A stretch of DNA of 64,000 bases from Ischnura elegans (taxonomy: Eukaryota; Arthropoda; Insecta; Odonata; Coenagrionidae), in assembly GCF_921293095.1 (NCBI RefSeq), contig NC_060256.1:88381851-88445850 (forward strand). Direction: 5' to 3'. The notes beneath the pieces were generated by a model that had not been told where the DNA came from, made no database searches, and saw nothing but the letters and a program-made list of their open reading frames with translations. Below, in pieces: positions 1 to 64,000 of the stretch; the first letter of the stretch is position 1, and each line of letters begins with the position of its first letter. Made by a program: the position numbers and the translations under genes.

Positions 1-106
1 AAAAATAGATATCGTCATTTAAAAATCTAAAAGCGTGAAACACATACTCCAGGAGTAATAATCTTTCGATTTAGGCAATAAAAAAATAATAGGAAACCAC
101 CCTATT
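1..106 (-). mobile_element. MITE family A, partial copy at window edge
   Basis: This is the reverse complement of the 5' end of a ~660-bp repeat also found at 8577-9243, 15288-18594 (split), 32244-32911 and 52596-53251. It ends at 106 with the family terminus CCACCCTATT, the inverted form of AATAGGGTGGTTTCC. The remainder lies outside the window. The family has no coding capacity. Confidence 0.85.
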
Positions 107-267
107 CAGCAATCTTTTGTCATGAACCTTAGTAAATTGCCATGGGAATCAAGGAAGCTGGATAGCGTAGTAGGAGAGCGGTCCATTGAGTTAAACTGGG
201 TGGAGGAGTGGGGATAGATCACGGGACAGTTACATTACATCCCATTCTTCCACCCACTTGCCATTCC

Positions 268-568
268 CAGGGGTGCATCTGGGAATTAAGGCTGGGGGGT
301 TTTTAGGCGCAACTAATACTGCAGAGTATGGGGGTATGCAATACCCACCAGGATAAGCCAGAGGTGCAGGGGCCCTCCCCCAGAAAAAAATTAAGCTAAA
401 TGGTGAGTTTTATGTCTTTGAGGGATATTTTATTAATACTTACGCTATTCAATTATTAATAATAATCCAATTAAGTAAAATCAATTAAATTTAAAAATAT
501 CTCTGAACTCTGGGGGGGAGGATTTAACCCCAAACCCAACCCCCCTCCCCCCTCTTACAGTGCCACTG
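268..568 (+). mobile_element. MITE family E copy
   Basis: A ~300-bp repeat starting CAGGGGTGCATCTGGG and ending near CAGTGCCACTG, with G-rich and C-rich subterminal blocks around an AT-rich core. The inverted copy is at 49208-49500, and shared blocks include AATTAAGGCTGGGGG and the 'gggtatgcaatacccacca' region. It is non-coding. The C-rich and G-rich ends could pair to form a foldback. Confidence 0.75.
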
Positions 569-1394
569 GTCATTCCTGCATCAATAGCAAACTCAATGGA
601 ACCCCTACCGCATTTGCCACAGAGGAGGTGACTGTTAGGAAGTCCTGTCAATTGGTCACATCTTTAGCCCTACGGCTGTGCCAAAAGCTTGAGCTATCCC
701 AATCTGTGCCCAAAAATTTGCTTTGGAGGCCAGAGCCTTTTTTTCTGCCTACGGGGTCAGAGCAACTAAAAGACCCTCACAATCTCCACCTGATTCTTTT
801 CCTGAGGGTCTGTGGGGAGGACCAACTAATGGATTATTGGACAATTTGGTAAAATTATTTCATCTAAAAAATATACAGAGATGGGGATTAACTGAAAGTA
901 ACTCAGTTACCACTAACACATACATTTCCAGACACCAGAATTTTTTACATGTAATAGTTACATTTGAAAAAATCTAACTATTACTTGTTATCTACTCACT
1001 GCTTTCTGAAAGTATAGCTGGACCGACTGGCATACGATAAGAACTTTATGTTAACTGACGTATTCCTATATACGTTTCTCTGCCAAAGTATCAACTAAAA
1101 GCAATGTGTTAAACTTGCATTTTAAGAAAACATACAATAGATCCTCCTGGGCCATAATATTGAATAGTCAAAAGATTTATTCCAATGAAAATTACCTCCA
1201 TTCCCATTAGGTTACCAACAATAACTGTACGACTGCCTTAACAGGAATTAACTGGTAAAATGTATTACTTATTACTTAGAATGCAATAAGCAAAACTATA
1301 ACTTTAAGAAAATATCATTCAAATGAAGAAAAATCTCCTGCATGAATCTCATAGGTAGTTTTCAACAGGTTTTACGAAAATTAACTGTAACAAA

Positions 1395-1935
1395 ATGATG
1401 AGGATAAGATGGATAGACCAAGTAAGTAATGAACAACTCCTAAGAAGAGTAGGAGAGAAGAGAAGCCTCATGAAAACCTTAATAAGAAGACAGAGCAACC
1501 AGGCCACATCTTGGGATGCCGATTTACAAAAATATTGGGGGGCCCAAACCGGGGATCTTGCCCTGTGAAATTTTATAAGTAGTGAGTTTTAAGCATTTTA
1601 GAAGAGTCATATTTTCAACATTAGAACCCTGATAACTCAAATCTTGATATCTAGACACTCCGGGGAAAATCGACAAGCCTGACACATTTTTTCCTCACAC
1701 CCATAACGAATTTTCGAGGGGGCTCAGGCCCCCTCAGGCACCATGGAGTCGGCGCAACTGTCTTGAGACATGATGGCCTGATGAAGACAATCGTTGAGGG
1801 ACAAGCAGATGGCAAGAATGTAAAAGGGAGACCTCAAACACAATATATGGAACAGGAAAAGAAGGATGTGAGAGAAAAGAAATAGGCGAGAAAAGATTTG
1901 CTCACAGGAAAATTGAGTGGAGAGCTACGCCAAAC
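1395..1935 (+). pseudogene. Non-LTR retrotransposon reverse transcriptase C-terminal remnant, interrupted
   Basis: Translation of 1395-1508 gives RIRWIDQVSNEQLLRRVGEK followed by RSLMKTLIRRQ. After an insertion, 1761-1880 gives RHDGLMKTIVEG, then GKNVKGRPQTQYMEQ. This is the post-reverse-transcriptase tail typical of arthropod Jockey/RTE-type LINE ORF2 proteins (pattern VSNEEVLRRVGEERSLL...GHILRHDGL...GRPR). Only the tail survives; stops and the inserted MITE (1517-1760) make it inactive. At the junction the LINE codons for G-H-I-L end on the left and resume with L-R-H on the right, which brackets the insertion exactly. Confidence 0.85.
1517..1760 (-). mobile_element. MITE family F (hAT-like) inserted in the LINE remnant
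   Basis: Its right end reads CCATGGAGTCGGCGCAACTG, matching the CAGTGGCGCCGACTCCATGG end of the intact copy at 13510-13862 in inverted orientation. The left part (TTACAAAAATATTGGGGGG) matches the other end of that copy, minus a few terminal bases. Flanks TCTTGGGA (1509-1516) and TCTTGAGA (1761-1768) are an 8-bp target duplication with one mismatch. It is non-coding. Confidence 0.8.
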
Positions 1936-2789
1936 CAATTTTAGGATTGTTGACCTATGATGGTGAGCTGTAACAGTATTAGCAACGATGTAGTTGCCTT
2001 TTGAAATTGTAACAGGTACTTGTAACTGAATATTAATTTGAAAAAATAACTCTAACTAAGAAGATTGAGAGGATAATCGAAGGACAGCCTAGAAACACTA
2101 AAGAATTGAATAAGCCCACTAACAAGCAAGTGAAGGACTAGCAATTGGGTAAGAAGGTAAGGTTTTCACATTGTCCCTCTCATAAAAGTCAGCCCTGATG
2201 GCAGCAGGGTAAATTCCTCACCTGCTAACCCTGGGGTGGCAGGTTTATGAGTCGCAGCTGAGAGGGTTTTTCACCACTCAGGAAGTGGTCATGTGTAAAA
2301 TTGTTGCGGTTCAATCCCTGGAAAATCTACACATGGGCCATGCCTTCTATGATTCCACCATAGGAGAGCACAAAGGTCAAAAAGAGGTAAAAAAAAATAA
2401 TTCTGAGGGCCAAAAACTCCTCACAATCCTGCATCGATCGTAACTATTTCCTTATAAAGTCTACCCATTCAGGTGTGACTGAGAGAAAGTTAGACATATG
2501 AAAATAAAATGTAATTTCACGTTTTCAGAGTTATTTTAAAGTGAACGAAGCATTTTGGCTCACAGTTTTAATGCTTATTTCCTTTTTGCATTGTGACCCA
2601 ACCACACTCTTCTGGATGGTCAAAGAAGATTCTAAAGATCCCAAGTAGCAAAATCTTGTGTAAAATTATTTTAAAATATATTGCGAGAACATTTTGAAAT
2701 GACTTTAACATTATTTTGAAAACATATTAGCTCTCCCTGTTTCAATGTTACAACCCTAGTATCACAATTTGTGTTCAGAGTATGCTCAA

Positions 2790-3060
2790 GGCATTTTCAA
2801 CACATATGTAAGATGTGTTCAACATAATTTGAGCACATGCTGAGCATATGTAAATGTCTGGCAAGGCATATGCTCAACATATGTTCAACACAAGTTTTCA
2901 ACATATGCTCAGCATGTTTTCCACACATGCTCAGCATATGTTTTTAACATATCCTCAGCATATTACCCACTTATGCTCAACATATGTTTTTAACATACGC
3001 TCAGCATATTACCCACTTATGCCCAACATATGTTTTTAACATATGCCCATCATTCTCCCA
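2790..3060. repeat. Degenerate tandem repeat of CATATG/GCTCAACATATG units
   Basis: The motif (a/c)ATATGCTCAACATATGTT recurs about every 20-46 bp; one clear 46-bp period spans 2972-3040. Each unit is self-complementary around CATATG, so both strands look alike. The 61-codon ORF across it is a by-product of the repeat. It lies just inside the left end of the inner inverted-repeat element. Confidence 0.75.
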
Positions 3061-5640
3061 CGGAAGGTGTACAAAGGGTTTACGAAGACAATCCAGAAAA
3101 GAGGATGGAGAGAGAAGGGCAAACAAGAGGTATGCAGTCATTATTACCTTTTTCCTGTGACGAAATTGTATGAGTAGGCAAGGGTGAAAGGTACATTAGG
3201 GTAATAGCGACTGCCTGCAAAACATTCATGTTGTCTAACCCTTCAACATCCTCTTTAGCCCTGTCATCGTACAGCTCTCACCAGCTCCACTGCACATGTG
3301 CATCTGAAAGCATTACACTCCACACTGCTAGATTACAACGTACGAAAGATTGAACAAACAAGGAAAAGGGCTAAGGCATGTTTTAGTGACATTAATAAGA
3401 ATATTGATACATAGGTGGTATCATGAGCCACTAATGCTTTAGCCCAAATTATTTGTAATTATTAAAGTCTACTGCAACTTTATCCTTTGATGGAGCTCCT
3501 ACGGAATATGTAATCAATTGGTAGATAATGGATTACATAGGATATAATAGGAAAATCAAGTATGACATAGTTCTGCAATTTGATAATGAAGTAGATTTAT
3601 TCTAATAAAAAAATATAAGCATTTAACATTATCAACAAATATTTCAAGCCTATTCTTTTCCTTGATTTCTCTCAGTCTTCTTCAGGCAGCATGACCATCG
3701 TAGCCACTCCCCAGTTACCTCAAGAAAGGCACATTTATCAGCACTGCTAAACATAAGACAAGAGTGGAGAGCATCTGTAGATAAAAATAAACAGAAATCA
3801 ATATTTATCCACTAAAAAAGCACTAAACAGCAAAAAATTATTACTTCTTTAACCTGAAAATGGTGAATATTGACATCTTTCATGAATGATAAATTAACAT
3901 TAAGTAGCAAAATTTAAAATTTGCATGTGTCAGACTAAGGAGAGGAAGTAGCAGTAAGGGAAGTATTGCATCATAAGTTCACACAATATGTAATGTAACA
4001 GTTATTCATGTCAGCTAGTGTATATACATTGGTCTTAAATATCAATAATCCTACAATACATTTCCATGTAAGTCCATCATCATAATACAATTATTGAGTG
4101 CTAGATGAAGATAATACTCATAGATTAGTGAGGTCATGAACATTTTAAGACACCGATTCCTTTCCATGCAAGAGGGTGAAGTTCTTCAAAAAATAAAAAT
4201 GTCATTTTTTTACATGACTAAACCGACATTTCTCATTAACAGATTTTGCATTGCTTAAAATATGTAATGAAATATGGAAAGCAAGAAAATTATGATGAAC
4301 CTGAGAATATCATGTTTAACAGAACAAACGGTTCAATTGACAACATTAAATTTAATTCCACTATAATGTGGTGCCTTATATTCCATAAAAAATCGCTTAA
4401 GATACACATTATGTGACTTTGGTCTCTAATGTCCATGAAATTATAAATACCAATGGGCATATGGTGTATGTCTTGAAATCCGTGAAACCCAAGCAATATA
4501 TATGCCAGATTTGGTTAGTATTTGAGGCACGAACCACAGGAATACTGTAGATACTGCAAATCAACTCGATTATTTTTGTCCCCTTACTTCTGAGTGAATC
4601 ACCTTAGAGCTAAAGTAAATTTTTAGTAATCTGATGGAAAAACTAACGACAGTACGTATCATGCACACCTTTTGAGCCATCCCCATGGGTAACCTATGCA
4701 AATTCTTTGCTTCGTTCCCTCATCTCATAGTGCAACTGTGTTAACATGATTCCTAGTCGAGACTACTCATATTTCCTGTTAGCACTTCGCTGCGACAGTT
4801 ATTCACAAAATAAGTTCGTTAATGATACTTGGTTACAAATTAGTTAATTATGCCTCAAAATGATACCATGAAAGGGAGGGGTAATTCATCATCCAGATTA
4901 GCATTCATGAAATGGTGCAGTTATCATAATTTTATGGCCTTGTTACAATATTAGCATGAACAAAAAAAAGAGTTTATGAATAGATTCACAAACGAAATTA
5001 GAACAGGCTCTAAGCCTTGACCAAGAATTTATTACTTCCTTCACATTTTATTGTGGCTATGATTGATTTTGATCGAACATTTTTGTACTCACTCGGTTAC
5101 ATGCATCATATTCGATCCAAGTATTTACATTGGGCAGGAATAACTTATTATGGCATTTACGACCACAATTCAGTTCATATATAGCCATTCAGAACTTTTA
5201 CCATACCACACAAGAACAGTTAGAACTAAAATAGTAATATCATACATGCATCCGTTCATAAACAGCCATTGAGAACTTTTACGATATCACACAAGAACAG
5301 CTAGTATACTAATTGTAAAATAGTAATTTCATATATTTATCTACCAATGTACTTACATTTCATGTTTCTAGATGATTCCGAGGTAACTGGGCTCTCTCCT
5401 CTTGTAGAAAGTTAAAGTTTCCCAACGTACACAACGTGCGATTTGAGCAATGAAATCACAGCAACATGAACACACACAACAACGTCAACGCATGCGTCTC
5501 GCTCTTCAATTATTTTAAAAGCGTTAAAATTATGAATTGATATACCTACTTGAATTAGAATAAACTAGAACTAGATATATTCCTTTACATTAATTATAAA
5601 ACTAGCATGCAGTATTCGAATCCTGATCGCTCATTTGTCG
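3061..5640. other. AT-rich interior with no gene seen
   Basis: I found no convincing coding potential, tRNA or further inverted-repeat element here. A short segment is duplicated at 5178-5232 and 5258-5312 (both contain AGCCATT.AGAACTTTTAC and ACACAAGAACAG). It is probably internal sequence of the large element spanning 2639-7369. Confidence 0.4.
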
Positions 5641-5684
5641 ACGAAATATTTCTCAGAACGCATAGATATTTTCTTGAAAATATT

Positions 5685-5884
5685 CTCAACATATTTCGTT
5701 GAACACATGTGGAGCATATGTCTACGTGTATATGCTCAACATATTTCGTTGAACACATGTGGGGCATATGTCTACGTATATATGCTCAACATATTTCGTT
5801 GAACACATGTAGGGCATATGTCTACGTATATATGCTCAACATATTTCGTTGAACACATGTGGAGCATATTTCTATGAAAATATG
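5685..5884. repeat. 50-bp tandem repeat, about four copies
   Basis: The unit starts CTCAACATATTTCGTTGAAC and continues ACATGTGGAGCATATGTCTA, at exact 50-bp spacing (starts 5685, 5735, 5785, 5835). Copies differ by only a few bases. Related, more diverged CATATG-rich sequence continues to about 6040 and matches the repeat at 2790-3060 in inverted sense, so the two arrays form the subterminal arms of the inner element. Confidence 0.9.
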
Positions 5885-6859
5885 CTCAACACATCGTCGA
5901 AACATATGCTGGAAATATGTCAAGCATATGTTGAAAACATGTGGTTTTAAACATCTGTTGAACATATTTTAAGCATATGCTCATGTTGTGTACAACACAT
6001 ATTTCCCTAAAATAATCTGAGCATATGCCCAACATTTCTTGTGCTACTAGGGAAATCTTTTTTTCATTATTTCGAAATGATTTTAACTTAGGTTTAAAAT
6101 ATGTCTAACTCTTGAAGGAGCTATGAATTATACTTTTTTAAATTGTTTTAAAATCCTGGTAACTAATTCAGCCTCCTTTTAAAATGATTAATTGTTATGT
6201 AAATATGATAAAAGTAAACATGTTTGAAATTACTAACTGTGCCAGAAACAGTAAAAAAAATTCTCCCACCTAATAATTATCCTACCCACATAATAGACAA
6301 GCATGCATGATTATTTCGAATGAAGTAGTACAAGCATCGTGAGAATAAAGGAATCTCCTTATCTGCGTGCTTTCACTGAATGGCCACCATCACCTGAGAT
6401 ATTCGCAAGTCAGATGTCCTTGATGAAATTATGAGACATTTGTAATCCTAGATGTCAGAAATTCAGGACTTATCCCTTTTTGCAACAAAGCACAAATTGA
6501 GAGTGTTTCCAGGCATTGCTTAATTGCATTCTCAGATCATTCAATGTCCATCTTTTGATGATATGCCTTCATTATGGGATATTTTCCCATAAATTCATTA
6601 TTTTAAATTTCTAGAAATCTTATGGAAACCGCCAAAAAATACCATTTTGTGGATTTCAAGAAGTCCTAATAAAAACTAAATTTAAACTCACTTTTGAAAA
6701 TAGGATTCAATTTTGGTAGAAAAAGTCTCCAAAATCATCTGTATTACTTGTTTTATGTATATAGCTACTTGTCAGTTATTCACATTCAACTCAAAGGAAT
6801 GAGAATTTTTATACTGGTTTATTTTATCACATTGTCAAGACGATTATACGTACCAATGA

Positions 6860-7060
6860 TTATTTATATGAATGTTTTAAAATGATTTCAAAATGATTAC
6901 CTAATTATTTCAGAATTATGTTAAAATGCTTTAAAGTTATGTTGAAAATGATTTCAACATTACGTTAAAATGATTTCAACATTATGTTAAAATGATCAGA
7001 TAATAATTATCAAATTATTTCAAAATGTGTGAAAAATAATTTAGAAATAAATAAATTAAA
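6860..7060. repeat. Short-period AT-rich repeat
   Basis: Repeated AAAATGATTTCAACATTATGTT-like units at ~20-25 bp spacing, imperfect, within the right flank of the large inverted-repeat element. Similar units occur at 2690-2720. It is non-coding. Confidence 0.6.
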
Positions 7061-8364
7061 ATAATGTTCACATAATAATTTTTCTGTGAAATTAAAAAAG
7101 GAACATTTTATGCAAAAAATAAGCCATTACTTCCTACATATCCATGTACATGTACTATCAACAAAATGAGATCAAACGGTACAAGACTTAAAAAGACCAA
7201 CACCTAATAAATTATTTTAAAATTATTTGAAAATCTTGAAAAGTCATGAATTTAGCCATCTTATGATTATAACATATACTTATGATACGTTGATAGGCAC
7301 ATAAGATGATTTTAAAATTATTTGAAATAATTTTAAAATCATATTTCAATATTCTTTTGCTACTTGGGACGATATTTCGATGGTAAAAGAAACTGAGGAA
7401 AATACACCAAAAAGAATTTTTTCCCCCTGACACCATGATCCAAGGAAAATCCCTTTGAGTTGTTCAAAAAGAAATCATTAACATGTGGGATGAATGAAGG
7501 CATGTAAACAAAAATATAAACACAAAAGAAAACTAAACAAAGAAAAAGTTGTCCGAGAAGCATTGGGTACCATCAACCAGTAAAAATCTATTCACAGTAA
7601 GTGATGCTTCACCAATTTTCAGTATTTTGAAGATGACTTAGTTGATATTTTTAAGACATTTTAAAAAACAATCCTAATCTTCTCTGTTCATGAAGTAAAT
7701 ACATTGTGAATTAATTAATAATCACAGTGAAAAATGATTCAAGTAGGTATGTTCTTGAACTGCCAACCTAACAATTTAAAAATATTCTGGTTAACACCTT
7801 TTTCAGTCACTTTTTATCCATGGATGACCAAAGTAAAACCACTCACCATATGGTGACCTGTCTGACCTCTTATAGACGTCTTCATGACCTTTGCATTCTC
7901 CTTGGGCAGGGGAAAAATGGACCAGGGACAGAATTGTCAGATTCATAGTAATAATGTGAATAAAAGAAAGCATTTGGGCCCAAGGGAAGAGTTGAGCCTT
8001 GGAGAGCAGGTAGGAAGAGTCAATCTAACGTTTTTGTTAAGTTTTTATGCAGTCACTGGCACACTTGAACATACAGGTTTCTCACAGCTGAAGAGTTAAG
8101 CTAGGTGGACTCAGGCACAGTTCCAGCAAGCATGGGTCCCATCCCATTAACATTCTGGTTTTACACCAGCTTGGTAACAAATGGGAAGCTTTAGTAAAGG
8201 GAATGTTGGATGAAGATCTACCGGACCCAGATCTATGGATATATGATGGAGCCCTAAGATCCACAGTAAAGTCAAGGAAAGAAAACCTGAGGCATTTAAG
8301 GGCAAAGGTATTTAAACATTTCAATGTCATTAAATGAGAGTGACATACAGGTAATGCCGCATGG

Positions 8365-8576
8365 CGTAGTGGAGATTGCCCCGACGTTTCGTGACCGACT
8401 GCTGGTCACTTCTTCAAGGGAATGATGCTGGGATTTGGTTCTTGCTACCTTTTTATTTCAGGTGGGAGGGGTGGGTGGAGGGTGGGAGGAGTTGGGACTG
8501 GAGGGGGAAGATGACGAAATGTTGTGGATGACTGAGTTCCATGCACTTCTGATTCTCAATCCGGTATCTCTGATAT
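8365..8576 (-). pseudogene. Penelope-like element 3' part: C-terminus and hammerhead-like motif
   Basis: On the minus strand this continues the Penelope-like coding remnant of 9244-9427 after an interrupting MITE. 8576 downward translates as RDTGLRIRSAWNSVI and then a Ser/Pro-rich stretch to a stop. Further downstream (8423-8370) are TTGAAGA, a potential stem AGTGACC/GGTCAC, and GAAACGTC. That order (CUGANGA-like box, stem II, GAAAC) resembles the hammerhead ribozyme motifs described at ends of Penelope-like elements. The first box is TTGAAGA rather than CTGANGA, so ribozyme activity is doubtful. Confidence 0.6.
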
Positions 8577-9243
8577 AATAGGGTGCTTTCCTGTAATTAT
8601 TTTATTGCCTAAATCGAAACACTATTACTCCTGGAGTACGTATTTCAAGCTTTTCGATTTTTTAATGACGATATCTATTTTTCGCTATTGAACGAAAAAT
8701 GAAAATTTTCAAGCGCGCGAAAACGCAACGGCTAAGAATGAATGCTGGGAAAACTCCATGTGACGTCGTTCTGGTTCCCGCTGCCGCAAGTGAGGTGACC
8801 TTGAGGCGAGGCTTTGAGCGCTGATACGACGCAGGATGCTAGCAGGTAGCAGAGTACCCTGCTAGCTGGTAGCGCTTGGCTTAAATAAGGATTATTAATA
8901 CCTTATCAAACGAAGGAAACTTTCTGAACTTAGGTATTTTTAATGTGTGATTATTAAGACATGTTTCCCTGAGCTCTGTGCGTCATGCATGCATTGGTAA
9001 TCTCAGACGATGTAAAACTCATATCTACTCGTATAGAAACTAGGTCCCTGTGATGTCACGTGGAGTGGCATCGCATGGGCGCCAATCTGGCCTTTTTCAA
9101 ATGAGGATAAAATTGACCATTGCCATTCGTCTAAACCGGTATTTTTAAAACCAAATAATTTGTATATTATGAATACACAATTGGTGGGTAACGAATCGCA
9201 ATCGATGCCTTTCGTTTTCTTTGATGAAGGAAACTATCTTATT
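8577..9243 (+). mobile_element. MITE family A, full-length copy inside a Penelope-like remnant
   Basis: ~667 bp running from AATAGGGTGCTTTCCTG to GGAAACTATCTTATT (family termini AATAGGGTGGTTTCCT / AGGAAACTACCCTATT). Internal landmarks shared with the other copies are GCTAGCAGGTAGC, the CRE-like box (mutated here to TGATGTCACGTG at 9051) and AACCAAATAATTTGTATATT. There is no ORF; it is presumably mobilised in trans by a DNA transposase not present here. Confidence 0.9.
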
Positions 9244-9427
9244 ATTCTTGTTCCTTTTTATTTCTATGGCTTCATGGATGAGTCGGGCTTTAAAATGTTT
9301 TACCCTTGCGATGACTCTTGATTTTTCGAAATCGATCGTAGTGGCTTCGTGCTCTGCTATGGCAGACTTTGAAGAGTAACCCAGTTGAATGGCCCGCTTA
9401 TGCTCTTCTAGTCGAGTTTGACCTCTT
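9244..9427 (-). pseudogene. Penelope-like element GIY-YIG endonuclease remnant
   Basis: On the minus strand, 9425-9244 is an open stretch reading TRLEEHKRAIQLGYSSKSAI, then AEHEATTIDFEKSRVIARVK, and ending HEAIEIKRNKN. The spacing of R..EH.RAI, K(S)AIAEH and the later glutamate (EAIEIKR) matches the C-terminal GIY-YIG nuclease region of Penelope-like retroelements, which nicks target DNA for insertion. The N-terminal GIY-YIG motif and the reverse transcriptase are not seen. The reading frame resumes across the inserted MITE at 8576 (RDTGLRIRSAWNSV), so this is one fragment cut in two. Confidence 0.85.
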
Positions 9428-9475
9428 CAATCAAGAAATTTCACTGTCATTCTGGCCAATAAAAATATTCTCATC

Positions 9476-10040
9476 CTATGCTTAACATATGTTCAACACA
9501 TTTTGCATGTGCTCCGCATCTGCTGAAAACAAATTTTGCTGCTAAGGACAACTGGTATCAATTAAAGCAACAGGCAAACTTATGCAATCCCAGTCAACAA
9601 AACAATTTTGGCCACAATGTGGCCATAGTGGGTTGTCCTTGTGGCCCCATAATGGTTTTGACCCCCGGCCATGTTATGACCAAAGTGTGGCCCGCCATAA
9701 TGTGGCTAATGTATGAACAGTACACTTTCTTTATATCAATAGGAACAACCAACTTACATTTTAATAACTCACCAACAAACCCTTATCAATAACAACCGTA
9801 TTATACTTATGTTTACAAATGTTTCGTTTGCCAATCTGCGGCCTTCCTGAGACGGTCCGAAGTGTGGCCATAGTTGCGCAAGTGTTTATTGGCAAGCCAA
9901 ACTACAGCTTGCGGGATGACACCCACAGTCGGGCCATAATGCAACAAGCTGTGGCTAGCGATAGCTATAGTTGCCACAGGTAAACCACAACTCGGATCCA
10001 TTGTGGCCATAATTGCTCTGTTGTGCGTCTGAGATAGCAT
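9476..10040. repeat. Unclassified repeat rich in TGTGGCCATA motifs
   Basis: 9476-9545 repeats the CATATGTTCAACACA / TTTGCTGCTAAGGA end sequences of the element at 2754-6052. From 9600 to 10020 the motif (t)GTGGCCATAnT recurs on both strands (for example 9618, 9866, 10004), giving a dyad-rich block. Two overlapping ~75-105-codon ORFs follow from the repeats and have no protein-like features. It is probably a non-autonomous element of unknown class. Confidence 0.45.
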
Positions 10041-10780
10041 CAGGTGATACCAAATGTAAAGTTTATATGCATTCTAAAATATAATTTCACCTCCAATGTA
10101 AGAACAAAGCATATCTACCTATAATATGTAATATTTTCAACCATCGTCAAACATAAAAAACATTTAAAAATATTTACAAAAAGATTTTTAATAAATACCC
10201 ATAACTTTCTGTAGACATAAAGATATTAATTAAGACCTCATTCAACGCATGTTAACTATATTTAAGCATGTCTAAAATGTGCAAAATACGCAGATGTTAT
10301 ATATATGCGCTGTGATGCAAGGTAAAAGACTTAACTTACCAAAATTATAGCATAAATAAAAGGAAGGAAATAGCAATTGTGGGCCGGCATTGCTTAATAC
10401 CATTGGCGTGTTTGATCGACGAAAGAATATTTCTACCAAAAATTTCTCATCCAGCTAAGCTTGAATTAAACATACCCCCAACCGAACTGCTTCCTCAATG
10501 GGGTCACTTCTCATCACAATTAATATGCACTCCAAGTTTTTAAGTGAAGTCCACCACACACGAAATAGTCTCCGAGGCCTTGGGCAGCGTAATAACAACT
10601 GAATACACGATCCAGAACAAGTTTAATGCCATTATTACGGTTTCTCCTTTTGAAAATTGAATACTACTACAATAAAGACTTTATTTGGAATCAGATATCC
10701 AAGAGGAGATGAATTCAATCAAATACAACCAATTCAATTTTTGAACTTGACAGCGCTAGCGCCAAGGCCATCCACCAGAG
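10041..10780. other. Intergenic, nothing recognised
   Basis: AT-rich sequence with no gene, RNA or element termini that I can identify. It lies upstream of the main gene and may hold its distal regulatory DNA. Confidence 0.4.
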
Positions 10781-11032
10781 TAACAACAGCGCAACGAAAA
10801 GAGTAACGCGATTAATTGGGCGTTATAAACAGTTTCGTGAGACTGATGGAATGTGTGCCGTGGGTGTATATATTTGGCTGAATTGCGAAAGAATAATTGT
10901 TGATTTTGATGTTTGTTAAAAGTTGTGATGCCGGTGAGATGTTTTGTCCATCTGCATGTTTTTTAACGATGGAATAATCGAAATGTTAGAAGTATTGCAT
11001 TCCGTAGTTGAAATCACCGAATTTTTTTCAAC
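10781..11032 (+). promoter_or_regulatory. Putative promoter/5' UTR of the main gene with short uORFs
   Basis: Directly upstream of the first coding exon. Two short upstream ORFs occur: 10846-10881 (12 codons including stop) and 10928-10966 (13 codons including stop). An in-frame TGA 24 nt before the main ATG supports 11033 as the true start. No TATA box is certain (TATATATT at 10867 is AT-rich but unproven), and the transcription start is unknown, so whether both uORFs are transcribed is inference. Confidence 0.4.
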
Positions 11033-11049
11033 ATGAAGAGGGATATCAG
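11033..11049 (+). CDS. Main gene exon 1 (start codon exon)
   Basis: 17 coding nt giving MKRDI plus two bases of an Arg codon. The ATG context TTCAACATGA fits arthropod start preference. The donor is CAG|GTAATT. The split codon AG+G joins exactly to exon 2 at 12041. An in-frame stop 24 nt upstream rules out an upstream extension in this exon. Confidence 0.75.
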
Positions 11050-14000
11050 GTAATTATCTTTTATAAATATGTTCATTTTGAGCCCTTAGATTGTTTTAAG
11101 TCCATAGATTGGGATATTTGATTGGCCTTTTTTAATGATCGTATACGATGACTGAAAAAGTATTGAGTTGTTCCTAGGTCATGTATGTAACCAATGTTTA
11201 GATTATAGTACTGTTCAGTTATTTAGGTTGCTCTCAGTGTCATCATTTAAGCTTGATATTGCTGAAGTCTAAGGAAGTTTCTTGTTTGTGAGATTCGTTG
11301 AACTTCGTGTTTATATCCAATTGGAAATAATCTACTGACATTTGTGAGATAGGTTGAGCTCATACTTCCCTTGTGTCATAATTCCGTTCTCCTATGGGCA
11401 ATGTTAATCGGTCGTTGCTTCCTCATTACCCACAGGCACATTAAAGAAGTTTTAAATGGAAATGTGTGCCCAAAAATCTATTTACGATTGGTAAAGTGGT
11501 CTGACACTAATTTTGTCATTGTGTGTCAATAATTGAAATCATTTTTAATTTTAGTGATGCACTGTGGAAGTCGATTGGAATCAATTCATCCAAATTATTT
11601 TCATAAATAATTTATAAAAAATTTTGTACGTTGTGGATCAGTTTTTAGGCCGAAAAAGGCCACTTACTGAGTGTGAATATTTTATGTAATATGTAGTTTT
11701 AAATTGGGTGCAATATGTTATTTTTCTGCAGTCAAATTAAATGCTGTACTTCATAGAGTCGACCCAGATTATGGTATCAGTTTGCGAACGATTTTGATTT
11801 CGGTGGCGGCGAGGTAAAGTCCTCGCCTTTCAAACCGAAGGTCGCGAGTTCGAGGCCAGCCGGGCTGGGGACCTTTTCTTAGGGCGTCGGATTTTGTGAT
11901 CGTGTGGTTGTTAATTGTTGATATCCCCAATGTGATTACCGATATGTGGTGTTTACGGTGATGGAGATAGAAATTACAAAAATTCTCATCCATTTTAATG
12001 ATTTGATGGACAAATGATAAAAACTCCTTTTTTTCCTCAGGTATATGAATTCGAGGGGATTAAGTAACCAGAATTCCGTGGAGGATTGGCTAGGGGGCTC
12101 AAACTTTATGCAGGATCCAATGGAAGCTGATAGCAATCCTAATTTTCCAAGTTCGCAGGTAAATTCATTAGTATGATACACAAACATTGATTAGGTGTCA
12201 AATTTTAGTGTCATGCAGTTGCTCAAAAATTATATTTCATTACTGTTCTCTGTAAGTCAGAAGTGCCCCAAGTGTGTCAATGATGAAGTTGCAATGGCAG
12301 AGGTATGAAAAGAGAAGAAATTGTAGTGGAATGAAGAAAATATTGTAATCATGTCCTCTGCATTGTGATAAAATTAAAAATCAAATTTCGGCTTACCATT
12401 GATCCCTCATTATTAAAAAAATTGGAAAAGAAAACAAACTGTAACTATTTGTTTTGCCTGCATTTGTTAATGAAAGTTAGACACCTGTGATGCATCCACA
12501 GCCTTAGACACCTACTGCATGCAAAAATGAGCTACTTCAACCGTGGGTGTAGGTTGAATTAAGATCAACCATGTCCTCAATAGTAGTGTGATGCAGTGAA
12601 GTTATAGTAATCGCATTACTGTTAATGATTACATCTTTGGTAATTTTTTACTTGTAATCGATGCATTTGAAATAAGCTATTTTTAATTTTAATCTATTCC
12701 AAAGGTCATGCAAGTAAGTTGTTACGTTTTAGTAATCAAGAGTGTAAGTTTAAATTCCATAGAGGCTGGTGATTGGAATGGATCATTTTACCATTCCTCC
12801 ATATTCTTCCCAACTTTTTCTTTCCTAAGGTCTTAATCCTCCTTTTCCTCACTAAACACGCATGGATAAAGTATAGCTTCAAAATTCAGAGCCAATATTT
12901 AAAGGAAGGAAATGAATGATGGACTATCCATCATCTTTAGCATCCCCCTTCATAAAATCCCAGGCACTGATTTCATACTGTATGTTGATGATGTAAATGT
13001 TTTATTACCTTCTTCAACACTAAATTATTTATTTATGAACTCCAAACTATAAACTGGTGTCTTGATAATAAATTGAAGTAAAATGTTCAAAATTTACACA
13101 TTATTTAGTTTGATAGAAAAGTAATCCACTTGAAAACATTTGAATTAGAACTAAAAAAAGTTCCATTGTGATCATTATCTTACTTAAACTTCTGGTTAGT
13201 TCTAAGTACAAAATTATCTTGCAAAATTAATATGTGAATGTAAGCCATTAAACTAAGCTCCATAACATATGTAAAATATGATTATAGAAGAATGCACAAG
13301 CTTTTGTAATTTTTCACAATCAAACTTTTATCAACCTGGATTTCAGCGGATGTACGTGATACCTTTAGTCAGAGGGTTATCTGTTGAAACCTAGGTCAGT
13401 GTAAGTTTGAATTAAGTGTGGAAAATTACAAAATTTTCCATTTTTTTCTATCATCATCAAAAATTCCACCAAATTAAACTTGAGTTTATTGTCAGTGTCA
13501 GTATAGTAGCAGTGGCGCCGACTCCATGGGGCCTGAGGGGGCCCGAGCCCCCTCAAAGATTCGTTTGGGGGGGCTGAGCCCCCTCAATAATTAAAGAAAA
13601 TAATTAAGTAATATAATTCTTTGTGAAATCACAAAAATATATTGGTGATTTTTATTTCCCATGTTTGACAATAGTTACCTTTTAAAATATATTCAACAAT
13701 GTGTTAAAACAAATAATTATAAGGTTAAGCAGGTTAACTGAATCAAGTGGTGTGAATCATGGTAGTGTTTTGGTGCTGCGACACACTTTTAATTTAACCT
13801 CTTCCCGGGGCAAGACCTACGATATGGGCCCCCCCAATATTTTTTATAAGTCGGCGCCCCTGTATAGTAGGTATATTCCATTCTGTATTTATTGTGTGCC
13901 ATAAACATATTGTGTGTAAACATGTGGGGTGTACATTGTGTGAATCTACTATGCATTTTATTCATTAACCTATCATACTTTTTGTGATGTGTCTTATATC

Positions 14001-17000
14001 TTTTTGTTAGATCCTCTGAAAATAAAAATTAGTATTACATGTTATAAGCATGCACTGTAATTGAATCTTATTTCCTACCTTAGGCCCACGGAAAATTGGC
14101 CTTACGATCTATTATAAACTCCCATGTAAATTGAAAACCATCGATTCAAAAGTGCTGTTTAAAAATAATCAGAGAATTTTCCTTCTGGAGAAGGTGTACT
14201 TTTCAGTCAATGAGTGTCTTTTAGACACAATTTCAATTACTGGCTTCATTTTGTTACCCTTTCATGCAAGTATGTATTTATTATGCCCTACACTGCTATT
14301 CTTTCTTTTAATATTTTACAAGTCGGTTTAAGAATTATATATTCCATTGTTGATTTACCTTTTTGCCATAATAATGTTGTGTACCTATTGTAGTGAACCT
14401 TATACACTTTTAACAATAAAGGTTGCACTTTTTTAAATATCTTGATTGTAAGTGAATGATTAGACATGCCTTAGACTAAATAAATTATTATTATTGTATT
14501 ATAATTGTTACTTGCTTAAGGATTGGGATCATTATGCTGCATGGAACACCAACGGACCTCATTACCCGGTTGATCCAAAGCGTTCACCGTTCCATACCGA
14601 GATGACTGCCCCCTCTCGCCTTGGTGGACACTACATGCCCTATGCCAACATGTGCCCCAGGCCTGATGGACCAGCCCCTAAACCAGGGGTGGAACCCTGG
14701 CACTATGTAAGTCTTTGGATTTGCCATCCACCTTAGATTCCTATTCTTTGCATTAAAATCATTGATTCCCAGCATTCACGTTGAAAAATTTCGAACCTTT
14801 TGTGTTAAGTGTGAATTTCACTATCATTCCTTTAAGGCAAAATTCTCTGCTATAGTAATACCTAATATAGTCTTTATTTCTGTATGGTCTTAGAGACATT
14901 GGAAGGCGTCAAATTAAAAATTATTCATGGCATTAAAGAGAAACATAAATAATTATTACATAAAAACACACAAAATTAACACATGACATACTTACATTCC
15001 TAAAAATTTACAGTTCATAGTATTCAGCAAGGCTATAAAAGGCATTCTCTAGAAGAAAAGACTTTAATTGCCTTTTAAATTTTATTAATTCATGGATTCT
15101 TTCAAGTTTAGTTGGCAGATGATTATAAATTTGAGCACAGGTAATATGTGGGTTAAATATCAATAAAAATATATGAGTTAAATCTCAATAGGCGATCATC
15201 CCTAATCTCGCGGGTGTCATGAGAGTGGAAGGAGCTATTTGGTCCAATTATATCACGATTTTCCTTAACAAAGGTGGAGCATTGCAGAATAGGGTGGTTT
15301 CCTATTATTTTTTTATTGCCTAAATCGAAAGATTATTACTCCTGAAGTACGAACAGCCCCCTCCAACTCCCGGCCGCTAGGTGGCCCCAAAAGCTTCCGT
15401 GCGAGGGAATCGCCGATAGATGGTGCTAGTGGGTGTTTGCGCGTCCAGCATTACGAAATTGCATTGAACCAAATACAATACTTGATCGCTGGAACAACGA
15501 ATTTAAAATGCCTTTAACTGAATTGAACACTAAGAAGCGATTTAATAGCCTTTTAATTTCATTGACAGCCAGTTAGAAAGTCCATGTACAAAAAACATTG
15601 CCTTTAGAAGAAATTGAAAATGAGATGTTGTCGTCTGCTAGCAGTCGTATTTTATTAGCTCTACTTCATAAAAAAGAAGTTATTTGCGTCCTGATCATCA
15701 TATATTTATCGCTAACGGCATACTGCCTGACATATAATTATCAAGGTACCGGCCCCAAAAAAAAATTGGCGATACAGACAATCGAGTCGGCGTTTCCTCC
15801 TCCAAGGAACTCCAGCGCAATTATTCTGAATGGGGAAATAAGTTTTGGCTGCAGAAATCTCCTTTAAACTCTCATTAGGTCACCTTAAACAGGCAATCCT
15901 AAACTGGTAGCTACGAGGATACGGTTATCTCCGATTCAGAAATTACAAGATCCGCAATGACAAAAACTGGCCCAAAATTAATTACTGAAAGCTTCACATA
16001 ACGACTCATATTAAGATTAGATTAAGACTGAATGGTTATTCTGAAATGGAAAATGTACGTTTGGGAACCCTAATTAAGACTTTAGGCACAACAAAAACAC
16101 CTTGCTAAATTCTTAACCCAAGAAAGTCACAGAAATACACATCACAAGATCAACCGAAACAGTAACCAATGTAAAGGAAAAGGGGACGAAAAAGGGAGCG
16201 GTAGTTGAAGGAAGTGATTGTTGTTAAATTTAAAATGCATTTATTCATGAAAGCACAAGCACTATCATTAACACTGTACAGGCGAGCTTAAAGGATAAGG
16301 GCAAAGGTTGGAAGTGTGAAAAATGTAAATAAATCTCGAAGTTCATGAAGATTTGAGGGTTTTCCACGGTTGTGGCAGTATCAATTCCACCAAAAGATCT
16401 GGAGATGAATGACCGCCTAGAAATAGAAATTTTTCAAAATTAGGCAAAATTTAAAAAAATATATTAAAAAAATGACAGTTGCAATCCCAGGTCGTATCAG
16501 TTATAAATGTGGAATGACAGTACTTTTACCACGAAAAATCTCCACAGTTAGCTAATAATGGCGTTACACGAGGTTATGTCACACGAAAAATGTGAGGCTT
16601 TGAGGCACGAGAAAATTATCATAATGAAAGGGTGGGGCCAAATTTTCGATTGCAAATATCAAGAGCTAAATTCATCCTTTCAATTCTTAATATTACCACC
16701 ATTTACTCTATTCTCATGACTTCCTTTTTTATTACAGATAGTAACCCCTGCCCCTTTTCAGCAAAAAATATCCTGACCACATTACTGTTGTTGCACTTTG
16801 TTTACAACTACAACAATTTCTAAACTGCAATGGCAGCTAATCCACAGAAGTAAAAAAAAGATTAAATTAATTATATTTCAACATCCGTAGGCGGATCACC
16901 GTTAGTCCGTGTATAATATTGTACGCTAAACAACATCAATTATTGCATAAAATGAGCATGGATGCAAGCATAACTATCGCTAGGGCGCCATAAATCTTAT

Positions 17001-20000
17001 CCCACCAGATAACAGAAGCTACCATTATAATTTCACTGTTATTAAGTCCTAAAACTAGAGTAGGATGCACATTAACACTTTCACCATGATCATAAAAACA
17101 TTAATTCACTGCACAACTGTATCTAATAGGAATGAAATAATACAAGTTTTCAATTCGTGGTGGAGCGATATTTTTCCTCCTCTTTCTGTACTGACACAAA
17201 ATTCTTCACTAAATATCTAAAGACATCAACTAATTGCAAAGCGAGCTACGAAACCACCGAGGTTATACAATAGTAATTAAGTACAATAACACAATTAGTA
17301 AAAACTGATGGAACTATGCCTCCACGGCAACGTGGCATGATATTATTTCGGTATTATGTGAAAAACATGAACCATTGAATTCCCGCGAAGATAAAAATAA
17401 AAAGTTCCGTAAATAAATGAGGAAGGCTAGTGAATAAATATCGCATGCTTTGCCATATCCTCTTTAAAAACAAGAGAAAGGGCATGCATGGAAGAGTAAA
17501 CACAGCCGCCATTGCAGATACTGCAGTATTTCCGCTATCTATTTGCACCGCTAATTTATTCTTAGCGAATAACACATTTTCAACTAGAAAACGAGGTCAC
17601 TGAGATCTAAAACCATGAAAAAATTGCCAAATTAACGATAACAGAGCCATAAAACTAACATCGGTAACCCACCGCATTTTGAGTACTTACCACTGCTTTG
17701 AAAAAACTTTTATTTTCAGCTCAGCATTCCTTCCTGGTTTTCCTGTATCTTGTAGAATTATTAGACACATATCAAAAGCGCGATGCACTAACCATCTTCA
17801 AATTTAATAGCTTTTTAGCAATATAGCACATCTTCCAAGTGATGAGCTTCACTGGTTCACCATTGAAATGAATGAAACAGCAACGCGATACTGGACGCGC
17901 GACAGGCTCGCAGCGCCACTCTGTAACGAACTAAAAAAATTGAATAACGTGGGAGGATTTTGGGGCCAGCCAACCAGCGGCGTAACAGCTGAGTTGGAGG
18001 GGGCTGAGTACGAATTTCACACTTTTAGATTTTTAAATGATGATATCTATTATTTGCGATTAAATGAAAAGTGAAACATTTCAAGCGCGCGAAAACGCGA
18101 CGGCTAAGTATGAATGCTGGGAAAATCCCATGTGACGTCATTCTGGTTCCCACTGTCGCAAAGTGAGGTGACCTTGGGGCGAGGGTGTGTGCGCCGCTGA
18201 GATGCAGGCTGCTAGCAGGTAGCGCTTGGCTTAAATAAGGATTATTAATACCCTATCATACGAAGGAAACTTTCCGACCGTAGGCAGTTTTAATAGGTGA
18301 TTTTTATGACATGTTTCCTTGAGCTCTGTGCCTCATGCATGCAATGGTAATCTCAGACGATGTAAAACTCCTATCCTCTCGTGTAGAAACTAGGTCCCTG
18401 TGACGTCACGTGGAGTGGAATCGCATGGACGCCAAACTGGCCTTTTTCAAATGCAGTTAAAATTGACCATTGCCATTGGTCTAAACTGGGATTTTGAAAA
18501 CCAAATAATTTGTATATTATGAATACACTAATGGTGGGTGACGAATCGCAATTAATGCCCTTCATTTATCTTTGATGAAGGAAACTACCCTATTAAGGGA
18601 CAGGGTAGTGTTAGAATAACTAAGGATTTGAAAAATAGTCTTCCATGTTCTGAAATTGAGATTGTCGCGGCTCCAGCGACCTCCGGAGGTGGGAGGGAGA
18701 CCCACCCTGGCACACGGGATCGGGTAATCATGGTGGAAGGAAAAACTTGTTGAGGTAAAGTTTAAAACACCCGGGGGTGCGTTTATTGGTTTCTTTCCCC
18801 TACAAGATTGAGTGCAAAGGTGGGTGGCGAGGTCCGCGGCGCGGCTGCTGCTTCCACGGGGCTGGGGCTGGATCTGTCCAGAATGGCCTCTCTGTGGATC
18901 CACAACAGCTCTGATGGGGGTTCCGGCATTGGCGGCGGGTCCACGAGCCGCAGGTGGGATGGCAGCATCAGTGATCACCGGCCACATGCTCCGTCTCTGC
19001 TCCGATCGTCTGGTTCTGCGGGTGGCTTCTGGCTGCGGTGTGTCCAGGGCATCCGGCCGAAGTAGAGGACGAAACGTCTAAACCCATAGGGAAGAATGAC
19101 CAATGAGGGTGTGAATCGGCTTCTTTCCCTAAGGCTCCCTCAGAGCAGGGGGCGAAACGTCTAAACCATCAGGGGAGAATCACCAACGAGGGTGTCAATC
19201 GGTTTCGTTTCCTAAGGATTCCTCCTCCACACTCCTCTGTATGGTCCTGGGCACTGGGCTTCATACCGGATCCTGGCTGCCCTACGGCCAGTGAGGTTGA
19301 TCCGCTAGGCAACGTGGTGTGAGGGGAGGTTCGGTGCCGGGGTGGGAGAAAGTCACGTCGTTTGAGGGGAAGTATGGCGCGTGGACTGTGAGGGGAACGT
19401 TCGGCACGGGAGTGGGGGAAGTCACGTGGTGGCGCGTGTTCCGAAGTGGGTTTTGCCCATGGTACGTTGAAGCGCAACAAGATTCCTGCAGTTACTTTTA
19501 CAGCTTTTTTTGCAAAGAGAAAGGTTTGCTAGCCTGGGGAGGCTTTACCCCAGGCGATAATACCATATGTAAGTTAGGACTGAATTTTAGCAAAATACAA
19601 TAATTTTAAGTATCGCTGGGTGATAATTGAAGTGAATCTTCTAATCATAAATAGTCCAGTTGCCACTCTACTGAGCATCTCCACTCTATGTTTGTGGTGG
19701 TAGGTATCAGCCTCATCAAATTGCCTTGGAAATCAAGAAACCTAGATAACCGAAAGAAAAGTACTTAAATAGCTTAGCATGAGCTGTGGACCACCATTCA
19801 CAGTGCATGCATCGCATTGCTCCCCTAGTAACTTGGTAACTTTGCTGTGTTTTGGGAGAATAATCTGGTGTTTTTCAACATATGAAGAGTAGAATAATGC
19901 AAGCCACCTTCTACCCTAAGTAGTCCATTCTACAGTGAATTAATTGTGGCAGCAGTGTGCTCTTAGCAAGAACTAACAACCCGTGGTATGTTTACCAATT

Positions 20001-23000
20001 TGTTTGTTGTTGAAAATTTTCACTGTCATCTTGTGACAAAAAGGCATGTCATTTGGTCTCATTTTGGTTGGAATCATATATCCTCTACAGCTATTTCCAC
20101 TTGATTGCCTTAGCCCGATTTTGTAACGGACACATTCAGAGGAAGTGAGTGCCCAGAGCACTTCCACAACAGCCGCGGAATTTCTCCATGAATGTGACCA
20201 CTAGGTAGCAGTTCAATGTCAGCCGCTCAGTCATTTCTTGGTGCAGTTTTTTAAGCCACTACTTGTACCAGGGAGGGGGGCCTTAAAATAAACGGACGAT
20301 ATTTTTAAAATTTATTTTTTCAGCTCGCAAATGTTAACTGCCTTTTAAGTGCTCTCCATTAACACTGATACATTGGTTGAAACATTTTTTCCACTGCAAG
20401 GAACACCTTTGGTACTCGTCCTATCTGATGCCTGGCAGTGCTGCCTTTGATTCTATTTTTACCTCTGGAATGTCATCAAAACATTTCCCTTTCATCACCC
20501 TTTTCATTTGCAAATCTTCCGTTAAAATGCACTGCACAGAACTCCATGAAAGACTAGACTGTTCAGCAAGTTCATCAACAGTATGCCTCCTATCCTCGTA
20601 CACAAGGGCATGAATTTTTTTCACGTTTTCATCAGTTTTGGGCATGGAAGGCTGGCCCAGGCCTCGAAAATCTTTGATTGGCATGTTGCTACATTTGAAA
20701 CATGAATAGCCCTCGTACACCTGAGTTTTTTTCAAGGTGTGTTCTTTGTAAGCTGTGGACAAAATATCAACCACCTCCAATGCACTTTTATCAAGTATGA
20801 GAATCCTTAACTATAAGAGTAACATGTGCAGCGATTGCCATCCAGTCATTTTTGGGTCCCCCCTCGTATGAGCACTTGTCCCTGATTGGTGGAAGCTAAA
20901 ATGTTAGTTGTAGGTGGCCAATAGTATGTTGCTATAAGATTCAAAAGCCCCCATAAGGATCCACTCAGCTTTTTCCAATCAGCGATGCTATATACTATTT
21001 AGTAGACCTCTCCAATGGTGCGCAAGACCTCTGAGCCCTCACTCCCTGTGATAGCATTCAATAATTCATGCTTTGTTTCTTCCAGGCCATGCCAACCATG
21101 ACAGCAAACAGCAGTTCTTCTGGAATATACTCGAGCCGCAACTCGGATGCATTCCGCCCTCCCCCACACGTCATTCCGGTGCCCCAGTTCCCACGGCTGC
21201 CCCAGCACCAGCTGTTTGCCCCCGTGAGTGGAGGGGGGCCTATCCCGAGTGGGGGAGGGCCCCCCTCCCTTCTGCCCCCTCCCTTCCTCTTCACCCCTCA
21301 CCACCCATCCTCCCTCCCCAGTCAGGCGTACCCTCCGCACGAGAGGAGCAGCCGAGCTCATTCAAGGTAATTGACGACACTCACTCACCAGGATCCTTTC
21401 GAAGGAGTTACTCCCTCTGTACCCTTTAACAAAGCGCGGAGCACGTCAATTGATGTGGTCCCGTCCAAGCCGAGATACGGAGCAGGTCAATTGATTGGCC
21501 TTTCTCCACCTCAGTATGTGACTAATATCCACTTCTGAATCTTCCGATCGTGTTCATGACCTTCAGCAAGCTTTCCTCTTTCGAACCGTGTGCACAGTTT
21601 GTAAATAGAAGTACATATTTGAATGGAAGTTATGGCACGAAAACCTCTTCTCTATTTTTCTTTCTTATTGTATCGGCCGATGCTGACGACTTCCGTGAAA
21701 ATCTGGCCTGCATTGAATGTGTTAAGGGCCTATCGCACTAGTAACTGTAATTGCGGCTGCGACTGCACACCATCACACATTGCGGTTGACGCCATGATAG
21801 CGCATGTGCACGTATGAATGTTTCTGCTTGTAGCTTTTTTGTTTACTAAATCCCAAAGAATGGATTAAGAGCAGCAATTGTTGAAATTAAGGCAGCTCGA
21901 CTGGCATCATAATACATATGTAGGAAGTTTTCGGTAGCATTTTTTGTGCTGGTTCTTGGTTTTTATCGCTCAAGATTTTCTGATCAAACTGCATTGGTGA
22001 GGCATTGGATTGCTCGGTGAAAAAAACATGGTGTACACGATAACCTTTTTTATGGAACTAGCATTGGAAGATCCGCTAAAAACAAACACGTCTGCCGTAA
22101 GCGTGCGAGATTCAAATGGAGCTCTGATTGGCTACGACTGCGCTTCGGAAGAATAGCCGGTCGGTTATACCATTCGTAGCATTGTCTGCCTCGCTCTGAT
22201 TGGTCGACGGGTCAGTCGCTAGTGTGTACGGTACCTTTAGATGCATTGTCCTTGTTCTCCACCAAGCAATTGATGCACAACTATTATTTGTTGTTGTGCA
22301 TTCAAGCATGGGCCGAAACCAAAGCCAAAATATTTATCCTAAAATAAGTAAGTAAGTTTAAATTTTTGAGCTTGAGCTTTTAATCACTGCATATCAATTT
22401 TTTTACAGAAAAAAAATCATGTTTATTGTCATTTATGAGGCTAAGTGATGAGTACTATAATAATCATGGAAGCATGTAGATGAACTTCATTCTTCACTCT
22501 CACTTCAATGGTATTAACACATTCAATGCGGGCCCAATTTTCATTGAAGTCGTCAAAATCGGCCGTTGGAATAAGAAAGAAAAATAGAGGGAGGTTTCAG
22601 CACCATAACTTCCGTTCAAATACTGCTTTTTACAACCGGGCACACGGTTCGAAAGAGGGAAGCTTGCTGAAGGCCATACACACGATTGAAGGACTCGGAA
22701 GTGGATATTAGTCATGTATGGAGGCGGAGAAAGGGCTACCGGCCCGACTGGCAGAGCAAGTCAATTGACGTGCTCCGTATCATGGATTGGATGAGACAGG
22801 GTTCCTACTTTAACTACATTACAGTGGAACCTCGTTAAAGCGAGTACGGGCTATAGCGACACCCCCGCTATAACGAGAGATAGCCGATGCACCGTCAATT
22901 GACCCTATAATAAGCGTGTTAAAAAATTCGTTTTTACGAGACCCTTTCGGCGTTGGCTCTCGCCATAGCGAGGGTTTCACCGCCGGAAGACTTTCATCAA

Positions 23001-26000
23001 GACTCCTTAACCTCTGTAATTGCTAGCGATCTGTTAGAAATGAAGTTAATGGAGTGCTCAGTCTCAAATTTATGTGGTAAACTGTCGTTCGATAAATATA
23101 ATGATTGACGAAATAATGCTTTGCACGATTTATATTCAGTGCGGTGCTTATAAATTGTTTGAATAGTCAGTCGTTATTTGAGTAAGGAAATTTAGTGATG
23201 CAAAAAAACATCGCCTTTCGTCTGGATTTATGCTTACGTTTATCGGATAGATGTTTATCTGTCGCCGCACCACTCCTGTTCCTGTATATCTGTTCGCAAC
23301 AGGTATATTGGCTATTATTTGCTCCACCTCCGGTAAAGCGACAATTCGCTATAGCGAGTGTTTATTAGTGTACCGTGGGGTGTCGTTATATCGAGGTTGC
23401 ACTGTATAAAATTCACGTTTTTTTCCAGGTTTTCACGGTCTAAATGTCTTCAAATTCATGGTTTGTAGATAAACCATTTTAGGCGGAAATATTGATCACG
23501 TAACAATCGTCGGCCGCACTTTAACAACAAATTTAACAAAAGCGATAGACACCGTGAATGCAAACGCAGCAATGAAAGTGCTCTCTCTCCTGACGTCACA
23601 TATCGTTTGCAAAATTCAGCTCCGGCAAAAGGTTGTGAGTGGGAAAATAGAGGGACCAGGGTGCCAAGGAAATTAAGAAGTGTCTGAATTTTCGCAAGTG
23701 TTAATGAACGCTTTGGTTGCCAGTCTTCCGACTTTGGCACAGGCTTAAGGTCAATGTGTCATCATGGCACACGGACCAATACTTGCGCTTCAAATATAAG
23801 TGTCCAGATAGATCCGTGACCATGTCTGCGCGTGACTGACCTTGAAATATGATCAAAATATCCATTTTTCTTTTAATCTGTCTCTTGTAGTTATACGATG
23901 GTAAAATCAAGATTGAGATATGTTTAGGGCTTTATGACGAAATTCACTGCTATTTCCAGATTTTTTCACGGTATACGAAATTTACGGTTTATTCACGGTT
24001 TTCAAGGTTGGGTTGGAACCTTGTGGGACCACGTCAATTGAAGTGCTCTGCACTGAATGTGTTAATACAATTTTGTTGTCAAAAACATTTTTTTTTAATT
24101 GGGTGCATTGCAGCTGCAGCACTGAGCAGGTGCCATTTTAGTGAGCGTAGAAACACTAGGCTCACTTCCAATCCTCACGGAGCAAAAAATTGCTTTGCCC
24201 TCATGCCTTTATAGCCAATGTATAGCAGTTTTCACACCATTCAGCTTTTATTTTATGGAAAAAACACCTACTTAGTGTAAATGAAATAGATTATTTGACT
24301 TAGCGAAGGCTCCTTGTCAGACCGAAAGCCACAATTAATTGAAAGAATTCCATGGAAGGAACACTCCGAGTATTTTCTTAACTGGCGGAATTTATGATTT
24401 TTAATTAGCTAATGTCAAATTGTGTGCAATTCCTCTTCTCTCACTCTTTACCATTTTTCATGGTGAACTTAATGTTAAATTTGACCCCTTTGCACTGAAT
24501 GTATTGGGTATAGCCGACAAGCATTTTTGTACACAGAAGACCTTATGTTAGGTATAGCTGTCGTGGATTTTTCATCGCAAAAGACTGGTCGTGGGCTGTA
24601 GCCGACACAGGGGAAGGGAAGTGACCACTGAGGTAGCAATTGTCGGATGCATTCAGGCCCGGCCTGAGACCCAGCTTAGGGAGACCTTAGGGCCACTCCT
24701 CGGCAGTTAAGCCTGATCCTCCCACTCATTTATGATCATCCTCGCTGCAGATATCCATAGTGAAGTGGTTATATAGTCATTAGTTTTTGCAATAGTACAT
24801 TTTATTGCGTACTACAATTTTTTTATACTTTGAAATAAATTTTTCATTTTGTTCTGTGCGTAGGCAATTATTAGATAAAATTTCAGCATCACAAATAACG
24901 GACTTCTGGACTTATAGTCTTAGTATATTGTGTTCGCAAAATTCATTGTTATTAACGCTAGAAATCCTTTTAAAATTGTACAATGATTTTAAAATGTTTG
25001 TAATTGTTATAGAAGAGTAAATTATTGATAATCAAATGCTATACATATTTGGTTATAAAAAAACACTGGTAATGCAATAAGTTGACCATGGACTCGTGCC
25101 AAGATAGGGTAGGTTAGGGTTAGAGGATATAGTCCAGTGGGCAGGGTAAGGGCCGGGTGCCCTGTTTACTTGGGTCCCAAATCGGAGGGGTGAGAATACC
25201 AAGGTAGCTCCACCCCAAAAAAGAGCTCCGTACAGAAAGTTTAAAAATATTATTATGCTAATTGAAGTATGGAAAACGCATTCCTCTTGTGAGCGATGGC
25301 AGATAAGCGTTAATACCTTTCTTTCTGTGCTTCCAGTGCCTCTCTATTTGGAACCCCTGGTAGTAATTATCCAACTATGCCTCCTGTTGGTGTCAATAAT
25401 CCTGATTCTACCAATTACGCTGAACAAGGTTGCTACAGTCTACCTGTAACAACTGCTGCTTGTTCGGAGACTCAAATTCAGGTGAGTGTATTGCGCCGGA
25501 TTTTCTTCGCCTGCTCATTGCTTTTGTTCAGTTTGGTCACTCATCCACCAATTCCATCCATCCAGGAATAAACTTCCACTGAGGAGAAAATTCTACTGAG
25601 GAAAATTAACTTTATTTGGCCATTTTTTGCCCCTTGATCTACCAAAGCGTTCTACCACTTGAACTACTGAAGCATCAACCTCCTCTGTGAAATTTTGAAG
25701 GCCTTATTATTTTTTTAATGAAATTTTAATTAATTCTTCAATGAAATTTTAATTAATTCATGAATGAAATTTTATGGAAGAATATTTCTGAAATACCCTA
25801 CCTTCTATAGGAGTAAAATGTTAACTTTCATTGCAGCAATCCAAATTTTATGCTCCATATGTTGTATTCATCTTTGAATGAAATTTTCAGTTTTAATGCT
25901 TATAAATTAATAAGTTTTTAGAAATGATAACAATGTGGAAACCTTCAGTAATGATATTCCAGGAGTGATTTACTACGTTTTCAAGTAACTTAGGACGGTT

Positions 26001-29000
26001 TTAAATTGGCTAAAACTGAAATGTGTCTCTCACTCACAGATAAGCCAAATGATCCGTCCAAAGAATCAGGTTGCCGTCAGCAAGGCTAGTGTTGCCCCGA
26101 CAAATAGTGATGCAGGGAAGCGAGGATGTCACCATCGGAGGACCCTCAGTGACCCCGGACTCGTCAACTCCCTCAACCTCTCCGAGTTCACCTCGGCGCC
26201 GAGCCATGGTGCCCAGCCTCCTCCCCCTCCCCCAGCCCTCCGACTCGACGCATGGCTCAAAGGCTGCCGCTTGAGGGATTCCTCCGAGGCCAAACTGGAT
26301 GAGCCTTCGCTCTCATCGTCCATGACTCATGGTGTGTATTATGAATGTAGCAACTGGGAACGTCTTGGGGTTGTCCGAGAATGGGTAACCTTAGGCTGGT
26401 GAGACAGAAAGGAGCAGAGGAATGGGATGGTAGGAGAAGGTTCTAGGGCTCATAATTCATGCTTGCCACCGAGTGTTTGTGTACATTAACAGGGCTATTC
26501 TGTAACAGATAGCGGCTCCGCTATCACGACGAAGATGCTATTTCTGGCGCAATATTACGCCCGCCCGATTCACTATCTCAAAATAGCGGCCCCTAAGCGG
26601 AATTTGGGGTCGCTTTATAGCATCGACTATAACGCCAGCATTTGGCTCGCGTTATTCCGATAGCGGCCCCTACCAGGGGCGGAGTTTTGTACACGTCCAA
26701 TCATATTTCTCGATTCTTTGCAATAAACAAATGAGGCACTCCGAAAACGCAGCAGGATACTCGGCAGCCCGGGAAGAAGTTAAAAATACGATGTGGCTTG
26801 TGTTTGGAGATTTTTATCGGATATTTTCTAGCCTAAGTAAATAAGCGTCTATATTCATGGGTTCAACAGTCGACGACGGAAGAATATCGCCAATTTTTGA
26901 GCTTAATATATCGGAATTTACAAGTATAATTGTCTTGAAGAGGACTTCGTCCGCTACGCACTATTCGTTCACCTACGCCTATAATGATTATACTCTTATG
27001 ATTAGTGGTGACGAAATTATTTTTACTAGTATGTTCATCTTCAGCCACGGCTTGTTTACATCGTTTGTCTCATTGCTCACCGTAATTCTACGATGTCCAC
27101 AGTTAATGCACAGTTGTCCACACGGGTAATTATTTAATTATAAAACATTTTTGTCACTTGAAATCACATTTTAGGCCATTTAAAATGCATCCGTTGAGGA
27201 AAACTGCTGTTTTCTAGATTTCGCGGATGTCATGGAAGGAATCATCGCGAGTGTTGTGATTGTGAACTCGTGTGACATACTTTACGGTTTCTAATACCAA
27301 TTCCTCGAGCAATGATTATGGAAGTGTTATCATGTTTGCATTTTGATACCATTTCCATGTTACTTCAAACAACTATTGGCGTTGATATGACTCGGACTAA
27401 ATATACTAGTACAGTGTAAATTTGTGATATGCCGCAAGAGGAATGATGTTGAAATGAAATATATGCTGTTTTATGATGAATAATTCATTAAATGTTTCCT
27501 TGTTTCGAGCAATCATTCTGTTTATTTGCCCCTTTCTTCCGTTGGAAATCACGGTACGTACTTATTAGTAAATATTAGTATGCATTGTCAATTGCAGCAG
27601 TGCTGCCTGTGCTGTGTGATAGAATGCTCGCAAGGGCATTGATTAAGGTAGGAGAGATATTTTCATGTTAAATCCCATTCTCTGCTGATGAGCTTGATCA
27701 TAAATACTGTAAGAAATTTTCGTCGTCTGCAATGCGCGGAACTGTTTCCGACCGTCATTTGTATCTTGCTCTCGGAGATCTTGGATTTGCAGGTAATATC
27801 ATAAAACCTAAAATTGGCTTTCGCTGACCGCTAGATAACGATGGAATAATTTAAAAAAAGATATTTTAATCATTATTATGTCTAATAATTAGATATTTAT
27901 AAATAACTTAATGAGTTACTCGACTTGTATTACTTGCCCTACACTAATTTTCATACCGACTACAGATTTCACGGGGGCGATATATTACGCCCCCCAAAAT
28001 CGGCGTAATATAACGCGATGCAATTTGCAGAATCAAAATCGATGCCATTTGAAAGAGGGAAATAGCGGCGGCGCAATAAAGCGCCCCCAAGATACAGAAT
28101 AGCCCTGCATGTCCTCTTCTAGCGAATATTAAAAAAAATGCAAACTTAAAAATTTTTTTAATTTGAATTTTTAATTTTTGTCACTTTTGAGGTTGGCCAA
28201 TGCAATGCTGTGTGGCGTAGAGGAACTCGTACTTCGGGCACAGTCTGAACAAAGTATCCATTAAACCATTAAGTATGAAGTTGGGAACTGTTCAGGGTCA
28301 TTCCATGTCAAATCAATCAATATTTTGACCAAATGAAACCCACCATCTCGGATTTTCATGAAACTTGCCATGGTCATCCATTCTGGTATAATTAGAGATT
28401 GTGTGCAATTTTAGCCATTTAAACCGTTGTGAAGTCAGGAACTGTTCAGTGTTTCTCCTGTTCTCTCTCACTGCAGGCAGTGAATTTTTTTCAGCTCAGG
28501 CAGATGGAGTCAAAAAACATTCACTGCCAGAAACATTCGCTGCCAGTAGTGTTCATACCATCGTGAGTGAAAGTTGTAATTTCAAATAAGTGTTGCTTTC
28601 TGCAGGATAACTACACTTTTCAATGCCTGATTAGCAGTCTTTCATTACTGAATAAAAGAAATTTTATGTATCTACGACGCCTAAATGTGAGCAAATAGTG
28701 GTACATCAGAATTTGTTATGAAATAGCCTCTGTTACAGAGATGTAATTATTCATGGAGAAACTGATGCACCTGCACTTGAGTAAACCTGCGAGTGAACAC
28801 TGATTGTTCAACATGGTAGACAGATGCTTTTTACCTAGATCAATATCAATGAGGGATTTGATCCAATATCCCCTGACACCACATGATTGATCAGTAGAGG
28901 CGTCACTTGATAAAATTTCTTCATTTTAAATCAAACTTAAATTTGTTTAGTTCACAGGCACATTTTGTTTTGCTACATCATCTGGTCTAGTCCACGACGA

Positions 29001-32000
29001 AACCGGTCATCAAAAATAATATGGGAAACTTATAAGTTTTTATAGTTAAAAATAAAATGATTGATAATGATAGTAATACAGTTGAGGACCTAAAATCCAG
29101 AAAGCTTGGGACCAAAGGGCTTCTGGATTTCTGGTTTTCTGGATTTCTGGTCTTCATAGTGTACTTAGTAAATTTATTAATTTATACATGTGATCAGGCT
29201 CTTGTACTTGATATTTGATATCCTTATGTGTCCGTGACAAGGTTTTTAGCATATGTCCATAGCATGTGCTAACTTCCTACTCATCCCAGAACAAGGCTTG
29301 GAGTGTGGTGCCACGAGGTGGCAAGTCAAAACACTACGCAGAGGAATTTTCAAATGTTCTGGATTTTGGGTTTTCCGGGTTTCTGGATACCGGATTTGAG
29401 GTCCTCAACTGTAATATGATAATAATGTGATGACTCCTTTGTTCCAGACAACAATCAGTGGTTCCATTCACACGAGGAGAAGAAGTGTCCTCAGATGGGG
29501 CTTGTCGACAAGGGTGACGACGAGCAGACTCCGAGGGCAAACATGAGTGGTCAGAGCAGCATGGGAAGCGATGGAGTTTGTGGCGCTGGGCTCAAGCTCA
29601 GCGCCACTGCACACCAGGCCAAGGTGGTGTGCTGCTGCAATGGGTGGTCGGTGCCCATGAAACTCGTGGAAGAGGTCACTGCTCTGAAGGAGTGCAACCG
29701 CAAGTTGGCTCGAGAGCTCAGGGAAACGAGGAAGGAGCTGGACGACCTCAAAGTGATGCTGCCCAACGCAGACTCCTTGAAGCACGACGGCTCCATGAGC
29801 TGGCAGTACCCAGGAGTGGACTATCGGCCGGGGATGATAGCAGGTGGGGGATTGGTTGCCAACTATTCTGCCATCATCATCATAAGAGTGATCCAGGAAT
29901 TTTTTCGAATACGAATCTGGATCGGACACTTTATTTCATGTGTCGGATCTTCGGATATTTTCAGATCCAACTGCATTTTTAAATTGTCTGCCATAAAACG
30001 AAATATGTAATTACTCAAGTTTCTTCTAGGTACATGCAATCAAATAAATGCTATTTAGATTGTCGTACAAATTTTAATATTTTTAATGATTATAATATTT
30101 ATATTTGAGCTTTCAAGTTATTTTTTAACAACAATATCTTTACATGCTCAGGATCTAAACTATTAAGCTTGTGTTTGGCAGTGAAAATAGGTTTCAATGT
30201 ACAGCTAAACCAATTGACTGTATTCTAATTTTCCTCACAAACATTTCCCCCGAAATTTATCACTTTCCCATCACATACTCACTTGTGTTTTGCCTGCAAA
30301 TGCTTCAGTTGTGGTGAGGTGGATTTTGCACTTCCTCACGAAGGTTACACGTCATAGTGCACAAACATGTCATACATTGAGTTCTCCTTATCTCTATAAA
30401 AATGTTTCTACACATTGAACAACATTTTAATTAGTATATTGTTAAATTAAATTGCAATTGCGCAATCTGCAACACTATTAGCTATGTTAAGAACAACATT
30501 GACATCATGAACGACATGTTGCGGGAACAAGGAAACGACCGTTCAGCGAGAGGATTAGGGTGGGCAGCAGAAGCGGGCAAAGGGGATGTGGAGGGGAAGG
30601 AGTGCACTTCCTCAGTCATTCAAGCAACAAAACTATGAATGAGGGAGTCAAGGACGAACATGTCAGATCTTGCTAGTTTGTGATGTTATTGCCTTCAAAG
30701 CGAAGCCGGGTGAGCTATGTGATGCTTGTAGTTGGCAAATACTCTCAGAAATGTGTTGCGTTCGGTCTCATTCCTTTATTTGAATCTTGTGCATGTCACA
30801 CAGTTGCCGAAAGTTATCGAGATATCTTCTACGTTAGTGTGCACGTATGGGTGACTCTCTTGAGGTGCAACGCTGGCTGCTCTGGGGTTAATTTTTAATT
30901 ATGTATTTTTTCTGTGTCAATATTCATAATTGATCTTATTTTCAGAGCTTGTTCAAGAGCTGCGCGAAGCGTCAAGGCTGAGGGAGGAGGCATTCCTATC
31001 ACACGTCCAATCGGCCGTGATGAGTCAGGGTGCGTCGTGCAGCTGCGGCGCAGCGCTCATGCCTGATGGAGGAGGCGCCCTCGGGGCCGGCAAGAGGAAG
31101 ATGATGTGTTGGTGGTGGGGCAAGAGCAAATGGAACAAACCAGGACATTCGCAGAGCGCCTCCACTTGCTCACCGCTAAGCTCGTCGGTATGTATGGGCA
31201 CCTAGCGTCAGTGCATTTGGCAGAGATAAGGCCATTCGGTCAGACCCAAAATCACAATTCAGTTCTAGAATTTGTTAGGTACAGTGAACTCCCAACTATC
31301 TGGGTTAATGATGGGAAGAAGAGGCACGAATAATCAATCAGAGAGCGCGTAAAATCCAAGATATCACTTTTATTTTTAAAGTTCAGAATTAACGTAAATA
31401 AAAAGTATATTCTTATTTATTCTTCGTATTATTCCATCATTCGACTCACTTGTGATCAGTTTTTAAAAAGCTATGCAGCGTAGCGATGAGTTCGAAGCGG
31501 TCCAGTTATTCTCAATATTTGAAATAGAGTACATGCACCCACGAGGTTTACACTGTAAAGTTATTAAATCGATGGATGTTACCATCAAGATGACATATTT
31601 CAAGTAACATTACGAGGTGGGTGACAGCATTTCTAGTCGTCAAATCAAGATTACTCTATTGCAAAATTTGTGATTGTGGACTTTGTAAGCAATATATTGT
31701 AATATTATCATTTCCATCATACTCCAGACAGACAAATGCCGATGATTAAGCCTCCTCACCGCAAATTTTTAATGATGTCAGGTTTGACCGTCTTTTAAAT
31801 TTGTGAAGCCACCCCTTGGCTGCCGTGAAGCCAATTCCATTCCCAACTTCAGGGCCTCCATTCTTGCTTGTTCCTGCAAGATGGACCCTGAAATGGGGAT
31901 TATCCTAGCCCATGCCCAAGAAAGCCAGTTGAAGACGGCTTGATCCAGGTCCTCATTTACAGTCGTAATGAGGTGTTTTTGGTTAGGCCCCTGGCCCATG

Positions 32001-35000
32001 CAGCGTTAACAATTTTCAGCCGTTGGGCAAGAATTTTCATCGGTGTGGATGGCCTAATGTCATACTTATTTGTGACTTCGTCTTCTTCGTGCCACAATAC
32101 ACGGCCATAAAAATATCAAACTTCTCCTCCAAATAAAACAGTCTCAGCTTCTCACCACATTCCAACATCTCTACAAACATATTGAAGAGATCGACTTTGA
32201 AAATAAAGCACGCAATTCAAACAGCGTTGAGATTGATGAGTTCAATAGTGTGGTTTCCTATTATTTTTTTATTGCCTAAATCGAAAGATCATTACTCCTG
32301 GACTACTCAGTTCACGCTCTTAGATTTTCGAATTACGGTATCTATTTTTTGCGATTAATCAAAAAGTGAAAATTTGTAAGCGTGCGGAAACGCGACGGCT
32401 AAGTAGGAATGATGGGAAAAAGTCTGTGTGACGTATTTCTGGTTCCCGCTGCCATCCTGTGAGGTGACCTTGAGGTGAGGCTTGAGCACTGATATGACGC
32501 AGGCTGCTAGCAGGTAGCAGAGTACCCTGCTAGCAGGTAGCGCTTGGCTTAAATATGCATTATTACTACCTTATCAAAGGAAGGAAACTTTCCGACCTTA
32601 GACAATTTTAATAAGTGATTATTAAGAGATGTTTCCCTGAGGTCTGTGCCTTATGCATGCATTGGTAATCTCAGACGATGTAAAACTCCTATCCTCTCGT
32701 GTAGAAACTAGGTCCCTGTGACGTCACGTGGAGTGGAATAGCATGGGTGCCAATCTGCCCTTTTTCAAACTAGGTTAAAATTGACCATTGCCATTCGTCT
32801 AAACCGGTATTTCTAAAACCAAATAATTTGTATATTATGAATACACTAATGGTGGGTAACGAATCGCAATCAATGCCTTTCGTTTTCTTTGATGATGGAA
32901 ACTACCCTATTCCTGCTTAAGGGATGACTTTCATATCTTAAGCAGGAATATTTTATACTTTCAAGAATTTATCCAAGATGCAAACGCAAAAGCTTCTCGT
33001 TAGTTTTGAGATGGCATTGAAATAAACTATGAGAATGAAACAAAATTTAATGCTGAGTCATATGCAAAAGAATTAAGAGAGGCAACTGTTGGCTTTCATG
33101 TTTGAGCACACACATTGCATTTCCAGTGATTAGAAGTTCTCCGAGATGGTGGCGAGTAAAAACAATGCTCATTGGAATTAATACGTTGTATTCCATAAAT
33201 TATCCTCAATAATTGTCAAAAGAATATAATGTAACTCAATTATTCTTCTTAATTGTAAACAATGTTGTTGTCTCTTTTAACTTATTTATTCAACTGCTCT
33301 GTTAACTAGTAAACAACTTTTTCTTACCCTCGACAACCCTCTGCTTATTTATAAACTTCAGCACTGATGTTGTTGATTTAAATTAACATTTCATTAAAAT
33401 AATTACTATTAACTTCAACAGAATTAAATCATGCAACCGTGAGTCAATGCTGTAAGTTGCTGGAAGAATGCCAAAGTGAAAGTTAAGGTTACGATTAATA
33501 ACGACGTTTCTGATTGGCTTGTTCAGTGGAAGTGTCTGATTGCCCCTCCTACGCTATGGATACAAAATTATTCATAGTAATATAGTGTTTAGTTTTAAAT
33601 TGAACTACTCCAAAGAACACGAAAAATACCTACGGATGACACAGTGGTTTAGGCCATAGCTTTCCTTAACTATAACCGTAGGTAAAAATTCATCTGATGT
33701 TGCTCCTAAAATTTATTTTCTCATTTATTCAGAGTGTCACTAATCATTGAAATATAATTTTAGGATGTGTTGCAATTGGACCAGGATTGTGAGCAGAAGA
33801 AATTGAGCATGAGGCTGAGAAGGATAGAAGAGAGGCTGAACAGTTACAAAATATCTGGAGAAACTGAAATGCCAAGAAGTAGCAGGTGAGTAGATGCTTT
33901 GTCCTTGATGCATATTCTTTGGATGTTTATGAGCAGGTCACCATGGTATTATTTCAATGATGATGCATTCATTATTCAAGATGAATCTGTTAATTGTTTG
34001 CAATTATCAAATATTGTAAACGAGTGATTATCCTTGCGCAGATTATAATGCTCGAGTTTCGCCCTCCTTTGAAGTTTTCTGCAATCTTGATTTTAGAAAA
34101 ATAAAATCGGATGCAAAAACACCGGGATTATTGTATGTTAATGCTAGGATTAACAAGTCCTTAATAAATCCATTAGAATTCCCTTGATATCCTCTGAAAA
34201 ATTGAAAATTATGTCAAGAAATTAGTATCTCTCCAATATCTATATAAAAATCTATGTAAAAAAAAACTCTGTAATTGTGACCACTAACTAATTAAGTAAA
34301 TTTCTCATTTTCAGTCTCCAAGAAACTGACTTCAGTTTATCATCTGCCAAAGGTGCTAAAGTACCTCCAAGTGAGGATATCAATCAGAGTGAGTACATAT
34401 ATAATGCTTGAAAGTTTGCATTGTCAACTAGGCCGTTTCTCTGCATAACAAACTGCAGTGTTAATGAAACAATAATGGGTATGTGGTAAAATATTTTACC
34501 TTGCCTCAAAAAAATTTATTTTCATACGGCCATCTTAGGTTTTAAGTTGAACCACACTGAAGAACATGGAAGCTTGTTTTTTGAAAACTTAAGATAGAAA
34601 TGAAATAGGAGTGACTAAATGAATGATACTTGGCACATTTGCTATGGGAAATCAAGAACTTGGATGGCTTAGTGATCTGCGCAGTGGCACGCAATTGCAA
34701 AGTTCCGTGGTCCAGGAAAATTTTTTCCCATGGCAATTAACGTGAACTCCGGCAGAAATGTTTGTTTCAAGACTTACATGAATGGAAAAAACTATTGATT
34801 ATGTTGGTTAGTACATGATTTACCCCAAGGTAGAGGATGAAATAGAATCAAAATTTTGCCCCAATTCAAATGCTCAGGGCAAAATTTCAATTCCATTGAC
34901 TTCAACTGGGCATTTTTGCTGAAAATTTTTAATTTTATATGCAAGCATTGTTTGATCCTGGTAAGTTGTAATAGAGGAAATTTTTTTTTTAGCTTCTTTA

Positions 35001-38000
35001 TCGTTGAGGTATTGATGTCTTTGTTTAGTATGTGCTTGTTGCATGTGTAAATGTTGTGTGCATAGTGAAAATCTTTAATTCAATGAAGTTGCTTTTATAT
35101 ATGTAGTCATTGTTATCAGAAAATTTTACAATTGCTTAATAATTGTCAATTTATTGTTTTGCATTCATAATTTTCCATTTCTTTCCATGCAGTGGTTTTT
35201 ATTGGTATTATCACTAACCACGGAATTCATTTGTGTGCTATCCAAGGATTCTCCGTATCCCAAACCATGTATCATACTTTATTCCCATTCATTTTTGCAT
35301 CTCCTTTCATTGTGCTCTTGCCTTGTCTTCTAATCATGTGCTGAATTCATGTATACTCATGCATCTTATTGCGTAAGGTATGCATTCCTTTGGGTTTAGC
35401 TGTTAACACTTATACAATGTGCATTAAACAAGATAATTTTATCACTGTGAAAAGTGGAATGCATTCCTATAAGGAGAGTTGCTGGGTGTTTGATTTCCTT
35501 AAGACAATATATACATATTCCTATTACAAGCCTTGGAAAAGATAATTTTTAGTGATGGGTCAGTTCGATTCCTCGATTCTCGGCCAAGAACCGGAATCGA
35601 AAACGAGTACTTGCCAAAGCGAAAAATCGATTCCGATTCCAGTAGTACTTCAAACAACAAAATAAACGACCGCGTTTCCAACAGTCATTTGAATTTTCGC
35701 GCCACGTAATCGTAATAACAAAACACATATCTTCTTGGGATGTGCGAGTACTCGAAAATTCAAGTCGATCGAGTAGTTGGTACTCGACTCGAGCGTTCCG
35801 AGTCGCATTACGAATGTCGAGTCGAGTAGTTAAGGTTACAGTGCTTTCGAGGCTAGTAGGTACAGCAATCTGGCGATAGGAAGCGCTATCATGAAACTCA
35901 TGTAATAATGCAGTTTTTAAAGCCGATAAGTCACTCTAATGCCTTGGCCTGGTAGTTTCAGCTTGCCGAATACACTATAGTTGTCGACGTGGGCGCCGAA
36001 TACCTTTACGCCAGCCGCAGCGGCCGATCGTCTTCCTACCCGGCGCACACTGGTCTGAAATCGGAAAAAGCTGGAATAAAGTCCAAAATGACCTTTTTGG
36101 GGATAGAGACTTGAAACTCAGCGTAAATACTCATAAATCATTACCAAATATTGCTTTATATGCCATTTCACATAAATACGAACCTTTAGTGAGATACAGA
36201 GGCCCAAGCATGACCAATTTTTCAATGCCACGCGAGATATCGTTTTTCCTCAAAAAATCTTTGAATTTATCCAAGTGGTTTTGCGTTGGTGTGAGTTTTA
36301 TGGAATATAAAACGCAATATTCCTTTGATCTGGTGCTTTGCCTATACTTTCAATGACTTTCGAAGATTTTGGCTCTCATCTGTCGGGTTTTACAACGCAA
36401 AATGGCCGACCCGTTTTTCACGTGAAATTTGACATAAAGTAGACATTATCTTTCGTTTACGAAAAATATAACTCGGAAAATTTGAACCGCAATATAAAGT
36501 AGAGATTTCTAAAGAGTACTAATAAGAAATCTTGAAAAGAAAGTTTGCGAAGAAGGAAATAAGAGCGATTTTTCAATCGCGCATCAAGGCTGAGCTACAC
36601 GCTGCGGAACTTTAAGGCTCGGTAACAGGCCGATTTTTCAAGTTTTTTAAAAACATTAGTCTTGAAAATCGTCATTTAAAGCATAGATAATCGTCTTCAT
36701 TGACTTAAAACACTAAACTGAGGATGTTAAAAAGGATTATGTATAGATCGACTTGACCATTTAGCGCATTACTCGAGTGAAAATACTAAGGATTGGATAT
36801 TTTTTGGAACCATCCCACGCATAAGAAATATGCCTCGGGTATTGAAGTAAAGTGAAGAAATTAAGTCAGCATGCTTAAGAGAGAGAAAAAAGAACTATTT
36901 CCGTGAAAGGCAACAACCGATACCCTTTTTCCCTTTCCACCTTCGCCGAGGTGAGTCGGGCGGTAGGGGGAGTTTTCACACCACAAGGCTCTTTTAGCCT
37001 TTTTTATTACTGCGACCGTCCGATGTGATATTCATTTGTAGCGTTTAGTTTCTTTCTTCAACTTAAAGCAAGAGATTTTAAGGTTGATTTAATGACGTGA
37101 GAAGTATAGCATTTTTTTTGGCTCTACAAAACTAAAGTTTAGTTCTATAGTTGTTCGCTTCGACCACTTGAATTCCATGAAGATTCAAGATCCAAAAAAT
37201 CGTTGATATAATTTTTAATAAAAATTCCAAAGTTTCTGAAATCTTGCAAATTTGGTGGGAAAGTACATGCCCAATAACACACATGTGTAGCAGAAGGCAA
37301 TTTTCTGCAGGCAGCAATACTATAACATGGAGACGTCAAAACCTGCTGGCTGAGCATGTAGAATAATTGGTTTTTCTGCTTGAGAATTTGAAAGGGCCAA
37401 ATATTACATAGATTCATATACGTAGTATGTAATCTTTATTACAGCTATGAAAATTTCTGTACTCAGGTATATTCTGTTTTGAAATATAGCTATTATATTT
37501 TAATTACATAGTAATTATTTGAAAGATGCTTTTGTCAACTGACTCTTTCACGGAGTAATATTTTTTTAAAGTGGTTTTCTTGTTGCCTGGAATTAAGTGA
37601 TATTTTTCTTGGAGCCTATGGCATCAGAATCGATGGAATCAGTATCGGTAGAATCGGAATCGAAATGTCAGAATCGGAATCGGGATCGGAATCGATAAAA
37701 TTTTGGAATCGACCCATCACTAATAATTTTTATAAATATTTATTCTTACAAATATTTTTAAAGGTAAATGGCCCTTGCTTTAAGTTGTTTTCTCATGAAA
37801 TGTTGCCAACTAACACAAATAAATGAAAGTAAAAGAATACCTTATGAACATTTTTGTTTATAGAATTGACTACAATTTAGGATTTTCAGTAAATATTCAG
37901 CCAAAACAAATTTTTGTTCTCTCCTTCACCTCTTGACTCTACAGGGTTTGATATAATAGAAGTAAGAACCCATTGTCGTCTTGAATTTGGATTTGTTCAG

Positions 38001-41000
38001 CAAAAACCCCTGTCATGGCATAGTTACCCTAAACTACATTAGTGATCTACTTTCACAATGATGCCATTCAGTTTAGGAGACTATATTCATTACTCTAGTG
38101 GATTGGCTACCTGGGTTTCATGATGAGCATTGCTTCTAGCCATTGACTGTTATGGATTTCGACTAATATATAGACAAATAAGATTTAAGGCAAACAATAG
38201 AGTTAATTTGCCTTAAAAGAGAGAGATTTATGTGTACATACTTGTAGATAGTCCACCTTCGATCAAATGAGGGATAAGGGCAATACATATTATTTGGCTT
38301 AGCTGCATTGGAAATATTTCACTGAGGAAGGAATTTACCTGGTTGCCAAATAGGGCTAGTCTAGCTAATAGCATTAAATAGTGAAATTATTCTGTACGAT
38401 GTGTGAGTGTAATCCCTCTGAAAAATCTTTTGTGGTCCTAACTACTTTATGCTTTTTTGTTTATGCTGCATCAACTATGTACTTATATTTGTCGTGTGAT
38501 GTGAATTCATGCGCAATATAATGCTCAATGAAACTGGTATAAGTTTCATGCATATTTTTTTAATCCTTAGCAGAGGTGTGAATAGGTTCAATGGTGAGAT
38601 GTCTGTAATATTTTTATTTCTTTAATTGCTGCATGGAATGCATGCATATTCGTAACCCTGATTTTGTTGGAGTTAATATTTTATTTGGGATAATCACATT
38701 CTCATTTTCATATTTGAAGCTCACAAATCTGGCTCACAAAATTTGATTTTAGGATTCATTTCGTGGATATTCATGCAGGGCCCTCATGAAAAGTGTGGGG
38801 TAACCAACATGTATATTTATCAAAAAAATATATGTTGTGGATCTAGGTGAATAATTAATAAATTGCCCACTTTTATTCCCTTACTGGGCTTTGCATAGAC
38901 TGTTAGAGGGAAACTCAACTATGCACAGGGACGATGGAACAAGGGGAAAGGCTTTGCTGTTTAGTGTCAGAGTTTTTGAATTTGGAATATTTTCCAGGAA
39001 AAATTCAAAGGAACTTCCAGTTTTCTAACTTTTAATGGATAGGTCTCTATTGGTAAGGTCGAACCAATTTTCAAGCCTACAGCTCCTTAATGAAGTGGTC
39101 GAAAACATTTTTGGAATTTTGTGTGTTCCGGGTTGCGTCACTTAGGAAAACCCTATTTCTACCATTGAAATCTCTGGAAATTTTGTTTCGAACCGCAAAA
39201 AGAAGTTCATATATATTTTTTTAATCCATAGCAGAGGTGTGAATAGGCTTAACTCAGGCAAGATCTTGCAGAACTTTGATAGAGTATAGAGATATGTGTA
39301 GTATGTACTGTCAAATTATTAAAAACATTCAATGTGAGGAAATAGATTTTGCGCTAGTAGTTAGGAATGTACCAAATAAAAACAAAATTTCCACCATTTC
39401 TAACCTTTTGGGAAGGAAGGTTGTGGAAAGTGGAGGTTTTCTGTTTTTTCCTCCGAATCATATTCTATCCTCCACCTCTGTGCCAAATTTCAGATAGCCG
39501 CCATTTCTGGAAGTGGTCAGGAATTTGTATCCACGCTGGTCTAGGGGGCTCCTCCATAAAAGAAACCTCTAAACAGCTTTGCTATGCAACCAAGATAAAT
39601 AGAGTTATTTTAAATTTTATAAAATTTGGATGTGAAGTAACAAATACACAGTTGAAATTACACCTTTTAATCTAAGCTTTTATATCATTGTTAATTTTCA
39701 ACTCATTCCTTTATGGAGAAATAACATTGAATCCAAAACATTGAAACTACATATATTGTGTAATTTTTCATCTGGATTCATGACTGTAGTTTTGGGGTTG
39801 TGGTGCGACTAGGGGAATAACTTGAGCAGTGAGTACAGCTGACTCAAAAACCACTTTCATAAGAAGTTGAAAAATTTAGTGACTGAAAAAAGAAACACAA
39901 ATGTGTAGTGAAATCAATTACAGTTCATTTCAGTGAGATTCAAGCACGTTGTTGCCCCCTGGAACGTACACATTATAAGGAAATCAACTTGGGAAAGGAA
40001 GTTTACTCATTGTTATTAGATTGAGGGATGAGGGATGAACCAGATACTGTTCACAAGGCTTCTGCAAAGGAAATGACATAGGTGGTGAGTTTGTACGGAA
40101 AATGTTTGAGGAGTGAGGATGGGGAAGGTGGAGTGGTTCTGGTGAAATATGCCATCCCACGCTTTTCTAGAGTCCACCCAGGTGGCTGCAAATACACAGA
40201 TCATGACTCGAATTAAGTTTATGTTACAGGGACCATATACGAGAGGGTATTGAAAAGTAAGGTCTCATTTTTTTTTAAATAGAATATTTTTTTTTTCAAC
40301 TTTGCGTGTATCATTGTAAAGGGGCACGTGCCCCCCCCCAGACTCTTAAAAAACTATGCAAGATTTTTAGTACGGTCTCACTATCATTGCGTTCATTTTG
40401 CATTATGAGATATCCGTGTGCCCTCCCCAAACCCTTATAAAATATGCTCAATTTTAAATACGGTCCCATTTTCATTGCGTTCATTATGTATTACGAGGTA
40501 TCCGTGTTCCCCCATCACTGATCCTTAAAAAATATGCAAGATTTTTAATACGGTCCCATTATCATAACGTTCATTTTGTATTATGAGGTATCTGTGTCCC
40601 CCCCCAGACCCTTAAAAAATATGCAAAATTTTTGATATGGTCCCATTATCATTGCATTCATTTTGTATTATGAGGTATCCTTGTGCTCCCTCCCCCCCAG
40701 AAAGAAATCTTGATACGGTCTTCTTTGTGCCCCTCCCCAGAAAGAAATCCTGGATCCGCCCCTGCCTAGGATCATAGAAGAAGACACCTCGGAATGAAAA
40801 ATAGTGTGGACAAACAGCAGACTCCCGACTTTCCAGCTGCGCTTTATCCGTGTTGCAGATTATCCGTGCATGATTTGCACTCTCGTTCAATTTCTTCCTC
40901 GATCTTTATTTTTTTAAATAAAATCAGACGCAAAATCATCGGAATCACTGCATTAACCCTTGGCTACATGTGCCCGTGAGGATAGCGCCAGTGCACACTT

Positions 41001-44000
41001 GCGGCTTTTTTGCCACACTTAAATATTTTTGGTTTTTTCCTAAATATACATTAAAATTTTAGGGTATTTTAATGCATTTGGATAAAATTTCTAATATTAA
41101 AAGCACTTTAAATATTTTCTCTTTCATTAAGATTAACAAAAAATAAAGCATATTGGTATGCAAATTTCTTCGTAAAGACTTTGAATATTTTTTCTTAGGG
41201 GTTGCAGACGATTCTTGGTCGAGGAAAAGGCAGCGAAATAGAATACCAAAGTGTACCACCAGTGATCTCCACGCAGTGAAGGCGTTATATCGAATTTTCG
41301 AAAAATGCTGCAAAATCCCCGCTTAGCGTGTATCTAAGGGTTAATGCTAGGATACACTGGGCTTATTAGTTCCGTTAGAATCCTCTTCGTATAACGGAAG
41401 CGATCGCGCTTAAGCTGCATTCACGGGAGTACCGTCCTTCTGTTTTCCAAGCTTCGCAGTGCGCAACCACGCTTCGTGATCACGGATGCACGTCCCGCAG
41501 CAGTTGCAACCCGGGAAACTTATGCGAGAAGCGACTGCGTGGTGTGGTGCCTAACAGAGTAGTTTCCGACGTCGAGCAGTGGTTTTGAAGCGTTTGTGCA
41601 AACCACTTTTCTGTATCCATAGTCACGCAGCCACGGATGTGTGGTTTCTGAAATCAGGCCTTACATGGAGCATTAATAATAAGAGCACAACCATGTTCTC
41701 GCTGCTAAAAAGATCGCGAACTGGCAAAGAAAGCTCTCGATGAGTCCAGGAAGCACTTAAAAATAACAGAATTACTGCATAAATAATAATATTGCTTGTT
41801 TTATGTAAATTATGAACATTGCAAGACATTTCAGTTAAAGTTTGGTTTACCCGTGTTTTCCGATTATTCGAGCCATCCCTTCCCATCATCAGTAAACTGG
41901 AAAAGAATCGATGCGGCTAAGAAATAGCCTAACTCACAGTCAATGCCTTATGTGCTGCAGTTTGCTGTTAAATATCTGCAGGCGAACGATAGACAGCTTC
42001 CTGCCCACCCTATTTTTTGCCGGAATGCCAAGAATCTGGGGAACTAATTTTTTCGTTGGCGTGAAGGGTTCCACAGTGTTGCGCAATGAATGGCTGCATC
42101 TTTTCGGGTTGCCAACCATGTTCGTTGTTTATTTAGACAAGAGAATCGCCTTCATTCCAGGTGGTGTCATCAGGTTATGAAGTGGTGATTATTCGGTGGT
42201 TTGCCCATTGTCTTGGTCACATTTGGCTCCAGGAAATCCCTATATTTCGCGGGAGTTATTTGAGAATTCATCAAAATATCCCAATATCCACTAAGCTTCA
42301 ACCGAAAAGACGGAGATAAGCTCCACAATGTGTGGAAGAGGCAGTTTAAATCCGCAAGCCAATCAGAAGGACAGAAGAAATCAAGCATCAAATGGAACCA
42401 AGATGACGGTCTATATGAGGCAGGCTACCCAGATCTTTACCACTTCATCCTGAAGACGCCTGCTGGAACACAGGGTTAACTGTTGTCATTATAAACAAAA
42501 AACACAGTTGGAAACCCCAGAAGATGCTGCAATTTATTTTTTCATTAATCTTAATTTATATTTATCGCTAATTTTTTTAAATCAATAGGCCTTAACACTA
42601 GCACCGCTGTGTTTTTTCCCATACCTTAAAGTGCCGGGAGAGGTCATTTTAACTGGTAGGTGTTTTCTCTTGTTGTGGTGGTATGTGTAAATAATTTCTT
42701 TCTATTTTGAAGTACGTACATGCTATTATTTCATTTTTAATTCAAATTTATAATGCTTTCAAATAAATAAAAATTTTAAACAATTTAGTTTTCCAACTTG
42801 AACACACTTTGATAGGTAAACTGAGGTAGTCTATGCTATAATTCTGTGATATAACAGCATAGCATAAAAAAATGAGTTGTGTAGAAACATGCAGACAATC
42901 AGTTGTGAATTAAATCTGTAAAAGTGACTGCTACTCATAATGCCAGAAAAAATCTGATTTCAAAGGACTCTAATAATAAGCAGAACATTAATGGTACAGG
43001 TCTTAATGACAGCCCTGGCACTTTTAGGTATAATAGAAACTATTTTATAATTCATGCATAAAATTTTTTGGGATGTAGGTAGTTCTGAGGACGAACATTC
43101 ATTAACAGTCACAAAACATGAGCAATTTTTAACCATCGCGAAGAGGAGACCATTTTAAATTCAAAAAGGGACAAAGTGACTGCCCTTCCAGTGTTAAGAT
43201 GATAAAATAGCACGAGCCTTTCTCTCCCACCTACACTCATCCACCCACCCCTACTTTTTACTCTCCACATTATTGAGTTTGCAGTGTGCCAGATTTGTGA
43301 GCTATTAATTATGTTTTACTTTCATGATTGTATAATTGCTGTCCATTTACTTTTCAGGGGGTAACGTGGGGGTTAGCCAGAAAGAGGAGTGCCTCAATCA
43401 CGACATAGCTCTCTTGAAGGACGATATTCAGAGTCTAAGGATTGAGTTGCAAGGCATGAAAGCAACGCAGAACGCCCCATTAAATCAATCAAACAAGTAT
43501 GCTCTTCTCAGCTCTTCTCCCTTTCCAGTGATATTTTTAACGTAGCACCTCTTTAATCGCACGCCTCACTTGCACCTTGTGTAGTACCTTGTGGCACTAG
43601 ATACATATATTGAATGAACTTTGAAAAATGGGAAAATAAGTGCAGTCATGCCTCAGTTAAACCCTTAGGAAGCTTCTTAACATGTTGCGTACGGATGGGG
43701 AGAATTCTCGTCATTTTTTTCTCGAACGTTCCGGACGGATGACGAAGATTCTCGTCATTTAGGCGCGTCGACCTAAACAATTTAAAGCATACAATACATA
43801 TTCGTTAGTACGTTTTCAGTTGTTGTTCGTCATTCATAATGAATTGATGCATCATCACGTCTGATTGGGTGAAGTTATATTCTAAACATTAGCTTTTTAA
43901 CCATGTTTAAACCAAAGGCATTACGCCCTAATTGGCTCATATTTCCAATCTCAACTCCTCCACACAGAATTGGCATTCCTAGGAATTTAAATACCCCGCT

Positions 44001-47000
44001 ATACAACGTGTTAAAACTCTTTTTTGTGTAATGGGTCATAATTCTTGGAACTGAGTGGCAGGTAGCTTATGTAGGCAGAAAGATATACTTCAGTTTCCTC
44101 ATTCTATTTGTATTAGCCAGCCGAGAGCTCTCAACATGCTCTAATCATCACCACAAGTCAACAAACCTAAGGTTGGTTTGTCATAGCTCTCTATTCCACT
44201 CTTCTACACGCTAGCCTTTTCATAGGTGTATGTATCTCCTCTTTCAGGGTTCCCACTCTACCTTAAAACCGTGAATAAGCCGTGAATTTTGTCTACCGTG
44301 AAAAAACCTGGAAAAAGCCGTGAATTTCGTCGTAAAGCCTTAAAAACCTCTCAAACTTGATTGTAGAACTGCAATTGACTGTTCAAAAGAAAAATCGATA
44401 TGCCGATCATGTTTCTAGGTCAGTAACTCGCAGACACCGTTTGTCCATGCATTTGTTTGCACACGTATATTCGAAGCGCAATTATTGGTCCGTGTGCCAT
44501 GACGAGTAACAGATGTTAAGGCTGTGATTGGAAGACCTTTAACCAAAGTGCTCATTAACCCTCGCAAAAAATCAGACACGTCTTCACTTCCCTGCCACCC
44601 TCCATTTTCCCCCTAACAACATTTAGCCGGCTCTAAATTTTGCTAACGATAGGCGACGTCATAAGAGCACTTTCATTGCTTCGTTTGCATTGCCGGCGTT
44701 TATAGTGTTTGTTAAATTTTTAGTAAACGTGCGGCTGGTGATTTTGACATGATCAATATTTATTCCTAGAATAAAAAAAACAAACCATGAATTGGACAAA
44801 ATATAGACCGTGAAAACCTGGAAAAAAACGTGAATTTTATAATTCAGTTACAGTGGGAACCCTGTCTTTTACATCCTAATTAATCTGTCCTATGTAATTC
44901 ATTCGGACTGCCCCTTGCCCTTCTTTCCTTCTACCTGTTCGTTTGCGATTGTTTTCATCGGGCCATCATGCCTCATAATGCAGCCAACTAAGTTTTCCGG
45001 TCTTCTCCTCTGAGTTTTTGGAAGACTTCTCTCTCTCTTAGTTCTTCCATATTACCTACTAGGTCCATCCATTTTATCTTCATCATTATTCGGTAACACC
45101 ATGTGTCGAATGATTCCACTATTCAGATTGATTGTTGGCAAGTTCACCAAGTGGAAACTAGAGATGGGTTGAATAGCAGATTTCTCGAACTCTAATATTA
45201 AATCATTGCTCGAATATTCTAATACCTCGAATACTAGAATTACGCAAAGCATATTAAACGTACGTTACTTCTTCTATTTCACTTGATGAATGGATAAATG
45301 AAAAGGTAAGCAGTGGAACCTCGATCTATCGATTTTCAAGGGGATGGACGAAAAAAATGATGAATGTGGGAATGTTTAACTAGGTTGCCTATGCAGCAGG
45401 AAACCCAGGATTTTGACAAGTAATTGGGATTTCCTTTAAAGGATTCAAACAGGAATTCAGCTGATTAATGGAATATTTTAATTTTATGGAAACAATTTGA
45501 GCATATAGTTGATTCAGCTAACATCATTTTCAAATATCCGAAGGGGACACACCACCTCGCGAAAAAATGATTCCATTCCGTCCCAAAACACATCTCACCA
45601 CAGGAAGGAAATTGAAAAGTACACACAAAGTATTTTTAAGTGAGAAAACAACAATTGTGGGAACAATATGTGTAAAAATTTAAGTGGGCTCAATTGCAAT
45701 TACATAGTCAAATTTGTAATTAATTATAATTACAATTTACTCTTTGAAAAATTTATCAATAGGATTTCAAATAGGATTACAATTTCTTTTGCTCGTTTAC
45801 ATGATGTGGATCAATTCTCTGTCAATATTTTCTCAAACAGGGAGTCATAGCGTGAACAAGCTTTTGAATTATTGTTCCATGCCATTTCATAACATAATAA
45901 TTAAAATCTTTGATTAAGGTATAAGTGATAATCCTCCACCAAAAAATTACACCTGGCGATGAGGTTAATGTAGCTGAACTGCCTTTCAGTCAGCACATGT
46001 GCATTTCAAATTTTCACTTTTGATTACTCTAATGTTACGATTATTCGTACTAGCTTTTGAGTTGATTACAAGTAAAAATCACTTTTTTCAAGTATCAATT
46101 ACAAGCAAAAATGATCATAGATATAATTGTTTACAGTAATTCATAATTTTTCCTTCATTGCATCATTTTGATGGAAATTATAGTAATAATAATTCATACA
46201 TCAGAGTATCACTGCATGACTCTGCTATGCTCTCGCGTAGGATTCATTAATCAATACAGACCACAGTACTTTTTTCTTTATTTTCCTCATTTTTGGGGGT
46301 TCAGTCCATCTTGACATGTGCCCCTGACTGAAAGAATAGGTAATTAGGCAATAGGTTTTCCAGTTAAATGCATATACATAATGTATTTGGGATAAATGAG
46401 ACATGACTGCAAGTGCAGTAAAAAGAGTACATATTGAGTAAAAATATATTTTTCAATTATGTAGATCGATCAGGTTTTTTTTCTACTAGAATTTATTTTC
46501 TCCTTCCTATTATCTGTTTCAATAGTTTTGTTTTTATAAAATCCTAAGCTTGAGTCATAGCCTTCAAGAATAGGTTCTTGTAGATCCTCTGACTCATATT
46601 TTCTGTTTGCACGCTGCCTATGGCTTCCCGGGCAATCTCAGGTTAATGGCACAATCATTATTCTTCTCAGAGACTGTCTTTTTAACTGCATTTCTCGCAA
46701 TGTTTCACGTATATATATTTCAGGTACTCCTTAGCAGGATAATCCTATTGCTAGTTTTGTGGGATTTCTTATGAGGAAAACTTTGAAACAATCTCTTGTG
46801 GACCAACTCTCTGTAATGGACCAATCACACTCCACATCTTATGAATGCTTTACCTCCCTTAGTTAGATTAGGATTACTATTCAGAGCTTTTACAGGCCAG
46901 GGTAAAGACAGGGGATTTGTAATGATACAGGAATTTCAAGAAGAAGTAAGGGAATCTCATTCACTGCAATGGGGAAAATTCATGTCATGTCCGAAAATTC

Positions 47001-48514
47001 ATAAGTTACTGTTTTGTCGTGTGGTTATTGTAATGACTTTTTTTTAATGCTTCCATTTCAATTTGGCACAATATTACCTACAGAAATGTCGGATTACTGG
47101 AATTGTACATAAAACAAATCCAAGTCGAAAAAATACATTTTATAGCATGTATTAATTTAGGAATTATGTACATAAATTTCAACTTTGTAGGTGATCTTTA
47201 GTGTAACATTATGCATTTGTCGCGTGCACTTTTCCATCTTGTCCATTAGTGCACCCCGCAACATACATTCCACTTCTTATACCAATTACATTTCATTCAA
47301 TGGTTCTTGCGGATCAGGTTAAAGCATGCAAAAGTGCAATGTAAACAAATGTCAAAAACCACTTGTACATTCTTATGCACATTTTTATTGGTCTATTGCA
47401 TGCCCCTGCTTTCCCTAGTTACATATGTACCTAGTACATCTCTTGGGTGCTAGTGGAAAAGTAATCTTTAAATGGGTCGCATTTGTTGTAACATGTATTT
47501 GTTTTTTTAATCTATTTAAATATTTTATTCATATATTTATCAACTGTCACAAACACTTTGCATATCTAGCTGCACTGTTTGTTCATTTTGTATACATTGT
47601 TTCTCGAGGTCTTTAGTGTCATTATTGCACAAAGCTTACATTTATCTACATTTTTTTTAATCATTGGGCGTATAAAGCATGACATGTGCACATACATGTA
47701 AAGGTCAATTGGATAAGGCTATGGGACAAAATTAAGCAAATACATACTAATTTGGTTGGGGATCCTGCTGCTATGTTTAAGAAATTAAAGTTACTCGTGA
47801 TTTGTGTGTTTGTTAGTTCAATGTATGTATAAACCTAATGAATTCTAATTGTGTATCTGTAAATATTCCAAACTTGGGAAAATTGTACTCTTTTAACTCC
47901 TATTTGACCTTGTGGATTGATTTTTTTGTATGAAAAATTTTTCAATTTCATTTTACATATTTAGAATTCTTACTCAACTTTTACTGTTGGTGGTGTTATT
48001 TGATTTTTTTCACATCTTGAAATCTGTTTCATTAATTAATACCTCTTATAAAAATTACAATTTTCAAATGTATTTATTAATTCATTCAATTAATTAATTG
48101 AAAATTGTATTTTGCCGCCCTCTCACTTTTTTTAGGATTGAGCAGCTTACAGCTCTCATACAGAAAGTCGCGTGCCCACCAAATGGAATATCACTGAGTG
48201 GATCCACTGCTCTGAGCAGCCAAGGGAGCCGTCCAACGAAAGAAGGAACGAGCAAACATTCTCAGGAGGACGTGGGCAGTGGTCTTGCCAACAAAAGTAT
48301 TTCTGCCAACGACAGTAATTCCGACTCAGGGAAAGCCAGCGGATGTGACCGGGAAGACACCAATTCGAGCGGAAGTGCCAGGAAGAAAAAGCCAGAACCT
48401 GACCTCTCTAGCAGCTTGGAATCTGATAGCTCTAATAGTAGCTGTGATAGCAATATGGGAATCACCTCCATCTCCTCACCCGTCACCATGCATGGACCCG
48501 TAACAGATTTGTAG
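11033..48514 (+). CDS. Twelve-exon gene for a 796-residue coiled-coil protein of unknown family (whole span)
   Basis: Join of 11033-11049, 12041-12158, 14521-14706, 21086-21366, 25337-25481, 26040-26331, 29448-29843, 30946-31187, 33764-33885, 34315-34388, 43358-43496 and 48136-48514. All introns are GT..AG and the exon phases chain to 2,391 nt. N-terminal residues 1-350 are low-complexity (Pro, Ser, Gly, His) with a W-rich stretch early on and a P6 run at 309-314. R282-P288 (RRTLSDP) resembles a basophilic kinase/14-3-3 site. Residues ~417-451, ~479-508, ~560-590 and ~630-680 are heptad-like and likely form coiled coils. The tail is Ser/Asp-rich with RKKKPEPD and ends VTDL, like a PDZ ligand. 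A cytoplasmic scaffold or adaptor role is inference only. There is no signal peptide or membrane segment. Introns range from 429 bp to 8,969 bp, most filled with transposons. Confidence 0.85.
11780..11900 (+). repeat. tRNA-derived SINE-like sequence in intron 1
   Basis: Contains a B-box-like GGTCGCGAGTTCGAGGCC (about 11840-11858), preceded by CCTTTCAAACCGAAGG where an anticodon arm would lie, and followed by GGGCTGGGGACCTTTTCTTA. The A-box region (GGTGGCGGCGAGG) is degenerate and the acceptor stem does not close, so this is not a functional tRNA gene. It looks like a SINE head read on the + strand. Confidence 0.5.
12041..12158 (+). CDS. Main gene exon 2
   Basis: 118 nt after the acceptor TTTTTTTCCTCAG, ending CAG|GTAAAT in phase 0. 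It encodes residues 6-45 and includes SVEDWLGGSNF and DPMEADSNPNFPSSQ, acidic and Asn/Ser-rich with no known domain. The frame is confirmed by the split Arg codon from exon 1. Confidence 0.85.
12159..13501. other. Intron 2, left part, nothing recognised
   Basis: AT-rich intronic sequence with no exon, RNA gene or element end that I could support. The right part of the same intron holds the hAT-like MITE at 13510-13862. Confidence 0.4.
13510..13862 (+). mobile_element. MITE family F (hAT-like) with perfect 8-bp target duplication
   Basis: Terminal inverted repeats CAGTGGCGCCGACT (13510-13523) and AGTCGGCGCCCCTG (13849-13862). The flanks TATAGTAG at 13502-13509 and 13863-13870 are identical 8-mers, as expected for hAT transposition. 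At 353 bp it has no transposase; G- and C-rich subterminal blocks (GAGCCCCCTCAA and GGGCCCCCCC) flank an AT-rich core. It lies in intron 2 and is related to the copy at 1517-1760. Confidence 0.92.
14521..14706 (+). CDS. Main gene exon 3
   Basis: 186 nt (62 codons), phase 0 at both ends, acceptor CTTGCTTAAG and donor TAT|GTAAGT. It encodes residues 46-107: DWDHYAAWNTNGPHYP, then HTEMTAPSRLGGHYMPY and a Pro-rich end (PKPGVEPWHY). It is notably rich in aromatic residues, His and Pro, and could be skipped without changing frame. Confidence 0.85.
15008..15287 (-). pseudogene. LINE (CR1/Jockey-like) reverse transcriptase C-terminal tail
   Basis: On the minus strand, 15133-15008 reads CAQIYNHLPTKLERIHELIK, then FKRQLKSFLLENAFYSLAEY and a stop. 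The pattern N.LP..I......FK..LK..LL...FYS..E is the usual end of CR1/Jockey-clade ORF2 proteins. Upstream coding sequence is broken and stops at the MITE boundary at 15288. It lies in intron 3, antisense to the host gene. Confidence 0.8.
15288..18594 (+). mobile_element. MITE family A copy split by a 2.65-kb insertion
   Basis: The left piece, 15288-15353, starts AATAGGGTGGTTTCCT. The right piece, 18007-18594, continues through the rest of the family sequence to GGAAACTACCCTATT. Removing 15354-18006 and one copy of the duplicated 8-mer restores a family A copy of normal length. The right piece carries the intact CRE-like box TGACGTCACGTG at 18401-18412. Confidence 0.93.
15354..18006 (+). mobile_element. 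hAT-like non-autonomous element inserted in MITE A
   Basis: The ends are perfect 16-bp inverted repeats, CAGCCCCCTCCAACTC (15354-15369) and GAGTTGGAGGGGGCTG (17991-18006). A looser second block follows (GGTGGCCCCAAAA left; TTTTGGGGCCAGCC right). Flanking 8-mers AGTACGAA at 15346-15353 and 18007-18014 are identical. The length (2,653 bp) is near that of autonomous hAT elements, but I see no transposase. Its longest ORFs (89 codons at 15598-15867 and 73 codons on the minus strand at 17354-17575) are hydrophobic with no hAT or BED-finger motif. The interior may be decayed or captured sequence. Confidence 0.93.
18660..19480. repeat. GC-rich block with tandem duplications in intron 3
   Basis: Much more GC-rich than its surroundings. 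Two ~80-bp units around GACGAAACGTCTAAACC (about 19068) and GGCGAAACGTCTAAACC (about 19150) are tandem copies; each continues into GAATCACCAACGAGGGTGT-like sequence. Two further ~70-bp units carrying GTGAGGGGA.GTTCGG and AGTCACGT follow at 19318-19435. Overlapping ORFs up to 141 codons on both strands reflect GC content and do not resemble a gene. It is probably the remnant of a retroelement or a GC-rich repeat. Confidence 0.5.
20266..20868 (-). mobile_element. Internally deleted mariner element with transposase remnant
   Basis: The ends are TACCAGGGAGGGGGGCC (20266) and, inverted, TACGAGGGGGGACCC (to 20868), with TA at both borders. On the minus strand, 20780-20421 gives KTDENVKKIHALVYEDRRHT then VDELAEQSSLSWSSVQCILT, the helix-turn-helix DNA-binding part of mariner transposases. 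The sequence then jumps directly to DIPEVKIESKAALPGI, which in full mariners lies near the C-terminus (before ...CF.QW...W..CI...G.Y). The catalytic DD34D core is missing, so the element is about half the ~1.3-kb family length and cannot be active. Confidence 0.9.
21086..21366 (+). CDS. Main gene exon 4 (proline-rich)
   Basis: 281 nt after the acceptor TTTGTTTCTTCCAG, ending TCAAG|GTAATT in phase 2. It encodes residues 108-201, strongly Pro/Ser/Gly-rich: HVIPVPQFPRLPQHQL, SGGGPIPSGGGPPSLLPPP and SSLPSQAYPPHERSSRAHS. It is likely disordered, and the several Pro runs could bind SH3 or WW domains (inference). Other frames are also open here because of GC richness, but only this frame joins its neighbours. 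Confidence 0.88.
21428..21726 (+). mobile_element. piggyBac-like MITE, copy 1
   Basis: Bounded by TTAA and running from TTAACAAAGCGCGGAGCACG to GCATTGAATGTGTTAA. Its sequence matches the element at 22515-24064 in inverted orientation over essentially its whole length (for example GTCAATTGA repeats, AGCAAGCTTTCCTCTTTCGAA, GAACCGTGTGC). TTAA ends with CACATTCA-type termini point to the piggyBac superfamily. It is non-coding. Confidence 0.8.
21727..22245. mobile_element. Putative MITE between two piggyBac-like copies
   Basis: The left end AAGGGCCTATCGCACTAGTAAC and the right end GCTAGTGTGTACGGTACCTTT (about 22221-22241) are imperfect inverted repeats around a ~500-bp non-coding core. No clear target duplication is readable. 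Confidence 0.45.
22799..24024 (-). mobile_element. Repeat family C copy (CAGGGTTCC termini), itself interrupted
   Basis: A reverse copy of the 44258-44866 element. It begins CAGGGTTCCTACT (22799) and ends near GGGTTGGAACCTTG. Landmarks shared with the other copy are CCGTGAAAAAATCTGG, TTGAAGCGCAAGTATTGGTC (minus strand), CCGTGTGCCATGA and AAACCATGAATTTG. It contains the pogo-like MITE at 22820-23406. ORFs inside are not conserved between the copies. Confidence 0.85.
22820..23406 (+). mobile_element. pogo/Tigger-like MITE
   Basis: Ends TACAGTGGAACCTCGTTA (22820) and TATATCGAGGTTGCACTGTA (to 23406), with TA at both borders. Subterminal repeats of (g)CTATA(g/a)CGA(c/g) occur on each side (TATAGCGACACCCCCG left; CGGGGGTGTCGT-like, inverted, right). 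Compared with the other family C copy, it interrupts the sequence next to the TTATA before AAAATTCACG. The length is 587 bp; it is non-coding. Confidence 0.88.
24545..25220 (+). repeat. Dispersed repeat family D, copy 1
   Basis: ~680 bp matching 51072-51760 along its length: TAGCTGT(c/t)GTGGATTTTTC, GGGCCACTCCTCGGCA, TTTATGATCATCCT(c/t)GCTGCAG, GACTCGTGCCAAGATAGGGT and CTCCACCCCAAAAAA at the right end. It has no inverted termini and an A-rich 3' end, so a retroposed (LINE/SINE-like) origin is likely, but no protein is recognisable. Confidence 0.75.
25337..25481 (+). CDS. Main gene exon 5
   Basis: 145 nt, acceptor TTTCTGTGCTTCCAG and donor CAG|GTGAGT. The first base completes the Ser codon split with exon 4. 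It encodes residues 201-249: ASLFGTPGSNYPTMPPVGV, then DSTNYAEQGCYSLPVTT and CSETQIQ. It is uncharged, Pro/Thr/Asn-rich and likely disordered. Confidence 0.88.
26040..26331 (+). CDS. Main gene exon 6 with RRTLSDP site and P6 run
   Basis: 292 nt, acceptor CTCTCACTCACAG, donor ATG|GTGTGT in phase 1. It encodes residues 250-346. A Lys/Arg/His cluster leads into RRTLSDPGLVNSLNLSEF (282-299), where Ser286 has Arg at -3 and Pro at +2, the spacing of a mode-I-like 14-3-3 ligand phosphorylated by a basophilic kinase. PPPPPP (309-314) and a Ser-rich end (PSLSSSMTHG) follow. The out-of-frame Pro/Ser ORF over this exon is a shadow. Confidence 0.88.
26490..28107. mobile_element. 1.6-kb non-autonomous element with 15-bp inverted termini
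   Basis: The ends CAGGGCTATTCTGTA (26490-26504) and TACAGAATAGCCCTG (28093-28107) are perfect inverted repeats. Subterminal regions on both sides are rich in GCG(t/c)AATAT(t/a)ACGC and ATAGCGGC motifs, forming imperfect longer inverted repeats. No transposase is visible; an ORF at 26857-27129 has no recognisable motif. CAGGG ends suggest hAT, but I cannot read a matching 8-bp duplication, so the superfamily is open. It lies in intron 6. Confidence 0.8.
29077..29413. mobile_element. pogo/Tc1-like MITE
   Basis: The termini TACAGTTGAGGACCTAAAAT (29077) and TTTGAGGTCCTCAACTGTA (to 29413) have TA at the borders. Next to each end is a run of TTCTGGATTTCTGG-type repeats that can pair across the element. 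337 bp, non-coding, in intron 6 just upstream of exon 7. Confidence 0.88.
29448..29843 (+). CDS. Main gene exon 7 (first coiled coil)
   Basis: 396 nt, acceptor TTTGTTCCAG, donor GCAG|GTGGGG, phase 1 to 1. It encodes residues 347-478. The first half is charged and Ser/Gly-rich, then comes a Cys cluster (KVVCCCNGW, 405-413), then MKLVEEVTALKECNRKLARE followed by LRETRKELDDLKVML (417-451) with regular leucines, a clear heptad coiled coil. The donor +3 to +5 (GGG) is weaker than the others. Confidence 0.88.
30946..31187 (+). CDS. Main gene exon 8 (coiled coil; frame uncertain in 3' half)
   Basis: 242 nt, acceptor CTTATTTTCAG, donor CGTCG|GTATGT. It encodes residues 479-559 if read straight through, which is the only reading consistent with both neighbours' phases. 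The first half (ELVQELREASRLREEAFLSH) is coiled-coil-like. After about 31094 the straight frame becomes odd (KMMCWWWGKSKW), while the frame one base back reads QEEDDVLVVGQEQMEQTRTF then AERLHLLTAKL, a convincing coil. A small base-call error, a mutation or an unrecognised small intron (31030-31094, donor GTGCGT) may explain this; see findings. Confidence 0.7.
31280..32243 (-). pseudogene. Tigger/pogo-like transposase remnant with one terminus
   Basis: 31280 starts with TACAGTGAACTCCCAACTAT, a pogo/Tigger-type end. On the minus strand, 31950-31778 gives LDQAVFNWLSWAWARIIPIS then GSILQEQARMEALKLGMEL, and a shifted frame adds GWLHKFKRRSNLTSLKICGE. This is the CENP-B/Tc5-type DNA-binding region of Tigger transposases (pattern L..AVF.WF..AR...IPISG..LQEKA). 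Frameshifts and stops are present and the DDE core is absent. The left side of the coding sequence is cut off by MITE A at 32244. It lies in intron 8, antisense. Confidence 0.82.
32244..32911 (+). mobile_element. MITE family A, full-length copy in intron 8
   Basis: 668 bp from AATAGTGTGGTTTCCTATT to GGAAACTACCCTATT. It carries the intact TGACGTCACGTG box at 32719-32730 and the GCTAGCAGGTAGCAG / CCTGCTAGCAGGTAGC inner inverted repeat. It interrupts the Tigger-like remnant on its left. Confidence 0.93.
32910..32948. repeat. Perfect 12-bp hairpin next to MITE A
   Basis: TTCCTGCTTAAG (32910-32921) and CTTAAGCAGGAA (32937-32948) are perfect inverted repeats with a 15-nt loop. The left arm overlaps the last two bases of the MITE. 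It is too isolated to call a gene or terminator. Confidence 0.7.
33764..33885 (+). CDS. Main gene exon 9 (coiled coil)
   Basis: 122 nt, acceptor AATATAATTTTAG, donor AGCAG|GTGAGT in phase 2. It encodes residues 560-600: DVLQLDQDCEQKKLSMRLRR then IEERLNSYKISGETE, highly charged with heptad-spaced Leu/Ile, ending RSS. It must begin in phase 0, which constrains the reading of exon 8. Confidence 0.9.
34060..34200. repeat. Remnant repeat that preserves an empty piggyBac target site
   Basis: Matches 40850-40952 plus 41345-41400 (AATAAAATC.GA.GCAAAA, then TTAATGCTAGGAT, then CATTAGAAT-type sequence). Here the TTAA at about 34139 is uninterrupted; in the other copy a 392-bp element sits at that TTAA. 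It lies in intron 9. Confidence 0.75.
34315..34388 (+). CDS. Main gene exon 10
   Basis: 74 nt, acceptor TTTCTCATTTTCAG, donor CAGA|GTGAGT. Its first base completes Ser600. It encodes LQETDFSLSSAKGAKVPPSE then DINQ, a short hydrophilic linker between coils. It is too short for ORF finding, but both splice sites and phases fit. Confidence 0.87.
35550..37722. mobile_element. 2.17-kb hAT-like element with perfect 8-bp target duplication
   Basis: Begins TAGTGATGGGTCAGTTCGAT and ends GGAATCGACCCATCACTA. Flanks ATAATTTT (35542-35549 and 37723-37730) are identical. Subterminal regions repeat GAATCGG(a/t)ATCG on both sides, typical binding-site arrays of hAT elements. The interior has ORFs of at most ~90 codons and no transposase. 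A block at 35735-35850 rich in TCGAGTCGAGTAGTTGGTAC may be a further nested element. It is in intron 10, the longest. Confidence 0.93.
37731..40240. other. Intron 10 middle part
   Basis: AT-rich intronic DNA. The only structure seen is a direct repeat of about 45 bp, around GCAGAGGTGTGAATAGG at 38572 and 39232, flanking ~640 bp. No exon or element terminus is supportable. Confidence 0.4.
40241..40317. mobile_element. Mariner-type terminus, truncated
   Basis: TACGAGAGGGTATTGAAAAG then TAAGGTCTC is the usual left end of a mariner-type element (GAGGG..ATTGAAAAGTAAGG). Only ~75 bp remain before the family G repeat starts. There is no transposase and no partner end. Confidence 0.6.
40318..40770. 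repeat. Family G element with ~90-bp tandem units
   Basis: Four units of 87-92 bp carry CCCTTAAAAAATATGC, ATACGGTCCCATTATCATTG and TTCATTTTGTATTATGAGGT; the CTTAAAAAATATGC landmarks are near 40345, 40433, 40525 and 40612. The outer borders are G/C-rich (GGGGCACGTGCCCCCC left; CCTGGATCCGCCCCTG right). A single-unit relative lies at 54413-54694 with the same CACTTAAAAAAT and TCCTGGATCTGCCC landmarks. It is non-coding. Confidence 0.8.
40953..41344. mobile_element. piggyBac-like MITE with paralogous empty site
   Basis: TTAA at each border; ends TTAACCCTTGGCTACATG and, inverted, TTAACCCTTAGATACACG, i.e. the CCCT-type piggyBac terminus. 392 bp, non-coding. The host repeat resumes at 41345 with TGCTAGGAT, exactly as in the uninterrupted copy at 34139. 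Confidence 0.9.
41345..42591. other. Mixed repeat remnants in intron 10
   Basis: Contains the right half of the repeat interrupted by the piggyBac-like MITE, a GC-rich dyad-containing stretch (41420-41640, with repeated CACG.....CACGGATG) and a Tigger-like end at about 41850-41895 (GTTTACCCGTG, ATTATTCGAG). An 89-codon ORF at 41911-42180 shows no family features; I do not call it a gene. Confidence 0.4.
42592..43197. mobile_element. piggyBac-like MITE
   Basis: TTAACACTAGCACCGC (42592) and, inverted, TTAACACTGGAAGGGC (from 43197), with TTAA at both borders. Further pairing is seen in GAGAGGTCATTTTAA left versus GAGACCATTTTAAATT right. 606 bp, non-coding, just upstream of exon 11. Confidence 0.85.
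43358..43496 (+). CDS. Main gene exon 11 (coiled coil)
   Basis: 139 nt, acceptor TTTACTTTTCAG, donor AACAA|GTATGC in phase 2. It encodes residues 625-671: GNVGVSQKEECLNHDIALLK then DDIQSLRIELQGMKATQ and NAPLNQSNK. HDIALLKDDIQSLRIELQGM is a clear heptad repeat. Confidence 0.9.
43677..44014. mobile_element. piggyBac-like MITE
   Basis: TTAACATGTTGCGTACGG (43677) and, inverted, TTAACACGTTGTATAGCG (from 44014), TTAA at both ends. Inside the left end the segment GACGAGAATTCTC / ATTCTCGTCATTT is repeated. 338 bp, non-coding. Confidence 0.85.
44258..44866 (+). mobile_element. Repeat family C, intact copy
   Basis: Perfect 13-bp inverted ends CAGGGTTCCCACT and AGTGGGAACCCTG, with further repeats ACCGTGAATAAGCCGTGAAT / ACCTGGAAAAA(a)CGTGAATTTT near each end. 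TCTTT directly flanks both ends, possibly a short target duplication. The other copy (22799-24024) is inverted and interrupted. ~610 bp, non-coding; class II by structure, superfamily not certain. Confidence 0.85.
44870..48130. other. Intron 11, right part
   Basis: AT-rich. A lone pogo-like end (CAGTGGAACCTCGATCTATC at about 45311) is the only element trace I can support. No exon with splice sites in the right phase was found between exons 11 and 12. Confidence 0.4.
48136..48514 (+). CDS. Main gene exon 12, terminal coding exon
   Basis: 379 nt including TAG, acceptor CTCACTTTTTTTAG. The first base completes Lys671, then IEQLTALIQKVACPPNGISL closes the last coil. The rest is Ser/Thr/Asp/Lys-rich and likely disordered, with acidic-serine runs (SNSDSGKASGCDREDTNSS, LESDSSNSSCDSN) and a basic patch RKKKPEPD. 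The C-terminus is TMHGPVTDL; Thr at -2 and Leu at 0 fit a class I PDZ ligand. Read-through upstream of the acceptor in this frame is intronic. Confidence 0.92.
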
Positions 48515-49010
48515 CATCAAAGTAGGCGGCACTGTCTCCTCCCTGACTATCACATTACATACATAGTTGGTGGGAATATTTAAGTTATAAATTAATCAAA
48601 CGACTCACAATACAATCTCTTGCCAAGTAGCCACAAGGAATTTCTAATGGTAAACACTAATTGCTCATTTTACAATAAATATTTCAAGGATGTGAACAAG
48701 CCTTATATGTAATATTTTTTTAATTTAATTCACCACTTGTTTGTGAATGTCGGCCAAATTGGGTTCTTAATAACTAATTATGTGAAAAGGCTGTTGTTAC
48801 CTGCATATTTTGACTCCTTGTGTCATGTACAGATACGTGTACTTGGCATCTTTTACTGTTTCTACCACCCTTGGATACTAAAATGTTCCTCAGAACAGGG
48901 TGAAGGATACCATATTTGTTGGAAAGTACATAACGTCTTTCACTCCTTTATCATTATTTTACTACACTTGTATTTGTTATTCCTCAAATAAATTAAATGA
49001 ATAAAATCCT
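48515..49010 (+). promoter_or_regulatory. 3' UTR and polyadenylation signals of the main gene
   Basis: AT-rich sequence after the stop. AATAAA hexamers lie at 48674-48679, 48987-48992 and 49000-49005. The last two are followed by TTTTTTT and GT-containing sequence, like a downstream element, so cleavage near 49.0 kb is a reasonable guess; the first would give a shorter 3' UTR. Confidence 0.6.
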
Positions 49011-49207
49011 CAGTTTTTTTATGTACATCAAAAAAGTACTATAATGAATGTAGAGGAGCTATCTCACCACATTTTGGAGAAAGCTAGGGTGGTGCGTTCA
49101 TTTGTATTGCCAAATCATCAAATATCCCAAACCTATTTCCACCAGTCATAACTGAAGGAGACAAATTCATAATTACACCTTCCCCAATACATATGTACCA
49201 TGGATCG

Positions 49208-49500
49208 CAGTGAGGGGGGGAAGGGGTTTTGGGGGATAAACCCCCCCCTCCCCCCAGAGCTCAGAGAAATTTTTAAGTTTAATCCGTTTTACTTAATATT
49301 ACCAATAGAATAGCATAGGGGTTAATAAAATACCCCTCAGAAAGCCGTAAAACTCACCATTTTAAACCATTTATCTTAAAATTCTGCAATTTGTTAATCT
49401 AGCACCTACCGCTCATCCTGGTGGGTATTCCATACCCCCACACACCCCGGTATTAGTTGCACCAAAGCACCCCCAGCCTTAATTCCTGGCTGCGCCCCTG
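49208..49500 (-). mobile_element. MITE family E, inverted copy
   Basis: Starts CAGTGAGGGGGGGAAGGGG and ends CTGGCTGCGCCCCTG; corresponds to 268-568 in reverse. Shared core landmarks are GTTTAATCCGTTTTACTT and TCATCCTGGTGGGTATTCCA. ~293 bp, non-coding, just beyond the main gene. Confidence 0.8.
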
Positions 49501-50617
49501 ATGGATCGAACCTAGCTATTTGTACATCTACAGCACAGATCATATGAAGAGGATAGAAGATGGTTCAGGCTGTAATTGCAAATTGCACTACCAGTCAAGT
49601 TCAAACACGTTAAGTACATATCAGTCTTGCAACATGCTAATGCAGTTAGGATTCTAATATTGGTAGTTTTTCCTGCTTTGCTATGAATTGTTGTAGGATA
49701 TTCAGTAATATGGTAATTTTCCATCGATTCCACTGCTAACAATGAAAGAGTCCGATGTTATTCCCACTGTTAAGACGTCACTTGCAGGAACAACTTTGTT
49801 GGAGGCATGTGTTTAAGGGTGGGCCAAAAAATGACATTTTTTTCAGGAAATTTGTCATGTGCAGGAAAGTTGTCAGCTTACCTCATGGTCTCAGATCTGA
49901 ATTTTTTTTACAATCAGATATTGTAAACCACTGGTGTCCGAGCCCTAAAGTTTAACATTTTTCAGAAATTCAGGCTGAATTTCGAGACAAACAAACTATA
50001 GAGAATAAATCACTGCAACTAAGCTCCTTTTAACAATAAGCAAAGACAAATATAACATTCAAGATCATTTTGATAACATTTAAAGCTTATCTGAAGAATT
50101 TCATGGCTTTAAGATAGGTGAGAATGCTCAACAAATTTCGAGTGTATACAACCCATGTGCCACCAAAAATGTCTGGCTGCTTTTGCCACTGTTTGTAAAA
50201 AAAATGTATTTATTTCTGTGACTTAATAACTGTGCCTTAAATAGGTGCTGCAGTCCAAAGTATGCCTTCTTTCCCACATTCGCGCTTTCTTTGATTTCTG
50301 TTATCACTACTTTCCATCATCAATGAGCCTAAATATTTAAAGGAAGGTAGTCTTTCAAATAGATATCTAATTACAGGTAAATGTGCTGAAGGCTCATTTC
50401 AAGTCCTTTTCATCACAATAACCTTCATTATTTCTCATTCATGATAAGGTTCTTTTCTAGAATCAGTTCCATATGCTTAACCACAGTTTTTCATCTCTAT
50501 GCTGAGTGGTACACCTCAGCAGAGGAACAATCTCCCACTGCAAGTTCGTGGCACACAATCAAACCCCAAGGTTACCCTTTCACCCTGAATGTCGGGTGGA
50601 GATGACGAGCATTTCAT
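49501..50617. other. Intergenic, nothing recognised
   Basis: No gene, RNA or element termini identified in about 1.1 kb. Confidence 0.4.
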
Positions 50618-50855
50618 ATGCCCTAAAGGCCGTTGATGCGTAGTTTTCCGCGGCGTTGTCTAGATGATGTCTCCATGTTCCTGGGCTTCACCGCGTGGAT
50701 TTTTCTTTATGACGACAGTTTCTCCGGTATTCCAACCGGCGTCTTCAGGTCGATGCTGAAGACGCCGGTTGGAATACCGGAGAAACTATCGTCATAAAGA
50801 AAAATCCACGCGGTGAAGCCCAGGAACATGGAGACATCATGCCCTAAAGGCCGTT
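50618..50855. mobile_element. Palindromic Penelope-like/hammerhead-type insertion with 17-bp direct repeats
   Basis: Arms 50664-50748 and 50756-50840 (85 bp each) are inverted copies with a single mismatch, separated by 7 bp. Each arm read outward from the centre starts CTGAAGACGCCGGTTGG and continues CCGGAGAAACT(g/a)TCGTC: CUGANGA box, stem-loop II (CCGG..CCGG), then GAAAC, the hammerhead core order. The whole is bracketed by ATGCCCTAAAGGCCGTT at 50618-50634 and 50839-50855, a likely target duplication. Inverted partial dimers with duplications of this size are known for Penelope-like elements. The stem II closing pair (G-A) is broken, so catalysis may be weak. Confidence 0.8.
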
Positions 50856-51072
50856 CTACACGGGGCACGGAATTGCGCAGGTTAGAGCTGCATTTATTTT
50901 AAAATGGCATGGAATTGCGCGAATGCATGAACGAAATTAGAACAGGGGCTATTTTGCCGTCTCGCATTCTCGCATGTGTTCTGCGTTCACTGCTTTACAC
51001 GATGCAATTTTGATCGCGCCTTCGCACATACGTTGGATTGCACAATTCCGTGTACCGTGTATTACGGCATTA
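50842..51072. mobile_element. MITE family H
   Basis: Imperfect inverted ends: GGCCGTTCTACACGGGGCAC then GGAATTGCGCA on the left, and TTGCACAATTCCGTGTACC then GTGTATTACGGC on the right. ~230 bp, non-coding. The palindromic insertion on its left appears to have used this element's end as target. Confidence 0.65.
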
Positions 51073-51760
51073 ATCTTGGGAATAGCTGTTGTGGATTTTT
51101 CAAGGTAAATGACCGGACATCGGCTCTAGCCAATGCAGGGAAAGGATAGTGATCCCCGAGGTAGCTGTTGTCAGATGCATTTGAGCCCGGCCTTAGACCC
51201 AGCATAGCGAGACCTCAGGGCCACTCCTCGGCAATTAAGCACAGCCCTTCCACCCATTTATGATCATCCTTGCTGCAGGAATCTGTTGTAAAGTGGTTAT
51301 ATTGTCATTGGTTTTGGCAATTATACATTTTTTACACTACATTATACATAATTTTGTTGCTCACTACAATTTTTTATACTTTGGAATAAATTCTTCGATT
51401 TGCTCTGTACATTAGCAATTTTTACGCAAAATTTTAGCGTTACAAATAACATACTTCTGGACATTATAGTCTTCGTACCTAGTGTTCAATAAATTTGTTG
51501 TTATCGATGATAGAAATATATTTAAAGTTCCACAATGCTTAAAAAATGTTTGTAATTCTTACAGAAGAGTAAATTATTGAAAATCAAATGCTATATATTT
51601 GGTTTAAAAAAACACTGGTAAAGCAATCAGTTGACCATTGACTCGTGCCAAGATAGGGTTAGAGGGTTTAGTCCAGTGGGCGGGGTAGGGCCGAGAGCCC
51701 CATCTAATTGGGTCCCAAACCGGAAGGATGAGAATACCAGGGTAACTCCACCCCAAAAAA
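51072..51760 (+). repeat. Dispersed repeat family D, copy 2
   Basis: Co-linear with 24545-25220, ending in the same CTCCACCCCAAAAAA. Its downstream flank GGTTTAAAAT then ATTCTTATGCTA (52220 on) corresponds to AGTTTAAAAATATTATTATG at 25237, showing that the Penelope-like insertion at 51771 split the downstream part of this repeat. Confidence 0.75.
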
Positions 51761-52229
51761 GGTTTAAAATCGTATAAAATCGTATCTGGCTCGATTTTGT
51801 GGAAGTTCTTTATATCCATGATAAAAAGAAGAACACAATGGTAATGGGCTTAAACTAGATTTTATGGAAAAATTCGAAATTGCCAATAGCCCGGTTGGAA
51901 TTTGTAATGATGTTTTATTTTGTACTGACTCTCCTTTGTTAAAATGCATCCCCATCGTCAAAACCCTGACCTTCACTCCAATTCACTCTATGTATGTTTT
52001 CGTCCTTCACTCACTTGTTCACCAAAACCGTTTTCCCCACCCACTCCCCCACACCTAATTCCATATCCCCCCACCTCCTATCTTGGCCTGGGTATATATA
52101 CCGAGAGAGTACTGGATTTTTCACCTTGAAAATGACACTTATGTGTTGAAACCATGGTTGGTTGCCGAGTTGTGACATTAAAAGTGTGGAAATCACCATT
52201 GTGTTCTTCTTTTTATCAAGGTTTAAAAT
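51761..52229 (+). mobile_element. Penelope-like fragment with 10-bp target duplication
   Basis: GGTTTAAAAT is repeated exactly at 51761-51770 and 52220-52229. Inside, a 24-bp perfect inverted pair lies at 51819-51842 (TGATAAAAAGAAGAACAC..) and 52195-52218. Near the right end, 52123-52156 carries CCTTGAAAATGACAC / GTGTTGAAACCATGG, a degenerate CUGANGA - stem - GAAAC arrangement like the Penelope-associated hammerhead motifs. No protein-coding part is recognisable. The inverted end copy again fits Penelope-type insertion. Confidence 0.6.
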
Positions 52230-52595
52230 ATTCTTATGCTACTTGTAGCAAGGAAAACATTTTCCTCTTGTAGGTGCCAGCAGGAAAAGGTTAACGAAGG
52301 CTTGGCGACTGAGAGAAAGTATGCAAATGTTTGGTGATACTGTGGGGCTATTATATAAGCCAGCACCAAAATGAGACCAATGAAGACTATGTTGGTTTTG
52401 GATACGGGCACCACGCTTGAGCCAAACGAGAGAAACTGCTGCCCCTGCACCTACACTGGTCACCAGGTATTTTAATCAAATTTGAGGTAACTTGGGTAGC
52501 TTACGCAAATGTCTACCGCACCAAGTCACTACACTCAAAGGATGTAGTTAGTGGCAAGCAGGAGGAGAGTGAGGATAGGGCTAAAGTCCCCAACC

Positions 52596-53251
52596 ACAAT
52601 AGGGAGGTTTAATTGCCTTAATCAAAAGATTATTACTCCTGGAGTATGCATTTCACGCTTTTACATTTTTAAATGACGATATCTATTTTTCGCGATTAAA
52701 TGAAAAGTGAAAATTTTCAAGAGCGCAAAAACGCGACTGCTAAGTATGAATGCTGGGAAAAGCCCATGTGACATCGTTCTGGTTCCCGCTGCCGCAAGTG
52801 AGGTGACCTTGGGGCGAGGCTTTGAGCGCTGATACGACACAGGCTGCTAGCAGGTAGCGGAGTACCCTGCTAGCAGGTAGCGCTTGGCTAAAATAAGGAT
52901 TTCTAATACCCTATCAAACGAAGGAAACTTTCCGACCATAGGCAGTTTTAATCGGTGATTATTAAGAGACGTTTCCCTGAGCTCTGTGCCTCATGCATGC
53001 ATTGGTAATCTCAGACAATGTAAAACTCCTATCTACTCGTATAGAAACTAGGTCCCTGTGACGTCACGTGGAGTGGCATCGCATGGGCACCAATCTGGCC
53101 TTTTTCGTATGAGGTTAAAATTGCCCATTGCCATTCGTCTAAACTGGGAATTCTAAAACCAAATAATTTGTATATTATGAATACACTAATGGAGGGTAAC
53201 GAATTGCAATCAATGCCATTCGTTTTCTTTGATGAAGGAAACTACCCTATT
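52596..53251 (+). mobile_element. MITE family A, full-length copy
   Basis: 656 bp from AATAGGGAGGTTTAATTGCC (short deletion in the left end) to GGAAACTACCCTATT. Intact TGACGTCACGTG box at 53059-53070. Very similar to the copies at 32244 and 15288. Confidence 0.93.
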
Positions 53252-54097
53252 GCTTGGGATACATATTTGTAAATGTACTCCTTCCATATGAATTAACTCA
53301 AAATGTACCACCTCTGCAAAAAATCCCCCTTAAACTTTTTCTGGCCACATCCTATAGGCTGCTCCTGGATTCCGAAGCCTTGAGTCTTAAGCTACGCCTC
53401 CATTGGCAACCAAATCTCGAGGCAATCTTGCAATTTATCTCAAAAATGTTTCCATTGGAGACTACTCTTAGCCTCTCAGAGGTCTCCTAGAGGCATTATC
53501 TCAACAGGTCTAGGAGATTTATCTCAACAATGAGTCCACTGAAACAAAACTAGAGAAGACTACACCGCTCTTGAGACAAGATACCAGAAAAACTGATTCT
53601 GATTTTTCTTGTGAGTTGGGAAGTATGAGAGTCCACTAGCAACAATTGAAATTTCCGATACTTACGGCTAGTTTCCTCCCACAGTGATCTCAGTCCCATT
53701 TCAAATTGTGACTTTAGAGACCCCACTGGAAACATTTATTTTAGAACTGCCTACACTTTGTCTTATTAAAATAACGATCCAGCTTTTCCTTCAAGTAGAC
53801 CTAAAATAACTGCTGTGCATGCATTACTGACATAGAAAACACCACCCCACCCCTATCTGATGTTTCATGGTAGCAGTATATAATGGGTGCAAGCCTCCCG
53901 AAATGAGAGGAAATAAATTTTAAAAATTAAGTAACTACTGTGCAGTCTTAAATTAGCTCAACGAACAATGCACATTGAGTATCCCTAATAGTTGTTTCCA
54001 TAGAAAATTTGATTGTCATGAAGTGCATGTATCAAGTTTTGAGTGTCCAGTTCCTATTTATCATAACAAAATCAGTTAGATGATGGGGGTTTTGAAG
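53252..54097. other. Intergenic, nothing recognised
   Basis: A 78-codon + strand ORF (53254-53490) starts within MITE flank sequence and shows no conserved features. No other signal is seen. Confidence 0.35.
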
Positions 54098-54829
54098 CAG
54101 AGGCGGATTTAACATCAAATTTGGGGGTCATGACCAGGGTTCGGGGAGTATGGAATACCCCCAGGGAGAGAGGGGCGTTTTCTCAGGAGGGAGTGCTACA
54201 CTCTACCACGCATGCACACAACGAATTTCTTTTTTTGTTTGTTGATTCCCATTTCTCAGCTTGTCAGCTAGCTGTCTCCTAGATAGTCCTGCAACTTTTT
54301 GTTTCCACTAGAATAACACAGTTAATTATAGTCATGGCACGGTTTCAGATAGGCAAATTAAGCATGGATACAACTAACTCAAACTTCTCTCATGTCTTGG
54401 ACTTACAGCCATAGGCGGATTTAGAAGGGGAGGGCACAGGGGCACGTACTCTCCCAAGCACTTAAAAAATAGACGAGATTTTGAATACAGTTGTTATTCG
54501 TTCGTATACATTCGTTTTATTTTGTGTATTATGGAGCCTCCATCTAATATTCCTCAATATAATATAAATAATTTTCATATCAAAATAAAGACAATATTTT
54601 CCACAGTAATTGTTGTATTTTGTTTTTAATTTCAAATATGAGATGACCAGTCAGTGTCCCCCCCTCAGAAAAAATCCTGGATCTGCCCTTTGACATGCAT
54701 TTGCATATATACACTCCCTTCACCCCTCAACAAGGAAAAAAATTTAATAAAATAATACACATTAAAAATGTTGATAAAATTTGAGGGGGGAGTCATGACC
54801 TCTGTGATCCTCCCCTAAATTCGCCACTG
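54098..54829. mobile_element. MITE with CAGAGGCGGATTTA termini, carrying a nested family G copy
   Basis: Inverted ends CAGAGGCGGATTTA (54098-54111) and TAAATTCGCCACTG (54816-54829), with GGGGGTCATGACC / GGGGGGAGTCATGACCTCTG just inside. 54413-54694 is a separate family G element (CATAGGCGGATTTAGAAGGGG left; TCCTGGATCTGCCCTTTG right) resembling the array at 40318-40770. It is non-coding. Confidence 0.75.
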
Positions 54830-54999
54830 TTAAGAAATTGTCCTCACGCTACCGCACCAGCACATTGAGGGCGATGTTTACATTTACTTAGAGATATTAT
54901 GTCAGAAAAAAGATCAACAAACGCCTCATTATGGTAGTTTCGGTCAAAACGATTACTTACAGCGATTTGATCTCCAATAATCGACGAATAACTCGAATA

Positions 55000-57900
55000 T
55001 TTTGGCGTTCCCGCTCCATTCAACCAAGCTAAACAAATCGCACACCCATTTGACTGCCATTTCTATTTTCCCGGAGTTCCGCCTTCCTATCTATTGCCAA
55101 CATGCAATTAAGAGCACAGCATGTTGCCGAGAGTGGTTAATTTTAGATGCATAGAGCCAGAGCCAGGTAATATTTACATCAAGTCACGTATGCAATCACG
55201 TCGCACGTAAGCAGTGAGATAAAAATAAAATCATACTTACTCTAATACCGCTCACAGGCAGAAAGAAGTTGACCGCACACATAAGACGATAATCCTTGCT
55301 GAAAGTTAAGAATAAAATTTCGTCGCACCGATTTGTGGAATCGAGAGAGTAATACGCGTTCCAACACCAGTTGACAGTCACTCATTTGCCTTCACCGTTT
55401 TCATATTCACATGATCACGACGCAACGACCGCGGGAAACGAGGAGCAAATGCGCCCACGGGTGTAGCTACTTCGAATATATGTAGACGGTAGCGACACCA
55501 CCAAATATTCGTCTGGGATACTAAATACGCGTGAATTTATTTTCATACGCGGAATCATGACAAATGCCAGATTTCAGTTTAACAGCAAAATGTATAATAA
55601 TTTCTGTATGCATTTCTTGAAATCACGGAGCTAAGACCGCGAATATTGTACAGCTGGGAACATAGGGGCGATCTGAGACGTGATTAGTGTGGGGGCGCCC
55701 CCCCCCCTTGCGTGCCCGCCCGCATTGCAGAATCACAATAGTAACTTTTTTACATCATAAGATGGCATTATATTATAAATGGGTATTATCAGTTTAAATA
55801 AAAATTTCTTACCCTTTGCCTGTAACTTAATTATTTGCCATTACAACGAAAGTAACTGTATCTCAAAGTATCTTTTGCGCTCCCCCTTGAATTTTTTCTG
55901 TATCCGCTACTGTTGGGGCCCCTCGGCTGAGGCTCATGCTGTTCTTCCGATTCGAGGGTCCTACCCCGGAAAATTTTAGGAAATTTCACGCCAGGAAAGG
56001 GATTTTGGGCTCTCAAAAACTAGATAAAACATAACAAAAAAAGTAATTTTGTAAGAAAAAATAGTATGAAAAGAGAGAATTTCACAGTTTATAAAATTTA
56101 ATGATATACTGTGGTTTTATTTTTGTATAACCTTTCTCCCCGAATATGTTGTAAATACAGCAACTAATGAAAACGTAGAATTTTATAATTGCAAATAAAC
56201 TTTAGTGCTAATATTTTTTTAAATGACACCTATCATATACGCTTCACAATTAAAGTGAGTGCTGCAGGGGCCCTGCCTGTGTACATATTCAATATGTACT
56301 TCAGAATGTCAAGGATGAGAAATTCTTTTTCCTTTGACTCTAACACAGTCAGGAAAGACCGTGAATTACAAACAATGACCTGAACTATTTTTACAAAGTA
56401 GATGTCTTCGATATTTAGTTTTTGCACCAATCAACGAGAGAAAATCAGTTTCCCCTTAAACAGATGTCACATCTCTACGATCTTCTTAATGCTGGTTGAC
56501 TAATGAATTGATAAAGTGGCAGCAAAAACTTTTTTCACATCAATATTTCCAAAAAATTCCACTACTGAGATGGCTTTGCACTGAAAGTACCCATTCTATG
56601 CAGTAGCAATTCTTAAAATGCTTGGTACTCATACATTGATGAGTTGATCGAAGAAGAAGCATCTCTATTACTTTAAATTTGATGACTCTGTAGTTTGTTT
56701 TTCAGAATGATTTGTCATCTAAAGTTTCCAAGTTAAAATACATTCAATTTTACATAGCATGCACCATGGGGAAATAAGACTAACTTCAAAGCTTCACCAA
56801 GCAGAAAACAACGATCACAAACGAAGCAAAACTACGAGTTATTAACAATGGAAAAGAGCTAATAGTATTTTTCTTTATGAGTAGGGTAGACAATATGAAT
56901 TTAAGTGATGCACCTATGCATTGATAATAAACATGATTACCCACAGGATGCTTCTCTTTGAACACAATCAATGAAACATGTATAGTAGCAGAGGTGGCCT
57001 CCTCAGTTAGAGTAAGTATGAAATGATATACATATGTACTCTAATTAACACCTTCATCACTTCTGCAAAGTATTACAGAACAGTTTGCCGCACTAAAGAT
57101 AATAACTCAGTCAAACCACCATTGTAAATGGTTTCATTAAAAAGGCAATTGGGGATGGTTTAAGTATTTTTTTGCCGCTGACATTAACTTTCCTAAACAC
57201 CACTGCCAAAGGAGCCTTCCAAACCAATACAAATGACGATAACTTCCCCTTCATTGTCTGGACTTCTTCCCCTCCTTTGCCTGTTGGAGTTTTCTCACTC
57301 TTCCCTGGCAGCCAGCATGTTGCTAGCAACTAGGAGCAAGTTCCAACAAGGTAACTACAAGATTTGCCCAACATCTCTCCCAATTACTGTACATGTGATT
57401 CCTGGGGGATATAAAATGTGTATCTGACTTAGAAATCAATCCCAATCGCATTTTGGTTATTTTCACTCCTAACCCCCTTTGCCAAACTTTTCTATCAAGG
57501 TGTCCATTGCACACACTGTCAATCGAATTGGGCATTAAGCCGTTATGCCCATGGACACCTTTAACAGCAGGCAGATTTAGAAGTCAGGTTCATCTCCACC
57601 CTTCCCTCATGGCATTTACCTCAAAGATAAATAAGAACGTTCACAGTCACCAAACTAAGGCTCATTCACCCGAACACACCACCGTACATAAAAATATATT
57701 CTTCGACAAGTCCCACAGCAGAGGGCACAAAAATTTGTCATTCCTTGCCTTGAAATTAAAATGCATCTCCCCTAAAAAAGTTCACAGTCAACCAAAAAAG
57801 TGTCACGTTAACAAAAGTATAGATATAAATGTACCAATCCTTCATTAGATGGGCTCCACTTTTAGCAAAGATGATCAGACAGAATCAAGTAATGTAAACA

Positions 57901-60900
57901 ATGTATTAAGATATATTATGAACTCCTGATGCTTGCATTGGCCCAACAAATACCCACGATGAAAATTAAAGGAAAAGTCAACATCGAGTACTTTCACCAA
58001 ATATTTCAGCATTCAATATGAAGAATATTTTCCATGAAAATCTATTGGAATGAAAAAATTAATCCACGAAGAATTGACACGCCTCAGGGAAGAGTAAAAA
58101 TGTTATTCAAGTCTATCAAAACTTTCACTGGTCTGCTACAACAGAGAAAGATATTTTTTTTTACTTCTAATAAATTTAGAAAGTAAAACATTTAATTTAT
58201 TTCATGATAAATGGAAATAAAATGTGCACATTCCACAATCAACCTAATAATTGCAGGTTATATTTATAATTATGTATGTAAACCAAATCAATTTTTTTAA
58301 AGATTTTAACGACAGACCTTACAAAAATCTTTGACAGAAAATAAAAAATATCCATTCGGCCATTTGAAGAGAAAAATTCTGAGAGGAGGCATTCAGTAAA
58401 GATAAGCATAAGCACTTAACCTTAGTAATGATTTCAGGTTTTCATCATAAGTGCCAATTATAAAATTATAACAATTTCACAATAATGGATTCATTGATAA
58501 CTCGGAATTTGAAACTCAGTACGCCATCTCTTCTCTGATGGTGACATGATTTTTTCAAAACCTGGGATGTCGATGAATCTTTTATTGTAAAATTAGAGTA
58601 ATATTTCGTTGCTACCATGGAAATTTCACTAATTTTACCCAGACCATATGTTTATTAACACAATTAGGTCATTTTAGGAGTTTTTCAGCAGCCCAACATA
58701 TTTGTGAAGATATCAATACGTTTAATAAGTCTATAGAATGCTCTAAAATTTAAATTGTCATGGGATTTATTTTTATCAATTTCTTTATTCCACCGCAAAT
58801 AACAGTGATTACCAGGTGAAAAGCTTAAAACTCTTTGACTCATCATTTCTTCAATTTATATTAATAAGCACAAGTTTCTAGGAATGAAACTTCATTGAAA
58901 CAAATGACAATCATTGAAACAATTACCATTAAAAGACAAGATTCAAATGAAAGGAAATATTCATATGTATGCAGGCGTGCCACATGCAAACATAAACGAT
59001 GCAATGATGTAACCTTCAAATTTCTGGAACATAAAATATGCTGTACTAGAGCTTTTAAACATCTATCATTTGGAAGATAACAGTTATATTCAGCACAAAA
59101 TGTAGCTCTTTATTATTTAAATTTGGTTTCAATGCATACATACTATAATTTCATGGTAGTTCAGGTTCTATAAAAGGCATAGCTTTTTGTTTCAGATATG
59201 CCAAAAATATATGAAATTGTTCAATGCACATATTTACATGCTAAACACTGTCAAGTGTTGATGAAAAGGTAAGGATGCTCAAGAGCTTCAGGATGAGGTT
59301 TGTTCATGCAAGAAAACACAAAGGATCCACTGATCATATCAGCAAACATTTGGATAAGTCTTTCTTTCAAATTAAAGCAACAAACTGAATTCTATGGTAC
59401 AAAAGAAGAATATTCACCTTAGAACGATTAAAAAAATTCCAGAGATAGGTTATTTCAGGAGGGTCTCATACTTTTGCTCAGCAATAGGAAGAACAACAAC
59501 CTAGTTCTCTCGCGCTCACACACGTACAGATACACACACTCACGCCGCGATCATACAGTCGCATACGCACAGGTCCAACGCACATCGGTACATATCGAAC
59601 CACTTTCTGTGAAGATGCAAGTACTCCATTATATGCCTTTTTTTACCCCATCTTAGTATAAATATATTCCTTATGTACTCTTTTTACAAGTTTGAGCAGC
59701 GTTTGCCACATGTTAACCCATATTAAGAACAATCCCTTTGAAAGGGTTTCCATTTTTTTTTTTACAGAAGTCTAGAGAAAAAAATATAGTCAAAACAAGT
59801 CAGTAAGTGCCTGCTAAAATTTATTGGTGTGGTATCGTCATTAATTGGATGGCAGTCAACTTGAGTTACTTTCGTCCACATATCACTGAAATCTACAGAT
59901 CAGATGCAGTACGTAGAAATTCTAAATTTCAGGAAATTTTATTTTCACCAGAGAGAGCACCTATAATACATCAGGCTATTATCAACTTTGGATGGAAACA
60001 CATGAAGGATGAAGGGGAGGATGGTTTTACAATAAAAAGGTCAGAAAAAAATGACCACGACCCACTCACAGACGACCAAAATGACATGCAACACATTCTC
60101 TGTGTTCTGCTCTTATGAATCATTCTGACAACGACATGGTTGGCTTCAATATTGAACCTTCTCAGAATGTCAGCATTACATAAAAAATAAATAAGATGGA
60201 AAATTTGGTACATAAAGTGTTAAACTACAAAACAATCTACCAAGGTTTCGACAGTGAATGGTTTACAAGCTTTTTCAACACTTTGTTGCTGAGTAAGCTT
60301 CCATTTAACTATTAGAGTGCAAGTCTTGCGTTCAGTCTCACATACATTACAATGTTTCACTTCTAACTAAAAACTGAAGCTGCTGCTATTAGTACCTTTT
60401 AAAGAATTTAACCACCAGACCACATCTTTTTTTTAATTGTTCAGTGATTTGAGTTTTCTTAAAGCATCCCTTTTTGGTTCAAAGTAACTGCAGTTAGGAG
60501 GGCTCACGCAATTACTTTGTTCATGCACTGGATAACTTTTAGACACCATTTAACCACCATATTTGGCACAAAGCAAGATCACTTTTGAAAATCTTTTTGA
60601 AACCATAATCAATCGTTTGTTTCAAAAATCTATGGCCAGATAGTAAGACAATGAAAATGCTCCATTTGACATAATAAATTCAATCGATTTGCAAAGAGCA
60701 TTCAACTATTGAAGAGATTGAAGAAGTTTTCCTTTCTCCAATTCTAATCGTTAATAATAATAATTGTTTGATCGATTGCAAGGAAGCCGAGTGCAACATT
60801 TCTCAGCAATATGCTAAGAAATGTCGTCCTCACTAACCGTACAATTACTGTGGGACAAATTATCAGTGAAAATGCCAACAATTTGTGCAAAACAGTAGCA

Positions 60901-61246
60901 CTTGGTGATTGCACGTTGATCCCCTATATGTATTTGACTTATTTGTTCATTTAGCAATTCTAGGTACAAATACAGGCCAGCCATCCCCTTGCCCCCATCC
61001 TCCCACACATCCAAGAGCCCTTTTGTGACTAACCACTGCTCCAACCTGATGTGTTCCATGTTTTCCTGCTAGCTAGCACCAAGCAGCTACTGCAAAATTT
61101 GTTCCTTTTTTTAATCAATCGGCCTTAACATCCTCACTCACGAATTAACTGACAAGATTTGTAGAACTCCAAGTCCCGACAACTTTTCACTTCATCACAC
61201 AACAAATATAACAGCAAATAAAGTTTCTATGACTCTTTTAGAAATA
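55000..61246. other. Repeat-poor region; right part probably 3' UTR of a minus-strand gene
   Basis: Apart from a G/C-rich MITE-like trace at 55680-55950 (CCCCCCCC followed by TGTATCCGCTACTG), I find no element ends. ORFs of 60-130 codons on both strands lack domain features. Because the terminal exon of a minus-strand gene lies at 61247-61352, the AT-rich DNA to its left plausibly includes its 3' UTR. Several TTTATT sites (reverse AATAAA) occur, so the end cannot be fixed by eye. Confidence 0.4.
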
Positions 61247-61352
61247 TCACTTGGAATATTGTTTCTTGTTCTCCATCTTTGATTTGTGGGACATCTCCAA
61301 TTCCGAGAGCTTTTTCCATAATTCATCTCTCTCTTTCTCTCTTTTCTTCTCT
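61247..61352 (-). CDS. Terminal coding exon of a second gene (C-terminal 34 residues)
   Basis: On the minus strand a strong acceptor (TCTATTTCTCCATTTGTTTTCAG) precedes an exon whose first base completes a codon. It then reads EKKREKERDELWKKLSELEM and SHKSKMENKKQYSK before TGA at 61249-61247. The peptide is highly charged with heptad-like L/W/L/L spacing, so it is probably the end of a coiled coil. The alternative frame from an internal ATG is Arg-rich and lacks splice support. The upstream exons lie to the right; I could not find another in the window. The family is not recognised. Confidence 0.65.
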
Positions 61353-61799
61353 CTGAAAACAAATGGAGAAATAGAATAAAATAACGGTCAGGCACTTAAA
61401 AAGGCAAGGTAGGTGCATAACAGATAAGAGGTTGAAATATGTACTTCGGTACCCAGTCTTTTCATATGCATGGAAATTTTGTTGTTAATGCTACCAAAAT
61501 TAAATAAAGTAGTAATAACTCAATTTAACTTTAATTTATAGTGCACGAATATGAACACTTATGAAGGATGATAAGATATTGCAGTGGGTGATCAAGAATT
61601 GGGCGTGGAGGAGACTGGAGAAGGTTAAGCTTAGCTAATGGTTGGCTCTACCTTAACCTAATCAAAACCAGACAGCCTGTTTAAATTCTGAGTGAGTTTT
61701 AAATGCTTATCAATGTTCGTTTCCAATGATACATTTTTTTGCATTATGTTACTCCTCGGAAAAGATAATAAAACCCATCCATAGTTTTTTGTGTCTATG

Positions 61800-62110
61800 A
61801 AAACACTGAACCTCTGAGATGTGGATGTGGAGAAGAATGGTGAAAGTGAAATGGACAGAGAGGAGGACATAGGATGAAGTGCTGGATATGGTGGGTGAGG
61901 AGAGGCAGCTTTTAGATGAGATACAGACAAGACAGAAGGTATAGATGAGCGAGTACTTAGCGGAGAGGGGATGTTAAAAACAGTGTTGGAGGGTAGAATG
62001 TTGGGTAAATGAGGGAGAGGAAGAAAGAGAATAGGATTTATTGACTGACTGAAAGAGAATGGGGATGAAAAAGGGAAATTGGGAGGGGATTGGGCCTGGG
62101 TAATCTGCAA
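61800..62110 (+). pseudogene. LINE reverse transcriptase C-terminal remnant
   Basis: Reads EMWMWRRMVKVKWTERRT, then (after a stop) DEVLDMVGEERQLLDEIQTR, then with frameshifts VLEGRMLGK.GRGR.RIGFI. This is the tail of Jockey/RTE-type LINE ORF2 (W.RM..ISWT...TNEEVL..VGEER.LL...GR.GRGR.R). Stops and frameshifts show it is dead. The Ser/Pro-rich 154-codon minus-strand ORF over it is its antisense shadow. Confidence 0.8.
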
Positions 62111-63649
62111 ACTTCTCCACATAAAGCCACCTTAACTAAAAACAGGGATATGATCTTTATGGCCTTGAATACATAATAGAAAATGGAAATGCTCCAGAAG
62201 TCGTAATGCATTTAACACATTCATTTTGCACCAGCCCGGATTTACTGTCATGGTTTTTGAGAATGGAGCATGTGATTGCAGGGAGCAAACACAGTGACCT
62301 CTAAACCGGCAAGCCTTGACACTCACTCGCACACAAAAACTAACACAGGCTGCATTGCTGAAAGAATAAGCTCAAGCATAGCGGGTTAAGATGCAAATTG
62401 TCAAAAGTGAAGAGCAATTAGGGCTGTTTCAACCTCCTGGGGGCTCCTTACCACGCATGAAGTTAAAGATATTCAAGAGTTGAAGTGATGGGCAGGTTAG
62501 TACACAGCATTTCCTTATTCTAGTTTCTACCTTGACTGGTGGTACACTATATCATGTAATAATTGAATTTTTTCATGTTTAAAAGTGTCAACAAAAAAAA
62601 TGGCTAGCAGGACAGGGTTTGCACACTTTTCAAGTTTCAAAGTTTACCTACCTCTCCTTATTTTCTGATCACAAAATCAGAAATTTGACTGACTTTCACC
62701 AGCTATCTAGCGATTTGATCGTTGGTTTATTCTTCCTCATTGAATAATCCTCTAAAATCGCTGGCACAGCAATGGTTTTTCCTGGTTTCGCTAGTGGTAG
62801 GACGCTAGTGATAGATAGCCTTTGTGACGGTGTGGGATTCCTCGTCCCATCCCTTCCTTCCCTATCCCGTCCCAGGAGGCGTCTATCGCGGCGGTGCCTC
62901 CTTCCTTTCTCCTTCCTGTCCTCCCCCTTCTGCGGTGCAGAGGTGATAATCTAATGCTTCAGACCTCGGCCCAGGAGTGTAACCCGCGAGCCCGCCCTAG
63001 GGTTTCGTATCCACCGACTTCCACCAGCTATATTTTTACTACTTCAGGCCAAAAACCCCAAATTAGATAATAAGGTGGAAGTCTCTAAGGTCATTATAAT
63101 TTTGAAGCCATTTAGAAGTGAGGTGATTCCCTACATTAAATCATCTTGTTATTTCAAGCAATTTACATTCCACCACCATCTCATGAACACGTTTTTGACA
63201 CTGATACTAACAAATATTACAACCTTGGAAACGTGGTGGTGAGGACTGTATGCTCATCGAACGCCCTTGTCTCCATAAATATCGTATTCCCCTGATTACA
63301 GAGCAATGTTTCTTCTCCAATGAGTACACAATTTGAAAGTAACATTCACACAAAATTTTAGTATTTGCAACGTGACTAACATGAGCATATGCCAGATGCA
63401 AATGCACATTGTATCTATGTATTTGTAATAGATACTAATCACAACATTGAGATTCACTTGGGCATATTCTTTTGACACAATATTTGAAATAAAAAGGATG
63501 CTAAAGCTAATACTTATGCTATATCATACGATACACCAGAGAACATCATGAAGGGACTTCTAAAAGTAGATACATAGGGGCAAAGGTTTCTAATCTACAA
63601 ATATGTGTTGACCGTGTCATTTTTGATACCTTAGGCTTCATTTGAAAAT
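62111..63649. other. Intron or intergenic, nothing firm
   Basis: Includes a pyrimidine-rich, GC-rich stretch at 62820-63010 (CCTTCCTTCCC, CCCGCGAGCCCGCCCTAGGG) that may be a repeat remnant. No minus-strand exon with good splice sites was identified, although this region should be intron of the second gene. Confidence 0.35.
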
Positions 63650-64000
63650 ACAGTAAAACCTCTTTACATCGTAATGGAGGGGACCAAAATTTGGGCAATT
63701 TGATGTATGGAGGTTCACTATAGAGAGGTTTTAGTGGTAGGCACCATTTTTTCATATCCTAGGGAAATGAAAGGTGCTACTGTCTTTTAAGCCATTATAT
63801 TAATATATTTAAATATATAGGTATGCATAAGTGAACATATATTTACAATTTAATGGTTACACAAAGGTAAAAGTAAATTGTTCAAGAGGCCTTTTTAGAA
63901 AATAAATTAGTTAATGGGTTTGCTCAAAATTTTTTTCAAACTCTTTCGAAATAATTTTTTCAATTCCACGAGCACTTTTTAATGCCATTTTCACTGTAAA
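63650..64000. mobile_element. pogo-like terminus, continuing past the window
   Basis: TACAGTAAAACCTCTTTACA at 63650 is a pogo/Tc1-type end, and a subterminal copy GAACCTCCATACATC / AGAGAGGTTTTAGTGG pairs with it within 100 bp. The partner end is not visible before 64000. Confidence 0.5.

Follow-up and report, generated by a model that had tools for sequence, protein, structure and literature searches.

Positions 50618-50855 of the 64,000-nucleotide stretch of Ischnura elegans DNA analyzed here (hereafter, the window) contain a near-perfect palindrome with flanking direct repeats. The 85-nt arms of the palindrome (50664-50748 and 50756-50840) are 99% complementary, with a single mismatch and 7 nt between them, and the direct repeats (50618-50634 and 50839-50855) are 17 nt long and 100% identical; these dimensions, already listed in the first-pass annotation, proved exact in a repeat comparison. 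The palindrome arms do not coincide with the ends of the element. The element itself is 206 bp long (50635-50840) and includes a 29-nt single-copy “tail” (50635-50663), which is found only on the left side, outside the palindrome. The direct repeats are the left and right target-site duplications (TSDs), the left one reading ATGCCCTAAAGGCCGTT. The left TSD ends in GTT, which also agrees with the RNA sequence past the tail, and begins with AT, which is shared with the right end of the element; the true duplication in this copy is thus ~12-17 bp.

The element is a non-autonomous derivative of an endonuclease-bearing, or EN(+), Penelope-like element (PLE); it has no RT or endonuclease coding sequence and carries only the start of the ORF. 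Its tailed half, referred to below as the A cDNA (50635-50755, minus strand), is an antisense copy of the 5' region of the PLE mRNA that spans from the RT start site A (~+122) to the presumed RNA 5' end (CATCGACC, whose C is taken as +0). This half includes the tail (minus strand), which lies between the RT start sites A and B and encodes residues from the beginning of the parental ORF (METSSRQRRGKLRI); the notion of a tail is taken from PMC3846280 and PMC11167929. Further inward lie the parental ORF start codon, the ATG of METSS... (50674-50676, minus strand), and a PLE-type minimal hammerhead motif, CTGAAGA-CGCCGG..CCGG-A-GAAA (50719-50748, minus strand). The spacer GTCGATG (50749-50755) corresponds to the final 7 nt that were copied, at the 5' end of the RNA, and belongs to the left half only. 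The tailless half, or the B cDNA, is identical to the right arm (50756-50840, plus strand) and runs in the sense orientation from +7 to the RT start site B (~+91). It contains a hammerhead motif (50756-50785, plus strand) with the 5' strand of stem I missing at the junction, and the parental ORF start codon (50828-50830, plus strand), which is followed by a few codons and then by target DNA. The presence of CTGAAGACGCCGGTTGGAATACCGGAGAAA on the minus strand at 50719-50748 and on the plus strand at 50756-50785 confirms the earlier observation of a CTGAAGA..GAAA hammerhead-type core in both arms.

The arms match the presumed mRNA 5' end of a PLE, complete with a minimal hammerhead motif, the ORF start, and the tail. 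A long copy (L118) was identified, albeit one broken by stops and frame changes, and was compared in pieces. It consists, in this order, of an inverted tailless pLTR, a pLTR, the ORF start METSSRQRRGKLRIN, the RT, the endonuclease region, and a tailed second pLTR, with the two direct pLTR copies ~2.5 kb apart. The RT piece matches the Pfam domain RVT_1 with an E value of 2.2e-14; a piece of L118 matches an Ischnura elegans protein at 94% over 75% of its length, and 2401 proteins are matched at an E value of 0.001 or better. The RT is presumably of the PLE type, judging from its GIY-YIG partner, the pLTRs, and the motifs. The C-terminal piece shows 42% identity over 146 aa to the protein P0080, across its GIY-YIG domain, with GVY...YIG retained; Pfam gave no match to the C-terminal piece itself even at an E value of 10. 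With its RT, GIY-YIG, and both direct and inverted pLTRs, the parent can be classified, from its sequence, as an EN(+) PLE. As in the window copy, the parental tail codes for residues of the ORF start.

In three copies that read further upstream (L058, L059, and L062), the TATA-box sequence TATATAAG begins 29 nt upstream of CATCGACC; in the latter two, the C terminus of a PLE ORF lies upstream of TATATAAG. The 5' ends of the sampled copies pile up at -2..+4, at TATA distance, which suggests that this is the transcription start. The assignment of +0 as the putative cap site is based on these cDNA ends and on the TATA spacing.

Several other repeats were noticed in the window. A diverged single-orientation relative (75-77% over ~55 nt, sense CATCCTGAAGACGCC...) is found at and around 42449-42501, with TATATGAGG ~34 nt upstream of CATC, and is probably an old PLE pLTR remnant. 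A repeat of ~600-670 bp occurs four times (8577-9243, 18006-18595, 32244-32911, and 52608-53251) with 83-90% identity, and another pair of repeats (24545-25223 and 51073-51761) is 78% identical. A 129-aa open frame at 20421-20810 (minus strand) resembles, by eye, a piece of a mariner-type transposase; similarly, an open frame next to a PLE copy elsewhere in the genome (L078:3582-4229) resembles, by eye, a fragment of a piggyBac-type transposase.

In the parental PLE, the hammerhead motif is located just upstream of the ORF start. Judged by eye, it reads GAC-CTGAAGA-C-GCCGG..CCGGC-GAAAC-T-GTC/GTC, with a 3-bp stem I; the window copy has a C-to-A change at the base of stem II. Similar minimal motifs are present in the loci around the GIY-YIG matches of other PLEs, such as GCC-CTGAGGA-AGGAG..CTCC-GAAAC-GTT/GGC in L123. 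According to PMC6155905, PLE hammerheads are minimal and usually lack helix III. The loose pattern CTGANGA..GAAA is found six times in the window, versus 2.0 expected, and 3 of 100 shuffled sequences also reach 6, so that the hammerhead motif alone is weak evidence. In the covariance-model search proposed as a check in the first-pass annotation, Rfam recognized no hammerhead in the window motif, nor in the ten PLE loci scanned. It was also negative on L122 and L123, although their motifs look clearer by eye; since PLE motifs that look better formed are missed as well, this is a weak test, and its outcome was not counted as evidence. The matches of the window object to Rfam miRNA families only reflect its long hairpin, and RNA folding of the monomer gave no signal (z of -0.65).

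The assembly (1.72 Gb in 110 contigs) was searched with the whole dimer as the query, and 40 places, including the window's own, were scored out of 1640 first-look candidates. The same two-armed object was identified at 39 other places with 92-99% identity, which speaks against a chance palindrome, and each of the 40 loci has its own, unrelated flanks. These 40 dimers were chosen by whole-dimer similarity and say nothing about dimer frequency. Their common outline includes a near-constant tailed left end and a near-constant right end (..GGAGACATCAT). The centers vary from copy to copy: 10 of the 40 read GGTCGACC, without any spacer or loop, and others bear extra bases, usually up to 7. As counted with a longer reference (the one used for the junction table ended at CATCG), 37 of the 40 copies do not extend beyond CATCGACC and 3 read 2-4 nt further. 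In the junction table, the 14-nt gap of L038 is an artifact of a 3-nt arm deletion, and the overlaps of L009, L011, L017, and L018 include a mismatch. Non-consensus changes in these 40 dimers tend to sit in both arms: 17 of them are symmetric, versus 2.6 in permuted pairs, and the arms differ by 26 (in 40 x 67 aligned sites) versus 54.7 in permuted pairs, with none of 10,000 permutations as low. The combination of varying junctions with arms that share variants suggests that each dimer was newly formed from a single kind of template; part of the within-locus similarity of the arms could come from later gene conversion.

TSDs of at least 10 bp flank 38 of the 40 whole dimers and are found in 52 of the 57 rows of the tail sample described below (which here still include L106 and L100), with a mode of 13 in both sets; in 25 of the 40 whole dimers, the TSDs are 13-14 bp long. 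TSD length was taken as the longest common stretch, without a shuffled control, and both this length and the end points of the element vary between copies. In the 87 sites that were chosen for TSDs of at least 10 bp (leaving out L084, which repeats L031, L094, which repeats L021, and L106), the frequencies of A at positions -1 to -4 left of the TSD are 0.48, 0.55, 0.60, and 0.45, and those of T at positions +1 to +4 right of it are 0.40, 0.56, 0.55, and 0.45. These mirrored A-rich and T-rich edges look as if one enzyme cut both strands at like sites, ~13 nt apart. The target of the window copy is the edge of a host MITE-like repeat of ~230 bp (50844-51073), and 39 other copies of this repeat (40 scored out of 2675 candidates) run uninterrupted across the insertion site. 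The host repeat has 33-nt inverted ends (82%).

The tail 20-mer has 672 exact occurrences in the genome, against 0 for the reversed control. The first 68 of these 672 places were examined together with their flanks (one partner search covered one orientation, another covered both), and 58 of them have a head-to-head partner; the other 10 have no partner within 1-1.5 kb on each side. The tailed half starts near +122 and its partner near +91 (85-98; L114 is ambiguous), which places the start sites A and B 31 nt apart, with B upstream. L048 (on contig C1) and L106 (on C2) have 50 nt of left flank in common as well as identical end and junction coordinates, and are probably a duplicated stretch rather than independent insertions. 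Accordingly, L106 was dropped before the counts that follow, as were L100, whose tail continues into an ORF, and L114, whose partner is ambiguous, leaving 55 pairs.

In 44 of these 55 pairs, both halves are short pieces of the RNA 5' end without an ORF (53-262 bp), and most pairs contain two copies of the same region. Within a pair, the two 5' ends vary independently of each other (Spearman 0.07, p of 0.63, n = 49). The tailless half reaches beyond its partner on the 5' side by more than 3 nt in 33 of the 55 pairs and the tailed half does so in 17, with 5 ties; the presumed RNA 5' end (-2..+4) is reached by 24 tailless and 12 tailed halves, and in 46 of the 55 pairs neither half reaches the TATA box. 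Both halves of a locus share variants: in 46 pairs, the difference is 3.6% within loci versus 6.5% between loci, a contrast attained in 0 of 5000 permutations.

The expected ribozyme cut (+42) is passed by 34 of the 55 tailed and 46 of the 55 tailless halves, whose templates, therefore, were uncut, in line with the Anolis data in PMC11167929. Three tailed halves and one tailless half end at +42..+45. A further 9 tailed halves end at +47..+51, a few nucleotides downstream of the expected cut; this exceeds the expectation from a uniform spread, as only 45 of 5000 uniform draws reach that number. This cluster lies in an A-rich run just downstream of the hammerhead and may reflect a pause in that run or the use of cleaved RNA as a template in a minority of cases. 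Ten of the 55 tailless-half ends fall at +32..+38, next to stem II, and may represent RT pauses.

The pairing was also examined independently of the tail, using the first 100 of the 884 genomic occurrences of a 27-mer, along with 70 of the 672 tail matches. Among these, 28 pairs of 27-mers are adjacent within 1 kb, and all 28 are head to head, with none in tandem. Exactly one exact tail is present in 19 of the 28 pairs and two are present in none; inspection of the sequences of the other 9 pairs showed that each of them also combines one tailed and one tailless half. The other 44 27-mers stand alone, with no further 27-mer less than 1 kb away; 7 of them have an opposite-strand tail nearby and 37 have none. 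Ten solitary loci were inspected (427 bp each), of which 4 have a partner (in L139 it covers only +3..+24) and 6 contain a single half. Three of these, L141, L145, and L147, are short, tailless, and partnerless in the 427 bp examined, and could have lost their partners, have distant partners, or come from single-strand events. Thus, single halves, or halves with lost or distant partners, do exist. Longer PLE insertions show the same geometry, as all 16 neighbor pairs of GIY-YIG matches within 8 kb (149 matches; 150 scored out of 2199 candidates) are head to head; these pairs were pooled regardless of the PLE family, and two with the same 2862-bp spacing may be one duplicated locus.

The palindrome is very probably a non-coding insertion made by an EN(+) PLE enzyme through priming on both strands, with two start sites and head-to-head joining of the cDNAs. 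The PLE endonuclease would cut both target strands ~13 bp apart at similar T-rich sites, and each exposed 3' end would be extended on PLE mRNA. Site A, on the distal side of the tail, would give rise to one cDNA and site B, located 31 nt upstream, to the other. The transcript would start 29 nt downstream of the TATA box, and both cDNAs would extend toward its 5' end, passing, in the window copy, through the hammerhead motif. Head-to-head joining of the cDNA ends would rely on microhomology or add a few bases, and filling of the gaps would then produce the TSD. A single start of each kind per target, in head-to-head arrangement, is what is expected if both strands are primed in one event. In PMC11167929, the Anolis PLE protein, a predicted dimer, cuts both strands and extends them, with reverse transcription beginning at two adjacent internal sites on either side of the tail. 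Against the proposed scheme, this protein showed no strand difference in the start site in vitro. A literature search for both-strand priming by PLEs with inverted products found no account beyond PMC3846280 and PMC11167929.

A more specific version of this mechanism can be put forward tentatively, with somewhat less than even confidence. A pair of PLE enzymes would load as a convoy onto one RNA molecule, at sites separated by 31 nt, and each enzyme would use a different strand of the same 13-bp staggered cut as its primer; the B cDNA would lead and the A cDNA would follow, displacing it. On this view, EN(+) PLE integration would regularly yield head-to-head double insertions, full-length copies would result when one cDNA continues to a distant pLTR, and insertions could be timed by comparing the arms of each pair. 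The reach of the halves toward the 5' end (33 versus 17, p of 0.03, and 24 versus 12, p of 0.02) weakly suggests that the cDNA from site B precedes the one from site A. One RNA carrying two polymerases would be favored by the rule of one half of each kind and by the shared variants.

The last step could also have proceeded on two RNAs from the same source locus, one per enzyme subunit, with both strands primed. This variant, which is possible though rather unlikely, accommodates the double copying of the same region in most pairs, the shared variants, which require only the same source, and the dimer predicted for the Anolis protein in PMC11167929. However, it predicts tailed-tailed and tailless-tailless pairs, of which there are none among the 28. 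Self-priming, in which one strand bends back on itself at the junction and serves as its own template (either the first cDNA or, as proposed for the rotifer Penelope, the antisense RNA), is how PMC3846280 interpreted palindromes at inverted junctions, and it would fit the many near-palindromic junctions and the variants shared by the halves of a locus. Self-copying should reproduce the tail, whereas each of the 28 pairs contains a tailless half; it should also leave the second half nested in the first, which is not seen as a rule. At 22 of 46 direct junctions, more than 10 nt of 5' sequence in the tailless half are absent from the tailed half, so that the tailless half could not have been copied from it unless a one-sided deletion followed. 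A fold-back primer cannot directly give rise to the loopless GGTCGACC center found in 10 of the 40 dimers. Later deletions in the center of a palindrome might shift the 5' ends but would not regularly remove the tail at site B. We consider self-priming very unlikely.

Propagation of the inverted dimer as a mobile, ribozyme-bearing, retrozyme-like unit, transcribed and copied as a dimer, appears even less probable. It would be in keeping with the many copies that are up to 99% identical to the window's, with the hammerhead motif in both arms, and with the 9 tailed-half ends near the expected ribozyme cut, but the junctions differ among copies, the halves are truncated independently, most pairs do not reach the TATA box, most halves of either kind run past the expected cut, and the adjacent pairs are inverted rather than tandem. 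Thus, of the “tiny inverted-dimer retroelement” proposed in the first-pass annotation, the retro-insertion with TSDs and without any protein stands, and spread as a dimer is unsupported; similarly, its Penelope/retrozyme theme is upheld for Penelope by the PLE parent, and retrozyme-like propagation is unsupported, as the pairs are inverted and the dimers formed anew. Near-perfect inverted arms flanked by direct repeats would also be expected of a miniature DNA transposon (a MITE or foldback element) with terminal inverted repeats. Here, the arms are not terminal, owing to the 29-nt tail on one side only, the TSD length and end points vary between copies, the arms match the PLE 5' end region, and no transposase-bearing relative with the same arms as terminal repeats was seen, so that we give this explanation almost no credence. 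Perfect palindromes are also a known class of artifacts, and the first-pass annotation had considered that long reads might reveal an assembly chimera. An assembly chimera or a sequencing fold-back is hardly conceivable at 40 loci with distinct flanks, 38 of them with a duplication around the whole palindrome, and with 39 other copies of the target repeat uninterrupted across the site.

The twin-priming inversions of L1 elements also contain two cDNAs from opposite target strands, in inverted orientation and with TSDs. The second priming site of L1 is variable, and its two cDNAs come from different portions of the RNA; here, by contrast, neither start site varies and the two cDNAs largely represent one and the same portion. 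Inverted pLTRs are found in Pen2a of Adineta vaga and other EN(+) PLEs described in PMC3846280. Compared with those elements, most of the sampled Ischnura pairs are short pieces of the RNA 5' end without an ORF, the TSD mode is 13 rather than 8-10, and the copy number in Ischnura allows statistics. The Poseidon element of Anolis carolinensis (PAc), as presented in PMC11167929, is similar in several respects: reverse transcription starts at two internal sites, one on each side of the tail and close to the ORF start; both strands of an AT-rich target are cut and extended; and the hammerhead lies at the pLTR/ORF junction, with uncleaved RNA as the main template. That work maps the starts for each strand separately; the genomic copies studied here show a tailed and a tailless half paired at one and the same target. 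Animal retrozymes with type I hammerheads are also small non-coding retroelements with a hammerhead motif, but PMC7229834 describes them as tandem repeats of ~300 bp with circular RNAs, whereas the Ischnura objects are inverted pairs: direct tandem repeats were not found in any of the 28 adjacent pairs.

The findings bear on how Penelope elements insert and why their inverted pLTRs carry a tail on one side. PMC3846280 favored self-priming and asked for tests, and PMC11167929 left open the steps that follow the extension of both strands. The mini-dimers are a natural insertion record that holds both cDNA starts, both ends, the junction, and the TSD within ~200 bp. They argue against simple self-priming, hint at the position of the RNA start, and set a strict rule to be explained, namely, the combination of a tailed with a tailless half in all 28 pairs. 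The arms of a dimer were presumably identical at its formation and could be used to date each insertion. On its own, the object in the window is modest, a mini-insertion of a known class of elements; it is the population of such objects that makes the PLE integration mechanism readable.
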